Of a stretch of 38,030 nucleotides of DNA, positions 1 to 38,030 are shown piece by piece. This DNA is from a virus. Under the pieces are notes generated by a model. It made no database searches and was not told the DNA's origin. It saw nothing but the letters and a program-made list of their open reading frames with translations. The stretch's first letter is position 1, and each line of letters starts with the position of its first letter. Location of the stretch: IMG/VR virus record IMGVR_UViG_3300042324_000104, positions 1 to 38,030 of that record; one strand, given 5' to 3'. The position numbers and the translations under genes were made by a program.

Positions 1-46
1 TGTAGAGAAGCTTAGCAATAAAACACTTAATTTATATAACACTTGA
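1..46 (+). CDS. 3' fragment of the 108-aa hypothetical protein (complete copy at 37623)
   Basis: The last 14 codons (VEKLSNKTLNLYNT) and stop TGA are visible here. The gene is complete at 37623-37949. It is cut only by where the circular molecule was opened. Confidence 0.9.
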   Translation, partial: VEKLSNKTLNLYNT

Positions 47-127
47 GAAGGGAATTATCATGTTAAATTTTGTAGATAGAATTTTGAATTCTAACGGTAA
101 GATTATGACCGTTAAATTTATTAAAAA
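1..127. repeat. Terminal direct repeat, left copy
   Basis: These 127 bases are identical to 37904-38030. A perfect overlap of this length at both ends of a contig is what a de Bruijn assembler leaves when it closes a circle, and 127 is a common largest k-mer size. I read it as an assembly overlap, not as a proven physical terminal repeat. The joined unit would be 37,903 bp. Confidence 0.9.
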
Positions 128-293
128 AGATGGTTCTCTTCGGGTAATGAACTGCCGCCTTGGGGTCACTAAACACTTAAAAGGCGGTACAAGTACGTTA
201 AACCCTGATAAGTTTATTACAGTGTATGACTTAAAGAGCGAAGGATACAGGGCAATTGATAAAGAGTCTATTTTGGACGTTAAGGGGGTTTAA
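60..293 (+). CDS. WYL_2-like small phage protein (Sm-like SH3 barrel)
   Basis: A 77-residue protein. The pattern around KKDGSLRVMNCRLGV, then KHLKGG, a VYDLKSEGYRAI segment and a final aspartate-containing strand matches the WYL_2 family of short Sm-like/SH3 beta-barrel proteins that is common in phages and has no assigned role. The start is set by the ribosome site AAGGG, 8 bases before ATG. It lies in the early unit of tiny genes, 13 bases after the 108-aa gene on the circular map. A regulatory nucleic-acid or ligand binding role is only a guess. Confidence 0.7.
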   Translation: MLNFVDRILNSNGKIMTVKFIKKDGSLRVMNCRLGVTKHLKGGTSTLNPDKFITVYDLKSEGYRAIDKESILDVKGV

Positions 294-295
294 TT

Positions 296-433
296 ATGAA
301 TGATTTTGAAAAGATAGAATTAGCCTTTGATATTTTAGAATCCGCTGATGTCATTGAAGAGTTTTCTGACTCTATATGGGTAAAAGTAGATATTGACTTG
401 TGGAATAAATTTATAAATGAAGGGTCAAAATAA
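296..433 (+). CDS. Hypothetical 45-aa acidic protein
   Basis: A short frame encoding an acidic, probably helical protein that begins MNDFEKIELAFDIL. It starts 2 bases after the WYL_2-like gene and its stop overlaps the next start as TAATG. The GGGGG run at 285-289 can act as its ribosome site. The coupling on both sides supports it as a real gene. I do not recognise a family. Confidence 0.6.
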   Translation: MNDFEKIELAFDILESADVIEEFSDSIWVKVDIDLWNKFINEGSK

Positions 434-720
434 TGTCACAACTAATTTACCCGGTAAAAATTGCTAAGGCAAATAAGACTTACATTATGCGAACCATTGC
501 AGAGTGTTTAAAGCTTGGTATGACGCACCTATCAATTGAGTATAAGGGAACGTATATAGACTTAAAATTTATCGCTCCTGATAAGCGCTATATAGGTTTT
601 GGAGCCATTGGGGATATTACCGGGGGTAGTATCGCTGCAGAACTAAATACAATGTACAAGGGGCTTGTGCAGGCTGCAGAATTTATTGATAAGCATTTTA
701 AACACGTGAAAGTAGGGTAA
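433..720 (+). CDS. Hypothetical 95-aa protein
   Basis: Begins MSQLIYPVKIAKANK, starts inside the stop of the preceding gene (TAATG), and has an AAGGG ribosome site 9 bases upstream. No family is recognised. The middle is glycine- and isoleucine-rich (IGFGAIGDITGGSI), the C-terminus is basic, and there is no signal peptide. It is part of the compact early block, where similar phages carry genes against or for takeover of the host, but nothing here shows which. Confidence 0.6.
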   Translation: MSQLIYPVKIAKANKTYIMRTIAECLKLGMTHLSIEYKGTYIDLKFIAPDKRYIGFGAIGDITGGSIAAELNTMYKGLVQAAEFIDKHFKHVKVG

Positions 721-724
721 TACT

Positions 725-964
725 ATGCAAATTAAAAAAATGAGTAGAATAGATTCAGAGCGTATGAATGCTTATGGGCATGGGTACGCACTAGGACGAT
801 CAGGGTTTGATTTTGATACTAATTGCTTATGGCATGAGGGCGAGAAAGCTTATCCCTTTGAACTATATGGCTATAATGACGGTCTAGACGATTATTTAAT
901 GTTTGGAGAATTAGACGGCAATATGGTAGACTTAGACAATATTGAATTTGTGGAGAATAAATAA
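725..964 (+). CDS. Hypothetical 79-aa protein
   Basis: An acidic protein rich in Tyr, Gly and Asp, with two similar segments, YGHGYALGRSG and LYGYNDGLDD. Such G-Y-x-x-G segments recur in small phage proteins of unknown role. The ribosome site TAGGG lies 7 bases before ATG. The stop overlaps the next start as TAATG. No function can be given. Confidence 0.6.
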   Translation: MQIKKMSRIDSERMNAYGHGYALGRSGFDFDTNCLWHEGEKAYPFELYGYNDGLDDYLMFGELDGNMVDLDNIEFVENK

Positions 965-1242
965 TGGGAATGTCAATGCACGATAGATATTATGAGCCTG
1001 AAGACGATGATTCAGACGATATCGACGAATATGTACAGGATTGGATTGAGTTTGAGAGCCGTCCCAATGGTCGCTTAGACCCTCGTACTTCTGACCTGTT
1101 TATGGAGGCTGTTTGCCAATTAGCACTCAGGGAGGATATAGAGACTTATGATGATTGTACAGAAGCAGAGCAGGCTCAGATTATGGCTTATTTGTTAGAC
1201 TTAGGCGAACATCTCGCCACTGAATCATTTTACAACCAATAG
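964..1242 (+). CDS. Hypothetical 92-aa strongly acidic protein
   Basis: The N-terminus is an acidic run (EPEDDDSDDIDEY, about residues 11-23) followed by a predicted helical part. GGAG upstream supports ATG at 964; a second in-frame ATG lies at 970. Strongly acidic early phage proteins are sometimes DNA mimics, but this is inference only and no family is recognised. Confidence 0.6.
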   Translation: MGMSMHDRYYEPEDDDSDDIDEYVQDWIEFESRPNGRLDPRTSDLFMEAVCQLALREDIETYDDCTEAEQAQIMAYLLDLGEHLATESFYNQ

Positions 1243-1256
1243 GAGAATTTCACATT

Positions 1257-1442
1257 ATGAAAAATGAACACAATTACTGGGTTAATGGCTTTTGGTTCGA
1301 TATGTACGATGAAGCCCGTCGATATGCTGATTTTATCATGGAGACTCAAAGGCGCTATTATGCGATTTTTACAAGGTCAGAAATAGAGGCTTATGGTGAA
1401 GAAAAGCTTAAGGGTGAGGGTAAGACCTCAACAGACCAATAA
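1257..1442 (+). CDS. Hypothetical 61-aa protein
   Basis: Begins MKNEHNYWVNGFWFDMYDEA and is rich in aromatic residues in its first half. AGGAG lies about 10 bases before the ATG. It is followed by a cluster of small inverted repeats (1447-1490). Its function is unknown. Confidence 0.55.
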   Translation: MKNEHNYWVNGFWFDMYDEARRYADFIMETQRRYYAIFTRSEIEAYGEEKLKGEGKTSTDQ

Positions 1443-1446
1443 AAAC

Positions 1447-1490
1447 GGCTAAAAAGCCCCTTAAAATCGATTTAAAAGGGTGTTTACACC
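1447..1490 (+). promoter_or_regulatory. Cluster of three small inverted repeats
   Basis: Three inverted repeats follow one another: GGCT-AAAA-AGCC (1447-1458), an imperfect CCCTT...AAGGG palindrome around ATCGAT (1458-1480), and GGTGT-TT-ACACC (1479-1490). There is no long U-run after them, so they are more likely an mRNA processing or stabilising element or weak attenuator than a standard terminator. They sit just before the ribosome site of the gene at 1507. Confidence 0.4.
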
Positions 1491-1506
1491 TAGAAAAGGA
1501 AGTAAT

Positions 1507-1737
1507 ATGAGATGCTACTGCTGTAACAAGGCGTTGTCCGATTATGAAGCGACACGCAAGAGCGTTACTACTGGTAATTTTCTCGATATGTGCAATAAGT
1601 GCTATGGCACAATCTCAGGCGACGTATTAGCCCTAGAGCGTACCGACTTAAAGCACGATGACGAAGACGAACCTGATTATGACGATGATTCTAACTATTT
1701 CACATCGTGGAATGACAAACCTATGGAGAACGACTAA
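1507..1737 (+). CDS. Small four-cysteine zinc-finger protein
   Basis: A 76-residue protein that starts MRCYCCNKAL and later carries MCNKC, giving a C-x2-C ... C-x2-C pair typical of a treble-clef or zinc-ribbon fold. The C-terminal half is very acidic (DDEDEPDYDDD). The ATG at 1507 is chosen because AAAGGAAGT ends 3 bases before it; a longer frame from 1480 has no ribosome site and begins inside the upstream hairpins. Similar short zinc proteins occur in many phage early regions, with no known role. Confidence 0.65.
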   Translation: MRCYCCNKALSDYEATRKSVTTGNFLDMCNKCYGTISGDVLALERTDLKHDDEDEPDYDDDSNYFTSWNDKPMEND

Positions 1738-1792
1738 GATGCTGTATAATACTTATAAGTCTTTTACGCCGTCTATGTTTAAACTTATAAAA

Positions 1793-1822
1793 TTAACTAT
1801 TTATAGTTATAACTTTAAAGTA
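1793..1822 (+). promoter_or_regulatory. Composite palindromic element, copy 1
   Basis: An AACTAT-TT-ATAGTT inverted repeat (1795-1808) sits directly before the palindrome ACTTTAAAGT (1812-1821). The 13-mer TAACTTTAAAGTA (1810-1822) occurs two more times in the window, at 35811-35823 (minus) and 36169-36181 (plus). The 19 bases at 1793-1811 match the minus strand of 35850-35868 at 17 positions. It lies just before the ribosome site of the gene at 1835 and looks like an operator or RNA-level control site. Confidence 0.5.
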
Positions 1823-1834
1823 TAAGGGGGATGT

Positions 1835-2101
1835 ATGATTGAAGATTTAATGCAACAATACTTTGATCTTATACAACGAGATCATCATAAGCGTAAAGAC
1901 ATGTATTTCACTATCCGTAAATGCTGGTCTTATGCTGAATTTAAAGGCTATGAGGTCGTACATGACGGCTATGTCAATGAATGTTGGTCTGATCCGTTTG
2001 AAACCTATGCTGAAGCTGAGAAATTCTTAATTAAGACTTTAACGGAATGGATTGCTGAAGAAAAACGAGTAATGGCGCTGGAGGAATCAAACAATGAATG
2101 A
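1835..2101 (+). CDS. Hypothetical 88-aa protein
   Basis: Begins MIEDLMQQYFDLIQRDHH and is rich in aromatic and acidic residues; the C-terminal half is probably helical. A strong AAGGGGG precedes the ATG, directly after the composite palindromic element, so this gene may begin a separately controlled group. The stop overlaps the next start. No family is recognised. Confidence 0.6.
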   Translation: MIEDLMQQYFDLIQRDHHKRKDMYFTIRKCWSYAEFKGYEVVHDGYVNECWSDPFETYAEAEKFLIKTLTEWIAEEKRVMALEESNNE

Positions 2102-2252
2102 AGATAGATTCACTTCTCAAAACGCATGGTATCACTTTGTCCTTGATGATATTGTCGATGCTATTCGCTTAAATGGTTATGATGTCGTTATGCAAGACAT
2201 TATTGATCGTTATCACGAAACACTTGCTCAGGTCGAACACTTCCATGACTAA
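2094..2252 (+). CDS. Hypothetical 52-aa protein
   Basis: A short frame translating as MNEDRFTSQNAWYHFVLDDI and onwards, mostly helical and acidic. GGAGG lies 9 bases before the ATG. It overlaps the preceding gene by 8 bases and the following one by 8 bases, a strong sign of translational coupling. Function unknown. Confidence 0.6.
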   Translation: MNEDRFTSQNAWYHFVLDDIVDAIRLNGYDVVMQDIIDRYHETLAQVEHFHD

Positions 2253-2412
2253 TTATTTAATTTATAACGAAGATGGCGAACTTATGCGTGTCGTCGGTCG
2301 TCAGGAAGAGGCTAGACACTTAGTTAATACTAGGGATGGCTGGTCGTTTAAGTGTAAGCGGACGCCTAAGCCTATTGTCGATCTGTCTCAGTTTCAGGAG
2401 GCTCTGTTTTGA
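2245..2412 (+). CDS. Hypothetical 55-aa protein
   Basis: Begins MTNYLIYNEDGELMRVVG, a pattern like small phage proteins with a two-strand beta N-terminus and an 'xDGxxxR' turn. The ATG at 2245 overlaps the previous stop. A longer frame from 2173 would run through the preceding gene in another phase and is rejected. It ends inside the start of the primase gene. Confidence 0.55.
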   Translation: MTNYLIYNEDGELMRVVGRQEEARHLVNTRDGWSFKCKRTPKPIVDLSQFQEALF

Positions 2413-3995
2413 CTAGCCAGTTTATAAAACACATAGCATGTCCGAAGTGCAACAGTAGCGATGGTAACTCGCTCTATGACGATGGACACACATACTGTCA
2501 TGTTTGCCTTACCTATGTTAATGGTTATGGTGTGACAGAAACTAAACAGAAAGTATCACCTATGAGGAATTTTACTAATTATGACAATCTTTCTAGCTCT
2601 TCTATCGTTGATCGTGGTATTACTCAAGCTACTAGCTTAGCCTACGGAGTTAAAACTGATGATCAAAAGCATTATTATCCTTATTATGACTCTGATAATG
2701 TCCTTGCTGGTCTTAAAGTACGTCATTGTTCAGATAAGTCCTTCGCTATACAAGGTGACTGGAAAGCTACTACACTCTTCGGACAAAACAAGTTCGCAAA
2801 AGGTGGTCGTAATGTTACCATCCATGAGGGCGAATTAGACGCTCTAGCAGGCTTTCAGATGGCAGGTAGTAAGTATCCCCATGTGAGCGTAAAGAATGGC
2901 GCTAGTGCGGCTTTAAAGGACTGTAAAGCTGCTTATGATTGGCTTGATAGCTTTGAGTCGATCATTATCTCTTTTGATGGTGACGAAGTAGGTCGCAAAG
3001 CCGCTAATGAAGTCGCTGAGCTATTCGGTAGTAAGTGTAAGATTATTAAACATACAGAAGGTTATAAAGATGCCTGTGATTATCTCAAAGCAGGGAAATC
3101 TGCTGAATATGTCAGTTTATGGTGGGGAGCTGAACAATGGACTCCTGATGGAATTATCGCTGGTTCGACTCTCTGGGAAGAAGTCACCAAACCAGTCGAA
3201 AAATCACTCGCCCTTTACCCTTGGGATGGAGTCAACGAACTCACCTACGGAATCAGACCTTCGGAGCTTATTACAGTTACTGCTGGTTCTGGATTGGGGA
3301 AGTCACAATTCCTAAGAGAAATCCTATGGCACTTGCTCAAGACCACTGATGGCAATATCGGTTGTATGTTTATGGAAGAGTCAGTCGGTAAGACTGCTAA
3401 GTCTGTTATGTCCTTGTTTGCTAACAAGCCACTACACTTGCCGACTACGCAGGTATCACAAGAGGAATTAAAAGATGCATTCGACAATACGCTTGGGACT
3501 GATCGCCTGTTCTTTTGGGATAACTTTGGCTCTACAGATATTGATAATGTCATTAATCGCATTCGATATTTTGCCAAAGCCGCTGATTGTAAGTATGTTT
3601 TTCTTGATCATATTTCAATGGTGGTTAGCTCACAAAGCAACGGAGACGAAAGAAAGTCTATAGATGAATTGATGACTAAGTTACGTATGCTTGTACAAGA
3701 AACTGGTATCTGTTTGATTGCTGTGTCGCACCTAAAGCGTCCTGAGTCTAAAGGACACGAAGAAGGCGCTGCTACATCACTTAGTCAGCTACGTGGCTCA
3801 GGCTCTATTGCTCAGCTATCAGACATCGTTATTGGACTGGTACGCAACGCTCAGGCGGATGACGCTATCGAGCGCAATACGACTAGGGTTAGTATCCTAA
3901 AGAATCGCTTTGCAGGTCTTACAAGCCCACACTGTGCTTCACTTCTTTATAACAAGGACACCGGCAGGATGCTGGAGATAAGGGACGTATTATGA
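2409..3995 (+). CDS. DNA primase-helicase (T7 gp4-like)
   Basis: A bifunctional replisome protein of 528 residues that makes RNA primers and unwinds DNA as a ring. The N-terminal zinc finger has C11, C14, C30 and C33. The TOPRIM primase core shows HEGELD (139-144) and FDGDE (189-193). The RecA-like DnaB-family helicase has Walker A GSGLGKS (293-299) and Walker B FLDH (398-401). The start is TTG at 2409, supported by AGGAGG 7 bases upstream and overlap with the preceding stop. It is close to the length of T7 gp4 (566). It works with the family A polymerase and SSB encoded downstream. Confidence 0.95.
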   Translation: MTSQFIKHIACPKCNSSDGNSLYDDGHTYCHVCLTYVNGYGVTETKQKVSPMRNFTNYDNLSSSSIVDRGITQATSLAYGVKTDDQKHYYPYYDSDNVLAGLKVRHCSDKSFAIQGDWKATTLFGQNKFAKGGRNVTIHEGELDALAGFQMAGSKYPHVSVKNGASAALKDCKAAYDWLDSFESIIISFDGDEVGRKAANEVAELFGSKCKIIKHTEGYKDACDYLKAGKSAEYVSLWWGAEQWTPDGIIAGSTLWEEVTKPVEKSLALYPWDGVNELTYGIRPSELITVTAGSGLGKSQFLREILWHLLKTTDGNIGCMFMEESVGKTAKSVMSLFANKPLHLPTTQVSQEELKDAFDNTLGTDRLFFWDNFGSTDIDNVINRIRYFAKAADCKYVFLDHISMVVSSQSNGDERKSIDELMTKLRMLVQETGICLIAVSHLKRPESKGHEEGAATSLSQLRGSGSIAQLSDIVIGLVRNAQADDAIERNTTRVSILKNRFAGLTSPHCASLLYNKDTGRMLEIRDVL

Positions 3996-4324
3996 GAGAA
4001 AACAATCCAAACGCATGGCGAAAAATATGTCAGTTAAGTGAATGGGGAATTTCTTTTAAAAACACTCATAACGGTATTATTATTGATGATAAAATAATGA
4101 TCGCTAAAAATAAAAGTAGATGGAAAAAATTAGGTGAACTAAACTGGTATCCGTATTATGGTTTAAAAAACTTAATAACAGCTTTGTATGATGAAGCTCT
4201 TGATGAATACGCAGAAGAACAACAATCTAAAAATAGAGCTATTAAAAGCCCTCCGATAAGTCATGTGTGGAAAGATAAACAAAAAGAAACTTTGTTTCGT
4301 AAAAAGTACGAAGGATTAGAATGA
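3992..4324 (+). CDS. Hypothetical 110-aa protein
   Basis: Basic and lysine-rich, with tryptophans at conserved-looking places (NAWRKICQLSEWGISF). Coupled to the primase gene by an ATGA overlap, with AAGGG 8 bases before ATG, and to the next gene by another ATGA overlap. No signal, membrane segment or motif is seen. The position suggests a replication accessory role, but that is inference. Confidence 0.6.
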   Translation: MRENNPNAWRKICQLSEWGISFKNTHNGIIIDDKIMIAKNKSRWKKLGELNWYPYYGLKNLITALYDEALDEYAEEQQSKNRAIKSPPISHVWKDKQKETLFRKKYEGLE

Positions 4325-4539
4325 TTAAGACCGTGTGTATAGTGTGTATAAGCTTGTTAGTGGGAGCCTATTCAATGCGTATGTACTATGACATTCAATT
4401 TTTAGACTGTCACGACTTCACCACAAAACACACGTACTGGAAAGGTTTTCTTGCTCGTGATCAGCATGGCGATGTAAGATGCTTTTGGCTTGAACAAGCT
4501 TATCCAAATAGGATCAGGCAAGGTGTACCGGTGATGTAA
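4321..4539 (+). CDS. Small exported or membrane-anchored protein, 72 aa
   Basis: Residues 2-18 (IKTVCIVCISLLVGAYS) form a single hydrophobic segment, an uncleaved signal anchor or signal peptide, followed by about 50 polar residues with two cysteines that could pair in the periplasm. It overlaps both neighbours (ATGA upstream, TAATG downstream). Its role is unknown; small membrane proteins here could alter the host envelope. Confidence 0.6.
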   Translation: MIKTVCIVCISLLVGAYSMRMYYDIQFLDCHDFTTKHTYWKGFLARDQHGDVRCFWLEQAYPNRIRQGVPVM

Positions 4540-4790
4540 TGACATGGAAGTGTCCACCACTTAATTTAGTAAACTGGAGTAACTTATGGAAATGGAAAAC
4601 AGAAATGAGAGACGGCGGTAAAGGCGACGCACCTAGACCTTTGGGTGTATCAATGGAGCAGTTCGATAATAACTTTGATGCAATATTTGGTAAAAAGGAA
4701 AAGAAAGATGAAAAAGATTTTAAGTGCTGTGGTAAGTGCGATTGCGTTGATGGCAGGTGCAAGTCATGCCCAAACCAATTACAACGATAG
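4539..4790 (+). CDS. Hypothetical 83-aa protein with cysteine-rich tail
   Basis: Residues 23-51 (MRDGGKGDAPRPLGV through the DAIFG segment) resemble a widespread short phage protein of unknown role. The C-terminus has a dense cluster of six cysteines (CCGKCDCVDGRCKSC), possibly a metal site. The first ATG (4539) overlaps the preceding stop; an internal ATG at 4605 starts at the conserved part. The last 83 bases are also read in another frame by the secreted repeat protein. Confidence 0.5.
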   Translation: MTWKCPPLNLVNWSNLWKWKTEMRDGGKGDAPRPLGVSMEQFDNNFDAIFGKKEKKDEKDFKCCGKCDCVDGRCKSCPNQLQR

Positions 4791-5019
4791 TATTTACAAT
4801 TATAAAAACAGTCCTTATAACTACGCTAATTCTCCGTATAATTATGAGAACAGTCCGTACAACTATAAGAACTCACAGTTCAACTATAATAGCCCTAACG
4901 GTGTGTATGACAGCAACGGCAATCGTGTTGGCTATAAAACTCGGACTGAAGACGGTGTAACAAACTATTTTGACAACCAAGGAAGAAGAAAAGGATATAG
5001 CGCAAATGAACAAGACTGA
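4708..5019 (+). CDS. Secreted protein with NSPYNY tandem repeats
   Basis: A 103-residue protein with a cleavable signal peptide (MKKILSAVVSAIALMAGASHA, cut after AHA-like SHA at about 21). The mature part has five to six copies of a hexapeptide-like unit NSPYNY (about residues 28-62), then two copies of a strand motif 'Y-D-x-x-G-x-R-x-G-Y'. Proteins of this repeat type occur in phages and bacteria with unknown role. The ATG at 4708 follows AAAAGGAAAAG. The gene overlaps the preceding cysteine-rich frame by 83 bases and the next gene by 14 bases. The product is probably periplasmic or on the surface. Confidence 0.65.
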   Translation: MKKILSAVVSAIALMAGASHAQTNYNDSIYNYKNSPYNYANSPYNYENSPYNYKNSQFNYNSPNGVYDSNGNRVGYKTRTEDGVTNYFDNQGRRKGYSANEQD

Positions 5020-5173
5020 ACTAGCAGCAGATATTTTTAAATTAATGATTGAGAAGGACTGGAGCTTTGCTTTTGATGCAGAACTAGCGGAATCTCAAGC
5101 AGACCAATGGGACTTTGCTGCAACGCAACGTGCATTGAAGTTGGCAGCTATGCTTATGGAAGAGAAGCAGTGA
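5006..5173 (+). CDS. Hypothetical 55-aa helical protein
   Basis: Begins MNKTELAADIFKLMIEKDW, predicted helical and acidic. AAGGA lies about 11 bases upstream; a longer frame from 4970 has no ribosome site and would overlap the secreted protein more. Its stop overlaps the GTG of the next gene. Function unknown. Confidence 0.5.
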   Translation: MNKTELAADIFKLMIEKDWSFAFDAELAESQADQWDFAATQRALKLAAMLMEEKQ

Positions 5174-5367
5174 AGTGGACAGGCACAGTCCTTTGTTTGA
5201 TTGGTATTTGGCTTACAAGTATCAATTACTATCCTTTGAACCTGTTCTTTGGGTTCACTGGTAGTCTACTGTGGTCTATTGCTGGACTGCGACAGAAGGA
5301 CTATGCTTTGTTTATCGTCGAGTTCGTAGCTGTCGTAATGTATTTATATGGTATAATGATTCTATGA
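5170..5367 (+). CDS. Two-helix small membrane protein, 65 aa
   Basis: Starts with GTG at 5170 (GTGA overlap with the preceding stop, GGAAGAG upstream). Two hydrophobic segments (about residues 5-30 and 46-64) surround a short basic loop containing LRQKD. It resembles a common small integral membrane protein found next to phage replication genes, role unknown. The stop overlaps the polymerase start as ATGA. Confidence 0.6.
   Translation: MKWTGTVLCLIGIWLTSINYYPLNLFFGFTGSLLWSIAGLRQKDYALFIVEFVAVVMYLYGIMIL
5349..5357 (+). promoter_or_regulatory. Extended -10 promoter element before DNA polymerase
   Basis: The bases TGGTATAAT form a perfect extended -10. No good -35 is visible. Transcription would begin at about 5364, the first base of the polymerase ATG, so the message would be leaderless. 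It shares GGTATAAT with the likely SSB promoter at 7393-7401. Confidence 0.35.
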
Positions 5368-7049
5368 AAATCGTCCTTGACATTGAAACAAATAGCACAC
5401 ACGATTGTATCTGGATGTGCGTGACTCGTAACGTTGAAACAGATGAGGTTTTAGTATGGAAAGCAGCAAATGGATTACAAAAGTATTTGGAAAGTTGCGA
5501 TTTGATTATCATGCACAACGGAATAAATTTCGATGCACCGGTACTGCGGAAGAACTGGAACGTCACGATGAAGTTGAGCCAAGTGTACGATACGCTGATC
5601 GCAAGCCGTCTCCTGAATCCAAGTCTCGAAGGCGGTCATAGCTTAGACGCATGGGGTCAACGATTAGGTTTTCCTAAAGGTGACTTCAGCGACTGGGACG
5701 GCGGAGCAACACCTGAAATGGAAGAGTATTGCATTCAGGACACACTGGTTACTAGCAAGTTGTTTTATCGTTTAGTAGCTACTTTAGAACTAGAGAAATT
5801 TTCACAAAGGAGTATAGAACTTGAGCACAATGTACAAGCGATCATCACAAAACAAGAAGAAAACGGCTTCAGACTCGATGAGCCTAAGGCTTTACGGTTA
5901 TTGGCTGAGCTTAAAGCTAAGCTGGACGTTATTCAAACTGAAATGCAAAGCATATTTCCTGCCAAAGTTGAATCAGGACGTATCAGCAAACTCGGTAAGC
6001 CACTCAAAGACATCGTCACCCCGTTCAACCCCGGCAGCCGTCAGCAAATCGCAGAAAGACTCATCGAAAAAGGCTGGAAGCCAACCAAGCGCACGGAAAA
6101 AGGCAGCGTCATCGTCGACGAAGCCGTCCTCGAAACGCTCGACTACCCAGAAGCCAAAACCTTAGCTGAGTACATGATGTTGCAAAAGCGGATTGGACAG
6201 ATTGAGAGCTGGTTAGACAATCTTAAAGCCGATGGACGTGTACACGGTAGAGTTATCACCAACGGTGCTGTAACAGGTCGTATGACGCACATGAGTCCTA
6301 ACATGGCTCAAGTACCGAACAGTGGTAGCCCTTACGGACACGAGTGTAGAGAACTTTGGACAGTAGAGAAAGGCAATGCGTTAGTCGGTATCGATGCTTC
6401 AGGCTTAGAACTTCGTATGCTGGCTCACTATATGAAAGATAATGAATATACACATGAGGTCGTTTCGGGCGACGTACACACCGCAAACCAAAAGGCTGCT
6501 GGACTTCAAACGAGGAACCAAGCCAAGACGTTTATATATGCATTTCTCTATGGCGCAGGAGCTTCCAAGATCGGGTCAATTGTTGGTGGTTCAGCAAAAG
6601 AAGGACAGCGACTTATTGATTCTTTTTTACAAAACACACCAAAGCTCGAAGCGTTACGGAAGAAAATTGGTAGAATCTACCTTGCGAAAGGGAAAGTACA
6701 GTGTCTTGACGGAAGGCAGTTACTCGTTCGGGCGGAGCATTCGGCGCTCAACACGTTACTGCAGGGCGCTGGTGCAATCGTTATGAAACACGCTGTGACT
6801 GTATTAGACGAAAAATTAAAACGTCTAAAGATACCGTATAAGTTTGTAGCAAATGTTCACGATGAGTGGCAGGTAGAAACACCAATGCAGTATGCAGAGC
6901 AAGTAGGGAAGTTAGGAGTTTGGGCTATTGAAGAAACTGGAAGAACAATACCAGTGTTAGACGATGAAACAAAAAAGGATGTCTTTGGACTTCGTTGTCC
7001 TTTGACTGGTGAATATAAGGTAGGTAACAATTGGAAGGAAACACACTAA
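5364..7049 (+). CDS. DNA polymerase, family A (T7 gp5-like)
   Basis: A replicative polymerase of 561 residues with a 3'-5' proofreading domain. Exonuclease motifs: D6/E8 in VLDIETN, NGINFD ending at 56, and YCIQD (122-126). Polymerase motif A is DASGLELR (344-351), motif B is RNQAKTFIYAFLYGAG (384-399) and motif C is VHDEW (498-502). The residue equal to E. coli Pol I position 762 is Tyr392, as in T7 (Tyr526), a state associated with fast lytic phages. It is shorter than T7 gp5 (704). The ATG at 5364 overlaps the previous stop; an upstream extension from 5271 runs through the membrane gene and is rejected. Confidence 0.96.
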   Translation: MKIVLDIETNSTHDCIWMCVTRNVETDEVLVWKAANGLQKYLESCDLIIMHNGINFDAPVLRKNWNVTMKLSQVYDTLIASRLLNPSLEGGHSLDAWGQRLGFPKGDFSDWDGGATPEMEEYCIQDTLVTSKLFYRLVATLELEKFSQRSIELEHNVQAIITKQEENGFRLDEPKALRLLAELKAKLDVIQTEMQSIFPAKVESGRISKLGKPLKDIVTPFNPGSRQQIAERLIEKGWKPTKRTEKGSVIVDEAVLETLDYPEAKTLAEYMMLQKRIGQIESWLDNLKADGRVHGRVITNGAVTGRMTHMSPNMAQVPNSGSPYGHECRELWTVEKGNALVGIDASGLELRMLAHYMKDNEYTHEVVSGDVHTANQKAAGLQTRNQAKTFIYAFLYGAGASKIGSIVGGSAKEGQRLIDSFLQNTPKLEALRKKIGRIYLAKGKVQCLDGRQLLVRAEHSALNTLLQGAGAIVMKHAVTVLDEKLKRLKIPYKFVANVHDEWQVETPMQYAEQVGKLGVWAIEETGRTIPVLDDETKKDVFGLRCPLTGEYKVGNNWKETH

Positions 7050-7213
7050 TGGAAACTAATGATTTTTCTTTAATACATAATACAGTTTTACAACTTTTTA
7101 GACGTGGTCAGAGTTTAAATAATATTTGCATTATGTTAAACGAAGAGCTTGAAAAGTTATCTGATGCTGATGATTACTTAACAGCAATGAAAGAATCGGA
7201 TTTTGCTCCATGA
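7049..7213 (+). CDS. Hypothetical 54-aa protein
   Basis: Begins METNDFSLIHNTVLQLF, helical and acidic. The ATG overlaps the polymerase stop (TAATG), and its stop overlaps the next start (ATGA). Its position between polymerase and SSB suggests a replication accessory, but no motif shows it. Confidence 0.55.
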   Translation: METNDFSLIHNTVLQLFRRGQSLNNICIMLNEELEKLSDADDYLTAMKESDFAP

Positions 7214-7383
7214 CAGATAATTTCATCCCAGAAGGGTTTATCCCTATAGTGACCGTTGGGGAAAAAGATGGGTATTTAATGGTATTTACGACTGAAGGTC
7301 ATGACTACACAATTGAAATACTTGAAAGAACAATTGATGTGTTGCGTGAAAGCGACAAAGATCAAGAAATGACTTTGCAGTAG
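7210..7383 (+). CDS. Hypothetical 57-aa protein
   Basis: A short frame beginning MTDNFIPEGFIPIVTVGEK, with a small beta-rich first half and a helical second half. Coupled to the preceding gene by ATGA. The predicted SSB promoter overlaps its last codons. Not recognised. Confidence 0.55.
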   Translation: MTDNFIPEGFIPIVTVGEKDGYLMVFTTEGHDYTIEILERTIDVLRESDKDQEMTLQ

Positions 7384-7401
7384 ATGTAAATGTGGTATAA
7401 T
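7374..7401 (+). promoter_or_regulatory. Promoter for the SSB gene
   Basis: The -35 is TTTGCA (7374-7379), the spacer is 16 bases, and the -10 is TATAAT (7396-7401) with a TGG extension just before it. The core ATGTGGTATAAT closely matches the RNR-side promoter (ATGTGGTAAAAT at 10367-10378). Predicted start is near 7408, giving an about 32-base leader with AAGGA before the ATG. Confidence 0.6.
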
Positions 7402-7439
7402 AAACAAGCAGTATTTCTAACCTAATGAAGGATACAATT

Positions 7440-7853
7440 ATGACTAAGCAAGTGACAATTAAAGGTGAGCTGTTCTGGAGCAAGTGGATGAACACTTTTA
7501 ACACTAAATTTAATGATGCAAACACCAAGTACGAATGTACTATTGGAAATATCAGCGATGACGATGCTGCAAAGTTAGTTGCGTTAGGTATTCATATCAA
7601 GAACAAACCTGAGATGAATAACTATATCGTTGGTAAAAGCCAGTATGTTTTTACACCATTTGATAAAGCTGGTAAAGCAATTGGTATTGATAGTATTGGT
7701 AATGGCACTAAGATTACCGCTATTGTGTCATCATACGAACATCGCATGACTCCTAAGCATGGCATGGCTCCATCGATTGCTAAGATCACTGTGGATGACT
7801 TGGTGACTTACACTCCAGCACCTGTAGAAGCTGAGTTAGACGACGTTCTGTAA
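7440..7853 (+). CDS. Single-stranded DNA-binding protein (T7 gp2.5-like)
   Basis: A 137-residue protein starting MTKQVTIKGELFWSKWMN, an OB-fold type phage SSB, ending in an acidic tail (VEAELDDVL) like those that dock replisome partners. It coats unwound strands and recruits polymerase and helicase. AAGGA about 9 bases upstream supports ATG at 7440 over an earlier ATG at 7425. It has its own predicted promoter, which fits the need for many copies. Its stop overlaps the exonuclease start. Confidence 0.8.
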   Translation: MTKQVTIKGELFWSKWMNTFNTKFNDANTKYECTIGNISDDDAAKLVALGIHIKNKPEMNNYIVGKSQYVFTPFDKAGKAIGIDSIGNGTKITAIVSSYEHRMTPKHGMAPSIAKITVDDLVTYTPAPVEAELDDVL

Positions 7854-8533
7854 TGCGAGCTTTAATCGACGCTGACTCACTCGTGTACGCTATTGGTTTC
7901 TCCAGTGAAGATATTGAAGAGCCGTTAGCTAAATGGAGAATGAATGAAGCTGTCGATACGATTCTTTCTGATGTAGGAGCAGATACTTATTTTGGATGGC
8001 TTACGGGTAAAGGAAACTTCCGTAACGATCTAGCTAAGACTGCTCCTTACAAAGGAACTCGTGTAGCTCCTAAACCGGCTCATTACACTGCCTTACGTGA
8101 ACACTTACAAGTGAAGTACGGCTTTATGATGACGCAGGGAATAGAAGCAGACGATGCAGTTGCAATAGCCTGTTACGCTATACCAGAAGATGAAATGATT
8201 ATGGTACATATTGATAAAGACCTTAATCAACTTCGGGGATGGCACTACAATTATCGCAAGAAGGAAAAGTATCACGTAACAGAGTTTGAAGGTTTATTAA
8301 GCTTTTATACACAAATACTTACTGGAGATCGAATTGACAACATCATTGGTCTTAAAGGGATTGGTCCCGTCAAAGCAAAAAGGATTCTTAAAGAATGCAA
8401 AACAGAAAACGAAATGTATCTTGCTTGCCTCGAAGCCTACCAAGGAAACGAGGAGCGAGTCTTGGAGAACGGTCAGCTACTATGGCTCCAAAGAGACCAC
8501 GGTCAACTCTGGATACCGCCGAGCTTGTCTTAG
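7853..8533 (+). CDS. 5'-3' exonuclease / flap endonuclease (T7 gp6-like)
   Basis: A 226-residue nuclease of the FEN/PIN superfamily. Metal-binding residues are seen as D6 and D8 (LIDAD), E98/D100/D101 (IEADD), D121/D123 (IDKD) and GDRID (158-162). A helix-three-turn-helix DNA-binding segment follows (GLKGIGPVKAKRIL, 166-179). It removes RNA primers and degrades host DNA for nucleotide reuse in T7-like phages. It starts within the SSB stop (TAATG). The end overlaps the next gene by 52 bases in another frame. Confidence 0.9.
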   Translation: MRALIDADSLVYAIGFSSEDIEEPLAKWRMNEAVDTILSDVGADTYFGWLTGKGNFRNDLAKTAPYKGTRVAPKPAHYTALREHLQVKYGFMMTQGIEADDAVAIACYAIPEDEMIMVHIDKDLNQLRGWHYNYRKKEKYHVTEFEGLLSFYTQILTGDRIDNIIGLKGIGPVKAKRILKECKTENEMYLACLEAYQGNEERVLENGQLLWLQRDHGQLWIPPSLS

Positions 8534-8820
8534 TGGAATGGTTGGACGCTCTAGCGCAGGGCGAGTGGCATGAAGCAAAGCGTGAAGACTTACGTTGTAA
8601 AACCGTTGGATTTGTTGTTTTTGAAGACGATGAACAAATCGAGCTTGCAGGGACTATCACCGACGGAATGTGCAATAACAGCATTACAATCCCGAAGAAA
8701 ATGCTTACGAAAAGAAAGGTCATTAAAGTTGAAACCACAAAGCGCAAAAGCAAAGGGAAGAAAGTTACAACAGTGGTGCAGGGATCAGATACTCCAACGG
8801 TTCCCTACTCTAACCACTGA
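8482..8820 (+). CDS. Hypothetical 112-aa protein
   Basis: Begins MAPKRPRSTLDTAELVLVEW; the part around 'WLDALAQGEWHEAK' and 'CKTVGFVVFEDDE' resembles a small phage protein family that is common beside replication nucleases, role unknown. The C-terminus is very basic. It overlaps the exonuclease by 52 bases and the next nuclease gene by about 90, so the three are tightly coupled. The upstream start at 8395 lacks a ribosome site. Confidence 0.6.
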   Translation: MAPKRPRSTLDTAELVLVEWLDALAQGEWHEAKREDLRCKTVGFVVFEDDEQIELAGTITDGMCNNSITIPKKMLTKRKVIKVETTKRKSKGKKVTTVVQGSDTPTVPYSNH

Positions 8821-9115
8821 TGATGTGCGTTCTACAAGCATGGGCGCAGGTGGCGAAGATGTACAACTGTCAACTGCAGCTCGTGAACTGGTATCTTACA
8901 CAATCGAATGCAAGAACAGAAAAGCAATCGCAGTGTATAAGGACTATGAACAAGCAAAGACTCACGGATTGATTGAACCTTTAGTTATTTTGAAGCAGAA
9001 CCTAAGTAAGCCTCTAGCTTTAGTAGATGCAGAACATTTCTTGGATATGGTTCAAAAGATTAAAGACCTGCAACACCAAATTGATGTATTACTACTTGTG
9101 AAAGGTAACAAATGA
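8729..9115 (+). CDS. PD-(D/E)XK-like nuclease, possible junction resolvase
   Basis: About 128 residues. The segment KGRKLQQWCRDQIL, then DDVRSTSMGAGGEDVQLS and YTIECKNRK contains a D ... E-x-K core typical of PD-(D/E)XK nucleases; the 'RSTSMGxxGEDVQLS' block is shared by many phage proteins at this place. It may play the part of T7 gp3 endonuclease I in recombination or host DNA degradation. The start is unclear: TTG at 8729 (AAAGG 9 bases upstream) fits the conserved region, while ATG at 8570 would add 53 unlike residues overlapping the neighbour. Confidence 0.7.
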   Translation: MKPQSAKAKGRKLQQWCRDQILQRFPTLTTDDVRSTSMGAGGEDVQLSTAARELVSYTIECKNRKAIAVYKDYEQAKTHGLIEPLVILKQNLSKPLALVDAEHFLDMVQKIKDLQHQIDVLLLVKGNK

Positions 9116-9423
9116 CTATTCAATACCCACGCAAAGTGACGATTACGATTGAAGAGCAAGATAATGTCTTTAGTAATGTATTCGTAACCGAAGATGCAGA
9201 CACATGGCAAACGCTAGTATTAAAGTTATTAAACTCTGTCAATGCCGTATATGGTTACGACGTAAAAGAATCAGTAGCATTTATTAGTAATCATCCCTTT
9301 ATTGATCCATGGACCGAAGACGGCGAACGTACTATTACTCGTGATGCTTATTCTGTCGCTAAAGGATTTGATCAAGAACGTTCTGAAGCCGAAGAAGCTA
9401 TCGACTGGGGTGATGACGAATGA
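9112..9423 (+). CDS. Hypothetical 103-aa acidic protein
   Basis: Begins MTIQYPRKVTITIEEQDNVF, with a beta-rich first half and a very acidic C-terminus (EEAIDWGDDE). Coupled by ATGA overlaps on both sides, between two nucleases. No family is recognised. Confidence 0.6.
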   Translation: MTIQYPRKVTITIEEQDNVFSNVFVTEDADTWQTLVLKLLNSVNAVYGYDVKESVAFISNHPFIDPWTEDGERTITRDAYSVAKGFDQERSEAEEAIDWGDDE

Positions 9424-10157
9424 AAATTCTACTGCTCGATATTGAGACAAGTCCTAACACAGCTCACGTGTGGGGTTTGTGGCAACAGAACGTCAGTATC
9501 AATCAGTTAATGGAATCTTCTTATGTCCTCTGCTACGCAGCTAAGTGGCTTGGTGAAGATGAAGTTCATTTTGATTCTGTACACCAATCTAAACCGAAAG
9601 CAATGTTGAAAGGTATTCATGTATTATTGGACGAAGCTGACGCTGTGGTGCATTATAACGGTACTAAGTTTGACATTCCTACGCTTAACAAGGAATTCCT
9701 CTTACATCGTTACAATCCACCATCGCCTTATAAACAGATTGACCTACTTCGTGTGGTTCGCAGTAACTTTAGATTTCCTTCTAATAAGTTGGATTATGTA
9801 TCCCAACGGCTCGGTTTAGGAAAGAAACACGCTCACGAAGGACATGACCTTTGGGTTAAATGTATGAATGGAGATAAAGATGCTTGGGGTCGTATGGAAT
9901 CATATAACATTCAGGATGTCGTTTTGCTTGAATCTCTTTATAGCACTCTTCTTCCATGGATTAAATCTCATCCTAATCACAATCTTTATACCAGTGATAC
10001 TGTTTGTCCCACCTGTTCTGGGCATCGATTACAAAAGCGTGGCACTGCTGTATCGATTACTGGGACTTATCAACGCTACCAGTGCAAAGATTGCGGAAGT
10101 TGGTCTCAGGGTGCAAAAACAGCGAAAGAACCGGTAAAGGTGAAACATTATGCATGA
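9420..10157 (+). CDS. DEDDy 3'-5' exonuclease with C-terminal zinc ribbon
   Basis: A 245-residue RNase H-like exonuclease of the YprB/DnaQ type: D7/E9 in LLDIETSP, D85 in NGTKFDIPTL, and Y162/D166 in SYNIQD. A zinc ribbon follows (C196, C199, C222, C225). It is separate from the proofreading domain of the polymerase and may act in DNA repair, recombination or host DNA breakdown. It overlaps both neighbours by a few bases. The fold is clear, but the substrate is not. Confidence 0.85.
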   Translation: MKILLLDIETSPNTAHVWGLWQQNVSINQLMESSYVLCYAAKWLGEDEVHFDSVHQSKPKAMLKGIHVLLDEADAVVHYNGTKFDIPTLNKEFLLHRYNPPSPYKQIDLLRVVRSNFRFPSNKLDYVSQRLGLGKKHAHEGHDLWVKCMNGDKDAWGRMESYNIQDVVLLESLYSTLLPWIKSHPNHNLYTSDTVCPTCSGHRLQKRGTAVSITGTYQRYQCKDCGSWSQGAKTAKEPVKVKHYA

Positions 10158-10503
10158 TAATCCAGTAGCGATGCCTGCGCCTTACGGCTACTCTTCTAAG
10201 GACTTTACCTTGGAGGAGTATTTCAAAGGGTTACAAAAGTTTCATCCAGTAGAAGATGAAGTATCTCATGTAAAGTCATCACAAATCGGTGGAGATCATT
10301 ACCAAAAAGGTGCATTACAGCCTTGGGATATTTTTCTTGCTTGGGACCTTGACCCGTGGACTGCAAATGTGGTAAAATATATACTAAGGTATCCACATAA
10401 GAATGGCATCGAAGACTTACGCAAAGCCAAACATTATATAGATTTCTTAATTAGCCATTACGATGAAGTAAAAGAGAAGTATTACACGAAGGATAAGAAA
10501 TAA
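10150..10503 (+). CDS. DUF3310 family protein
   Basis: A 117-residue protein. Residues about 47-110 match DUF3310: IGGDHYQKGALQPWDI, then VVKYILRYPHKNG and DLRKAKHYIDFLI. Such proteins sit in nucleotide-metabolism and replication regions of phages and are often called putative nucleotide kinases, without good proof. It lies next to the RNR, which fits nucleotide metabolism. An internal promoter for the next genes is embedded in it. Confidence 0.85.
   Translation: MHDNPVAMPAPYGYSSKDFTLEEYFKGLQKFHPVEDEVSHVKSSQIGGDHYQKGALQPWDIFLAWDLDPWTANVVKYILRYPHKNGIEDLRKAKHYIDFLISHYDEVKEKYYTKDKK
10349..10378 (+). promoter_or_regulatory. Internal promoter before the RNR gene
   Basis: The -35 is TTGACC (10349-10354), the spacer is 18 bases, and the -10 is TAAAAT (10373-10378) with a TGG extension. 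The 12 bases ATGTGGTAAAAT match the SSB promoter core at 11 positions. It lies inside the DUF3310 gene and would drive the 56-aa gene and the RNR. Confidence 0.5.
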
Positions 10504-10674
10504 ATGTTTCCCCTGACGCTAGTAGAGCTTCGAGAGCGTCTCAAAAGCCTTGACGAAGTGTCCTTACTGGAGCTATTAAATATAAGCTCAGAAGACCTTG
10601 TTAAGGCTTTTCCTGATTTAATCGAAGAGAATTTTGAACACCTTATAACCGAAGTAGACTGGGAAGAAGAATAA
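10504..10674 (+). CDS. Hypothetical 56-aa protein
   Basis: A short frame beginning MFPLTLVELRERLKSLDEVS, leucine-rich and acidic, with a segment ISSEDLVKAFPDLIEE like a small phage family found near RNR and polymerase genes. It starts directly after the DUF3310 stop and overlaps the RNR start (TAATG). Role unknown. Confidence 0.65.
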   Translation: MFPLTLVELRERLKSLDEVSLLELLNISSEDLVKAFPDLIEENFEHLITEVDWEEE

Positions 10675-12584
10675 TGACAGATAAGTATCAAATGACCCCG
10701 TACAACACATTTATTGCTAAGAGCCGTTACAGTCGGTATCTTGACGATAAAGGACGTAGAGAACATTGGGACGAGACAGTAGCTCGTTACTTTGACTTTA
10801 TGGAAAAGCATTTAGAGACAAAACAGAATTATAAGTTAACACCTGAATTACGTAAAGAATTACAAGATGCAGTAACTCATTTAGATGTAGTACCTTCCAT
10901 GAGAGCAGTGATGACAGCAGGACCTGCCTTAGAGCGTCAGAACGTGGCAGCATTCAATTGTTCTTATCTACCTATTGACGACCCTAAAGCCTTTGACGAA
11001 GCAATGTATATCCTTCTCTGTGGCACTGGTGTTGGTTTCTCTGTGGAGCAAAAATATGTTAAGAAGTTACCTGAAGTCCCGGAGCAGTTGTTTGATAGTA
11101 AGACTACTGTTGTTGTGTCGGATTCTAAAGAAGGATGGGCTAAATCACTCCGACAACTCTTGGCTTTACTATACTCTGGGGAAATTCCAAAGTTCGACGT
11201 ATCACGAGTTCGACCAGCAGGAGCTAGACTTAAAACATTTGGAGGAAGAGCTTCTGGACCCGGACCTTTGGAAGAACTTTATAAGTTTTGCGTCACCAAA
11301 TTTAAAGGAGCAGCAGGTCGTCGTCTTACTTCCCTTGAGTGTCATGATATTTTGTGCAAGATCGGGGAAGTTGTTGTTGTGGGTGGAGTCCGACGGTCAG
11401 CCATGATCAGCTTGTCAGACTTATCTGACGACAAGATGGCACACGCTAAAGCAGGTAACTGGTGGGAGCATCAAGGTCAACGTGCCTTAGCTAACAACTC
11501 AGCAACCTACACCGAAACACCTAGTATTGGTCAATTCATTAGAGAATGGAGTTCAATTTATGATTCACATAGTGGTGAGCGTGGTATCTTCAATAGAGAA
11601 GCGAGTCAGAAACAAGCTGCAAAGAATGGAAGACGTGATGCTTCGTACGATTTTGGAACCAACCCATGCTCAGAAATTATCTTACGTCCTTATCAGTTCT
11701 GCAACCTTTCTTCTTGTATCATTCGCAGCACTGATGATGTCAATAGCATTTCTAATAAAATTCGTTTGGCTACTATTCTTGGAACCTTTCAAGCTAGTCT
11801 CACAGATTTTCCGTACTTGCGTAAGATTTGGCAAAAGAACACTGAAGAAGAAGCACTTTTAGGAGTATCAATGACAGGCATCTTGGACAACACTTTGTTG
11901 AACAATCCGGATGATCCTGAATTACCTGAACGATTGGAGAAATTACGTGATATTGCTGTTAGTGTTAACGCTGAGTTTGCTTCAGCTATTGGTATTAACC
12001 AGTCTGTGGCAGTTACCGCAGTTAAACCAGAAGGAACTGTATCACAGCTATGCTCTACTGCGAGTGGTATACATCCTCAACATTCTAAGTATTATATCCG
12101 TCGGGTACGTGCTGATAATAAAGACCCTTTAACAGAGTTCATGAAACAAGCTGGATTTGTAGCAGAGCCTTGCTTTATGAAGCCTGATTCAACTACAGTG
12201 TTTAGCTTTCCTGTAAAGGTAGCTGATGGTGCATTGTTACGTGAAGATTTGACTGCAATTGAGCATCTGCGTTTGTGGTTAATATTCCAACGTCATTACT
12301 GTGAACACAAGCCTTCTGTGACAATCTCAGTGTTGGAGAATGAGTGGATGGATGTCGGAGCATGGACATTTAAACACTTTGATGAAGTAACTGGAGTGTC
12401 GTTCTTACCGATGGATGGCGGAACGTACAAACAGGCTCCGTACGAAGAATGTACAGAAGAGACCTATAATCAGTTAAAGATGTTGTTGCCTGAGACTGTA
12501 GATTGGGAAAACTTCAAGGAGTATGATGATAACGTAGAAGGCGCACAGACTCTGTCTTGCACCGCTGGAGGATGTGAAATATGA
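10674..12584 (+). CDS. nrdJ: Adenosylcobalamin-dependent (class II) ribonucleotide reductase
   Basis: A 636-residue enzyme that reduces ribonucleotides to deoxyribonucleotides using vitamin B12. Motif NPCSEI gives N330, the thiyl radical Cys332 and E334. C96 and C343 form the reducible active-site pair; C332 to C343 has the same 11-residue spacing as C408/C419 of the Lactobacillus enzyme. The C-terminal shuttle pair is C629/C634 in the final CTAGGCEI. It is shorter than the 739-residue Lactobacillus enzyme but no key residue is missing. It supplies dNTPs for phage DNA, provided the host has B12. Coupled on both sides by overlaps. Confidence 0.95.
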   Translation: MTDKYQMTPYNTFIAKSRYSRYLDDKGRREHWDETVARYFDFMEKHLETKQNYKLTPELRKELQDAVTHLDVVPSMRAVMTAGPALERQNVAAFNCSYLPIDDPKAFDEAMYILLCGTGVGFSVEQKYVKKLPEVPEQLFDSKTTVVVSDSKEGWAKSLRQLLALLYSGEIPKFDVSRVRPAGARLKTFGGRASGPGPLEELYKFCVTKFKGAAGRRLTSLECHDILCKIGEVVVVGGVRRSAMISLSDLSDDKMAHAKAGNWWEHQGQRALANNSATYTETPSIGQFIREWSSIYDSHSGERGIFNREASQKQAAKNGRRDASYDFGTNPCSEIILRPYQFCNLSSCIIRSTDDVNSISNKIRLATILGTFQASLTDFPYLRKIWQKNTEEEALLGVSMTGILDNTLLNNPDDPELPERLEKLRDIAVSVNAEFASAIGINQSVAVTAVKPEGTVSQLCSTASGIHPQHSKYYIRRVRADNKDPLTEFMKQAGFVAEPCFMKPDSTTVFSFPVKVADGALLREDLTAIEHLRLWLIFQRHYCEHKPSVTISVLENEWMDVGAWTFKHFDEVTGVSFLPMDGGTYKQAPYEECTEETYNQLKMLLPETVDWENFKEYDDNVEGAQTLSCTAGGCEI

Positions 12585-12745
12585 GATACTTCGACTTTCA
12601 CCTGATCTGTGGCTTCTCGATTGGTTTCGAGTATGTCCCAGATTGGGATGATGAATCACATTGGGCTGTGGACTTAGGATTCGTGAGGATCATGATGAGT
12701 ACACCGCACGATGACGATGATGACGGTGAGGTAGTATTGCGATAA
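12581..12745 (+). CDS. Hypothetical 54-aa protein at the end of the rightward unit
   Basis: A short frame beginning MRYFDFHLICGFSIGFEYVP, with a beta-rich first half and an acidic C-terminus (five Asp in a row near residues 44-48). It overlaps the RNR stop by ATGA and is followed 5 bases later by the terminator stem. Similar short proteins accompany phage RNR genes, but the role is unknown. Confidence 0.65.
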   Translation: MRYFDFHLICGFSIGFEYVPDWDDESHWAVDLGFVRIMMSTPHDDDDDGEVVLR

Positions 12746-12750
12746 AGAGA

Positions 12751-12774
12751 AAGCCCCTTAATCGGGGCTTTTTT
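12751..12774. terminator. Bidirectional Rho-independent terminator
   Basis: The stem AAGCCCC / GGGGCTT (12751-12757 with 12764-12770) has a 6-base loop and is followed by a run of six T on the plus strand. On the minus strand the same stem is followed by TTTCTCTTT. It lies exactly between the converging units and should end both. Confidence 0.9.
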
Positions 12775-12775
12775 G

Positions 12776-14785
12776 TTACTCTTGTAATATTTTATTTAGA
12801 TAATCTCTAGTTTCTTTAGGAAGTCTAGTAAGTCCTTGTTTATCTACACGACCCATGCCATAGTTATAGGCTGCAAGGGCTTTCTTAACATCATAATTAT
12901 AACGCTTCAGAAGTTGACCCATGTACTCTACACCAGCACGGATGTTTTCATCAGGATTATAAGGGTCTTTGAGACCTAAATCTCTAGCTGTTCCGGGGAC
13001 AATCTGCATAATACCACGAGCGTTCTTCTTAGAACGAGCCATAGGATCAAAACGAGACTCTTGGTATGCTTGACGCATTAGAATATCTTTAAACTCTCCT
13101 AAGCCTTGTCTATCAGCTTCTTGAGCTATTTTCTGAGCAATTGGATGTTGTGTATCAAAACGAGTAGCTGGTTTGATCCTTACTTCAGGAACTGAATCTG
13201 ATACAGCTTTTCTGGTAGACTCAGATACTGGTTCCACAGGAGCATTCATCAAACCTGTTTGAGACTCTGGTTGCAACGTCGGTGGATTTAATGTCTCGCT
13301 TAGTAAGCCACGATAAGCAAGGTTTGGTGCGTCAGGTTGCGCTCCAGATGCAATTCTGTTAATGGCAGACTTTGCTGCTCTACTGCGTAAGAAGCCTTGT
13401 GTCAAATCTGCAGCTAAACCGCCACCAGACAACGCTATAGCTGCTGTTGGGGATTGTGTATAGACTGCTGCTCCGCCTGCGGCTGCTAACTGTGAACGTA
13501 ACGGACTAAATCTAGCAGCAATACTCAATAACGGATCTAACGTACCGCCTTTAGCAACAGATTTAATTACATTCTGCTCTGTCTCATTAAACAGTTTTAA
13601 TTTATCTTTGTTTGCAGCAATGTTAATAAAACCACGACGGATAAGTTCACTTTCAGACGCTTTAGGGTCCAACGCACGTGCTTCAGCAGTATTTAATGCA
13701 TCATCAAGCATCTCAGCACGACTTGCATTGCGCCAGTCTTTACGAGCTGCCATGATAGTTTTAACAGCTTGATTAATACCTTCTTTACCGGCAATAATAT
13801 CGCCAGCACCTAAATTACTAATGTAATCATCAACTTTACTTACAGCGACATTACCTAGTCGACTAATATCTCGATCTGAACTACCTTTTAAATCGTTTAA
13901 CATAGAACGCATTTTATCTAAAGAAGAAAAAGATAGTTCTTTGTTGTTGCCTAATACTTTTTCCATCTCTGCTAAACGAAGTGTCACTGCGTCTGCTTGA
14001 TCTGTACCGGGAACCATCCTAGCATCGTCTAATCCTTGTCTGATGTTAGTAATCATTCCTCTTACACTATCAGGTTTTAAAGTAACACCTGCATTATCAA
14101 CGGCAGTATAAGACTGAGCTGCACGTTCTTTAACTTGTTTCATTGTGTAGATAGGCTGTTTACCTGTCTCTAATCCAGCCAGTGCTTTTCCTGCACCTGC
14201 AGCCGTAATAGTACCTACACCAATACCTGCAATAGTTGCAGCTAAGTCGCTACCTGTAGCATCTTTAACAAACTCAGCAGCAGGCTGTGCAGCTAATCCA
14301 GAGATTCCAGCCACGGGTATTTGACGAGCCATATCAGCAGATAGCGCAGCCACATTAGGAGCTGCTTTAGCTAGTCCTGCAGTGCTTGTCATTGCTTGAA
14401 CACCGGACTGTACAGCACGTTCAGTTGCGTTCTCTGGGGTCGGTAATACACTACTTAACATTTTACTTTGTTCGCCTGCAAAAGAAGGCATCCGGCTTTC
14501 AGAACCTAGTGCTTTTGCTCCTAGATTGTAAGCACCGCTTATTCCTTCTAGTACGGCTGTTGCAGGAGATGTAAATGCCTCATAAGCAGCTCTTCCAGTT
14601 AAACCAACTTGACGAACTGCTTCTTCTGCCATTGACCGTTTCGGTTGTTCAGTTGTAACTGCTGGAGTGCTTGGTGTTGCGGTAGTAGGTTGACCTAAAT
14701 GAGATTTAATCTTTGCAATTGCTTGTTCATTCGACAAACCTTCAGGAAGATCGTAATGCTGTCCGTCGTATTGATATACCGGCAT
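12776..14785 (-). CDS. Internal virion protein with C-terminal lytic transglycosylase domain
   Basis: A 669-residue ejection protein. The N-terminus MPVYQYDGQHYDLPEG is typical of phage internal proteins. The middle is Ala-rich and helical, with small hydrophobic stretches. Residues about 547-660 form an SLT goose-type lysozyme domain: catalytic Glu576 in AYQESRFDP, then GIMQIVPGTA and AAYNYGMGRV. It would open the peptidoglycan during DNA entry, as T7 gp16 does, though gp16 carries this domain at its N-terminus. Preceded by AAAGGAAG. Last gene of the leftward unit. Confidence 0.88.
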   Translation of the reverse strand: MPVYQYDGQHYDLPEGLSNEQAIAKIKSHLGQPTTATPSTPAVTTEQPKRSMAEEAVRQVGLTGRAAYEAFTSPATAVLEGISGAYNLGAKALGSESRMPSFAGEQSKMLSSVLPTPENATERAVQSGVQAMTSTAGLAKAAPNVAALSADMARQIPVAGISGLAAQPAAEFVKDATGSDLAATIAGIGVGTITAAGAGKALAGLETGKQPIYTMKQVKERAAQSYTAVDNAGVTLKPDSVRGMITNIRQGLDDARMVPGTDQADAVTLRLAEMEKVLGNNKELSFSSLDKMRSMLNDLKGSSDRDISRLGNVAVSKVDDYISNLGAGDIIAGKEGINQAVKTIMAARKDWRNASRAEMLDDALNTAEARALDPKASESELIRRGFINIAANKDKLKLFNETEQNVIKSVAKGGTLDPLLSIAARFSPLRSQLAAAGGAAVYTQSPTAAIALSGGGLAADLTQGFLRSRAAKSAINRIASGAQPDAPNLAYRGLLSETLNPPTLQPESQTGLMNAPVEPVSESTRKAVSDSVPEVRIKPATRFDTQHPIAQKIAQEADRQGLGEFKDILMRQAYQESRFDPMARSKKNARGIMQIVPGTARDLGLKDPYNPDENIRAGVEYMGQLLKRYNYDVKKALAAYNYGMGRVDKQGLTRLPKETRDYLNKILQE

Positions 14786-14794
14786 ATACTTCCT

Positions 14795-15889
14795 TTATTT
14801 CAAAACAATAGGATTAGCAGCTGTTCCTAGCGGAGCAGAAGATTTAGTAGAATCACGTCCTTCTACATAATAAGGAGAAACTCCTTGGGAAGTTCTTCTG
14901 GATTCAAGTCTGTTTTCTGTACGTGTTTTAGCTGTTTCAATGGAAGCGTTATACTTTTTCAATGCCTCTAATGTAGCTTCAGAGTCATTACGTCCGTATG
15001 CTGCAATTAAAGCATTAGCAAAACGCAGTACGTCTTTATCTGTCTGTACACCTTTTTCAGCACTAACTTGTAAGTTAACTGCAGTATCAACAGCAGATTT
15101 TAAACCAGCGTATGCTCTACTTTCTGGTGTGGACTCACCTATAGCATTACGACTAATATACTTTGCAATACTAACTGGATCAAGGTTAAGCTTTCTAGCA
15201 CCTTTTTCATCTTGTGTAAGAGCTGTAATAGAAGGTTGTAATGCTTCAGACTGAGCTTTGTAGTTATCAATTGCTACTAAGTCTTGATCTTCACTCTTTT
15301 GCAGACTAGCTGGAAGTGGTTTATTCTGAGCAGCACCTAGTTTATTTCTAGCATTGATACTAGCTTCAATAATACGTGCTTGTTGATCAGGTGAACCAAA
15401 CTGACGATATACTTTTAGGTAATCTTCTTCAGTTGCATCAACAGGTAATTCAGATAATGCTGCACGTAACTGTTCTTCACGGTTAGTAGCTTGTTCAGTC
15501 TTCTTAATATTAAGTTGAGACTGTTGAATACCAAGACCTTTAGTCTGTAGCTCTTGCGCTCTAGTAACAGCAATCTGAGCAAACTCAGGCATGCCGTTTT
15601 GTGCTAAGGCTTGAGCATATTGCGTTAAACCTTCAGGACTTGTAGTGTCAAAGTTAGCGGCTAACTGCTGAGCCATCTGAGCTTTCTTTAACTCTGGGTC
15701 TTCGATGCCCAGTAGAGGCGCAATAGCATTCTGAGCAATACCACGACCACCCTGACGTATTGCTAAGTTAGCTTGTTGCATCGGGTCTAACTGCACAGCT
15801 TTTAAGTCCTGTGCGTAACCTACTGCGTTTCTATCTTGCATGATTTGGCTAGGTGAAGCGCCAAACATTCCTTGAATAATATCAGCCAT
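14795..15889 (-). CDS. Internal virion protein (ejection protein)
   Basis: A 364-residue protein, Gln/Ala-rich and largely helical, starting MADIIQGMFGASPSQIM. Length, composition and place between the two other internal proteins fit a T7 gp15-type component of the ejected channel. No catalytic motif is seen. The assignment rests mainly on gene order. Confidence 0.65.
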   Translation of the reverse strand: MADIIQGMFGASPSQIMQDRNAVGYAQDLKAVQLDPMQQANLAIRQGGRGIAQNAIAPLLGIEDPELKKAQMAQQLAANFDTTSPEGLTQYAQALAQNGMPEFAQIAVTRAQELQTKGLGIQQSQLNIKKTEQATNREEQLRAALSELPVDATEEDYLKVYRQFGSPDQQARIIEASINARNKLGAAQNKPLPASLQKSEDQDLVAIDNYKAQSEALQPSITALTQDEKGARKLNLDPVSIAKYISRNAIGESTPESRAYAGLKSAVDTAVNLQVSAEKGVQTDKDVLRFANALIAAYGRNDSEATLEALKKYNASIETAKTRTENRLESRRTSQGVSPYYVEGRDSTKSSAPLGTAANPIVLK

Positions 15890-15898
15890 AGCTAGTCC

Positions 15899-17299
15899 TT
15901 AATTAGAAGGTATATAAGATGGACCAGTAAAGCCCGGAGAAGACTGGTTCGATTGACGAATAAAGTTATTAAACCAAGTATTTAGTGTGCTTCCTTGGTT
16001 AGTTGCTCCACCACCACTTAATTGACTTCCTGCTGATGAGAAAAACTGACCTGTTGGGCTGTATGATGCATTAGCATACGACAACGGAGCTGCTGAAGTC
16101 TCACCAGACATTATGAATCTGCCTTGATTAGCACCTGCGTTCGCCACGTTACCAGCTAACTCATTACTCATTCTATAAGGCTGCATTCCCATTTCTTCAA
16201 CAGCTTTAGACTGTGTTAAATAGTTACCTAAAGTATTGAGAGCAGCATTCTGAATTGAATATTTACCAAGTTCTTGATTAATTGCGTTTGTCCCTAATTT
16301 GGACGATGTCTCTAATAAGCCACCGCCTGTAGCAAGAGATTGATTACCAACACCAACCAAACCACCGGCTGTCTGGTACTGATTAGCACCAACATTAAAT
16401 AACTGACCGCCAACACCTTGAATCTGAGCGCCAGTACCTGCAATACCTGCCCCAGCGGTTCCAAGTTGAGCGCCCTGACCATATAGATTACCACCGAGAG
16501 TAACATTAGCACGACCTTCAGCCTGAGCTTTAGTAGCCATGTCAAGATCACGCTGAGCCAATGAGTTATAGTAGGCAGATAATTCAGGATTAGAAGCAAG
16601 CATTCCACCAGCAGTAGTACCGCCTGTGGCTAAACCAGCACGACCTGTTTGATAAATTCTATTACGTAATACCGCAAGATTTTGTTCATCTCTAGGAGCC
16701 AGTGCGGCACTTGTACGAGCCATGTAATCTGCTTCAGCCTGTGGTGCAGAACCTAAATAACTAGCGCCTGTACTGTACAGATCAGCAGCACGACTAAATA
16801 ACTCAGGAGCCTGTCCTGCTACTGCAGTACCTTGACCGAATAAAGACTGACCTTGACCGTAAGCTAAGCCAGCTTGTGGGTAGAGTTCTTGTGAACGTGC
16901 ATATAATTGATTACCAGCATTGAATGCATTTGGCGCTTGTTGCATTGCCATACGCATACCAGCAAGAGAATTCTCACGAATACCGTTAACAAAACCAACA
17001 TCAGGCTGATAATTATAACTTGATGCAGCGCCCATTAAGCCACTTTGTAAGCCCTGTAACTGAGGACTTAAAGAGTAACCAGCAGAAGTCAATCGACCTG
17101 TATTAGGATCGTAAGTGTAGTTAGACGTACCAAAGTTAGTAGTCGTACCTACAGGTCTAAACTGGGCTAAGTTGGAAGCGTTTGTAGCAGCGTCACGATA
17201 AGCTTTTGCTTGCTGTCCTGCTGCGTCTGCAGACCTACTTCCTTGAATAAGACCGCCAGTTAGACTCATGACTGGACCTATAATTGCTTTAAACGGCAT
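15899..17299 (-). CDS. Internal virion protein, Gly/Ala/Gln-rich
   Basis: A 466-residue protein starting MPFKAIIGPVMSLTGGLIQG, with a hydrophobic Gly-rich N-terminus, then an Ala/Gln-rich body with repeats such as 'LYGQGAQLGTAGAGIAG' and 'GVGNQSLATGGG'. Similar proteins occupy the first place of the internal-core cluster in many podoviruses and probably interact with the membrane during ejection. Homology to T7 gp14 is positional only. Confidence 0.6.
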   Translation of the reverse strand: MPFKAIIGPVMSLTGGLIQGSRSADAAGQQAKAYRDAATNASNLAQFRPVGTTTNFGTSNYTYDPNTGRLTSAGYSLSPQLQGLQSGLMGAASSYNYQPDVGFVNGIRENSLAGMRMAMQQAPNAFNAGNQLYARSQELYPQAGLAYGQGQSLFGQGTAVAGQAPELFSRAADLYSTGASYLGSAPQAEADYMARTSAALAPRDEQNLAVLRNRIYQTGRAGLATGGTTAGGMLASNPELSAYYNSLAQRDLDMATKAQAEGRANVTLGGNLYGQGAQLGTAGAGIAGTGAQIQGVGGQLFNVGANQYQTAGGLVGVGNQSLATGGGLLETSSKLGTNAINQELGKYSIQNAALNTLGNYLTQSKAVEEMGMQPYRMSNELAGNVANAGANQGRFIMSGETSAAPLSYANASYSPTGQFFSSAGSQLSGGGATNQGSTLNTWFNNFIRQSNQSSPGFTGPSYIPSN

Positions 17300-17300
17300 A

Positions 17301-17660
17301 TTAAGCCTCTTCTTTCATTATAATAACTTCATCTACTTTGTCTGTATCTGTTTCGTCTGTTGCATGAATGCAAAACCAAACAGCGTCTTCTAATGCTGTG
17401 ATAGCATGATTCTTGTGTTTAGCAATCGTAATAGCTACTGGAGCTGTATACTCTTGCTCACCGTCATCTGTCTTCACAATAACTTTACCACTTGCTAGTA
17501 TACTAAGGTGATCATAGTTATGTTGATGACTAATCGCCATATAACCTTTAGGAAGGTGCATCTGCTTAGCGTAAACACCGCTAGAGAAATGATGCTGAGT
17601 TCCTAAGTCAATAGCGAATTGACCTTTGTGTACTTGAGCTAGTTCTTTTACAGTATTCAT
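17301..17660 (-). CDS. Cupin-fold protein
   Basis: A 119-residue protein with a single cupin barrel: AISHQHNYDHLSILASGKV contains the metal-type histidines H45, H47 and H51, followed by the second cupin motif near residues 70-90 (APVAITIAKHKNHAI). The ATG at 17660 overlaps the preceding fibre stop (TAATG). Cupins in tail regions could be small structural or sugar-binding proteins; the ligand is unknown. Confidence 0.75.
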   Translation of the reverse strand: MNTVKELAQVHKGQFAIDLGTQHHFSSGVYAKQMHLPKGYMAISHQHNYDHLSILASGKVIVKTDDGEQEYTAPVAITIAKHKNHAITALEDAVWFCIHATDETDTDKVDEVIIMKEEA

Positions 17661-18931
17661 TAAGCGGTGTACGTACCTGAAGACGTGTAAGTTAAACAAG
17701 TATAGCTACCAATTGTGGAGATTGTTGGAGTACCTGTGTAAGTTCCGCTGTAGTAGTCAGTCAACATCTTGATAACAACTTTACCTGAACCACCTGAAGA
17801 TGTTTGACTTCCGTATGTACCTCCACCGCCGCCTCCGGTATTAGCACTACCTGCAGTAGCTGCCGCACCGCCACCGCCTAAGCCAGCGCTTGACGCACCA
17901 AACTGACCGCCACCTGCGCCGCCACCGCCGTGATATGTGCTTGTACCAGTAATGTTAGTAGCAACACCGTTACCACCTGTACCGCCTAAACCTTCCGTAC
18001 CGTTACCGCCAGCCTGTCCAGCACCACCACCGCCTCCGGAAGTTTGCACACCGCCTTCGCCCATGAATGGACCACCGCCGCCATAACCATTACCTGATGT
18101 ACCGCCACTACCGCCTGTTGTAGAACCACCACCTACAGCACTGGTTACACCAGATAAAGTTGTTGTACCTCCAGCAGATCCGGGAGCGCCGCCTGCTGCA
18201 ACAGTAATTGTAAATGATGTACCAATATTTGTTGGAACAGAGTTTTCTAATACTTGACCAGCACCGCCGCCTCCTCGTGCTGCACCTGCGCCTTGAACAC
18301 CAGCACCGCCGCCGACGAGTACATAATACAATGTATAAGCACCTTGGTTAACAGTAACAAAGCGATGCCAAGCAGTTCCGACATAGCACTCGTAGAAACC
18401 CTGAGTAGAGTTATAACGAATCAAACCATTCATCGGTGTTACTGGACGTTGTGCGTCTGTTCCTTTAGGAACTTGGAAGTAACCTGTAGAAGTATTTAAC
18501 TGATCTGATACTTGAGCAGGAGTAGGATCAGGAGACACTAATCTCCACTCAGTACCGTTATAGTTTTCTAAGAAACCTAATGTAGTGTTAAAACGTAATG
18601 AACCAACTGAAGGAGAAGCAGGACGTTGTGCTGTAGTTCCTGATGGAACTTTAACACGACCTGTACCAGTAAACTGTATGTCTTCTGCAGCAGACAAAGT
18701 ACCAGCTACAGCTAAAGTACCACCTACGTTAGCAGCACCGCCTGTGGTTAAAGTATCTGTTGTTAATAGACCTGAAAATACTGGATTTAACAAATCAGCT
18801 TTAGACTCTACTGCATCAGCAATAGCGTTAAACTCATTGTCAATCTCAGTACCTTTTACAATCTTACCTGCGTTACCGCTTGGTAAGGAATCTTTTGTTG
18901 CAAAGTTAGTCGATTTTAAATAATCACTCAT
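17660..18931 (-). CDS. Gly-rich tail fibre / adhesin 3
   Basis: A 423-residue protein. Residues 1-100 are a fibre-like beta N-terminus with TGGAANVGGTLAVAGTL. Two copies of a short strand module follow (around TTAQRPASPSVGSLRFNTT and TDAQRPVTPMNGLIRYNST). The long poly-glycine part (about 205-390) is full of GGGG runs, as in polyglycine-helix adhesins. The C-terminus is TSSGTYTA, nearly the same as adhesin 1 at 23434. It probably binds the host surface. It follows the nozzle gene by 8 bases. Confidence 0.75.
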   Translation of the reverse strand: MSDYLKSTNFATKDSLPSGNAGKIVKGTEIDNEFNAIADAVESKADLLNPVFSGLLTTDTLTTGGAANVGGTLAVAGTLSAAEDIQFTGTGRVKVPSGTTAQRPASPSVGSLRFNTTLGFLENYNGTEWRLVSPDPTPAQVSDQLNTSTGYFQVPKGTDAQRPVTPMNGLIRYNSTQGFYECYVGTAWHRFVTVNQGAYTLYYVLVGGGAGVQGAGAARGGGGAGQVLENSVPTNIGTSFTITVAAGGAPGSAGGTTTLSGVTSAVGGGSTTGGSGGTSGNGYGGGGPFMGEGGVQTSGGGGGAGQAGGNGTEGLGGTGGNGVATNITGTSTYHGGGGAGGGQFGASSAGLGGGGAAATAGSANTGGGGGGTYGSQTSSGGSGKVVIKMLTDYYSGTYTGTPTISTIGSYTCLTYTSSGTYTA

Positions 18932-18939
18932 GTTAGTCC

Positions 18940-20733
18940 TTAAAGGTTCTTACCTTGTTTTAATGCTAAGTCGATCTTTTGAATGGATAACGGTGATCCG
19001 TTAATGTCACACTCAAATCCTAGTTGAACGACTTTACCAGTACCAGTTGCGTTGAACTTTACTGAGTCTAATGAAATTCCACTACTATATTCTGCTATAC
19101 CGTATTCACCAACACCGTATTCAGCAACACCGCCTGAAGATAATGCAATGGTTTGACTATCGTGATTACCAGTATAATCAAAAGCCCATTTAACTGCTAA
19201 GTTTTGACCACGACCACCAATGGCTACAACACCGACCTTTTTAAGGATCTTAATTGTTGTTGGGCTGTCCATGTCAAAATAGTTAGTGTAATAACTAAAG
19301 CGATAAGGTACTGTGTTGTCTGCATATTCTTCGTATACTCCAATGTAGCCCGGTTTACCGATAAACAACTCACGAGATTCTGTAACACAGAATGCTGTAG
19401 GATTAATGTTTCTCCACACCGTTGCTCTAGCAGCTCCGTTCTCTAACTGTCCACGAGTATCAAAACAGTAGGTAAAGCCTGTTGTTGGTAATGTTAACAG
19501 ATAGAATGCATCCGGTGCATAGTACACAGCCTTAATGTTGTCTTCATCTTCAGTGTTTACGTTTGAAATCAACTCATCACGGACATTCTTAGATATATCA
19601 CGAAATGGCATTGACTTCTCTACAACGAGACGCTGGAGAGACTGAACACCTGTCTCGGATAAGAATAAGTTATCTGTACCAGCCACAGAAGCTACTGAAT
19701 CACGAGCAATACAACCAACACCTTTAATAACATCTTGTACAGCTAATGCTGTTGGGTCTGTAGGATTAGAATAAAGAATAATGTGACGATGACAAAAGAT
19801 AGCTAAGAAGCCATTATGCGATGCTAAAGCTACAATACCATCACCTGTAGGAATCACTTGACTTACGTCTAAGTAACCTGCAGTACCAGTAGTAAAGTTA
19901 ATAGGATCTTGTAGATCACTAAAGTATACTGTCTGATCGTCTGTACCGATGTTTGCAACCCATAAACGACCAAAGGCAGTTACGGAGCAAGAAGGCTTAA
20001 ATGTATCAACCGTATATCCTGTCGGTAATGCTGCTAAGTCACCTAAACGCTGAAAACCATACTCATCAGTGTGGTCTGTACCATAACGATGATAGATTAA
20101 AGGAGCATGATTACGCTGAACACCAATGATATGAGCAGAGCTGTTAATACCGCCAAGATAAGGCATTGCTGTAAACTGCCAGTTGTTCTCAGTAATCGCA
20201 TAAGGAATAACATTCACTAAAGATGTAGAACCACTTGTTGTGGCAGAAACCGCAGCCGTAACAGTAAATGTATCTGTTGCAGGAGCAACTACAGTGTAAT
20301 TACCGTCAAGTAAAGTCCCAGAAGATACGTTGAAATGAACAACCTGTCCTGCAGTGTATCCGTGAGCTGTTTTAGTTACTGTAACAGTTGTTCCTGTTTG
20401 TGTGTATGTAGCACCTGATTTATAGTTTGTACCATAAACAGATTGCTCAGTAAGTGTAGTTGTTCCAGTATACAGTTTATTGTTTGCTGCACTAACGACA
20501 ATATTGCCATCATTCTTAACTAACTCAAAGATAGCTCTAAAGCTACCTGTACTGGCTGCAGTTGTATTTACTTTAGTCCAGCCCTTACGTGCGCCAATAC
20601 GACCATATCGGTCAATGACACAGTTGTAAGCTTCAAGAGCAAAGCCACTGGTAAGCTGTACCGTGGAGTCTTGGATGTTTAATCCAGAGAATCCCGGAGC
20701 TTGTATAGCACCTGTTAGTAACTGTTCAGCCAT
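18940..20733 (-). CDS. Tail tubular protein B-like (nozzle) protein
   Basis: A 597-residue structural protein placed directly after tail tubular protein A, with TAATG overlap. It starts MAEQLLTGAIQAPGFSGLN and contains beta-rich repeats through its length, as expected for the T7 gp12-type nozzle or the stabilisation proteins of other podoviruses. A short Ig-like insertion (about residues 106-168, with VTKTAHGYTAGQVVHF) is seen. It would form the lower part of the short tail. Confidence 0.75.
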   Translation of the reverse strand: MAEQLLTGAIQAPGFSGLNIQDSTVQLTSGFALEAYNCVIDRYGRIGARKGWTKVNTTAASTGSFRAIFELVKNDGNIVVSAANNKLYTGTTTLTEQSVYGTNYKSGATYTQTGTTVTVTKTAHGYTAGQVVHFNVSSGTLLDGNYTVVAPATDTFTVTAAVSATTSGSTSLVNVIPYAITENNWQFTAMPYLGGINSSAHIIGVQRNHAPLIYHRYGTDHTDEYGFQRLGDLAALPTGYTVDTFKPSCSVTAFGRLWVANIGTDDQTVYFSDLQDPINFTTGTAGYLDVSQVIPTGDGIVALASHNGFLAIFCHRHIILYSNPTDPTALAVQDVIKGVGCIARDSVASVAGTDNLFLSETGVQSLQRLVVEKSMPFRDISKNVRDELISNVNTEDEDNIKAVYYAPDAFYLLTLPTTGFTYCFDTRGQLENGAARATVWRNINPTAFCVTESRELFIGKPGYIGVYEEYADNTVPYRFSYYTNYFDMDSPTTIKILKKVGVVAIGGRGQNLAVKWAFDYTGNHDSQTIALSSGGVAEYGVGEYGIAEYSSGISLDSVKFNATGTGKVVQLGFECDINGSPLSIQKIDLALKQGKNL

Positions 20734-21386
20734 TAGACATCAATCCAAGCTGCTTCTTCGATATAACGACCTGATTCAAGTGAAATAGCGTCGCCAAGAG
20801 ATTGTTGATACAATGCATACATGGCATTAGAATCCATACCACCGTCTTCACCACGCTCTGCCATTCCACGAGCTACAGCACCAAAAATGACTGGCTCATG
20901 TGGAATTAATAATGTATCACTGTTTAAGTTCAGTGGAGGCTGTGGACGGATTATGTTAAAACGTAAACTATAAGCAGTATCAGGAATAGGATATAAATCG
21001 ACTTGCGTGTCACCATTTGTATTAGTTCCATTAAAGTTATAATAACGAGGCTCACCACGATCTGTCGATGTGGTTAAGAATAGACGATCCATTTCCGAAG
21101 TAGCTACGTTCTGTAGAATATAATCGGAGCTATCGTTGATAACGTCAATCATACGGAACCGTTGTCCAGAGCCTTCTAACACGTAGTTAAAGATTCCCGG
21201 AGTAGTGTCTGCTGTAAGAGTTGTGCTTAAAGCATTCCAGTTGTAAGCATCTTCGGCTTGACGTTTAGCGTCATTGACAAACTTACCGATTAGCTTAGAA
21301 TACGCTGTATCATTAACGGAAGTAACTTCACGCTCACGTAAGCGAACAAGTACTTCGTTAACAAGTTGAATATAAGTGTAGGACAT
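20733..21386 (-). CDS. Tail tubular protein A-like (T7 gp11-like) adaptor
   Basis: A 217-residue protein. MSYTYIQLVNEVLVRLRE, the helical FVNDAKRQAEDAYNWNAL segment and VDLYPIPDTAYSLRF are typical of the gp11/gp4-type adaptor that links portal to nozzle. It is the first gene after the third leftward promoter, which would drive all tail-tube and internal virion genes. Confidence 0.82.
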   Translation of the reverse strand: MSYTYIQLVNEVLVRLREREVTSVNDTAYSKLIGKFVNDAKRQAEDAYNWNALSTTLTADTTPGIFNYVLEGSGQRFRMIDVINDSSDYILQNVATSEMDRLFLTTSTDRGEPRYYNFNGTNTNGDTQVDLYPIPDTAYSLRFNIIRPQPPLNLNSDTLLIPHEPVIFGAVARGMAERGEDGGMDSNAMYALYQQSLGDAISLESGRYIEEAAWIDV

Positions 21387-21407
21387 GGTTTCCTTATAGG
21401 TGCTAAT

Positions 21408-21436
21408 ATTTTACCACAAAAGAGCTGAAAAGTCAA
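21408..21436 (-). promoter_or_regulatory. Leftward promoter for the tail genes
   Basis: Read on the minus strand: -35 TTGACT (21436-21431), 17-base spacer, -10 TAAAAT (21413-21408) with TGG just before it. The TGTGGTAAAAT core is the same as in the RNR promoter. It lies between the lysis genes and tail tubular protein A. Confidence 0.7.
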
Positions 21437-21441
21437 GCATT

Positions 21442-21918
21442 TTATTTGCTATTTCCTGCTTTTAGAGCTTCTATTTGGGCTGCTGCTTCACGGTACTTTC
21501 CGTGGTTTTCAATGTCGGTGGTGAGTACGGTAGCAAGGTCAACTTCGGAAGTGAGGTTGTCAGTGCTTTTGGGATCTGAGGAGCTACCACTGGCGGAGTC
21601 GTTGTACAGCCTGATAAAGCCATAAGTGACGTTACAGTTAGGACTGCCAACAGTGTAGAGATTCTTGACCTGTTTAGTGTAGTATGCATTCTTTGCTTGC
21701 TCCTGTTTTATCTGTTGAAAATACTCAGCCGTAGCATCGTCAAATTTAGCTTTGCTTTCCGCCAGAGCTTGCTGATACATTTCTTTATCTTTTGCAATCT
21801 TTGCTTCATAGTAGTTAGTCCTATATTTAGATCCCATATAAGCACCGCCACCAAAGGCGATAGCTACCGCTGCTGCTAGTGCAATCAAACCATTAAAGCC
21901 ACTTAGTAACCAACCCAT
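21442..21918 (-). CDS. Rz: Rz-like inner-membrane spanin
   Basis: A 158-residue i-spanin. Residues about 8-28 form the membrane anchor (IALAAAVAIAFGGGAYMGS), followed by a long charged coiled-coil periplasmic part (AKDKEMYQQALAESKAKF and onwards). With Rz1 it joins inner and outer membranes in the last lysis step. It starts just after the endolysin stop. The gene holds the whole o-spanin in another frame. Confidence 0.85.
   Translation of the reverse strand: MGWLLSGFNGLIALAAAVAIAFGGGAYMGSKYRTNYYEAKIAKDKEMYQQALAESKAKFDDATAEYFQQIKQEQAKNAYYTKQVKNLYTVGSPNCNVTYGFIRLYNDSASGSSSDPKSTDNLTSEVDLATVLTTDIENHGKYREAAAQIEALKAGNSK
21471..21689 (-). CDS. Rz1: Rz1-like outer-membrane lipoprotein spanin, nested in Rz
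   Basis: A 72-residue frame fully inside Rz, shifted by one base. Signal peptide with basic N-region and hydrophobic core, lipobox LSGC with lipidated Cys28, then a proline-rich mature part (TTTPPVVAPQIPK). AGGAG lies 10 bases before ATG. This nested arrangement is the classic lambda-type Rz/Rz1 design and shows a Gram-negative host. Confidence 0.85.
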   Translation of the reverse strand: MHTTLNRSRISTLLAVLTVTSLMALSGCTTTPPVVAPQIPKALTTSLPKLTLLPYSPPTLKTTESTVKQQPK

Positions 21919-22380
21919 TTAGTCTCCAATACAGGTGTTATATTCTTGTTGTCTACGCTTAACTAGACCGGGGTATACTTTACCGCCTGCTTGTGTCCAC
22001 TTTAGTAATTCTTTACAGGCTCCGTCGTAGTCCTTGTTATTAAGCTTCTTCACCAGCGTAGACCGACAAAAAGCTCCTACACCGACGTTATAAGTAAAAC
22101 TTACATAAGCATCGTACTCGCCTTGGGAGATAGGAACTTTAATGCATTGCACCATTCCCTTACCATGTTCTCCTGCACTTATCTCAAGCCTCATCAAGGC
22201 ATCTAAACGGGTCGTGGTTGAGTCCATTGTAACTCCCTTGGTCTCTCCATATCCTACCGTAGGAACCCCTGTAACGTCTCTATAAGCCTTCTCACGGAAT
22301 CCTTCATGTGAGGCAATACCAACTACTGTTAAAGCACTAATTGACAAGATAGCTGCGTTACGTCTAATCTTTTCGTTCAT
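21919..22380 (-). CDS. SAR endolysin, GH24 lysozyme
   Basis: A 153-residue T4/P21-type lysozyme. The triad E26, D35 and T41 has the exact E-x8-D-x5-T spacing (HEGFREKAYRDVTGVPT). Residues about 8-24 are a weakly hydrophobic, Ala/Ser/Gly-containing segment that fits a signal-anchor-release domain, so export would not need a holin pore. ATGA overlap with the holin-like gene upstream. It cuts the host cell wall at the end of infection. Confidence 0.92.
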   Translation of the reverse strand: MNEKIRRNAAILSISALTVVGIASHEGFREKAYRDVTGVPTVGYGETKGVTMDSTTTRLDALMRLEISAGEHGKGMVQCIKVPISQGEYDAYVSFTYNVGVGAFCRSTLVKKLNNKDYDGACKELLKWTQAGGKVYPGLVKRRQQEYNTCIGD

Positions 22381-22580
22381 ATATCTTTTTGAGCCACTAA
22401 ACGAGCTATTGACGCTGCAATAATAGTAACAAAGGTTAAGGCTGCAAACGTATCTCTAGGAAACTGATCCCAGTACAGTGGAAGGATTGCTTCACAGGCT
22501 GTCAGGATTGCTGCTAATACTATGAACTTTAAAGACCACGACTTACGAAGGATGTCTTTCCAGTTGTGATACAGCTTCAT
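22377..22580 (-). CDS. Holin-like protein with two membrane helices (DUF7940 type)
   Basis: A 67-residue protein MKLYHNWKDILRKSWSLKF with a basic amphipathic start, then two hydrophobic segments (about 19-36 and 45-62) ending ARLVAQKD. The WSLKFIVLAAIL and 'LTFVTIIAASIARLVAQK' parts match a known phage holin-candidate family. It lies directly before the endolysin and overlaps it. With a SAR endolysin it would act as a pinholin-type timer. Confidence 0.75.
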   Translation of the reverse strand: MKLYHNWKDILRKSWSLKFIVLAAILTACEAILPLYWDQFPRDTFAALTFVTIIAASIARLVAQKDI

Positions 22581-22738
22581 TAATACCCTGTAGTCTTCTT
22601 CTTAGCAGTCTTAGCTGCATCTTTAAAGTCTTTAGCTGTAGGAGCAGCTTTGCTGCCAACTTTGTTCATCTTTTCGCCAGAGCCTGCAGCAATACGTTTC
22701 TTCTTAGCAGCGATGTTTGAATAAAGTCCTTGTTTCAT
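22580..22738 (-). CDS. Small basic phage protein, 52 aa
   Basis: A lysine- and alanine-rich frame starting MKQGLYSNIAAKKKRIAAGS and ending in KKKTTGY. The pattern 'GLYxNIxAKxxRIxxGSGEKMxKVGSKxAPT' is shared with small proteins near phage lysis or virion genes. It overlaps the DUF6496-like gene by 4 bases and the holin start by 1. Possibly a DNA- or membrane-binding virion component; the role is unknown. Confidence 0.7.
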   Translation of the reverse strand: MKQGLYSNIAAKKKRIAAGSGEKMNKVGSKAAPTAKDFKDAAKTAKKKTTGY

Positions 22739-22896
22739 TTCTTTGCTTTCTTCATTGGCATCTTTGCTTCGCTCATGGCGATTGCAATAGCTTGTTTACG
22801 GGATTTAACTACTGGACCACCTTTACCGCTGTGTAAAGTCTTGTCTTTATACTCGCCCATGACTTTACCAACTTTAGCTGTTTGTTTCTTGTTCAT
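22735..22896 (-). CDS. DUF6496-like small basic protein, 53 aa
   Basis: Starts MNKKQTAKVGKVMGEYKDKT and includes HSGKGGPVVKSRKQAIAIAM, matching the DUF6496 pattern of a short basic phage protein. The ATG at 22896 is chosen because a longer start at 22926 runs into the upstream gene. Together with the next gene it makes a pair of tiny cationic proteins within the late region. Confidence 0.75.
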   Translation of the reverse strand: MNKKQTAKVGKVMGEYKDKTLHSGKGGPVVKSRKQAIAIAMSEAKMPMKKAKK

Positions 22897-23228
22897 GCTT
22901 GTGCTTTCTCCAATATAACTGTACAAACCATGCTGAACGCAGACCCTGCTTCAGGTGTCATTTTGATCTTATCACGTTCACGTAAAACAATACCAGAGCC
23001 ATAACCATTAAACTGGAAGTACTCTTTAGACGGAAAAGGTCTATCTTGTAAGATAACAATATCAGCACCAGCGGCTGTGTCTTGCCATTCAATAGTTAAT
23101 GACTTAGTGTTACCACCGCCATTGTGTATGTACATTAAGTTCCAAGTAGCTTGATAGCCTTCAGGGACTGTATAAACAATTGTCTCAACACCTGCTGTGA
23201 GGTTCTTACCGATAGATAATAGTTTCAT
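22893..23228 (-). CDS. Beta-rich structural protein, 111 aa
   Basis: Starts MKLLSIGKNLTAGVETIVYT; alternating hydrophobic pattern and Gly turns suggest a small beta-sandwich such as a tail or head decoration protein. It overlaps the preceding gene by ATGA and the next by 4 bases. Similar sequences occur beside tail fibre genes. The precise role is not known. Confidence 0.55.
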   Translation of the reverse strand: MKLLSIGKNLTAGVETIVYTVPEGYQATWNLMYIHNGGGNTKSLTIEWQDTAAGADIVILQDRPFPSKEYFQFNGYGSGIVLRERDKIKMTPEAGSAFSMVCTVILEKAQA

Positions 23229-23431
23229 AGGTGTTTAACAAGCCAATCTTTAAATAAGGTTAAGAAGACGACTACACCAGAAGTTAGGAAAGCAATACCA
23301 CCTAAGAATCCTTTGTAACGAGTCATCTCATCTTTAATCTCGTGCATGAGTCTTAGAAGTTCTTTGTGATTGTCTTCGAGAGTTTCTACTTTGGACTCTA
23401 TCACGGCTAGTCGTTCGATGTGATCTATCAT
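23225..23431 (-). CDS. XhlA-like coiled-coil membrane protein, holin candidate 2
   Basis: A 68-residue protein: a heptad-like acidic coiled coil (about 1-38, ERLAVIESKVETLEDNHKE), a short basic link, then one membrane helix (about 43-60). This design matches haemolysin XhlA-like proteins, which work with holin and lysin in some phages. With the DUF7940-like protein this gives two membrane lysis candidates. Function inferred from topology and place. Confidence 0.6.
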   Translation of the reverse strand: MIDHIERLAVIESKVETLEDNHKELLRLMHEIKDEMTRYKGFLGGIAFLTSGVVVFLTLFKDWLVKHL

Positions 23432-23433
23432 GA

Positions 23434-24375
23434 TTATGCGGTGTACGTTCCGGATGAAGTGAATGTGTGGATTGTATTTCCGCCACCCGTTGTGATAGTT
23501 CCGCCAGTGCCTCGTTGAGCGCCTGTATAAGAAATAATCACAATACCTGAACCACCATTACCACCAGCAGAATACGTTGGATAGCCTCCTGAACCGCCGC
23601 CGCCGCCTCCAGTATTATTTGTTCCAGAAACACCAGCGCCTGTTAAAGCAGTTCCTGCTCCACCACCACCTGAACCACCAGATCCCGGTGTACCTCCATT
23701 ATAAGTACCACCGCCACCGCCGCCAGAATAGGTTACTGAAGATCCAGAAAGTGTAGAAGATGCTCCGGTTCCTCCGGCTCCTCCAGTCGTACTTGTTCCG
23801 TTTGTACCTGCTGCACTGGCGCCACCTCCGCCACCACCACCATAGTTTGGTCCAGATGCATTTCCTGATCCACCAGCAAAACCTTGTCCAGACACTCCGG
23901 TTCCTCCGGCTCCTCCTTGAACACCGCCTCCGCCAGATCCTCCGTTATAGCCCGGATCGCTTCCAAAACCAGCGCCTCCACCGCCACCTGTTGATATTGC
24001 AACAGAAGACAATGATGAATTTGAACCACTTGTTGCACGATTCGGTGTAGCAGCACTTGACGACCCTGCTCCTCCAGCTCCTACAGTGATTGAATACGAT
24101 GTTCCACCCGTAAGCGTAGTACTATTGGTTAAAAAACCACCGCCACCTCCGCCTCCAGCATATCCAGTACCGCCTCCGCCGCCTCCAGCCACAACTAAAT
24201 AATTTACACTATATGTTTGTGATGTTAACGCAGTCCATGCTACACCACTCCAAATTTCAAAGTTATTTAGAGTAGTGTTATATCCTGATTGTCCTAAAGA
24301 AGGAGACGCAGGTCTATTTGCAGTAGTCCACTGAGCAGGTGTGATACCGTAAGTACCATCAATAATTACCGACAT
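23434..24375 (-). CDS. Gly-rich tail adhesin 1
   Basis: A 313-residue protein. The N-terminal strand module ANRPASPSLGQSGYNTT resembles the modules of adhesin 3. From about residue 60 to 285 it is dominated by runs such as AGGGGGGG, with Ser/Thr/Asn between them, as in phage polyglycine-helix adhesins (the T-even gp38 type shares this chemistry, not necessarily origin). The C-terminus is TFTSSGTYTA. Probably recognises the host receptor. Confidence 0.75.
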   Translation of the reverse strand: MSVIIDGTYGITPAQWTTANRPASPSLGQSGYNTTLNNFEIWSGVAWTALTSQTYSVNYLVVAGGGGGGTGYAGGGGGGGFLTNSTTLTGGTSYSITVGAGGAGSSSAATPNRATSGSNSSLSSVAISTGGGGGAGFGSDPGYNGGSGGGGVQGGAGGTGVSGQGFAGGSGNASGPNYGGGGGGGASAAGTNGTSTTGGAGGTGASSTLSGSSVTYSGGGGGGTYNGGTPGSGGSGGGGAGTALTGAGVSGTNNTGGGGGGSGGYPTYSAGGNGGSGIVIISYTGAQRGTGGTITTGGGNTIHTFTSSGTYTA

Positions 24376-24388
24376 GGTAATCCTTTAA

Positions 24389-24769
24389 TTAAGCTGGGAT
24401 TGAAATAGCAACCCAAGACAATGTAGCTTCGTCCCAAACATAAGGACCGCCTTCAGTTGGCATTGGTGTTGGTGCTTCCCAAGTCCAAGTAGACTCATTT
24501 AATGTCCATGATGGAAAAGGTTTAGGTGCATAGAAGACATCGTTAGCAATGTCGTATGTGTAACCAACACCTGCATAGTTACCACGTAGAGCTACACCGC
24601 CATCAGGTTCACCGTCAGCGCCGTAGTGTACGTTACCACGTGTGTTGTAAGAAGTTTGCTTCCAAAGACCCGGAAGTGTACTTACAAACTCAGCGTCAGC
24701 GACGATGACTTCTTGTACATAAAACTTTGTTGAATTGTCGGTTGATAAAACTTTAGCGTAGTGTGCCAT
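24389..24769 (-). CDS. Phage structural protein found with tail fibres, 126 aa
   Basis: Begins MAHYAKVLSTDNSTKFYVQE and contains KQTSYNTRGNVHYG, GVGYTYDIANDVFYAPKPFP and the Trp-rich end. Closely similar short proteins are common among marine and freshwater phages, annotated as virion structural proteins. It lies between the two adhesin genes and their chaperone, so a role in fibre structure or assembly is likely. Confidence 0.65.
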   Translation of the reverse strand: MAHYAKVLSTDNSTKFYVQEVIVADAEFVSTLPGLWKQTSYNTRGNVHYGADGEPDGGVALRGNYAGVGYTYDIANDVFYAPKPFPSWTLNESTWTWEAPTPMPTEGGPYVWDEATLSWVAISIPA

Positions 24770-25171
24770 TTAAGAACTCCATTGTTCAGTTGGTTGTACA
24801 GGAAATACAGGATCAGTTACAGGGTGTATTGCAAACCCACGAACAATATTTCTGTATGTAATAAATTCAGATTTATTGATTAAATACGGACTTGATAAAG
24901 CAGGATCTCCAACATCAGAAGCGACTGTCCAATCTGTAAGAGATAGCATACCTGTTGCTATAGCTTTACATTTATGAAGTAATTCTTCCTCTGTTGGGTC
25001 TGGAACCACTGGAGCAACAAACTGCCCTTGAACATACTTCCAACCCGGTCCTGCTTCATTGTTTTGTACAGCAATAATAGGACTTTCAAAACCCGGAGGT
25101 GGGTTGCTAGGTTGTGTGTCATACTCTATTGAGTTGACAACATCAGTTCCATTAATAATTGCGTATTTCAT
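24770..25171 (-). CDS. Tail fibre assembly chaperone-like protein
   Basis: A 133-residue protein. The C-terminal part with LSLTDWTVASDV, YLINKSEFITYRNIVRGFAI and a final PTEQW resembles the phage tail-assembly chaperone domain (LxxSDWTQ ... WxxYRxxLRxI pattern). The N-terminus is short and beta-rich. It is placed directly after the Gly-rich adhesin 2 gene, as such chaperones normally follow the fibre they fold. Confidence 0.7.
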   Translation of the reverse strand: MKYAIINGTDVVNSIEYDTQPSNPPPGFESPIIAVQNNEAGPGWKYVQGQFVAPVVPDPTEEELLHKCKAIATGMLSLTDWTVASDVGDPALSSPYLINKSEFITYRNIVRGFAIHPVTDPVFPVQPTEQWSS

Positions 25172-25178
25172 ATTTTCC

Positions 25179-25988
25179 TTAAAAATAAGCTATAACACAA
25201 ACGTAACCAGAAGCACCTGTGCCTCCATTAGAGTAATTACCAGATCCGCCTGACCCACCAGAGCCAATAGCATACGAATAGGTGCTTGCTGGAGTTGTAA
25301 TTAAATATTTAATATATCCACCACCGCCACCACCAGCACCGCCTGCAGCGGCTGTTGTACCATATCCGGGTCCTCCGCCTGAAGCTCCTGCACCACTGTT
25401 TGCAACAGGATTAACTCCTCCACCTTGATACTGGACGTAGGCTCCGCCCTGTCCTAAAGGAGTTCCTCCACCAAGACCACTAGGAACGGAAAAGTTCCAT
25501 TGATTTACTGTGTTAGTAATTGCAATACCAGCACTTCCTTTTGAGCCGTTAGACTGCCAAATTGCAGTTCCTGTACTTAAAGTAGTACCGCCACCAGCGC
25601 CACCTGATGCTGCAGCCCATGAAGTAGATCCTTCACCACCTGAACCGCCGTTACAGGTATTACTGCCAAAAGTTGTAGAACCACCAGCTGAGCCGTTTGA
25701 TCCTGTATTACCGCCACCGCCACCGCCACCACCGGCTCCAACCATTTCAACAATTAAATACTTAGCACCTGTGGGAGTAGTATATGTACCACTACCGCTT
25801 GTGTATTTTGTGATAGTTGGTTCTGCGGTGCTTCCTAACTGAGAAGTTAATGCAAGCGTTCCTGTAGTGTTTGGAACAGTGATTGTATTAGCGCCTGCTC
25901 CGGTCTGAAACGCTAGATTACCTGACGTATCAGGAGTTACGTTTAAAGCTGTTCCAGTTGTAGTTCCTGCTGAGATTATTGTAGCCAT
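25179..25988 (-). CDS. Gly-rich tail adhesin 2
   Basis: A 269-residue protein. Residues 1-55 hold the phage fibre stem motif 'TSGNLAFQTGAGANTITVPNT ... TGTLALTSQ', shared with the C1q-like protein. From about 80 a run of eight Gly (GAGGGGGGGG) begins a Gly-rich domain with GGSGGEGS and GGAGGGGGGY stretches, ending at VCVIAYF. It is unlike adhesins 1 and 3 at the C-terminus, so it is probably a different tip. Starts near the 56-aa gene's stop. Confidence 0.72.
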   Translation of the reverse strand: MATIISAGTTTGTALNVTPDTSGNLAFQTGAGANTITVPNTTGTLALTSQLGSTAEPTITKYTSGSGTYTTPTGAKYLIVEMVGAGGGGGGGGNTGSNGSAGGSTTFGSNTCNGGSGGEGSTSWAAASGGAGGGTTLSTGTAIWQSNGSKGSAGIAITNTVNQWNFSVPSGLGGGTPLGQGGAYVQYQGGGVNPVANSGAGASGGGPGYGTTAAAGGAGGGGGGYIKYLITTPASTYSYAIGSGGSGGSGNYSNGGTGASGYVCVIAYF

Positions 25989-26158
25989 TAGTTAATCGCA
26001 TCCAATTGTTCTTGAGTCGGTTTAGGCAACTCGTTTGTCCAAGATGCAATATAGTCACCTTGTCCATCGTTTTGAAGTAAGATTGTACCTAATTCAGGCA
26101 TAAAATCAACATACGTTAACTGCGGATAGATTGTAATTATTTTTGTATACAAATCCAT
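25988..26158 (-). CDS. Small fibre-associated protein, 56 aa
   Basis: Starts MDLYTKIITIYPQLTYVDFM and ends with LPKPTQEQLDAIN, an ending seen in many short phage tail-fibre accessory proteins. The ATG overlaps the C1q-like stop (TAATG); an upstream start at 26191 is inside that gene. Likely a fibre assembly or attachment subunit, not proven. Confidence 0.6.
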   Translation of the reverse strand: MDLYTKIITIYPQLTYVDFMPELGTILLQNDGQGDYIASWTNELPKPTQEQLDAIN

Positions 26159-26730
26159 TATGCACCTCTTAAATAACAACCGTTGAACCATGTTTGTAAA
26201 TTAGACGCACTCATAGCTTGCCCTACACCCCAATATGCATAAACTTGAATATAATCTGTAGATCCATTACAATACACCACTGTTGATCCACTAACGGCAT
26301 TCATTGTATTGCTTCCAAGATTATCAAAACAAATCTTATACTGTGAGCCGTTTTTAAAGAATGTCAAACGCATACTTGTTCCTGACACTGCGTTTGAAGT
26401 TGCTGCATTAATTTGATAATATCCTGCAACTTGCGGATTAAACGAATAAGCAGGAGCAGTTCCTACAGTGCTTCCTGTTGCATTAAATGCAGATGCTGTA
26501 TCAAATTCTTTTGTTTGAAACTGAATTAAAGTTTGAGTGTTTGAAGATACTGTCTGAGCAGAACTTTGATAAGCATTAAAAACTGGACCTGAAACTACAG
26601 AAGGAATTTGCGAAGTTAAAGCTAAAGTACCTGTCGCTGCAGGTAAAGTTAATGTATTAGTACCGGCTACCGCAGGTGCTTGAATTGTAATAGAACCGCT
26701 GGTATCTCCAGCAAATACTGCATTACTCAT
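26158..26730 (-). CDS. C1q/TNF-like tail fibre head protein
   Basis: A 190-residue protein. The N-terminal stem motif (FAGDTSGSITIQAPAVAG) is the common phage fibre element shared with adhesin 2. Residues about 50-190 look like a C1q-type jelly roll: PVFNAYQSSAQTVSS, IQFQTKEFDTASAF, the GYYQINAATSN strand and the closing aromatic strand near WFNGCYLRGA. Such trimeric heads bind host surface sugars or proteins. It overlaps the stalk gene by 4 bases. Confidence 0.75.
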   Translation of the reverse strand: MSNAVFAGDTSGSITIQAPAVAGTNTLTLPAATGTLALTSQIPSVVSGPVFNAYQSSAQTVSSNTQTLIQFQTKEFDTASAFNATGSTVGTAPAYSFNPQVAGYYQINAATSNAVSGTSMRLTFFKNGSQYKICFDNLGSNTMNAVSGSTVVYCNGSTDYIQVYAYWGVGQAMSASNLQTWFNGCYLRGA

Positions 26731-28223
26731 AGAATCACCAATCTGCTACCAGCAGGGACTGTTAAAGTCGCTCCAGCAGCTACGTTTAGACCGACAACCA
26801 TAGCATTGCTTCCGGTTGGGATAGTATAACTAGATGTTACTTGGTTTGTTACAAACACACCAGCGTTCATTGCAGGGGCTTGTAAGTCTCCAGTAGAAGG
26901 TTTGTATAAATACTTGCTATTGCTTGTATAAATTGTTGTTGGTACGCCACTTGTTGCTGCTGCAAACAAAGGATACAGATTGCTACTTGTACTGGTGTCA
27001 TTACTTAACGCAGCTCCTGCAGCGACAGTCGCCCATGATGCAGTTGAACCGTCAGTTGTTAAATACTTACCGTTATTACCAGTCTGTGATGGAAGACTTA
27101 CTGGAGCAGCTTGCCATGTTGGAGCAGCAGAGCCGTTAGACGTTAGAATCTGTCCAGATGTTCCTGCTGCTGTAATAGCATAAGCAGAACCAGTTCCGTA
27201 AACCGCACCGCCTAATGTTGGTGTAGCTGTACTGTTTGTACCACCATTAGCAATCGGTAAAGTACCGCTTACATCAGCAGTAGAAATATCTAAAGCGTCC
27301 CAAGATGTACTTGTTCCGTTAGTCTTTAAATACTTACCATTATTACCTGTTTGAGTTGGGATTACCGCAGCAGCGGCAGCGGCACTTACAGCAGCGTCTG
27401 TTGCAGAACCTGCAGCGGCTGTTGCTGAAGAAGCAGCGTTTGTTGCTGAGGTTGATGCACTAGAAGCTGAACCCGAAGCACTTGTTGCGCTAGAGGCAGC
27501 GTTAGTGGCTGACGTAGAAGCATTAGAAGCAGACGTAGAAGCAGCCGATGCAGAACTTGCTGCATTAGTTGCTTGTGTTGTTGCTATTCCTGCTTGAGTA
27601 GTTGCTGTAGTTGCTGAACCGGATGCGCTGGTAGCGGAAGCGGCTGCATTAGTCTCAGAAGTACTGGCGCTAGAGGCTGAAGCAGATGCTGAAGTAGCTG
27701 ATCCTGCAGCGGATGTAGCGGAGTTGCTTGCATTGGTAGCAGATGTGGAAGCACTTGATGCACTGCTTGCAGCGTTTGTTGCTGAAGTGCTTGCTGCGCT
27801 TGCTGAGTTGCTTGCGTTAGTTGCTGCTGTGCTTGCTGTAGATGCTGAGGTGCTTGCATTAGATGCCTGTGTAGTTGCTGTTGCCGCAGCAGTTTCTGCG
27901 TTAGTCTCTGCTGTCTCTGCGTTGGTTTCTGCCACCAAAGCAGCGTCACGTGCAGCCTCAGCAGCGACTTGAGCCGCTAGAGCAGCAGCGATGTCATCAG
28001 ATAAGTCAGTAGCTACGGCTTCGGCAGCAGCTTGAGCAGCTTCTGCGGCTGCTTCAGCAGTTTCAGCGTTTGTTTCAGCTAGTTGTGCTGCAATCTTAGC
28101 AGCTTCTGCAGCATTCTTAGCAGCAACAGCTTCATCACGAGCAATGACGGTTGCAGAGGCTTCGGAAGCTGCATCATTGACTGCATCACCAACACCACCG
28201 GGTCCTCTATATATTCCTATGAT
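26727..28223 (-). CDS. Ala/Ser/Thr-rich tail fibre stalk with non-standard start
   Basis: About 498 residues if read from ATC at 28223 (or ATA at 28220). It begins IIGIYRGPGGVGDAV, a typical fibre N-terminus, then an Ala-rich coiled region (AETNAETAEAAAEAAQ), a long run of SATNAASSAS-type repeats, two copies of a TGNNGKYL module, and a C-terminal beta cap ending PAGSRLVIL. The frame has a TAG at 28232-28230 and no ATG, GTG or TTG until TTG at 27938, which has no ribosome site. GGAAGGTAGGG lies 4-9 bases before ATC/ATA. Either rare-codon initiation or a -1 shift from the HNH gene is needed. Confidence 0.7.
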   Translation of the reverse strand: MIGIYRGPGGVGDAVNDAASEASATVIARDEAVAAKNAAEAAKIAAQLAETNAETAEAAAEAAQAAAEAVATDLSDDIAAALAAQVAAEAARDAALVAETNAETAETNAETAAATATTQASNASTSASTASTAATNASNSASAASTSATNAASSASSASTSATNASNSATSAAGSATSASASASSASTSETNAAASATSASGSATTATTQAGIATTQATNAASSASAASTSASNASTSATNAASSATSASGSASSASTSATNAASSATAAAGSATDAAVSAAAAAAVIPTQTGNNGKYLKTNGTSTSWDALDISTADVSGTLPIANGGTNSTATPTLGGAVYGTGSAYAITAAGTSGQILTSNGSAAPTWQAAPVSLPSQTGNNGKYLTTDGSTASWATVAAGAALSNDTSTSSNLYPLFAAATSGVPTTIYTSNSKYLYKPSTGDLQAPAMNAGVFVTNQVTSSYTIPTGSNAMVVGLNVAAGATLTVPAGSRLVIL

Positions 28224-28735
28224 TTTACCCTACCTTCCTCAAACTTATTAGACTTGGAGCAGTTTTGACTAGCTGTTAAAACTTGTAAATTCCAAGGAAC
28301 GTGTAAACCACATACTGTTTTACCTTGCAACGGCACTATGTGATCTACATGGTGTTTGATGCTGGTTGTTTTTTGTTGTATTGCAGCTAATTTATAAATA
28401 GATTCAATTTCAATGTAATGTTCTGTTGTTAGCCATAAAGGTGTAGCTTGGAGTTTTTTAGCTCTTCGTTTACCTTCATAAGAACAATGCTTATCTTTAT
28501 TATCTTGTTTCCACTGCTTTGAATATTCTTTGTGTTTTTCTAAAGCATATTCTTTATTATCTTGATACCACTGATTAGCTCGTTGTTTTGCAGCTTCTCT
28601 GTTTTTAGCAGCGTATTCTCGATCCGTGCTTCTTTTACAATCACGGCACTCAGAAGCAAGTCCGTCTTTCTTATAAGAATTAACACCAAACGCTAATTTT
28701 GGTTTTGTTGTAGAACACTTCCAGCAATGTTTCAA
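28217..28735 (-). CDS. HNH homing-type endonuclease with N-terminal zinc ribbon
   Basis: A 172-residue protein. N-terminal cysteines (CWKCSTTK ... CRDCKR) form a zinc ribbon, followed by a basic Lys/Gln-rich helical region and the HNH core: HHVDHIVPLQGK, LHVPWNLQVL and NCSKSNKF. It starts with TTG at 28735 directly after the preceding TAA, with AGAGG 6 bases upstream. Free-standing HNH genes of this type are mobile and often lie between late genes. Its last codons overlap the start region of the fibre gene. Confidence 0.85.
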   Translation of the reverse strand: MKHCWKCSTTKPKLAFGVNSYKKDGLASECRDCKRSTDREYAAKNREAAKQRANQWYQDNKEYALEKHKEYSKQWKQDNKDKHCSYEGKRRAKKLQATPLWLTTEHYIEIESIYKLAAIQQKTTSIKHHVDHIVPLQGKTVCGLHVPWNLQVLTASQNCSKSNKFEEGRVKS

Positions 28736-28906
28736 TTAAACCTCTTTAGATTTAGAAACTACTTTCTTAACTACTACAGGTTCAACTTTAGGTTTTACTT
28801 CTTCTACAATTTCATCGTATTCAGGATGACGACGCATAGTCTTAATATCCCAATCGTTGTCAACAGTAATTTGAGTTCCAGATAGTTTGCACTTAAATTG
28901 CGCCAT
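28736..28906 (-). CDS. Small protein after major capsid, 56 aa
   Basis: A frame starting MAQFKCKLSGTQITVDNDWD with the DIKTMRRHPEYDEI segment that is common in short proteins placed after phage capsid genes, then a Val/Lys-rich tail. AGGAG lies 5 bases before the ATG. The function, perhaps capsid decoration or head completion, is unknown. Confidence 0.7.
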   Translation of the reverse strand: MAQFKCKLSGTQITVDNDWDIKTMRRHPEYDEIVEEVKPKVEPVVVKKVVSKSKEV

Positions 28907-28927
28907 TTTGTCTCCTACAGTTTATTT

Positions 28928-28997
28928 AAAGAGTCTACAAAGACCCCTTAAAGAAACTGCCCCACATCTACTGCAGGGCAGAACCTAGTTTCTAGGT
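28928..28997 (-). terminator. Tandem hairpins after the capsid gene (terminator/attenuator)
   Basis: In transcription order: ACCTAG-AAA-CTAGGT (28997-28983); CTGCCC / GGGCAG (28981-28957, 13-base loop) followed by TTTCTTT; and AAGGGGTCT-TTGT-AGACTCTTT (28949-28928, with G-U pairs). The second resembles a weak intrinsic terminator. Together they probably lower read-through so that capsid is made in excess. Confidence 0.65.
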
Positions 28998-28998
28998 A

Positions 28999-29922
28999 TT
29001 AGGCTGGAACAGCGATTGCTACGGCAGCACCGTCACGCAACTCTGAAACACCAAACAATGTGTCAGCGGTAAACAATGTACCGAGCCACTCTTGCTTGTA
29101 TTGAGTTTGTGAACGAACAGCCATTTGCTCTGCTAATACTGCGAAGTCACGATGACCAAGCAAGCAAACACGAGTAGCTGTAGAACCAGTAGTTGTATCA
29201 GCATTGCTAGATACGAAAACAGGAACACCGTATACGTTACCAATTTCACCGTTACGGATGGTATTTGAAGAACCGGCTTCGCCAACGAAAGCTTGCTCAG
29301 TAAAGCGGTCAATACCCATCAATGTGTTACGTGTTGAAGGTGGAACGATCAAGAAACGACCATCCATTGGAACGTCTTGGTCATCCAAACGCTGGATAGA
29401 ACGACGGATAGCAGCATCAGTCAAAGCGCCAACACCAGTGTTAGCAGCAGCAACATAAGCAGTTGTACCGTCAGCACCAGAGAAAGCACCGCTGTAAGCA
29501 GCAGTACCACCGCCACCTTGAACAGCACGACCTAGTTCGATCAACTTGCTGTCAACCTTACGAGCCAAAGCGTAACCAGCATCATCAGTGTAGAATTGAC
29601 GCATAGAAGCCAAAGCTTGAGCTTCTACGATGTCTTCGATCAAGATTGAATATTCCCAATGTTGGTCGATAGATACTACAACTTCAGTTGCTGTGTCTAC
29701 GTTCAATGTTACTTGAGTAGCTGCAGTCTTAGCGTTTGCATTGCCACGACCCGGTTTTGGAATATGCAGTGAGTCACCTTTTTTGCCTTTGAAAGACATT
29801 TTCTTGATGAGGTTTGCAAGAACCAAGTTCTTTTTGTATGTTGCTACGACCTCGTCACTCCAAATTTCTGGAATGAACTTATTCGCTGTTGTTACTGTTT
29901 GATTGTTATCACCAAAAGCCAT
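28999..29922 (-). CDS. Major capsid protein (HK97-like fold)
   Basis: A 307-residue protein starting MAFGDNNQTVTTANKFIPEI. The opening helix followed by KKMSFKGKKGDSLHIPKPGR, the EDIVEAQALASMRQFYTDDA spine region and RFLIVPPSTRNTLMG are typical of HK97-fold coat proteins in T7-like and related podoviruses. It forms the icosahedral head around the scaffold encoded just before it. A good ribosome site (AGGAG) lies upstream. Tandem hairpins follow. Confidence 0.88.
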   Translation of the reverse strand: MAFGDNNQTVTTANKFIPEIWSDEVVATYKKNLVLANLIKKMSFKGKKGDSLHIPKPGRGNANAKTAATQVTLNVDTATEVVVSIDQHWEYSILIEDIVEAQALASMRQFYTDDAGYALARKVDSKLIELGRAVQGGGGTAAYSGAFSGADGTTAYVAAANTGVGALTDAAIRRSIQRLDDQDVPMDGRFLIVPPSTRNTLMGIDRFTEQAFVGEAGSSNTIRNGEIGNVYGVPVFVSSNADTTTGSTATRVCLLGHRDFAVLAEQMAVRSQTQYKQEWLGTLFTADTLFGVSELRDGAAVAIAVPA

Positions 29923-29949
29923 TTTTAAAATCTCCTAAATTAAATAAAA

Positions 29950-30756
29950 TTATTTTACTCGACCTTCGTTATACGCTGCCATAATATCATCTTGCATGGC
30001 ATTGTATCTCTCTGGGTCTTGCATTCTTAAACGAATTAAATCGACACGTCTATAAATAGGTTTGCCTACTTCCCCTGTACCACCCTTCTGAACAGCAGCG
30101 GCTTTCAATGTCTGGTTACGTTTAACATTCTCACCTTGTTTCAGCGCATCGTCTGCTTGTTGAGCCTTAACACCACGAAGCTGTGTATAAGTATCTAGCA
30201 ACTCTTCTGCTGAATCGTAGTCATAATTGTTAGCTTTCGCAAACAAATCTAAGCGTACTTTAGAAGTCTTGATCCAATTAGCGAAATCATCAGAAGCGAC
30301 AATCTCTTGGAAGTTCGGGAACTTAGACTGTAACTGCGATGCAGCTTGTTGTCTAACCTGAGCTTCCTGCTGTTCACGTAACTGACGAACAACTGGATTG
30401 TTTTCTACTGCATGATTTACTGCCTTATCGGGGTCAGCAAAGTAATCTATCTCGTTATCTTCGGCACGTGGCTGCGTGTCTTGCTTGTTGGTATTGAGTT
30501 GTTGCTTGATTAATTCGTCGGCTAACTTACGAACTTCACCTACTTCCTGAGCTTGCCTTCCAATTAGCTTTTCAGCCTCTTGGTGCATCTTCACGATCTC
30601 GTCTAAAGTTTTACCTTTATACTTTTCGGGAACTGCTTCAGTGTTAGCTACTTGTAAAGAGTTGTCTTCTGCTTGAGCAGTAGGTTCTTGTTGTTGGCTA
30701 CTAGGTAAATCGCTTGTACCTTCGTGGTCGTCTTGCACTTCAATGATTTCAGCCAT
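29950..30756 (-). CDS. Scaffolding protein
   Basis: A 268-residue, Glu/Gln/Lys-rich, helical protein placed just before the capsid gene, with a disordered acidic N-terminus (VQDDHEGTSDLPSSQQQE) and a basic C-terminus (VDLIRLRMQDPERYNAM) that would contact the coat, as in T7 gp9-like scaffolds. Two ATGs are adjacent; the second (30756) has AGGAG at the better 5-base spacing. It is removed from the mature head in relatives. Confidence 0.8.
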   Translation of the reverse strand: MAEIIEVQDDHEGTSDLPSSQQQEPTAQAEDNSLQVANTEAVPEKYKGKTLDEIVKMHQEAEKLIGRQAQEVGEVRKLADELIKQQLNTNKQDTQPRAEDNEIDYFADPDKAVNHAVENNPVVRQLREQQEAQVRQQAASQLQSKFPNFQEIVASDDFANWIKTSKVRLDLFAKANNYDYDSAEELLDTYTQLRGVKAQQADDALKQGENVKRNQTLKAAAVQKGGTGEVGKPIYRRVDLIRLRMQDPERYNAMQDDIMAAYNEGRVK

Positions 30757-30790
30757 CATGTCTCCTGTCGTAAAGATTGTAGGATGTTTT

Positions 30791-30827
30791 AAAAATGGTT
30801 CGGTAGTAACGTCACTACTTATGAACC
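30791..30827 (-). terminator. Intrinsic terminator-like hairpin before the scaffold gene
   Basis: Read on the minus strand: GGTTC (30827-30823) pairs with GAACC (30801-30797) and an inner GTAGT pairs with ACTAC, followed by ATTTTT. It lies between the FmdB-like gene and the scaffold gene and may reduce read-through or protect mRNA ends. Confidence 0.5.
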
Positions 30828-31064
30828 GTTGTTAGCATTTTTTTTCTTCTCCTGTGCCATCTTCTCAGATCTCACACGTGTCCAGCGGTCATACGCTGCT
30901 GTATACTGCCCACTAAAAGGTTCTAAATAGATCCCAGTGGGGGAGATGATACGAGTTGCTATCTCGTCACACTCACGACACGGAGAAGTTTTAATCGTCT
31001 CATCGACGAACTGCTCCGTGATATGGTTCTTTTCACACTTAAACTCAAACAAGCGTCTCGGCAT
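30819..31064 (-). CDS. FmdB-like zinc ribbon protein
   Basis: An 81-residue protein MPRRLFEFKCEKNHITEQFV with C10, H14, C29 and C32 (SPCRECDEIATRIISPTG), the FmdB-type regulatory zinc ribbon layout, and a basic C-terminus. Such proteins are common in phage head-gene regions, with unknown role. It overlaps the next gene upstream by 20 bases. The ATG at 31064 is chosen because the ribbon normally starts at the N-terminus. Confidence 0.75.
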   Translation of the reverse strand: MPRRLFEFKCEKNHITEQFVDETIKTSPCRECDEIATRIISPTGIYLEPFSGQYTAAYDRWTRVRSEKMAQEKKKNANNGS

Positions 31065-31308
31065 CTTCTTCGTCCGCTTGGAGTTGGTCATAAACTTCAG
31101 CACTTGCATCTCTAAGGTTCTTGATCCAGTTAAGGATTGACATCTCACCTTTTTTGAAGTACAACTGCTGCTCTGAATCGATTCCAGCTAACGTATCTGT
31201 AGCTTTAATCATGATTTCTAAATCCTCTAGGAGGTCTTGCCATCCCGGAGTAGCCATCATTTCAAAGCGGCTCTCATAGTAGTCTTGTAGTTCTCTAGCT
31301 ATTGCCAT
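31045..31308 (-). CDS. Hypothetical head-region protein, 87 aa
   Basis: Starts MAIARELQDYYESRFEMMAT, with the 'LYFKKGEMSILNWIKNL' segment seen in a family of short phage proteins between portal and capsid genes. Helical and acidic. GGAG lies 7 bases before ATG at 31308; a start at 31332 would overlap the endonuclease gene more. It may be a head assembly or completion factor. Confidence 0.65.
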   Translation of the reverse strand: MAIARELQDYYESRFEMMATPGWQDLLEDLEIMIKATDTLAGIDSEQQLYFKKGEMSILNWIKNLRDASAEVYDQLQADEEDAETLV

Positions 31309-31690
31309 TGTTTTTCTCCAAATAATTCGCAAGCCTTCTCAAAATATCTGGATTATCTCTAGCACTTCCTAAAGCCACGTTACAGGGTTGACAGAGATAA
31401 CCTCTTATGTTTCCTGTATCATGACAATGATCAACTACTAACCGACCCCACTTATGAGAGTTTATGGCTTCTGTGTCACATACCTGACATTTATTGTCAA
31501 GCTTTAATACCTCAGCATTGTATTGGTCTTCAGTTATTCCGTAGGTTCGCTTAAAATGTGCGTTTCGCCCGTAATAACTATAATGACACTTCTTACAATG
31601 CTTATAAAAACCGTCTTTGTACCGAACATTTGAGCTAAACTCTAATATCGGTTTATCTTGCTTACAAATAGCGCAATGCTTTACTTCCAT
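31295..31690 (-). CDS. Endonuclease VII-like recombination nuclease
   Basis: A 131-residue protein. The zinc-binding cysteines (CAICKQ ... CKKCHYSYYGRN) precede the core NKCQVCDTE, LVVDHCHDTGNIRG and YLCQPCNVALG, matching the T4 gp49 endonuclease VII / HNH family that resolves branched DNA before packaging. GAGG lies 6 bases before ATG at 31690; the earlier GTG at 31702 sits on that site. It is the first gene after the second strong leftward promoter. Confidence 0.88.
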   Translation of the reverse strand: MEVKHCAICKQDKPILEFSSNVRYKDGFYKHCKKCHYSYYGRNAHFKRTYGITEDQYNAEVLKLDNKCQVCDTEAINSHKWGRLVVDHCHDTGNIRGYLCQPCNVALGSARDNPDILRRLANYLEKNNGNS

Positions 31691-31798
31691 GTCAGTCCTC
31701 ACTAACCCTCAAGAATAATTTAGGCAGGAAAGTGAGGAACTTTCTTTTCAGGAGCTACCCTAGCCTAAAACCAGTCAACAAATGTTGCTTTAACTTCT

Positions 31799-31827
31799 AT
31801 TATACACTAAATTTTGTCATTTGTCAA
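31799..31827 (-). promoter_or_regulatory. Strong leftward sigma-70 promoter 2
   Basis: Read on the minus strand: perfect -35 TTGACA (31827-31822), 17-base spacer and perfect -10 TATAAT (31804-31799). From -35 to past -10 it is almost the same as the promoter at 35924-35952: both have TTGACAAATGA ... AGTGTATAATAGAA. It sits just after the portal gene and should drive the head assembly, capsid and fibre genes. Confidence 0.85.
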
Positions 31828-31845
31828 GAGCTTTTTCTGCTTTTT

Positions 31846-33840
31846 TTATTGTTTCTGTTGCTTACCAGCCATTTGCATAGCAGTAATACGTTCACCAGAC
31901 TTGATTGATTCTTCTTTTAGTGCTAGTTCAGCTACTTTGACTCGTTTATCGAAGTCATTAGTGTCACTAGAACCACGAGAGATGTTACCAATCATCTTAG
32001 CTTCAGCTTCTTGAGGCATAATCTGAGCTTCAACAGTCTTCTTCTGAGCATCAGCACGATTCTTCTCTGCAGAAGAGTTGTAATACTCAATTTGTGAGCC
32101 TTTGAGGTCCATATCCATCTGAGCTGCCTGTTGAGCCATCTGAGCTTGTGCTGGATCAGGCTGTGACATCTGTTGTAGTTGAGCTACGATAGCATCACGG
32201 TTAGATAAGCTGCTAGATTGGATGATTCCTTGGAGTAATACAGGAGTAATAGGGCTTTGTGGTCCTAAAGTCTGCATTAAACCAATCATTTGTTGCTGTT
32301 CATACTCACGTGCAACCATTCCAAGGGTAGAAATAGGCATGAATTTGAAGTCTTGAACGGGATAACGCTCAGGATCGAACTGCATAAAGCGATAAGCAGA
32401 CTTGGTAATGAATGGAATTAAGAAATCTTCTTGGAAATTGATCAATGCACGTTTGTTTTTCTTCATCAAACCTGACAAAGCCATAGACAAACCAGCACCA
32501 GAAGCTTCTCCGCCTGCCACTTGTGATGGCATTTGGGAGCTATCCAATGTACCAGTTGCTTGTAATAGCATCTGTTGGAATGTCTGGGCGGTCTGCATAT
32601 TGCCGGTGTCGGTAGAACCGAACTTAAACGGCATCATAATCTCTGCTGGATTACCGTTCACCAAGAAATTCTTACCGGGACGTACTTCATACTTAGCACC
32701 ACGTGGTAGACGGGTTGCGTCCATAGCCATCATTGGTGCTGTAGTCAATGCTAATGAATCTAAGTGGCTACGCATTTGGGCATCAAGTGCCTTCTGCATA
32801 TTGTAGCCCTTCTCAGTTGTACCACGACCCCAGAAACGACCCGGCATAGAGTCAGCTTGGTAAGCTACTACAGGACGATCTTTCATCATGTAAGGGCTTT
32901 CCTCAGCTTTGAGGAGATACTGGTTGTCAGCAATAACAATAACTGCTTCAACCATGTCGCTGTACTCAGCAGGTGCAGAGTCTTCAGGGAATAGAACTGC
33001 AGGCTTCTCACCTTTTTCTAAACCTTCAAGCATAGCACGTGGAACTTTACCGTACCAACGTAGTACAGGCAGCTTATCAATACGTGAAGGAGACTCTTCC
33101 TGTGTACGCTCTAAGTCTGTAGAACGATAGCTAGGGGAGATTGCTACTTTACGATAAATCTTATTCTCAATGCCTTCTACAATAGTGTAGTAAGACATAT
33201 ATTCTTCAATAGCTACACCAAGAGAATCTTCGACAGTCAGTGCATTAGGGTCGATCAAGAAGTTACGTGGGTTGATAGCATTTAAACCAACCATGAACTG
33301 CTTCTTCTCCATTACACCAATAGCAGCTACGGTAGCGCCGGGGATAGGCTGTGTTGCAGGAGACAATACAGTCTCTTCGTTAACAACGATTTCACCAATA
33401 CCTGTACCATATAGCTCAGCTAACAGGATAACATCATCAACTGCTTTCTTGATGCGACTACGTTTAAAGTCTTCGTGCATCTGTGTACGTGTCAAGGCAA
33501 TGTCCATTGGATCTTGATCTTGTACATCGTCAGCAATATCAAACCACTCACCACGTCCAAACACAGCTTCTGAAATTTCAGCTTGCTTAGCTTCGATAGC
33601 TTGTTGCATAGCTGGAGTAACTAAACGTGAACGCTCTGACTCACGCATCTTGTCTTCAGCAGCCCAGATACCACGGAACATACGCTCATACTCATCCCAG
33701 TAAGGAAGGTAGTTAGTGTCTCGGTGGTTTCTCCATTCGTCGCAGTGGGCGAGAACGAATTCAATTAGGTCTTTATCCTTAGCTGTTTCTTCTACTTCTT
33801 CAAACTTGGATAACTTCTGATCGATGGCTTTATCTGACAT
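31846..33840 (-). CDS. Portal (head-tail connector) protein
   Basis: A 664-residue protein starting MSDKAIDQKLSKFEEVEETA. Portal features: 'LPYWDEYERMFRGIW', a long central domain with LLAELYGTGIGEIVV and AINPRNFLIDPNAL, then SYRSTDLERTQ and a Gln/Ala-rich helical crown at the C-terminus (about 580-664). It makes the dodecameric ring for DNA packaging with the terminase. It is longer than T7 gp8 (536). It starts 3 bases after the neighbouring stop. Confidence 0.88.
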   Translation of the reverse strand: MSDKAIDQKLSKFEEVEETAKDKDLIEFVLAHCDEWRNHRDTNYLPYWDEYERMFRGIWAAEDKMRESERSRLVTPAMQQAIEAKQAEISEAVFGRGEWFDIADDVQDQDPMDIALTRTQMHEDFKRSRIKKAVDDVILLAELYGTGIGEIVVNEETVLSPATQPIPGATVAAIGVMEKKQFMVGLNAINPRNFLIDPNALTVEDSLGVAIEEYMSYYTIVEGIENKIYRKVAISPSYRSTDLERTQEESPSRIDKLPVLRWYGKVPRAMLEGLEKGEKPAVLFPEDSAPAEYSDMVEAVIVIADNQYLLKAEESPYMMKDRPVVAYQADSMPGRFWGRGTTEKGYNMQKALDAQMRSHLDSLALTTAPMMAMDATRLPRGAKYEVRPGKNFLVNGNPAEIMMPFKFGSTDTGNMQTAQTFQQMLLQATGTLDSSQMPSQVAGGEASGAGLSMALSGLMKKNKRALINFQEDFLIPFITKSAYRFMQFDPERYPVQDFKFMPISTLGMVAREYEQQQMIGLMQTLGPQSPITPVLLQGIIQSSSLSNRDAIVAQLQQMSQPDPAQAQMAQQAAQMDMDLKGSQIEYYNSSAEKNRADAQKKTVEAQIMPQEAEAKMIGNISRGSSDTNDFDKRVKVAELALKEESIKSGERITAMQMAGKQQKQ

Positions 33841-33842
33841 TC

Positions 33843-34091
33843 TTAGTCTTCCTTAGTTGAATCTTTGATGGTTGACGCAAACGGATCTGCAAACTCAATT
33901 TCAACTTGCTCTACAGCAGGGAAAAAGATTTTGTTATCTTTCATGCCTTGTTCTTTAGCAGCAGTGATAATCTTCATCAAGCAATCACCACTAAGGTAGT
34001 TCAGCTCTTCTTTGATAACTTCCCAAACTGCTTTATTCTTACTGAGTTCTTCAAAGTTTAGAGGAACAAATTCATTTTCTTTATCGTACAT
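33843..34091 (-). CDS. Hypothetical 82-aa protein between terminase and portal
   Basis: Starts MYDKENEFVPLNFEELSKNK, acidic and helical. It lies 7 bases after the large terminase gene and directly before portal. Small genes at this place in podoviruses are often of unknown role. No motif is seen. Confidence 0.6.
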   Translation of the reverse strand: MYDKENEFVPLNFEELSKNKAVWEVIKEELNYLSGDCLMKIITAAKEQGMKDNKIFFPAVEQVEIEFADPFASTIKDSTKED

Positions 34092-34098
34092 ATTTTCC

Positions 34099-35352
34099 TT
34101 AGTAGGCTGAGATGGTGTCTAAAGGTTCGTACTCGTCGGAGTCATCATCACTGAAGTACGAGGTTACAGCTAATTGATCTACGTAACTTAAAGCGTCAAT
34201 CAAGTCATCATGCACTTGAGAAGTAGGGAACATTAAGAACTCATCCTTAAAGTCATCCCAGTCTTCACTCTCATTGAGGATAACCTTACCGTGCTCAAAG
34301 CGTCCCTGCAAAGCCCAGATAACACGTTCAGTTTTCTTCTTGTTACCGTGAGTTAAGTCTTGGATATGACAGTACACATTATTAGACCGCATCAGATCGC
34401 TTAGATAGGGCAACACGGCATTCTTTAAGCTACCACGTTCTATCCCTACTGCCAGAGGTTTAAACTCCGCTATGTTCTTTAAAATGCGTCTAGCAGTGTC
34501 TTGTACATCCCAACGACCTGTTTCTATCTTGTGAACAAACCAATCACCGCTTTCATCCACCTTAACAACTGCGATGGCAGTTTTATCAAGGCGCTTCTTA
34601 CGTTCGGCTGAGTTGTTAATATTTTCAAAACCAGCCAAGTCAATAGCAATATAATACGAACCGTATTTGGGTTCTTCTCCATACTTTAGCCAAGACTCCT
34701 TAAACACGTCTGTACCAGCGTTATCGAAGCTGGCTTCATATTCTTGCTTAAAGGCAAAGCTACTAAGTGTCTTTCTAGCGCCTTCAATCTCTTCAGGATC
34801 AATCAAGGGATTGTCCTTAGTTGTGAAGTGCCAAGACTTCCACTCTTTATCCTCGTCTTCAAGACCGAGGTTGTACATATCATAAAACCAGTTACGTCCC
34901 TTTGGTGTACCAATAAACAAGGCAGAACCTTTTTTATCAGACAGAGAAGCTCGAATAACCTTTTCCCAAGTATCAGGCTTAATGTCAGCGACCTCGTCCA
35001 ACACTGCGAATGTCAAACTAACACCACGAAGGGTATCAGGACGGTCAGAGCCTCGAACGTAAATCTTTGCGCCATTGACTAAAGTAATGTCAAGGTTGTT
35101 AATGTGTGCGGACTGGATAACATCTCTTCCTAAGTCGAGTAACAAGTCCCAGATAATCTGACGAGCTTGTCCTTGAGTAGGAGCGACATACATCACCGCA
35201 GAGCCTTTAGGACATTTCAGTCCTTCAACTAATAATGCTACAGCAGATAGTCTTGACTTACCACAACGACGACCTGCGACAATAACTTTAAATCTAGTAG
35301 TGTCCTTATAAACTTCTTGCTGCCAAGGCAGTAGTTCAAAGTTAAGGTTCAT
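34099..35352 (-). CDS. terL: Terminase large subunit
   Basis: A 417-residue packaging motor with nuclease. The ATPase shows Walker A AGRRCGKS (26-33) and Walker B VLDE (117-120). The C-terminal RNase H-like nuclease shows Asp238 in YIAIDLA, E305 in VGIERG and Asp382/383/386 in HDDLIDAL. It drives DNA into the head through the portal and cuts concatemers. The ATG overlaps the small subunit by 11 bases. It is in the short size range of podovirus TerL proteins. Confidence 0.93.
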   Translation of the reverse strand: MNLNFELLPWQQEVYKDTTRFKVIVAGRRCGKSRLSAVALLVEGLKCPKGSAVMYVAPTQGQARQIIWDLLLDLGRDVIQSAHINNLDITLVNGAKIYVRGSDRPDTLRGVSLTFAVLDEVADIKPDTWEKVIRASLSDKKGSALFIGTPKGRNWFYDMYNLGLEDEDKEWKSWHFTTKDNPLIDPEEIEGARKTLSSFAFKQEYEASFDNAGTDVFKESWLKYGEEPKYGSYYIAIDLAGFENINNSAERKKRLDKTAIAVVKVDESGDWFVHKIETGRWDVQDTARRILKNIAEFKPLAVGIERGSLKNAVLPYLSDLMRSNNVYCHIQDLTHGNKKKTERVIWALQGRFEHGKVILNESEDWDDFKDEFLMFPTSQVHDDLIDALSYVDQLAVTSYFSDDDSDEYEPLDTISAY

Positions 35353-35770
35353 AGTCCTCGTCCATGTCTACGACATCAGCTTGTTCTGAGGACTGTTCAA
35401 TCTTAGCTTCACCAATACCAGTGATATTGATTTGTATTGCGTTACGCTGACCTTTAGCGTCTTTCTCAAACATTGACAGTGGTAGGATACGATCCATAGC
35501 CATCTTCAATGCTGCCATCTGACCGGGATGATCATCATCTTGCCCGATCTGTATAATCTTTTCAATTACTGCAGAGCCGCTAGTGCCTAGTAGTCGTTGC
35601 TTAAACTCAGCTAGTCTACCGGTGTCATTCTTAGGACGACCAATAGGAGCTTTAGCTTTCTTTAAGTCTTCCTTACGAGGACGACCCATCTTAGCTTTCT
35701 TCTTCGCCGTAGGCGCTACATCAGTAGCACTCACTTCGTTCGTGACAACAACTATTTCTTTATCCGACAT
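35342..35770 (-). CDS. terS: Terminase small subunit-like DNA-binding protein
   Basis: A 142-residue protein directly before terL. Residues about 28-48 carry two AT-hook-like elements (GRPRKEDLKKAKAP and IGRPKND) that can bind AT-rich DNA; a helical centre (LKMAMDRILP) and acidic C-terminus follow. Position and the DNA-binding features support the small terminase role, although similarity to a typical TerS is weak. It is the first gene of the leftward unit, with a strong promoter about 150 bases upstream. Confidence 0.7.
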   Translation of the reverse strand: MSDKEIVVVTNEVSATDVAPTAKKKAKMGRPRKEDLKKAKAPIGRPKNDTGRLAEFKQRLLGTSGSAVIEKIIQIGQDDDHPGQMAALKMAMDRILPLSMFEKDAKGQRNAIQINITGIGEAKIEQSSEQADVVDMDEDYEP

Positions 35771-35786
35771 AAGCCTCTCAGGTTAT

Positions 35787-35801
35787 TGTGCTTTTTGCAC
35801 A
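35787..35801 (-). promoter_or_regulatory. Hairpin in the leader of the leftward unit
   Basis: Perfect inverted repeat TGTGC / GCACA with a 5-base loop (A on the transcribed minus-strand message), 17 bases before the terS ATG. It may affect translation or stability of the late message. Confidence 0.4.
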
Positions 35802-35810
35802 GCCCTACTA

Positions 35811-35868
35811 TACTTTAAAGTTAAACGTAGATAGTTATAACTTATAATGTATAACTAATAATAGTTAA
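35811..35868 (-). promoter_or_regulatory. Composite palindromic element, copy 2
   Basis: The minus strand holds AACTA-TTAT-TAGTT (35866-35853) and further on the palindrome ACTTTAAAGT (35821-35812) within TAACTTTAAAGTA. The first 19 bases match the 1793-1811 element at 17 places. A further perfect palindrome AGTTATAACT lies between them. It is inside the leader of the late unit, downstream of its promoter. Confidence 0.5.
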
Positions 35869-35923
35869 CTTACTTAGTAAAACACCCTTAGTGTTTTGAA
35901 TGCATAAGTTCCTCTATAGTTCT

Positions 35924-35952
35924 ATTATACACTATCTTGATTCATTTGTCAA
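35924..35952 (-). promoter_or_regulatory. Strong leftward sigma-70 promoter 1 (late unit)
   Basis: Read on the minus strand: -35 TTGACA (35952-35947), 17-base spacer and -10 TATAAT (35929-35924), a full consensus match. Predicted start is near 35917, giving a 147-base leader before terS that contains the palindromic element and a hairpin. Confidence 0.85.
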
Positions 35953-35991
35953 TACTTTTATGATATTTATTTTAGGTATTGTCTTCTTAGT

Positions 35992-36035
35992 AGGTCCTGC
36001 GGACAGCGCACCTGACCTCTATAAGCCCTTCGGGT
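35992..36035 (+). other. GC-rich structured island
   Basis: Two neighbouring stems: AGGTC / GACCT (35992-36018) with an inner TGCG / CGCA, and CCC-TTC-GGG (36027-36035). A 25-aa frame with a hydrophobic start (35960-36037, MIFILGIVFLVGPADSAPD) overlaps it but has no ribosome site. It may be a small RNA, a packaging or origin element, or an unproven micro-protein. Confidence 0.3.
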
Positions 36036-36168
36036 GAGCATCCTCTGGCGATATAACTTTTACAATACTTATTACTTTTACTTATATAGGGTAATGTCTT
36101 AGGCTATGTCGTTGATTTATAAGGGATTCTTCTTTGTCATCTTAGACACCACTTTCTTGGCTTTTTAG

Positions 36169-36181
36169 TAACTTTAAAGTA
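36169..36181 (+). promoter_or_regulatory. TAACTTTAAAGTA palindrome, copy 3
   Basis: The same 13-mer as at 1810-1822 and 35811-35823, without the AACTAT-ATAGTT part. It lies in the middle of the divergent control region. Confidence 0.45.
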
Positions 36182-36442
36182 GAGGTTGTTTTACTTTTTT
36201 AGGTGCTTGGGAGGTATCCGTAACAGAAACTCAGTAGCACTACCCCCTCCCCCGTACTTCAAAGGCTAAGCAGTCCTATAGCGGTCTAGACTGGACCTTG
36301 TGAGGTCTCTATAGGTCTACAATCGGGGAGCGTATGAGCCGTTGAAGGACCCTATTAAGTAACCTATCCAGTACTAGATAGACTTAAACCCTGAGACCAT
36401 AAAAATACTATAGGGGCAAAATAATTGCATAGGCGCTTCGAC

Positions 36443-36470
36443 TTGAGAGACCTGCTAAGTACTGTATAAA
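36443..36470 (+). promoter_or_regulatory. Rightward early promoter 1
   Basis: The -35 is TTGAGA (36443-36448), the spacer is 16 bases and the -10 is TATAAA (36465-36470). Its transcript would begin near 36477, just before the AGGGA-AAG-TCCCT hairpin (36479-36491). Confidence 0.5.
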
Positions 36471-36478
36471 TATACATT

Positions 36479-36491
36479 AGGGAAAGTCCCT
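36479..36491 (+). promoter_or_regulatory. Hairpin or operator AGGGA-AAG-TCCCT
   Basis: A perfect 5-base inverted repeat with a 3-base centre, between the two rightward promoters. It may be an operator or a 5' stabilising stem for transcripts from the upstream promoter. Confidence 0.4.
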
Positions 36492-36503
36492 ATAAAATAA
36501 TTA

Positions 36504-36532
36504 TTGACATCTACAAAACTTATGTTTATTCT
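36504..36532 (+). promoter_or_regulatory. Rightward early promoter 2
   Basis: Perfect -35 TTGACA (36504-36509), 17-base spacer and -10 TATTCT (36527-36532, four of six consensus bases). Predicted start near 36539 gives a 26-base leader with AAAAAGGA before the first early ATG. Confidence 0.7.
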
Positions 36533-36564
36533 GATTACAAGTTAAACAAAAAGGAATTAAAATC

Positions 36565-36783
36565 ATGTCAAAAGCCCCTAATTATATCGTTGTCGCAACA
36601 TTTTCAAAACAAGCTCATGCCGAAGATTTTTGTAAGTCTTTTGGTGTAAGCTATTTTGATGTAATCTTTAACCATGGCGGGTTAGGTTTGGAAGCTAGGG
36701 TGTATGAAGATTTAAGCTTGCAAGGGATCACTCAAGATCAATCCAATGCTTTAATTGGTTACTTAACACGTCATATTAATTAA
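36565..36783 (+). CDS. First early gene, hypothetical 72-aa protein
   Basis: Starts MSKAPNYIVVATFSKQAHAE. The alternating pattern and 'FSKQAHAEDFCKSFG' segment suggest a small alpha/beta fold. AAGGA lies 9 bases before ATG. As the first gene after the early promoter it is a likely host-takeover protein, but it is not recognised. Confidence 0.65.
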   Translation: MSKAPNYIVVATFSKQAHAEDFCKSFGVSYFDVIFNHGGLGLEARVYEDLSLQGITQDQSNALIGYLTRHIN

Positions 36784-36793
36784 GGGGTTTATC

Positions 36794-36874
36794 ATGCTTA
36801 AAAGCTTTATACTTACAGGGTTTGCAGTCTATAGCGTTATCATTGCAGTAGTTTATATTACATTCTATCTATAA
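36794..36874 (+). CDS. Single-helix membrane miniprotein, 26 aa
   Basis: A short frame MLKSFILTGFAVYSVIIAVV and six more residues, almost wholly hydrophobic. It has the same AAGGGG-TTTATC-ATG ribosome site pattern as its neighbours, fits exactly between two early genes and probably inserts in the inner membrane. Its role is unknown. Confidence 0.5.
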   Translation: MLKSFILTGFAVYSVIIAVVYITFYL

Positions 36875-36884
36875 GGGATCAATC

Positions 36885-37604
36885 ATGTTTAAACGTCAAT
36901 CTTTATTAGGTTTTAACACTAACGCAAAAACTGTTAAGGGCGAGAAAATCGGCTACTTTACGGGCATTCTATACTTAGCGCCGTCAGATATCAGCGGCTT
37001 TCAAGTTTGCCCAATGGCTAAACTAGCACAATGCGAAGCGGCTTGTCTATACACTGCAGGACGTGGTGCATTCAATAGCATTCAGAAGGCTAGAATTGCC
37101 AAAACTCAAAAATTCTTTAATGACCGTCCTAATTTTATGCTTAACCTAGTGAAGGATATTGAAGCCGGTAAACGTAAAGCCAATAAACTAGGTCAAACCT
37201 TGCTTATCCGTCTTAACGGCACAAGTGACATTAAATGGGAAAACGTAAGCTTTACGGACTTTGACGGTAAGGTCTATCCTAATTTAATGAGCCGCTTTCC
37301 CGACGTGCAGTTTTATGACTATACAAAAATTGCAAACCGTAAAGACTTGCCTGCAAATTATGACCTTACATTCTCATATAGCAATGTAGTAACATTCCAG
37401 AAGTTTAACGATATTGCTATTAGTCAAAACATGAGACTTGCTGCAGTGTTTAGGTTTGAAAAGGATATTCCTGATACATTCAAGGGAATGCCTGTTATCG
37501 GCGGCGATAATTCAGACGTGCGTCACGTGGAGCCGTTAGGTCATATTGTCGCATTGTATGCTAAGGGGAAAGCCATAAAAGATCAATCCGGATTTGTAAT
37601 TTAA
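36885..37604 (+). CDS. DUF7227/Gp88-like phage protein with conserved cysteines
   Basis: A 239-residue protein. The opening KTVKGEKIGYFTGILYLAPS is followed by a cysteine cluster C42, C50 and C54 (VCPMAKLAQCEAACLYTAGR), then LLIRLNGTSDIKWE, FPDVQFYDYTKI and a final PVIGGDNSDVRH. This layout matches a widespread phage family with no proven activity. The cysteines could bind a metal or iron-sulfur cluster, and the RLNGTSD / YDYTK strands fit a barrel-like fold; both are inference. AAGGG ribosome site. The largest gene of the early block. Confidence 0.75.
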   Translation: MFKRQSLLGFNTNAKTVKGEKIGYFTGILYLAPSDISGFQVCPMAKLAQCEAACLYTAGRGAFNSIQKARIAKTQKFFNDRPNFMLNLVKDIEAGKRKANKLGQTLLIRLNGTSDIKWENVSFTDFDGKVYPNLMSRFPDVQFYDYTKIANRKDLPANYDLTFSYSNVVTFQKFNDIAISQNMRLAAVFRFEKDIPDTFKGMPVIGGDNSDVRHVEPLGHIVALYAKGKAIKDQSGFVI

Positions 37605-37622
37605 CTATCAAGGGGTAAAACA

Positions 37623-37949
37623 ATGGAAGCATTAACAGAAAAGCAAAAAAGTCTTATCGTCAATAACCTTGTGAAAGCTTGCAGCGATATTGAGAAGCTT
37701 AACGGGACGGGCTATAAGTATATTTATTTAGCTAATGGCTTTATCGCTCATTACAATATCGGCGGCTTTAAAGATCACTATTCTAGGTATGATCTAGAGA
37801 CGGATATTATTAAAAACTTACAGTCTAATTTATGGTTAAATTTCAGGGAAGGGGATAGAGACTATCAATATTATAAAAGTAAGGCGGACGTATACCGTCG
37901 GATTGTAGAGAAGCTTAGCAATAAAACACTTAATTTATATAACACTTGA
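37623..37949 (+). CDS. Hypothetical 108-aa protein across the map junction
   Basis: Starts MEALTEKQKSLIVNNLVKAC, helical, with a central Tyr/Gly-rich part (YKYIYLANGFIAHYNIGGF). AAGGGG lies before ATG. The end lies in the terminal repeat, so it is followed on the circle by the WYL_2-like gene at 60. No family is recognised. Confidence 0.65.
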   Translation: MEALTEKQKSLIVNNLVKACSDIEKLNGTGYKYIYLANGFIAHYNIGGFKDHYSRYDLETDIIKNLQSNLWLNFREGDRDYQYYKSKADVYRRIVEKLSNKTLNLYNT

Positions 37950-38030
37950 GAAGGGAATTATCATGTTAAATTTTGTAGATAGAATTTTGAATTCTAACGG
38001 TAAGATTATGACCGTTAAATTTATTAAAAA
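37904..38030. repeat. Terminal direct repeat, right copy
   Basis: Exact copy of 1-127. It contains the end of the gene starting at 37623 and the first 68 bases of the WYL_2-like gene that is complete at 60-293. Counting both copies would duplicate these genes. Confidence 0.9.
37963..38030 (+). CDS. 5' fragment of the WYL_2-like gene (complete at 60-293)
   Basis: The first 22 codons repeat those at 60 onwards because of the 127-base terminal overlap. Not a second gene. Confidence 0.9.
   Translation, partial: MLNFVDRILNSNGKIMTVKFIK

Follow-up and report, generated by a model that had tools for sequence, protein, structure and literature searches.

The 38,030-base window analysed here is a virus record from IMG/VR. 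Its minus strand carries, in reading order, a major capsid gene (28999..29922), a small gene of 56 amino acids (28736..28906), an HNH endonuclease gene (28217..28735) and a tail-fibre gene (26727..28220). The capsid gene starts at an ATG, was recognized by homology to annotated capsid proteins, and encodes a product less than 60% identical to those of known phages. The HNH gene opens with a TTG and encodes a 172-amino-acid, endonuclease VII-like product (PHROG phrog_1035, E=4.3e-24) that matches no Pfam family at E<=0.01. A second HNH gene lies between structural genes at 31295-31702 (Pfam Endonuclease_7, E=2e-23), and in four other contigs (L003, L004, L012 and L062; L numbers designate contigs throughout) different HNH genes also run right up to the ATG of the gene that follows. 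The fibre gene, 497 codons long when counted from its proposed AUA start, was identified from its translation and from PHROG tail fibre matches, the best being phrog_3279 (E=2.7e-10); matches to its product were found neither among GenBank phages nor among genomes. The protein begins with IGIYRGPGGVGDAV and has a middle rich in Ala, Ser and Thr.

The start region of the fibre frame

On the minus strand, the fibre frame runs open from 28229 to 26727, 500 codons following a TAG at 28230..28232. Its first usual start codon is a TTG at 27936..27938, at codon offset 97, followed by a GTG at offset 98. The absence of any ATG, GTG or TTG between that TAG and TTG had been pointed out in the first-pass annotation, and the coordinates it gave are correct. 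Among the window's coding-strand frames with 120 codons or more, the fibre frame is the sole one that has no start codon near its beginning; the other large start offset, 42, belongs to a frame antisense to the fibre. What stands at the head of the frame is a conserved ribosome-binding leader, GGAAGGTAGGGTAAA, at 28224..28238 on the minus strand, so that the ribosome-site sequence noticed earlier ahead of ATC 28223 and ATA 28220 is indeed present. The bounding TAG is embedded in this motif, an ATC (28223-28221) sits in frame just upstream of the ATA, and the end of the AGGG is 7 bases from the ATA. With an anti-Shine–Dalgarno sequence of the E. coli type assumed for the host, the leader is predicted to form a duplex of −9.8 kcal/mol. 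The stop codon of the HNH gene, TAG 28219-28217, overlaps the ATA as ATAG on the same strand, again as first described. Other copies of the leader motif in the window all have 3 mismatches, and the idea that it is a repeated promoter was discarded. A 16-base string of the leader, GAAGGYAGGGTAAAAT, also ends the gene before the capsid in L015 (4401), L016 (325) and L024 (1167); there it codes for EGRVK, while the window HNH protein ends in EEGRVKS, and the resemblance may have arisen by recombination or by chance.

The missing start is more than an accident of one record, since 20 further contigs show it as well. In L235 the complete fibre frame of 429 codons contains no usual start codon at all; in L082 the sole one among 398 codons is a TTG in last place, and in L165 and L166 none occurs for 301 codons. 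An exact search with the window's own junction found it in no other contig.

The origin of the window's arrangement can be traced by comparison with its nearest relative, L164, in which the small gene stands directly before the fibre gene, as it does in other relatives lacking the HNH gene. The two sequences match by BLASTN at 88% up to 28736 and at 81% from 28220, the match resuming exactly at the A of the L164 ATG. Between the matches lie 515 bases in the window (28221..28735) and two in L164. An empty-site allele is thus preserved in a close relative, and the comparison indicates that HNH gene and leader entered together, immediately ahead of the start codon. The third base of that codon is G in L164, and in the window it is A.

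The homologous codon in related phages

Relatives found through the capsid protein share a fibre N-terminus of the form xIYRGxGGxGD. In those with no HNH gene directly in front, the fibre starts at an ATG (in one case a GTG) homologous to window position 28220; in L004 the start is one codon earlier. Alignment with such HNH-less fibres had been proposed as a check, and their ATG falls on 28220-28218. ATG, TTG, GTG and the AUH codons (AUA, AUU, AUC) all fall at a single homologous position. L233 and L235 have 20 bases, TAAACAAGTCAAGGAGAATA, in common, followed by TTG in the former and ATA in the latter. Among the HNH-related loci, L165 and L166 carry the window's GGAAGGTAGGGTAAAATC-ATA, L082, L172 and L173 carry AAAGGCAGGGTAAATCT-ATT, and L184 has an ATG; L180 starts with ATT behind TTTTAGGGGAATATT. 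Six distinct loci (L019, L031, L175, L178, L179 and L181) use a TTG overlapping the end of the HNH gene and gain 12 fibre codons. This extension reads FYNSPKxKH..., and its TTG lies inside the HNH 3′ end.

The frequency of these starts was counted in 113 distinct sequences chosen without regard to start codon, which comprised 73 ATG, 22 TTG, 6 ATA, 5 ATT and 1 GTG, along with 6 in which a TTG lies 12 codons upstream. Targeted scans, two of them designed to find AUH behind a Shine–Dalgarno sequence, raised the AUH total to 19 distinct sequences (7 ATA, 8 ATT, 4 ATC) in 21 contigs including the window. A scan with the leader that placed no constraint on the third base of the start codon yielded nine contigs besides the window, every one with A, T or C at that base and none with ATG; three of them, L221 (ATA), L225 and L228 (both ATC), are without HNH. 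A scan with the fibre protein added further TTG starts at the same codon as well as ATA in L235, L260 and L270, and a second pattern scan added AUH starts in L308, L310–L314 and L316. AUH starts thus appear, as judged from these alignments, in about twenty related phages, behind a strong ribosome-binding site. The leaders are linked by descent and by horizontal exchange, and the cases are therefore not all independent.

The leader itself is identical in L165 and L166 and near-identical in L221, L225, L228, L082, L172, L173 and L224. The Shine–Dalgarno core lies 6–7 bases before the start in 19/19 AUH and 22/22 TTG sequences, as against a spread of 5–10 for ATG, a regularity that in the AUH sequences recovered by pattern scans is partly set by the scan patterns. 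With the E. coli-type anti-Shine–Dalgarno again assumed, predicted duplexes are stronger for AUH and TTG starts than for ATG. Because two of the scans were built on a Shine–Dalgarno sequence plus AUH, the unselected set provides the fair test of duplex energy: there AUH leaders reach −8.3 kcal/mol and ATG leaders −6.7 (P=4e-4; P=0.004 when distinct leaders are counted).

Downstream of the start, the sequences change as a coding region would. Over the next 20 codons, differences between AUH sequences fall mostly at third positions (758/400/1810 by codon position over all pairs, which are non-independent), and the closest pairs differ at 0/0/2. Codon 1 stays AUH among the AUH sequences; other codons occur there in the group with the extended TTG start. 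Two neighbouring genes served as controls in the same contigs: an ATG is available in 103/103 capsid genes and in 80/82 cases for the next gene. On a capsid tree the AUH sequences are scattered, requiring 16 changes, at least 10 of them forced by supported branches; the trait thus arises or moves repeatedly, by point change or module exchange, which this tree does not separate.

Starts other than AUG or GUG are found in 17 of the 19 loci with HNH directly in front and in 22 of the 94 others (Fisher P=8e-8, relatedness ignored; unselected set, with L254 placed in the HNH group). That the HNH gene causes the non-AUG start was considered and dropped, since five AUH contigs (L221, L225, L228, L235 and L270) are without one; the association remains. 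The simplest account would be an HNH element that brings along a leader for the gene behind it. The further idea that a weak start gives protection from homing is speculative.

Competing readings of the locus

Several explanations other than initiation at the AUA deserve weighing. The nearest to it places the start at AUC 28223, alone or in tandem with the AUA. This codon is near-cognate and in frame, and an ATC or ATT directly precedes the start in 12/19 AUH sequences. It is quite unlikely to be the start: no such codon precedes the start in L082, L172, L173, L224, L225, L228 or L221, the second codon of the pair is the one matched by ATG or TTG in relatives, and the AUC is just 4 bases from the AGGG. 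Of the AUC/AUA initiation raised at first pass, the part concerning AUA 28220 is borne out by its homologous position, and the part concerning AUC is not, although AUC 28223 could contribute to initiation. A usual codon further inside the frame, TTG 27938 in the window, followed by the GTG at the next offset, could in principle serve, and the product would then begin downstream of the conserved N-terminus. Such a choice is highly improbable, as the strongly conserved IYRGxGG segment would be lost, L235 has no such codon and L082 has one only in last place. Homologous fibres that start near TTG 27938 were sought and none was seen; in relatives the fibre begins at the counterpart of 28220. The start might also have been destroyed, by an assembly error or by mutation of a dying gene after homing. 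In its favour, the HNH insertion of 515 bases reaches right to the start codon, which in the nearest relative is an ATG. It is nonetheless very unlikely: 20 further contigs are in the same or a comparable condition, their frames are intact over as many as 930 codons, most changes after the first codon are synonymous, and the state also exists without HNH. Of the recent homing damage suggested earlier, the insertion is confirmed and the damage is not supported, for the ribosome-binding context is conserved and HNH-less cases occur.

A programmed −1 shift at the AAAA run (28226-28223), fusing the HNH protein to the fibre, was likewise put forward in the first-pass annotation. The window's HNH frame does continue through the A-run without a stop, and slipping by −1 there would lead into the fibre frame, but among the examined contigs with this leader this is so in the window only. 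The HNH stop precedes the run in L165, L166, L082, L172 and L173; in L180, L260, L308, L313 and L316, which have HNH in front, the fibre frame is interrupted by a TAG four codons ahead of the start; and in the five HNH-less contigs there is no adjoining upstream gene to shift from, the capsid stop lying 100–123 bases upstream. A fusion is thus very unlikely. Least probable, to the point of being negligible, is that the HNH segment is an intron whose splicing restores an AUG. In several contigs the HNH gene does stand where the start and leader of the fibre gene itself would be, but nearly the whole insert is coding, HNH-less contigs are also without AUG, and an Rfam scan of 26000-30000 at E<=1 returned no group I or II match, only unrelated sub-threshold ones. 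Other structured RNAs in the region gave chance-level Rfam matches and were set aside. A TAG often lies in frame shortly ahead of the fibre start, but its read-through or recoding does not account for the gene: in the window, L165 and L166 another stop occurs a few codons further upstream, and the interval contains no start codon; in L235, L270, L312 and L314 the upstream TAG is absent. A phage-encoded unusual initiator tRNA was dismissed as well, the window containing no tRNA.

A putative AUA start and its parallels

The reading preferred here is that the fibre is very probably initiated at AUA 28220-28218 from a strong ribosome site, an arrangement that probably keeps fibre output low. The homology of the start position, its conservation, the near-fixed Shine–Dalgarno spacing and the lack of alternative starts are apparent at the level of sequence. 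From them we infer initiation at the AUA by ordinary ribosomes and initiator tRNA, with fMet as residue 1 and GPGGVGDAVNDAASEASATVIAR as the predicted N-terminal tryptic peptide. The strong Shine–Dalgarno AAGGTAGGG, 7 bases upstream, would hold the ribosome over a codon that pairs with the initiator tRNA at its first two bases only. In the presence of IF3 in vitro, only Watson–Crick pairs are tolerated at bases one and two and the third is treated more laxly (PMC10158994), which fits AUN being the sole non-NUG class in the unselected set. In the window, where the stop of the HNH gene overlaps the AUA, terminating ribosomes may re-initiate at the ATAG, and this could add to initiation of the fibre. 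The purpose would probably be a low output of fibre relative to the abundant capsid encoded just upstream. Since in related phages, too, an AUA, AUU or AUC follows a strong ribosome-binding site at this point, the AUH start looks like a stable, probably low-output way of making the fibre and not like damage or error. The start would have changed repeatedly among AUG, UUG, AUA, AUU, AUC and once GUG, by point change or by the swapping of leader modules, the window's own leader apparently having come within the segment inserted with the HNH gene exactly before the start codon.

More tentatively, and on balance doubtfully, the fibre start across this group of uncultured phages may be a freely evolving rheostat, in which selection holds the start weak (UUG, AUA, AUU or AUC) and the ribosome site strong, HNH elements ferry ready-made leaders, and a change of start may guard against homing cleavage. 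An in-frame AUH codon often precedes the start, as in the window, L165, L166, L235, L260, L270, L308, L313, L316, L180, L312 and L314, in the combinations ATC-ATA, ATC-ATT, ATT-ATT, ATC-ATC and ATT-ATC. Such tandem weak starts may add up.

To our knowledge, AUA is hardly ever used as a start codon in bacteria, and we know of AUA, AUU or AUC starts documented in few bacterial genes. Among these, E. coli infC and pcnB start at AUU. In phages, none was found in the literature searched, the coverage of which was incomplete. In S. aureus, infC, ccpN (AUA) and cvfC1 (AUU) all have an extended Shine–Dalgarno; these genes are backed by Ribo-Ret, ccpN and cvfC1 also by reporters, and the starts of these two are conserved across relatives (PMC13009471). 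Reporters of ccpN, citZ and cvfC1 reach about 10% of the AUG level, ccpN up to 30% (PMC13009471), and the same logic would give a low output of fibre. Like the S. aureus and E. coli cases, the phage fibre would start at an AUH codon behind a strong or extended Shine–Dalgarno. Unlike those cellular genes, it is a structural gene of many related phages, and its putative start codon turns over among six types. The sugar regulators of Enterobacteriaceae, some of which have non-ATG starts (GTG and others), offer another likeness, in that their starts vary by repeated independent change thought to tune expression; they differ in that non-ATG there means GTG and the like, AUA, AUU, ATA and ATT being absent from that text (PMC11445065).

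Two mobile-element systems also bear comparison. As with free-standing phage HNH homing endonucleases, a small HNH-type reading frame sits precisely beside a conserved gene, and L164 has the allele that lacks it; unlike them, this element reaches right to a start codon, and the 3′ end of its HNH gene provides the ribosome site for the gene that follows. In T4 gene 60, translational bypass occurs beside a mobile endonuclease. Here too a mobile endonuclease adjoins a gene with unusual decoding, but there is no interrupted frame and no take-off and landing pair, the unusual step being initiation. The window is thus an example of an HNH element flush with a start codon and supplying the next gene's ribosome site, and the recurrent AUH starts sit in what is probably a host-recognition gene. 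Gene callers limited to ATG, GTG and TTG would truncate or miss such tail fibres. The natural pair of TTG and ATA behind the same leader makes the strength of the start codon directly testable.

The junction between capsid and fibre genes has features of its own. L172, L248 and L265 encode identical capsid proteins, and their fibres start with ATT, ATG and TTG, respectively, behind different spacers; to judge by these three, recombination seems to occur at the junction. The window has a stem-loop of the UUUAAG...CUUUAAA type directly downstream of the capsid gene (28925-28953, minus strand). The same stem-loop is present in the capsid–fibre spacer of L165, L221, L235, L238 and others, and in HNH-less contigs it stands directly before the fibre ribosome site. 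It is possibly a site of RNA processing or attenuation. In 14 hand-picked sequences, 4 of its 8 predicted pairs show two-sided, compensating changes.
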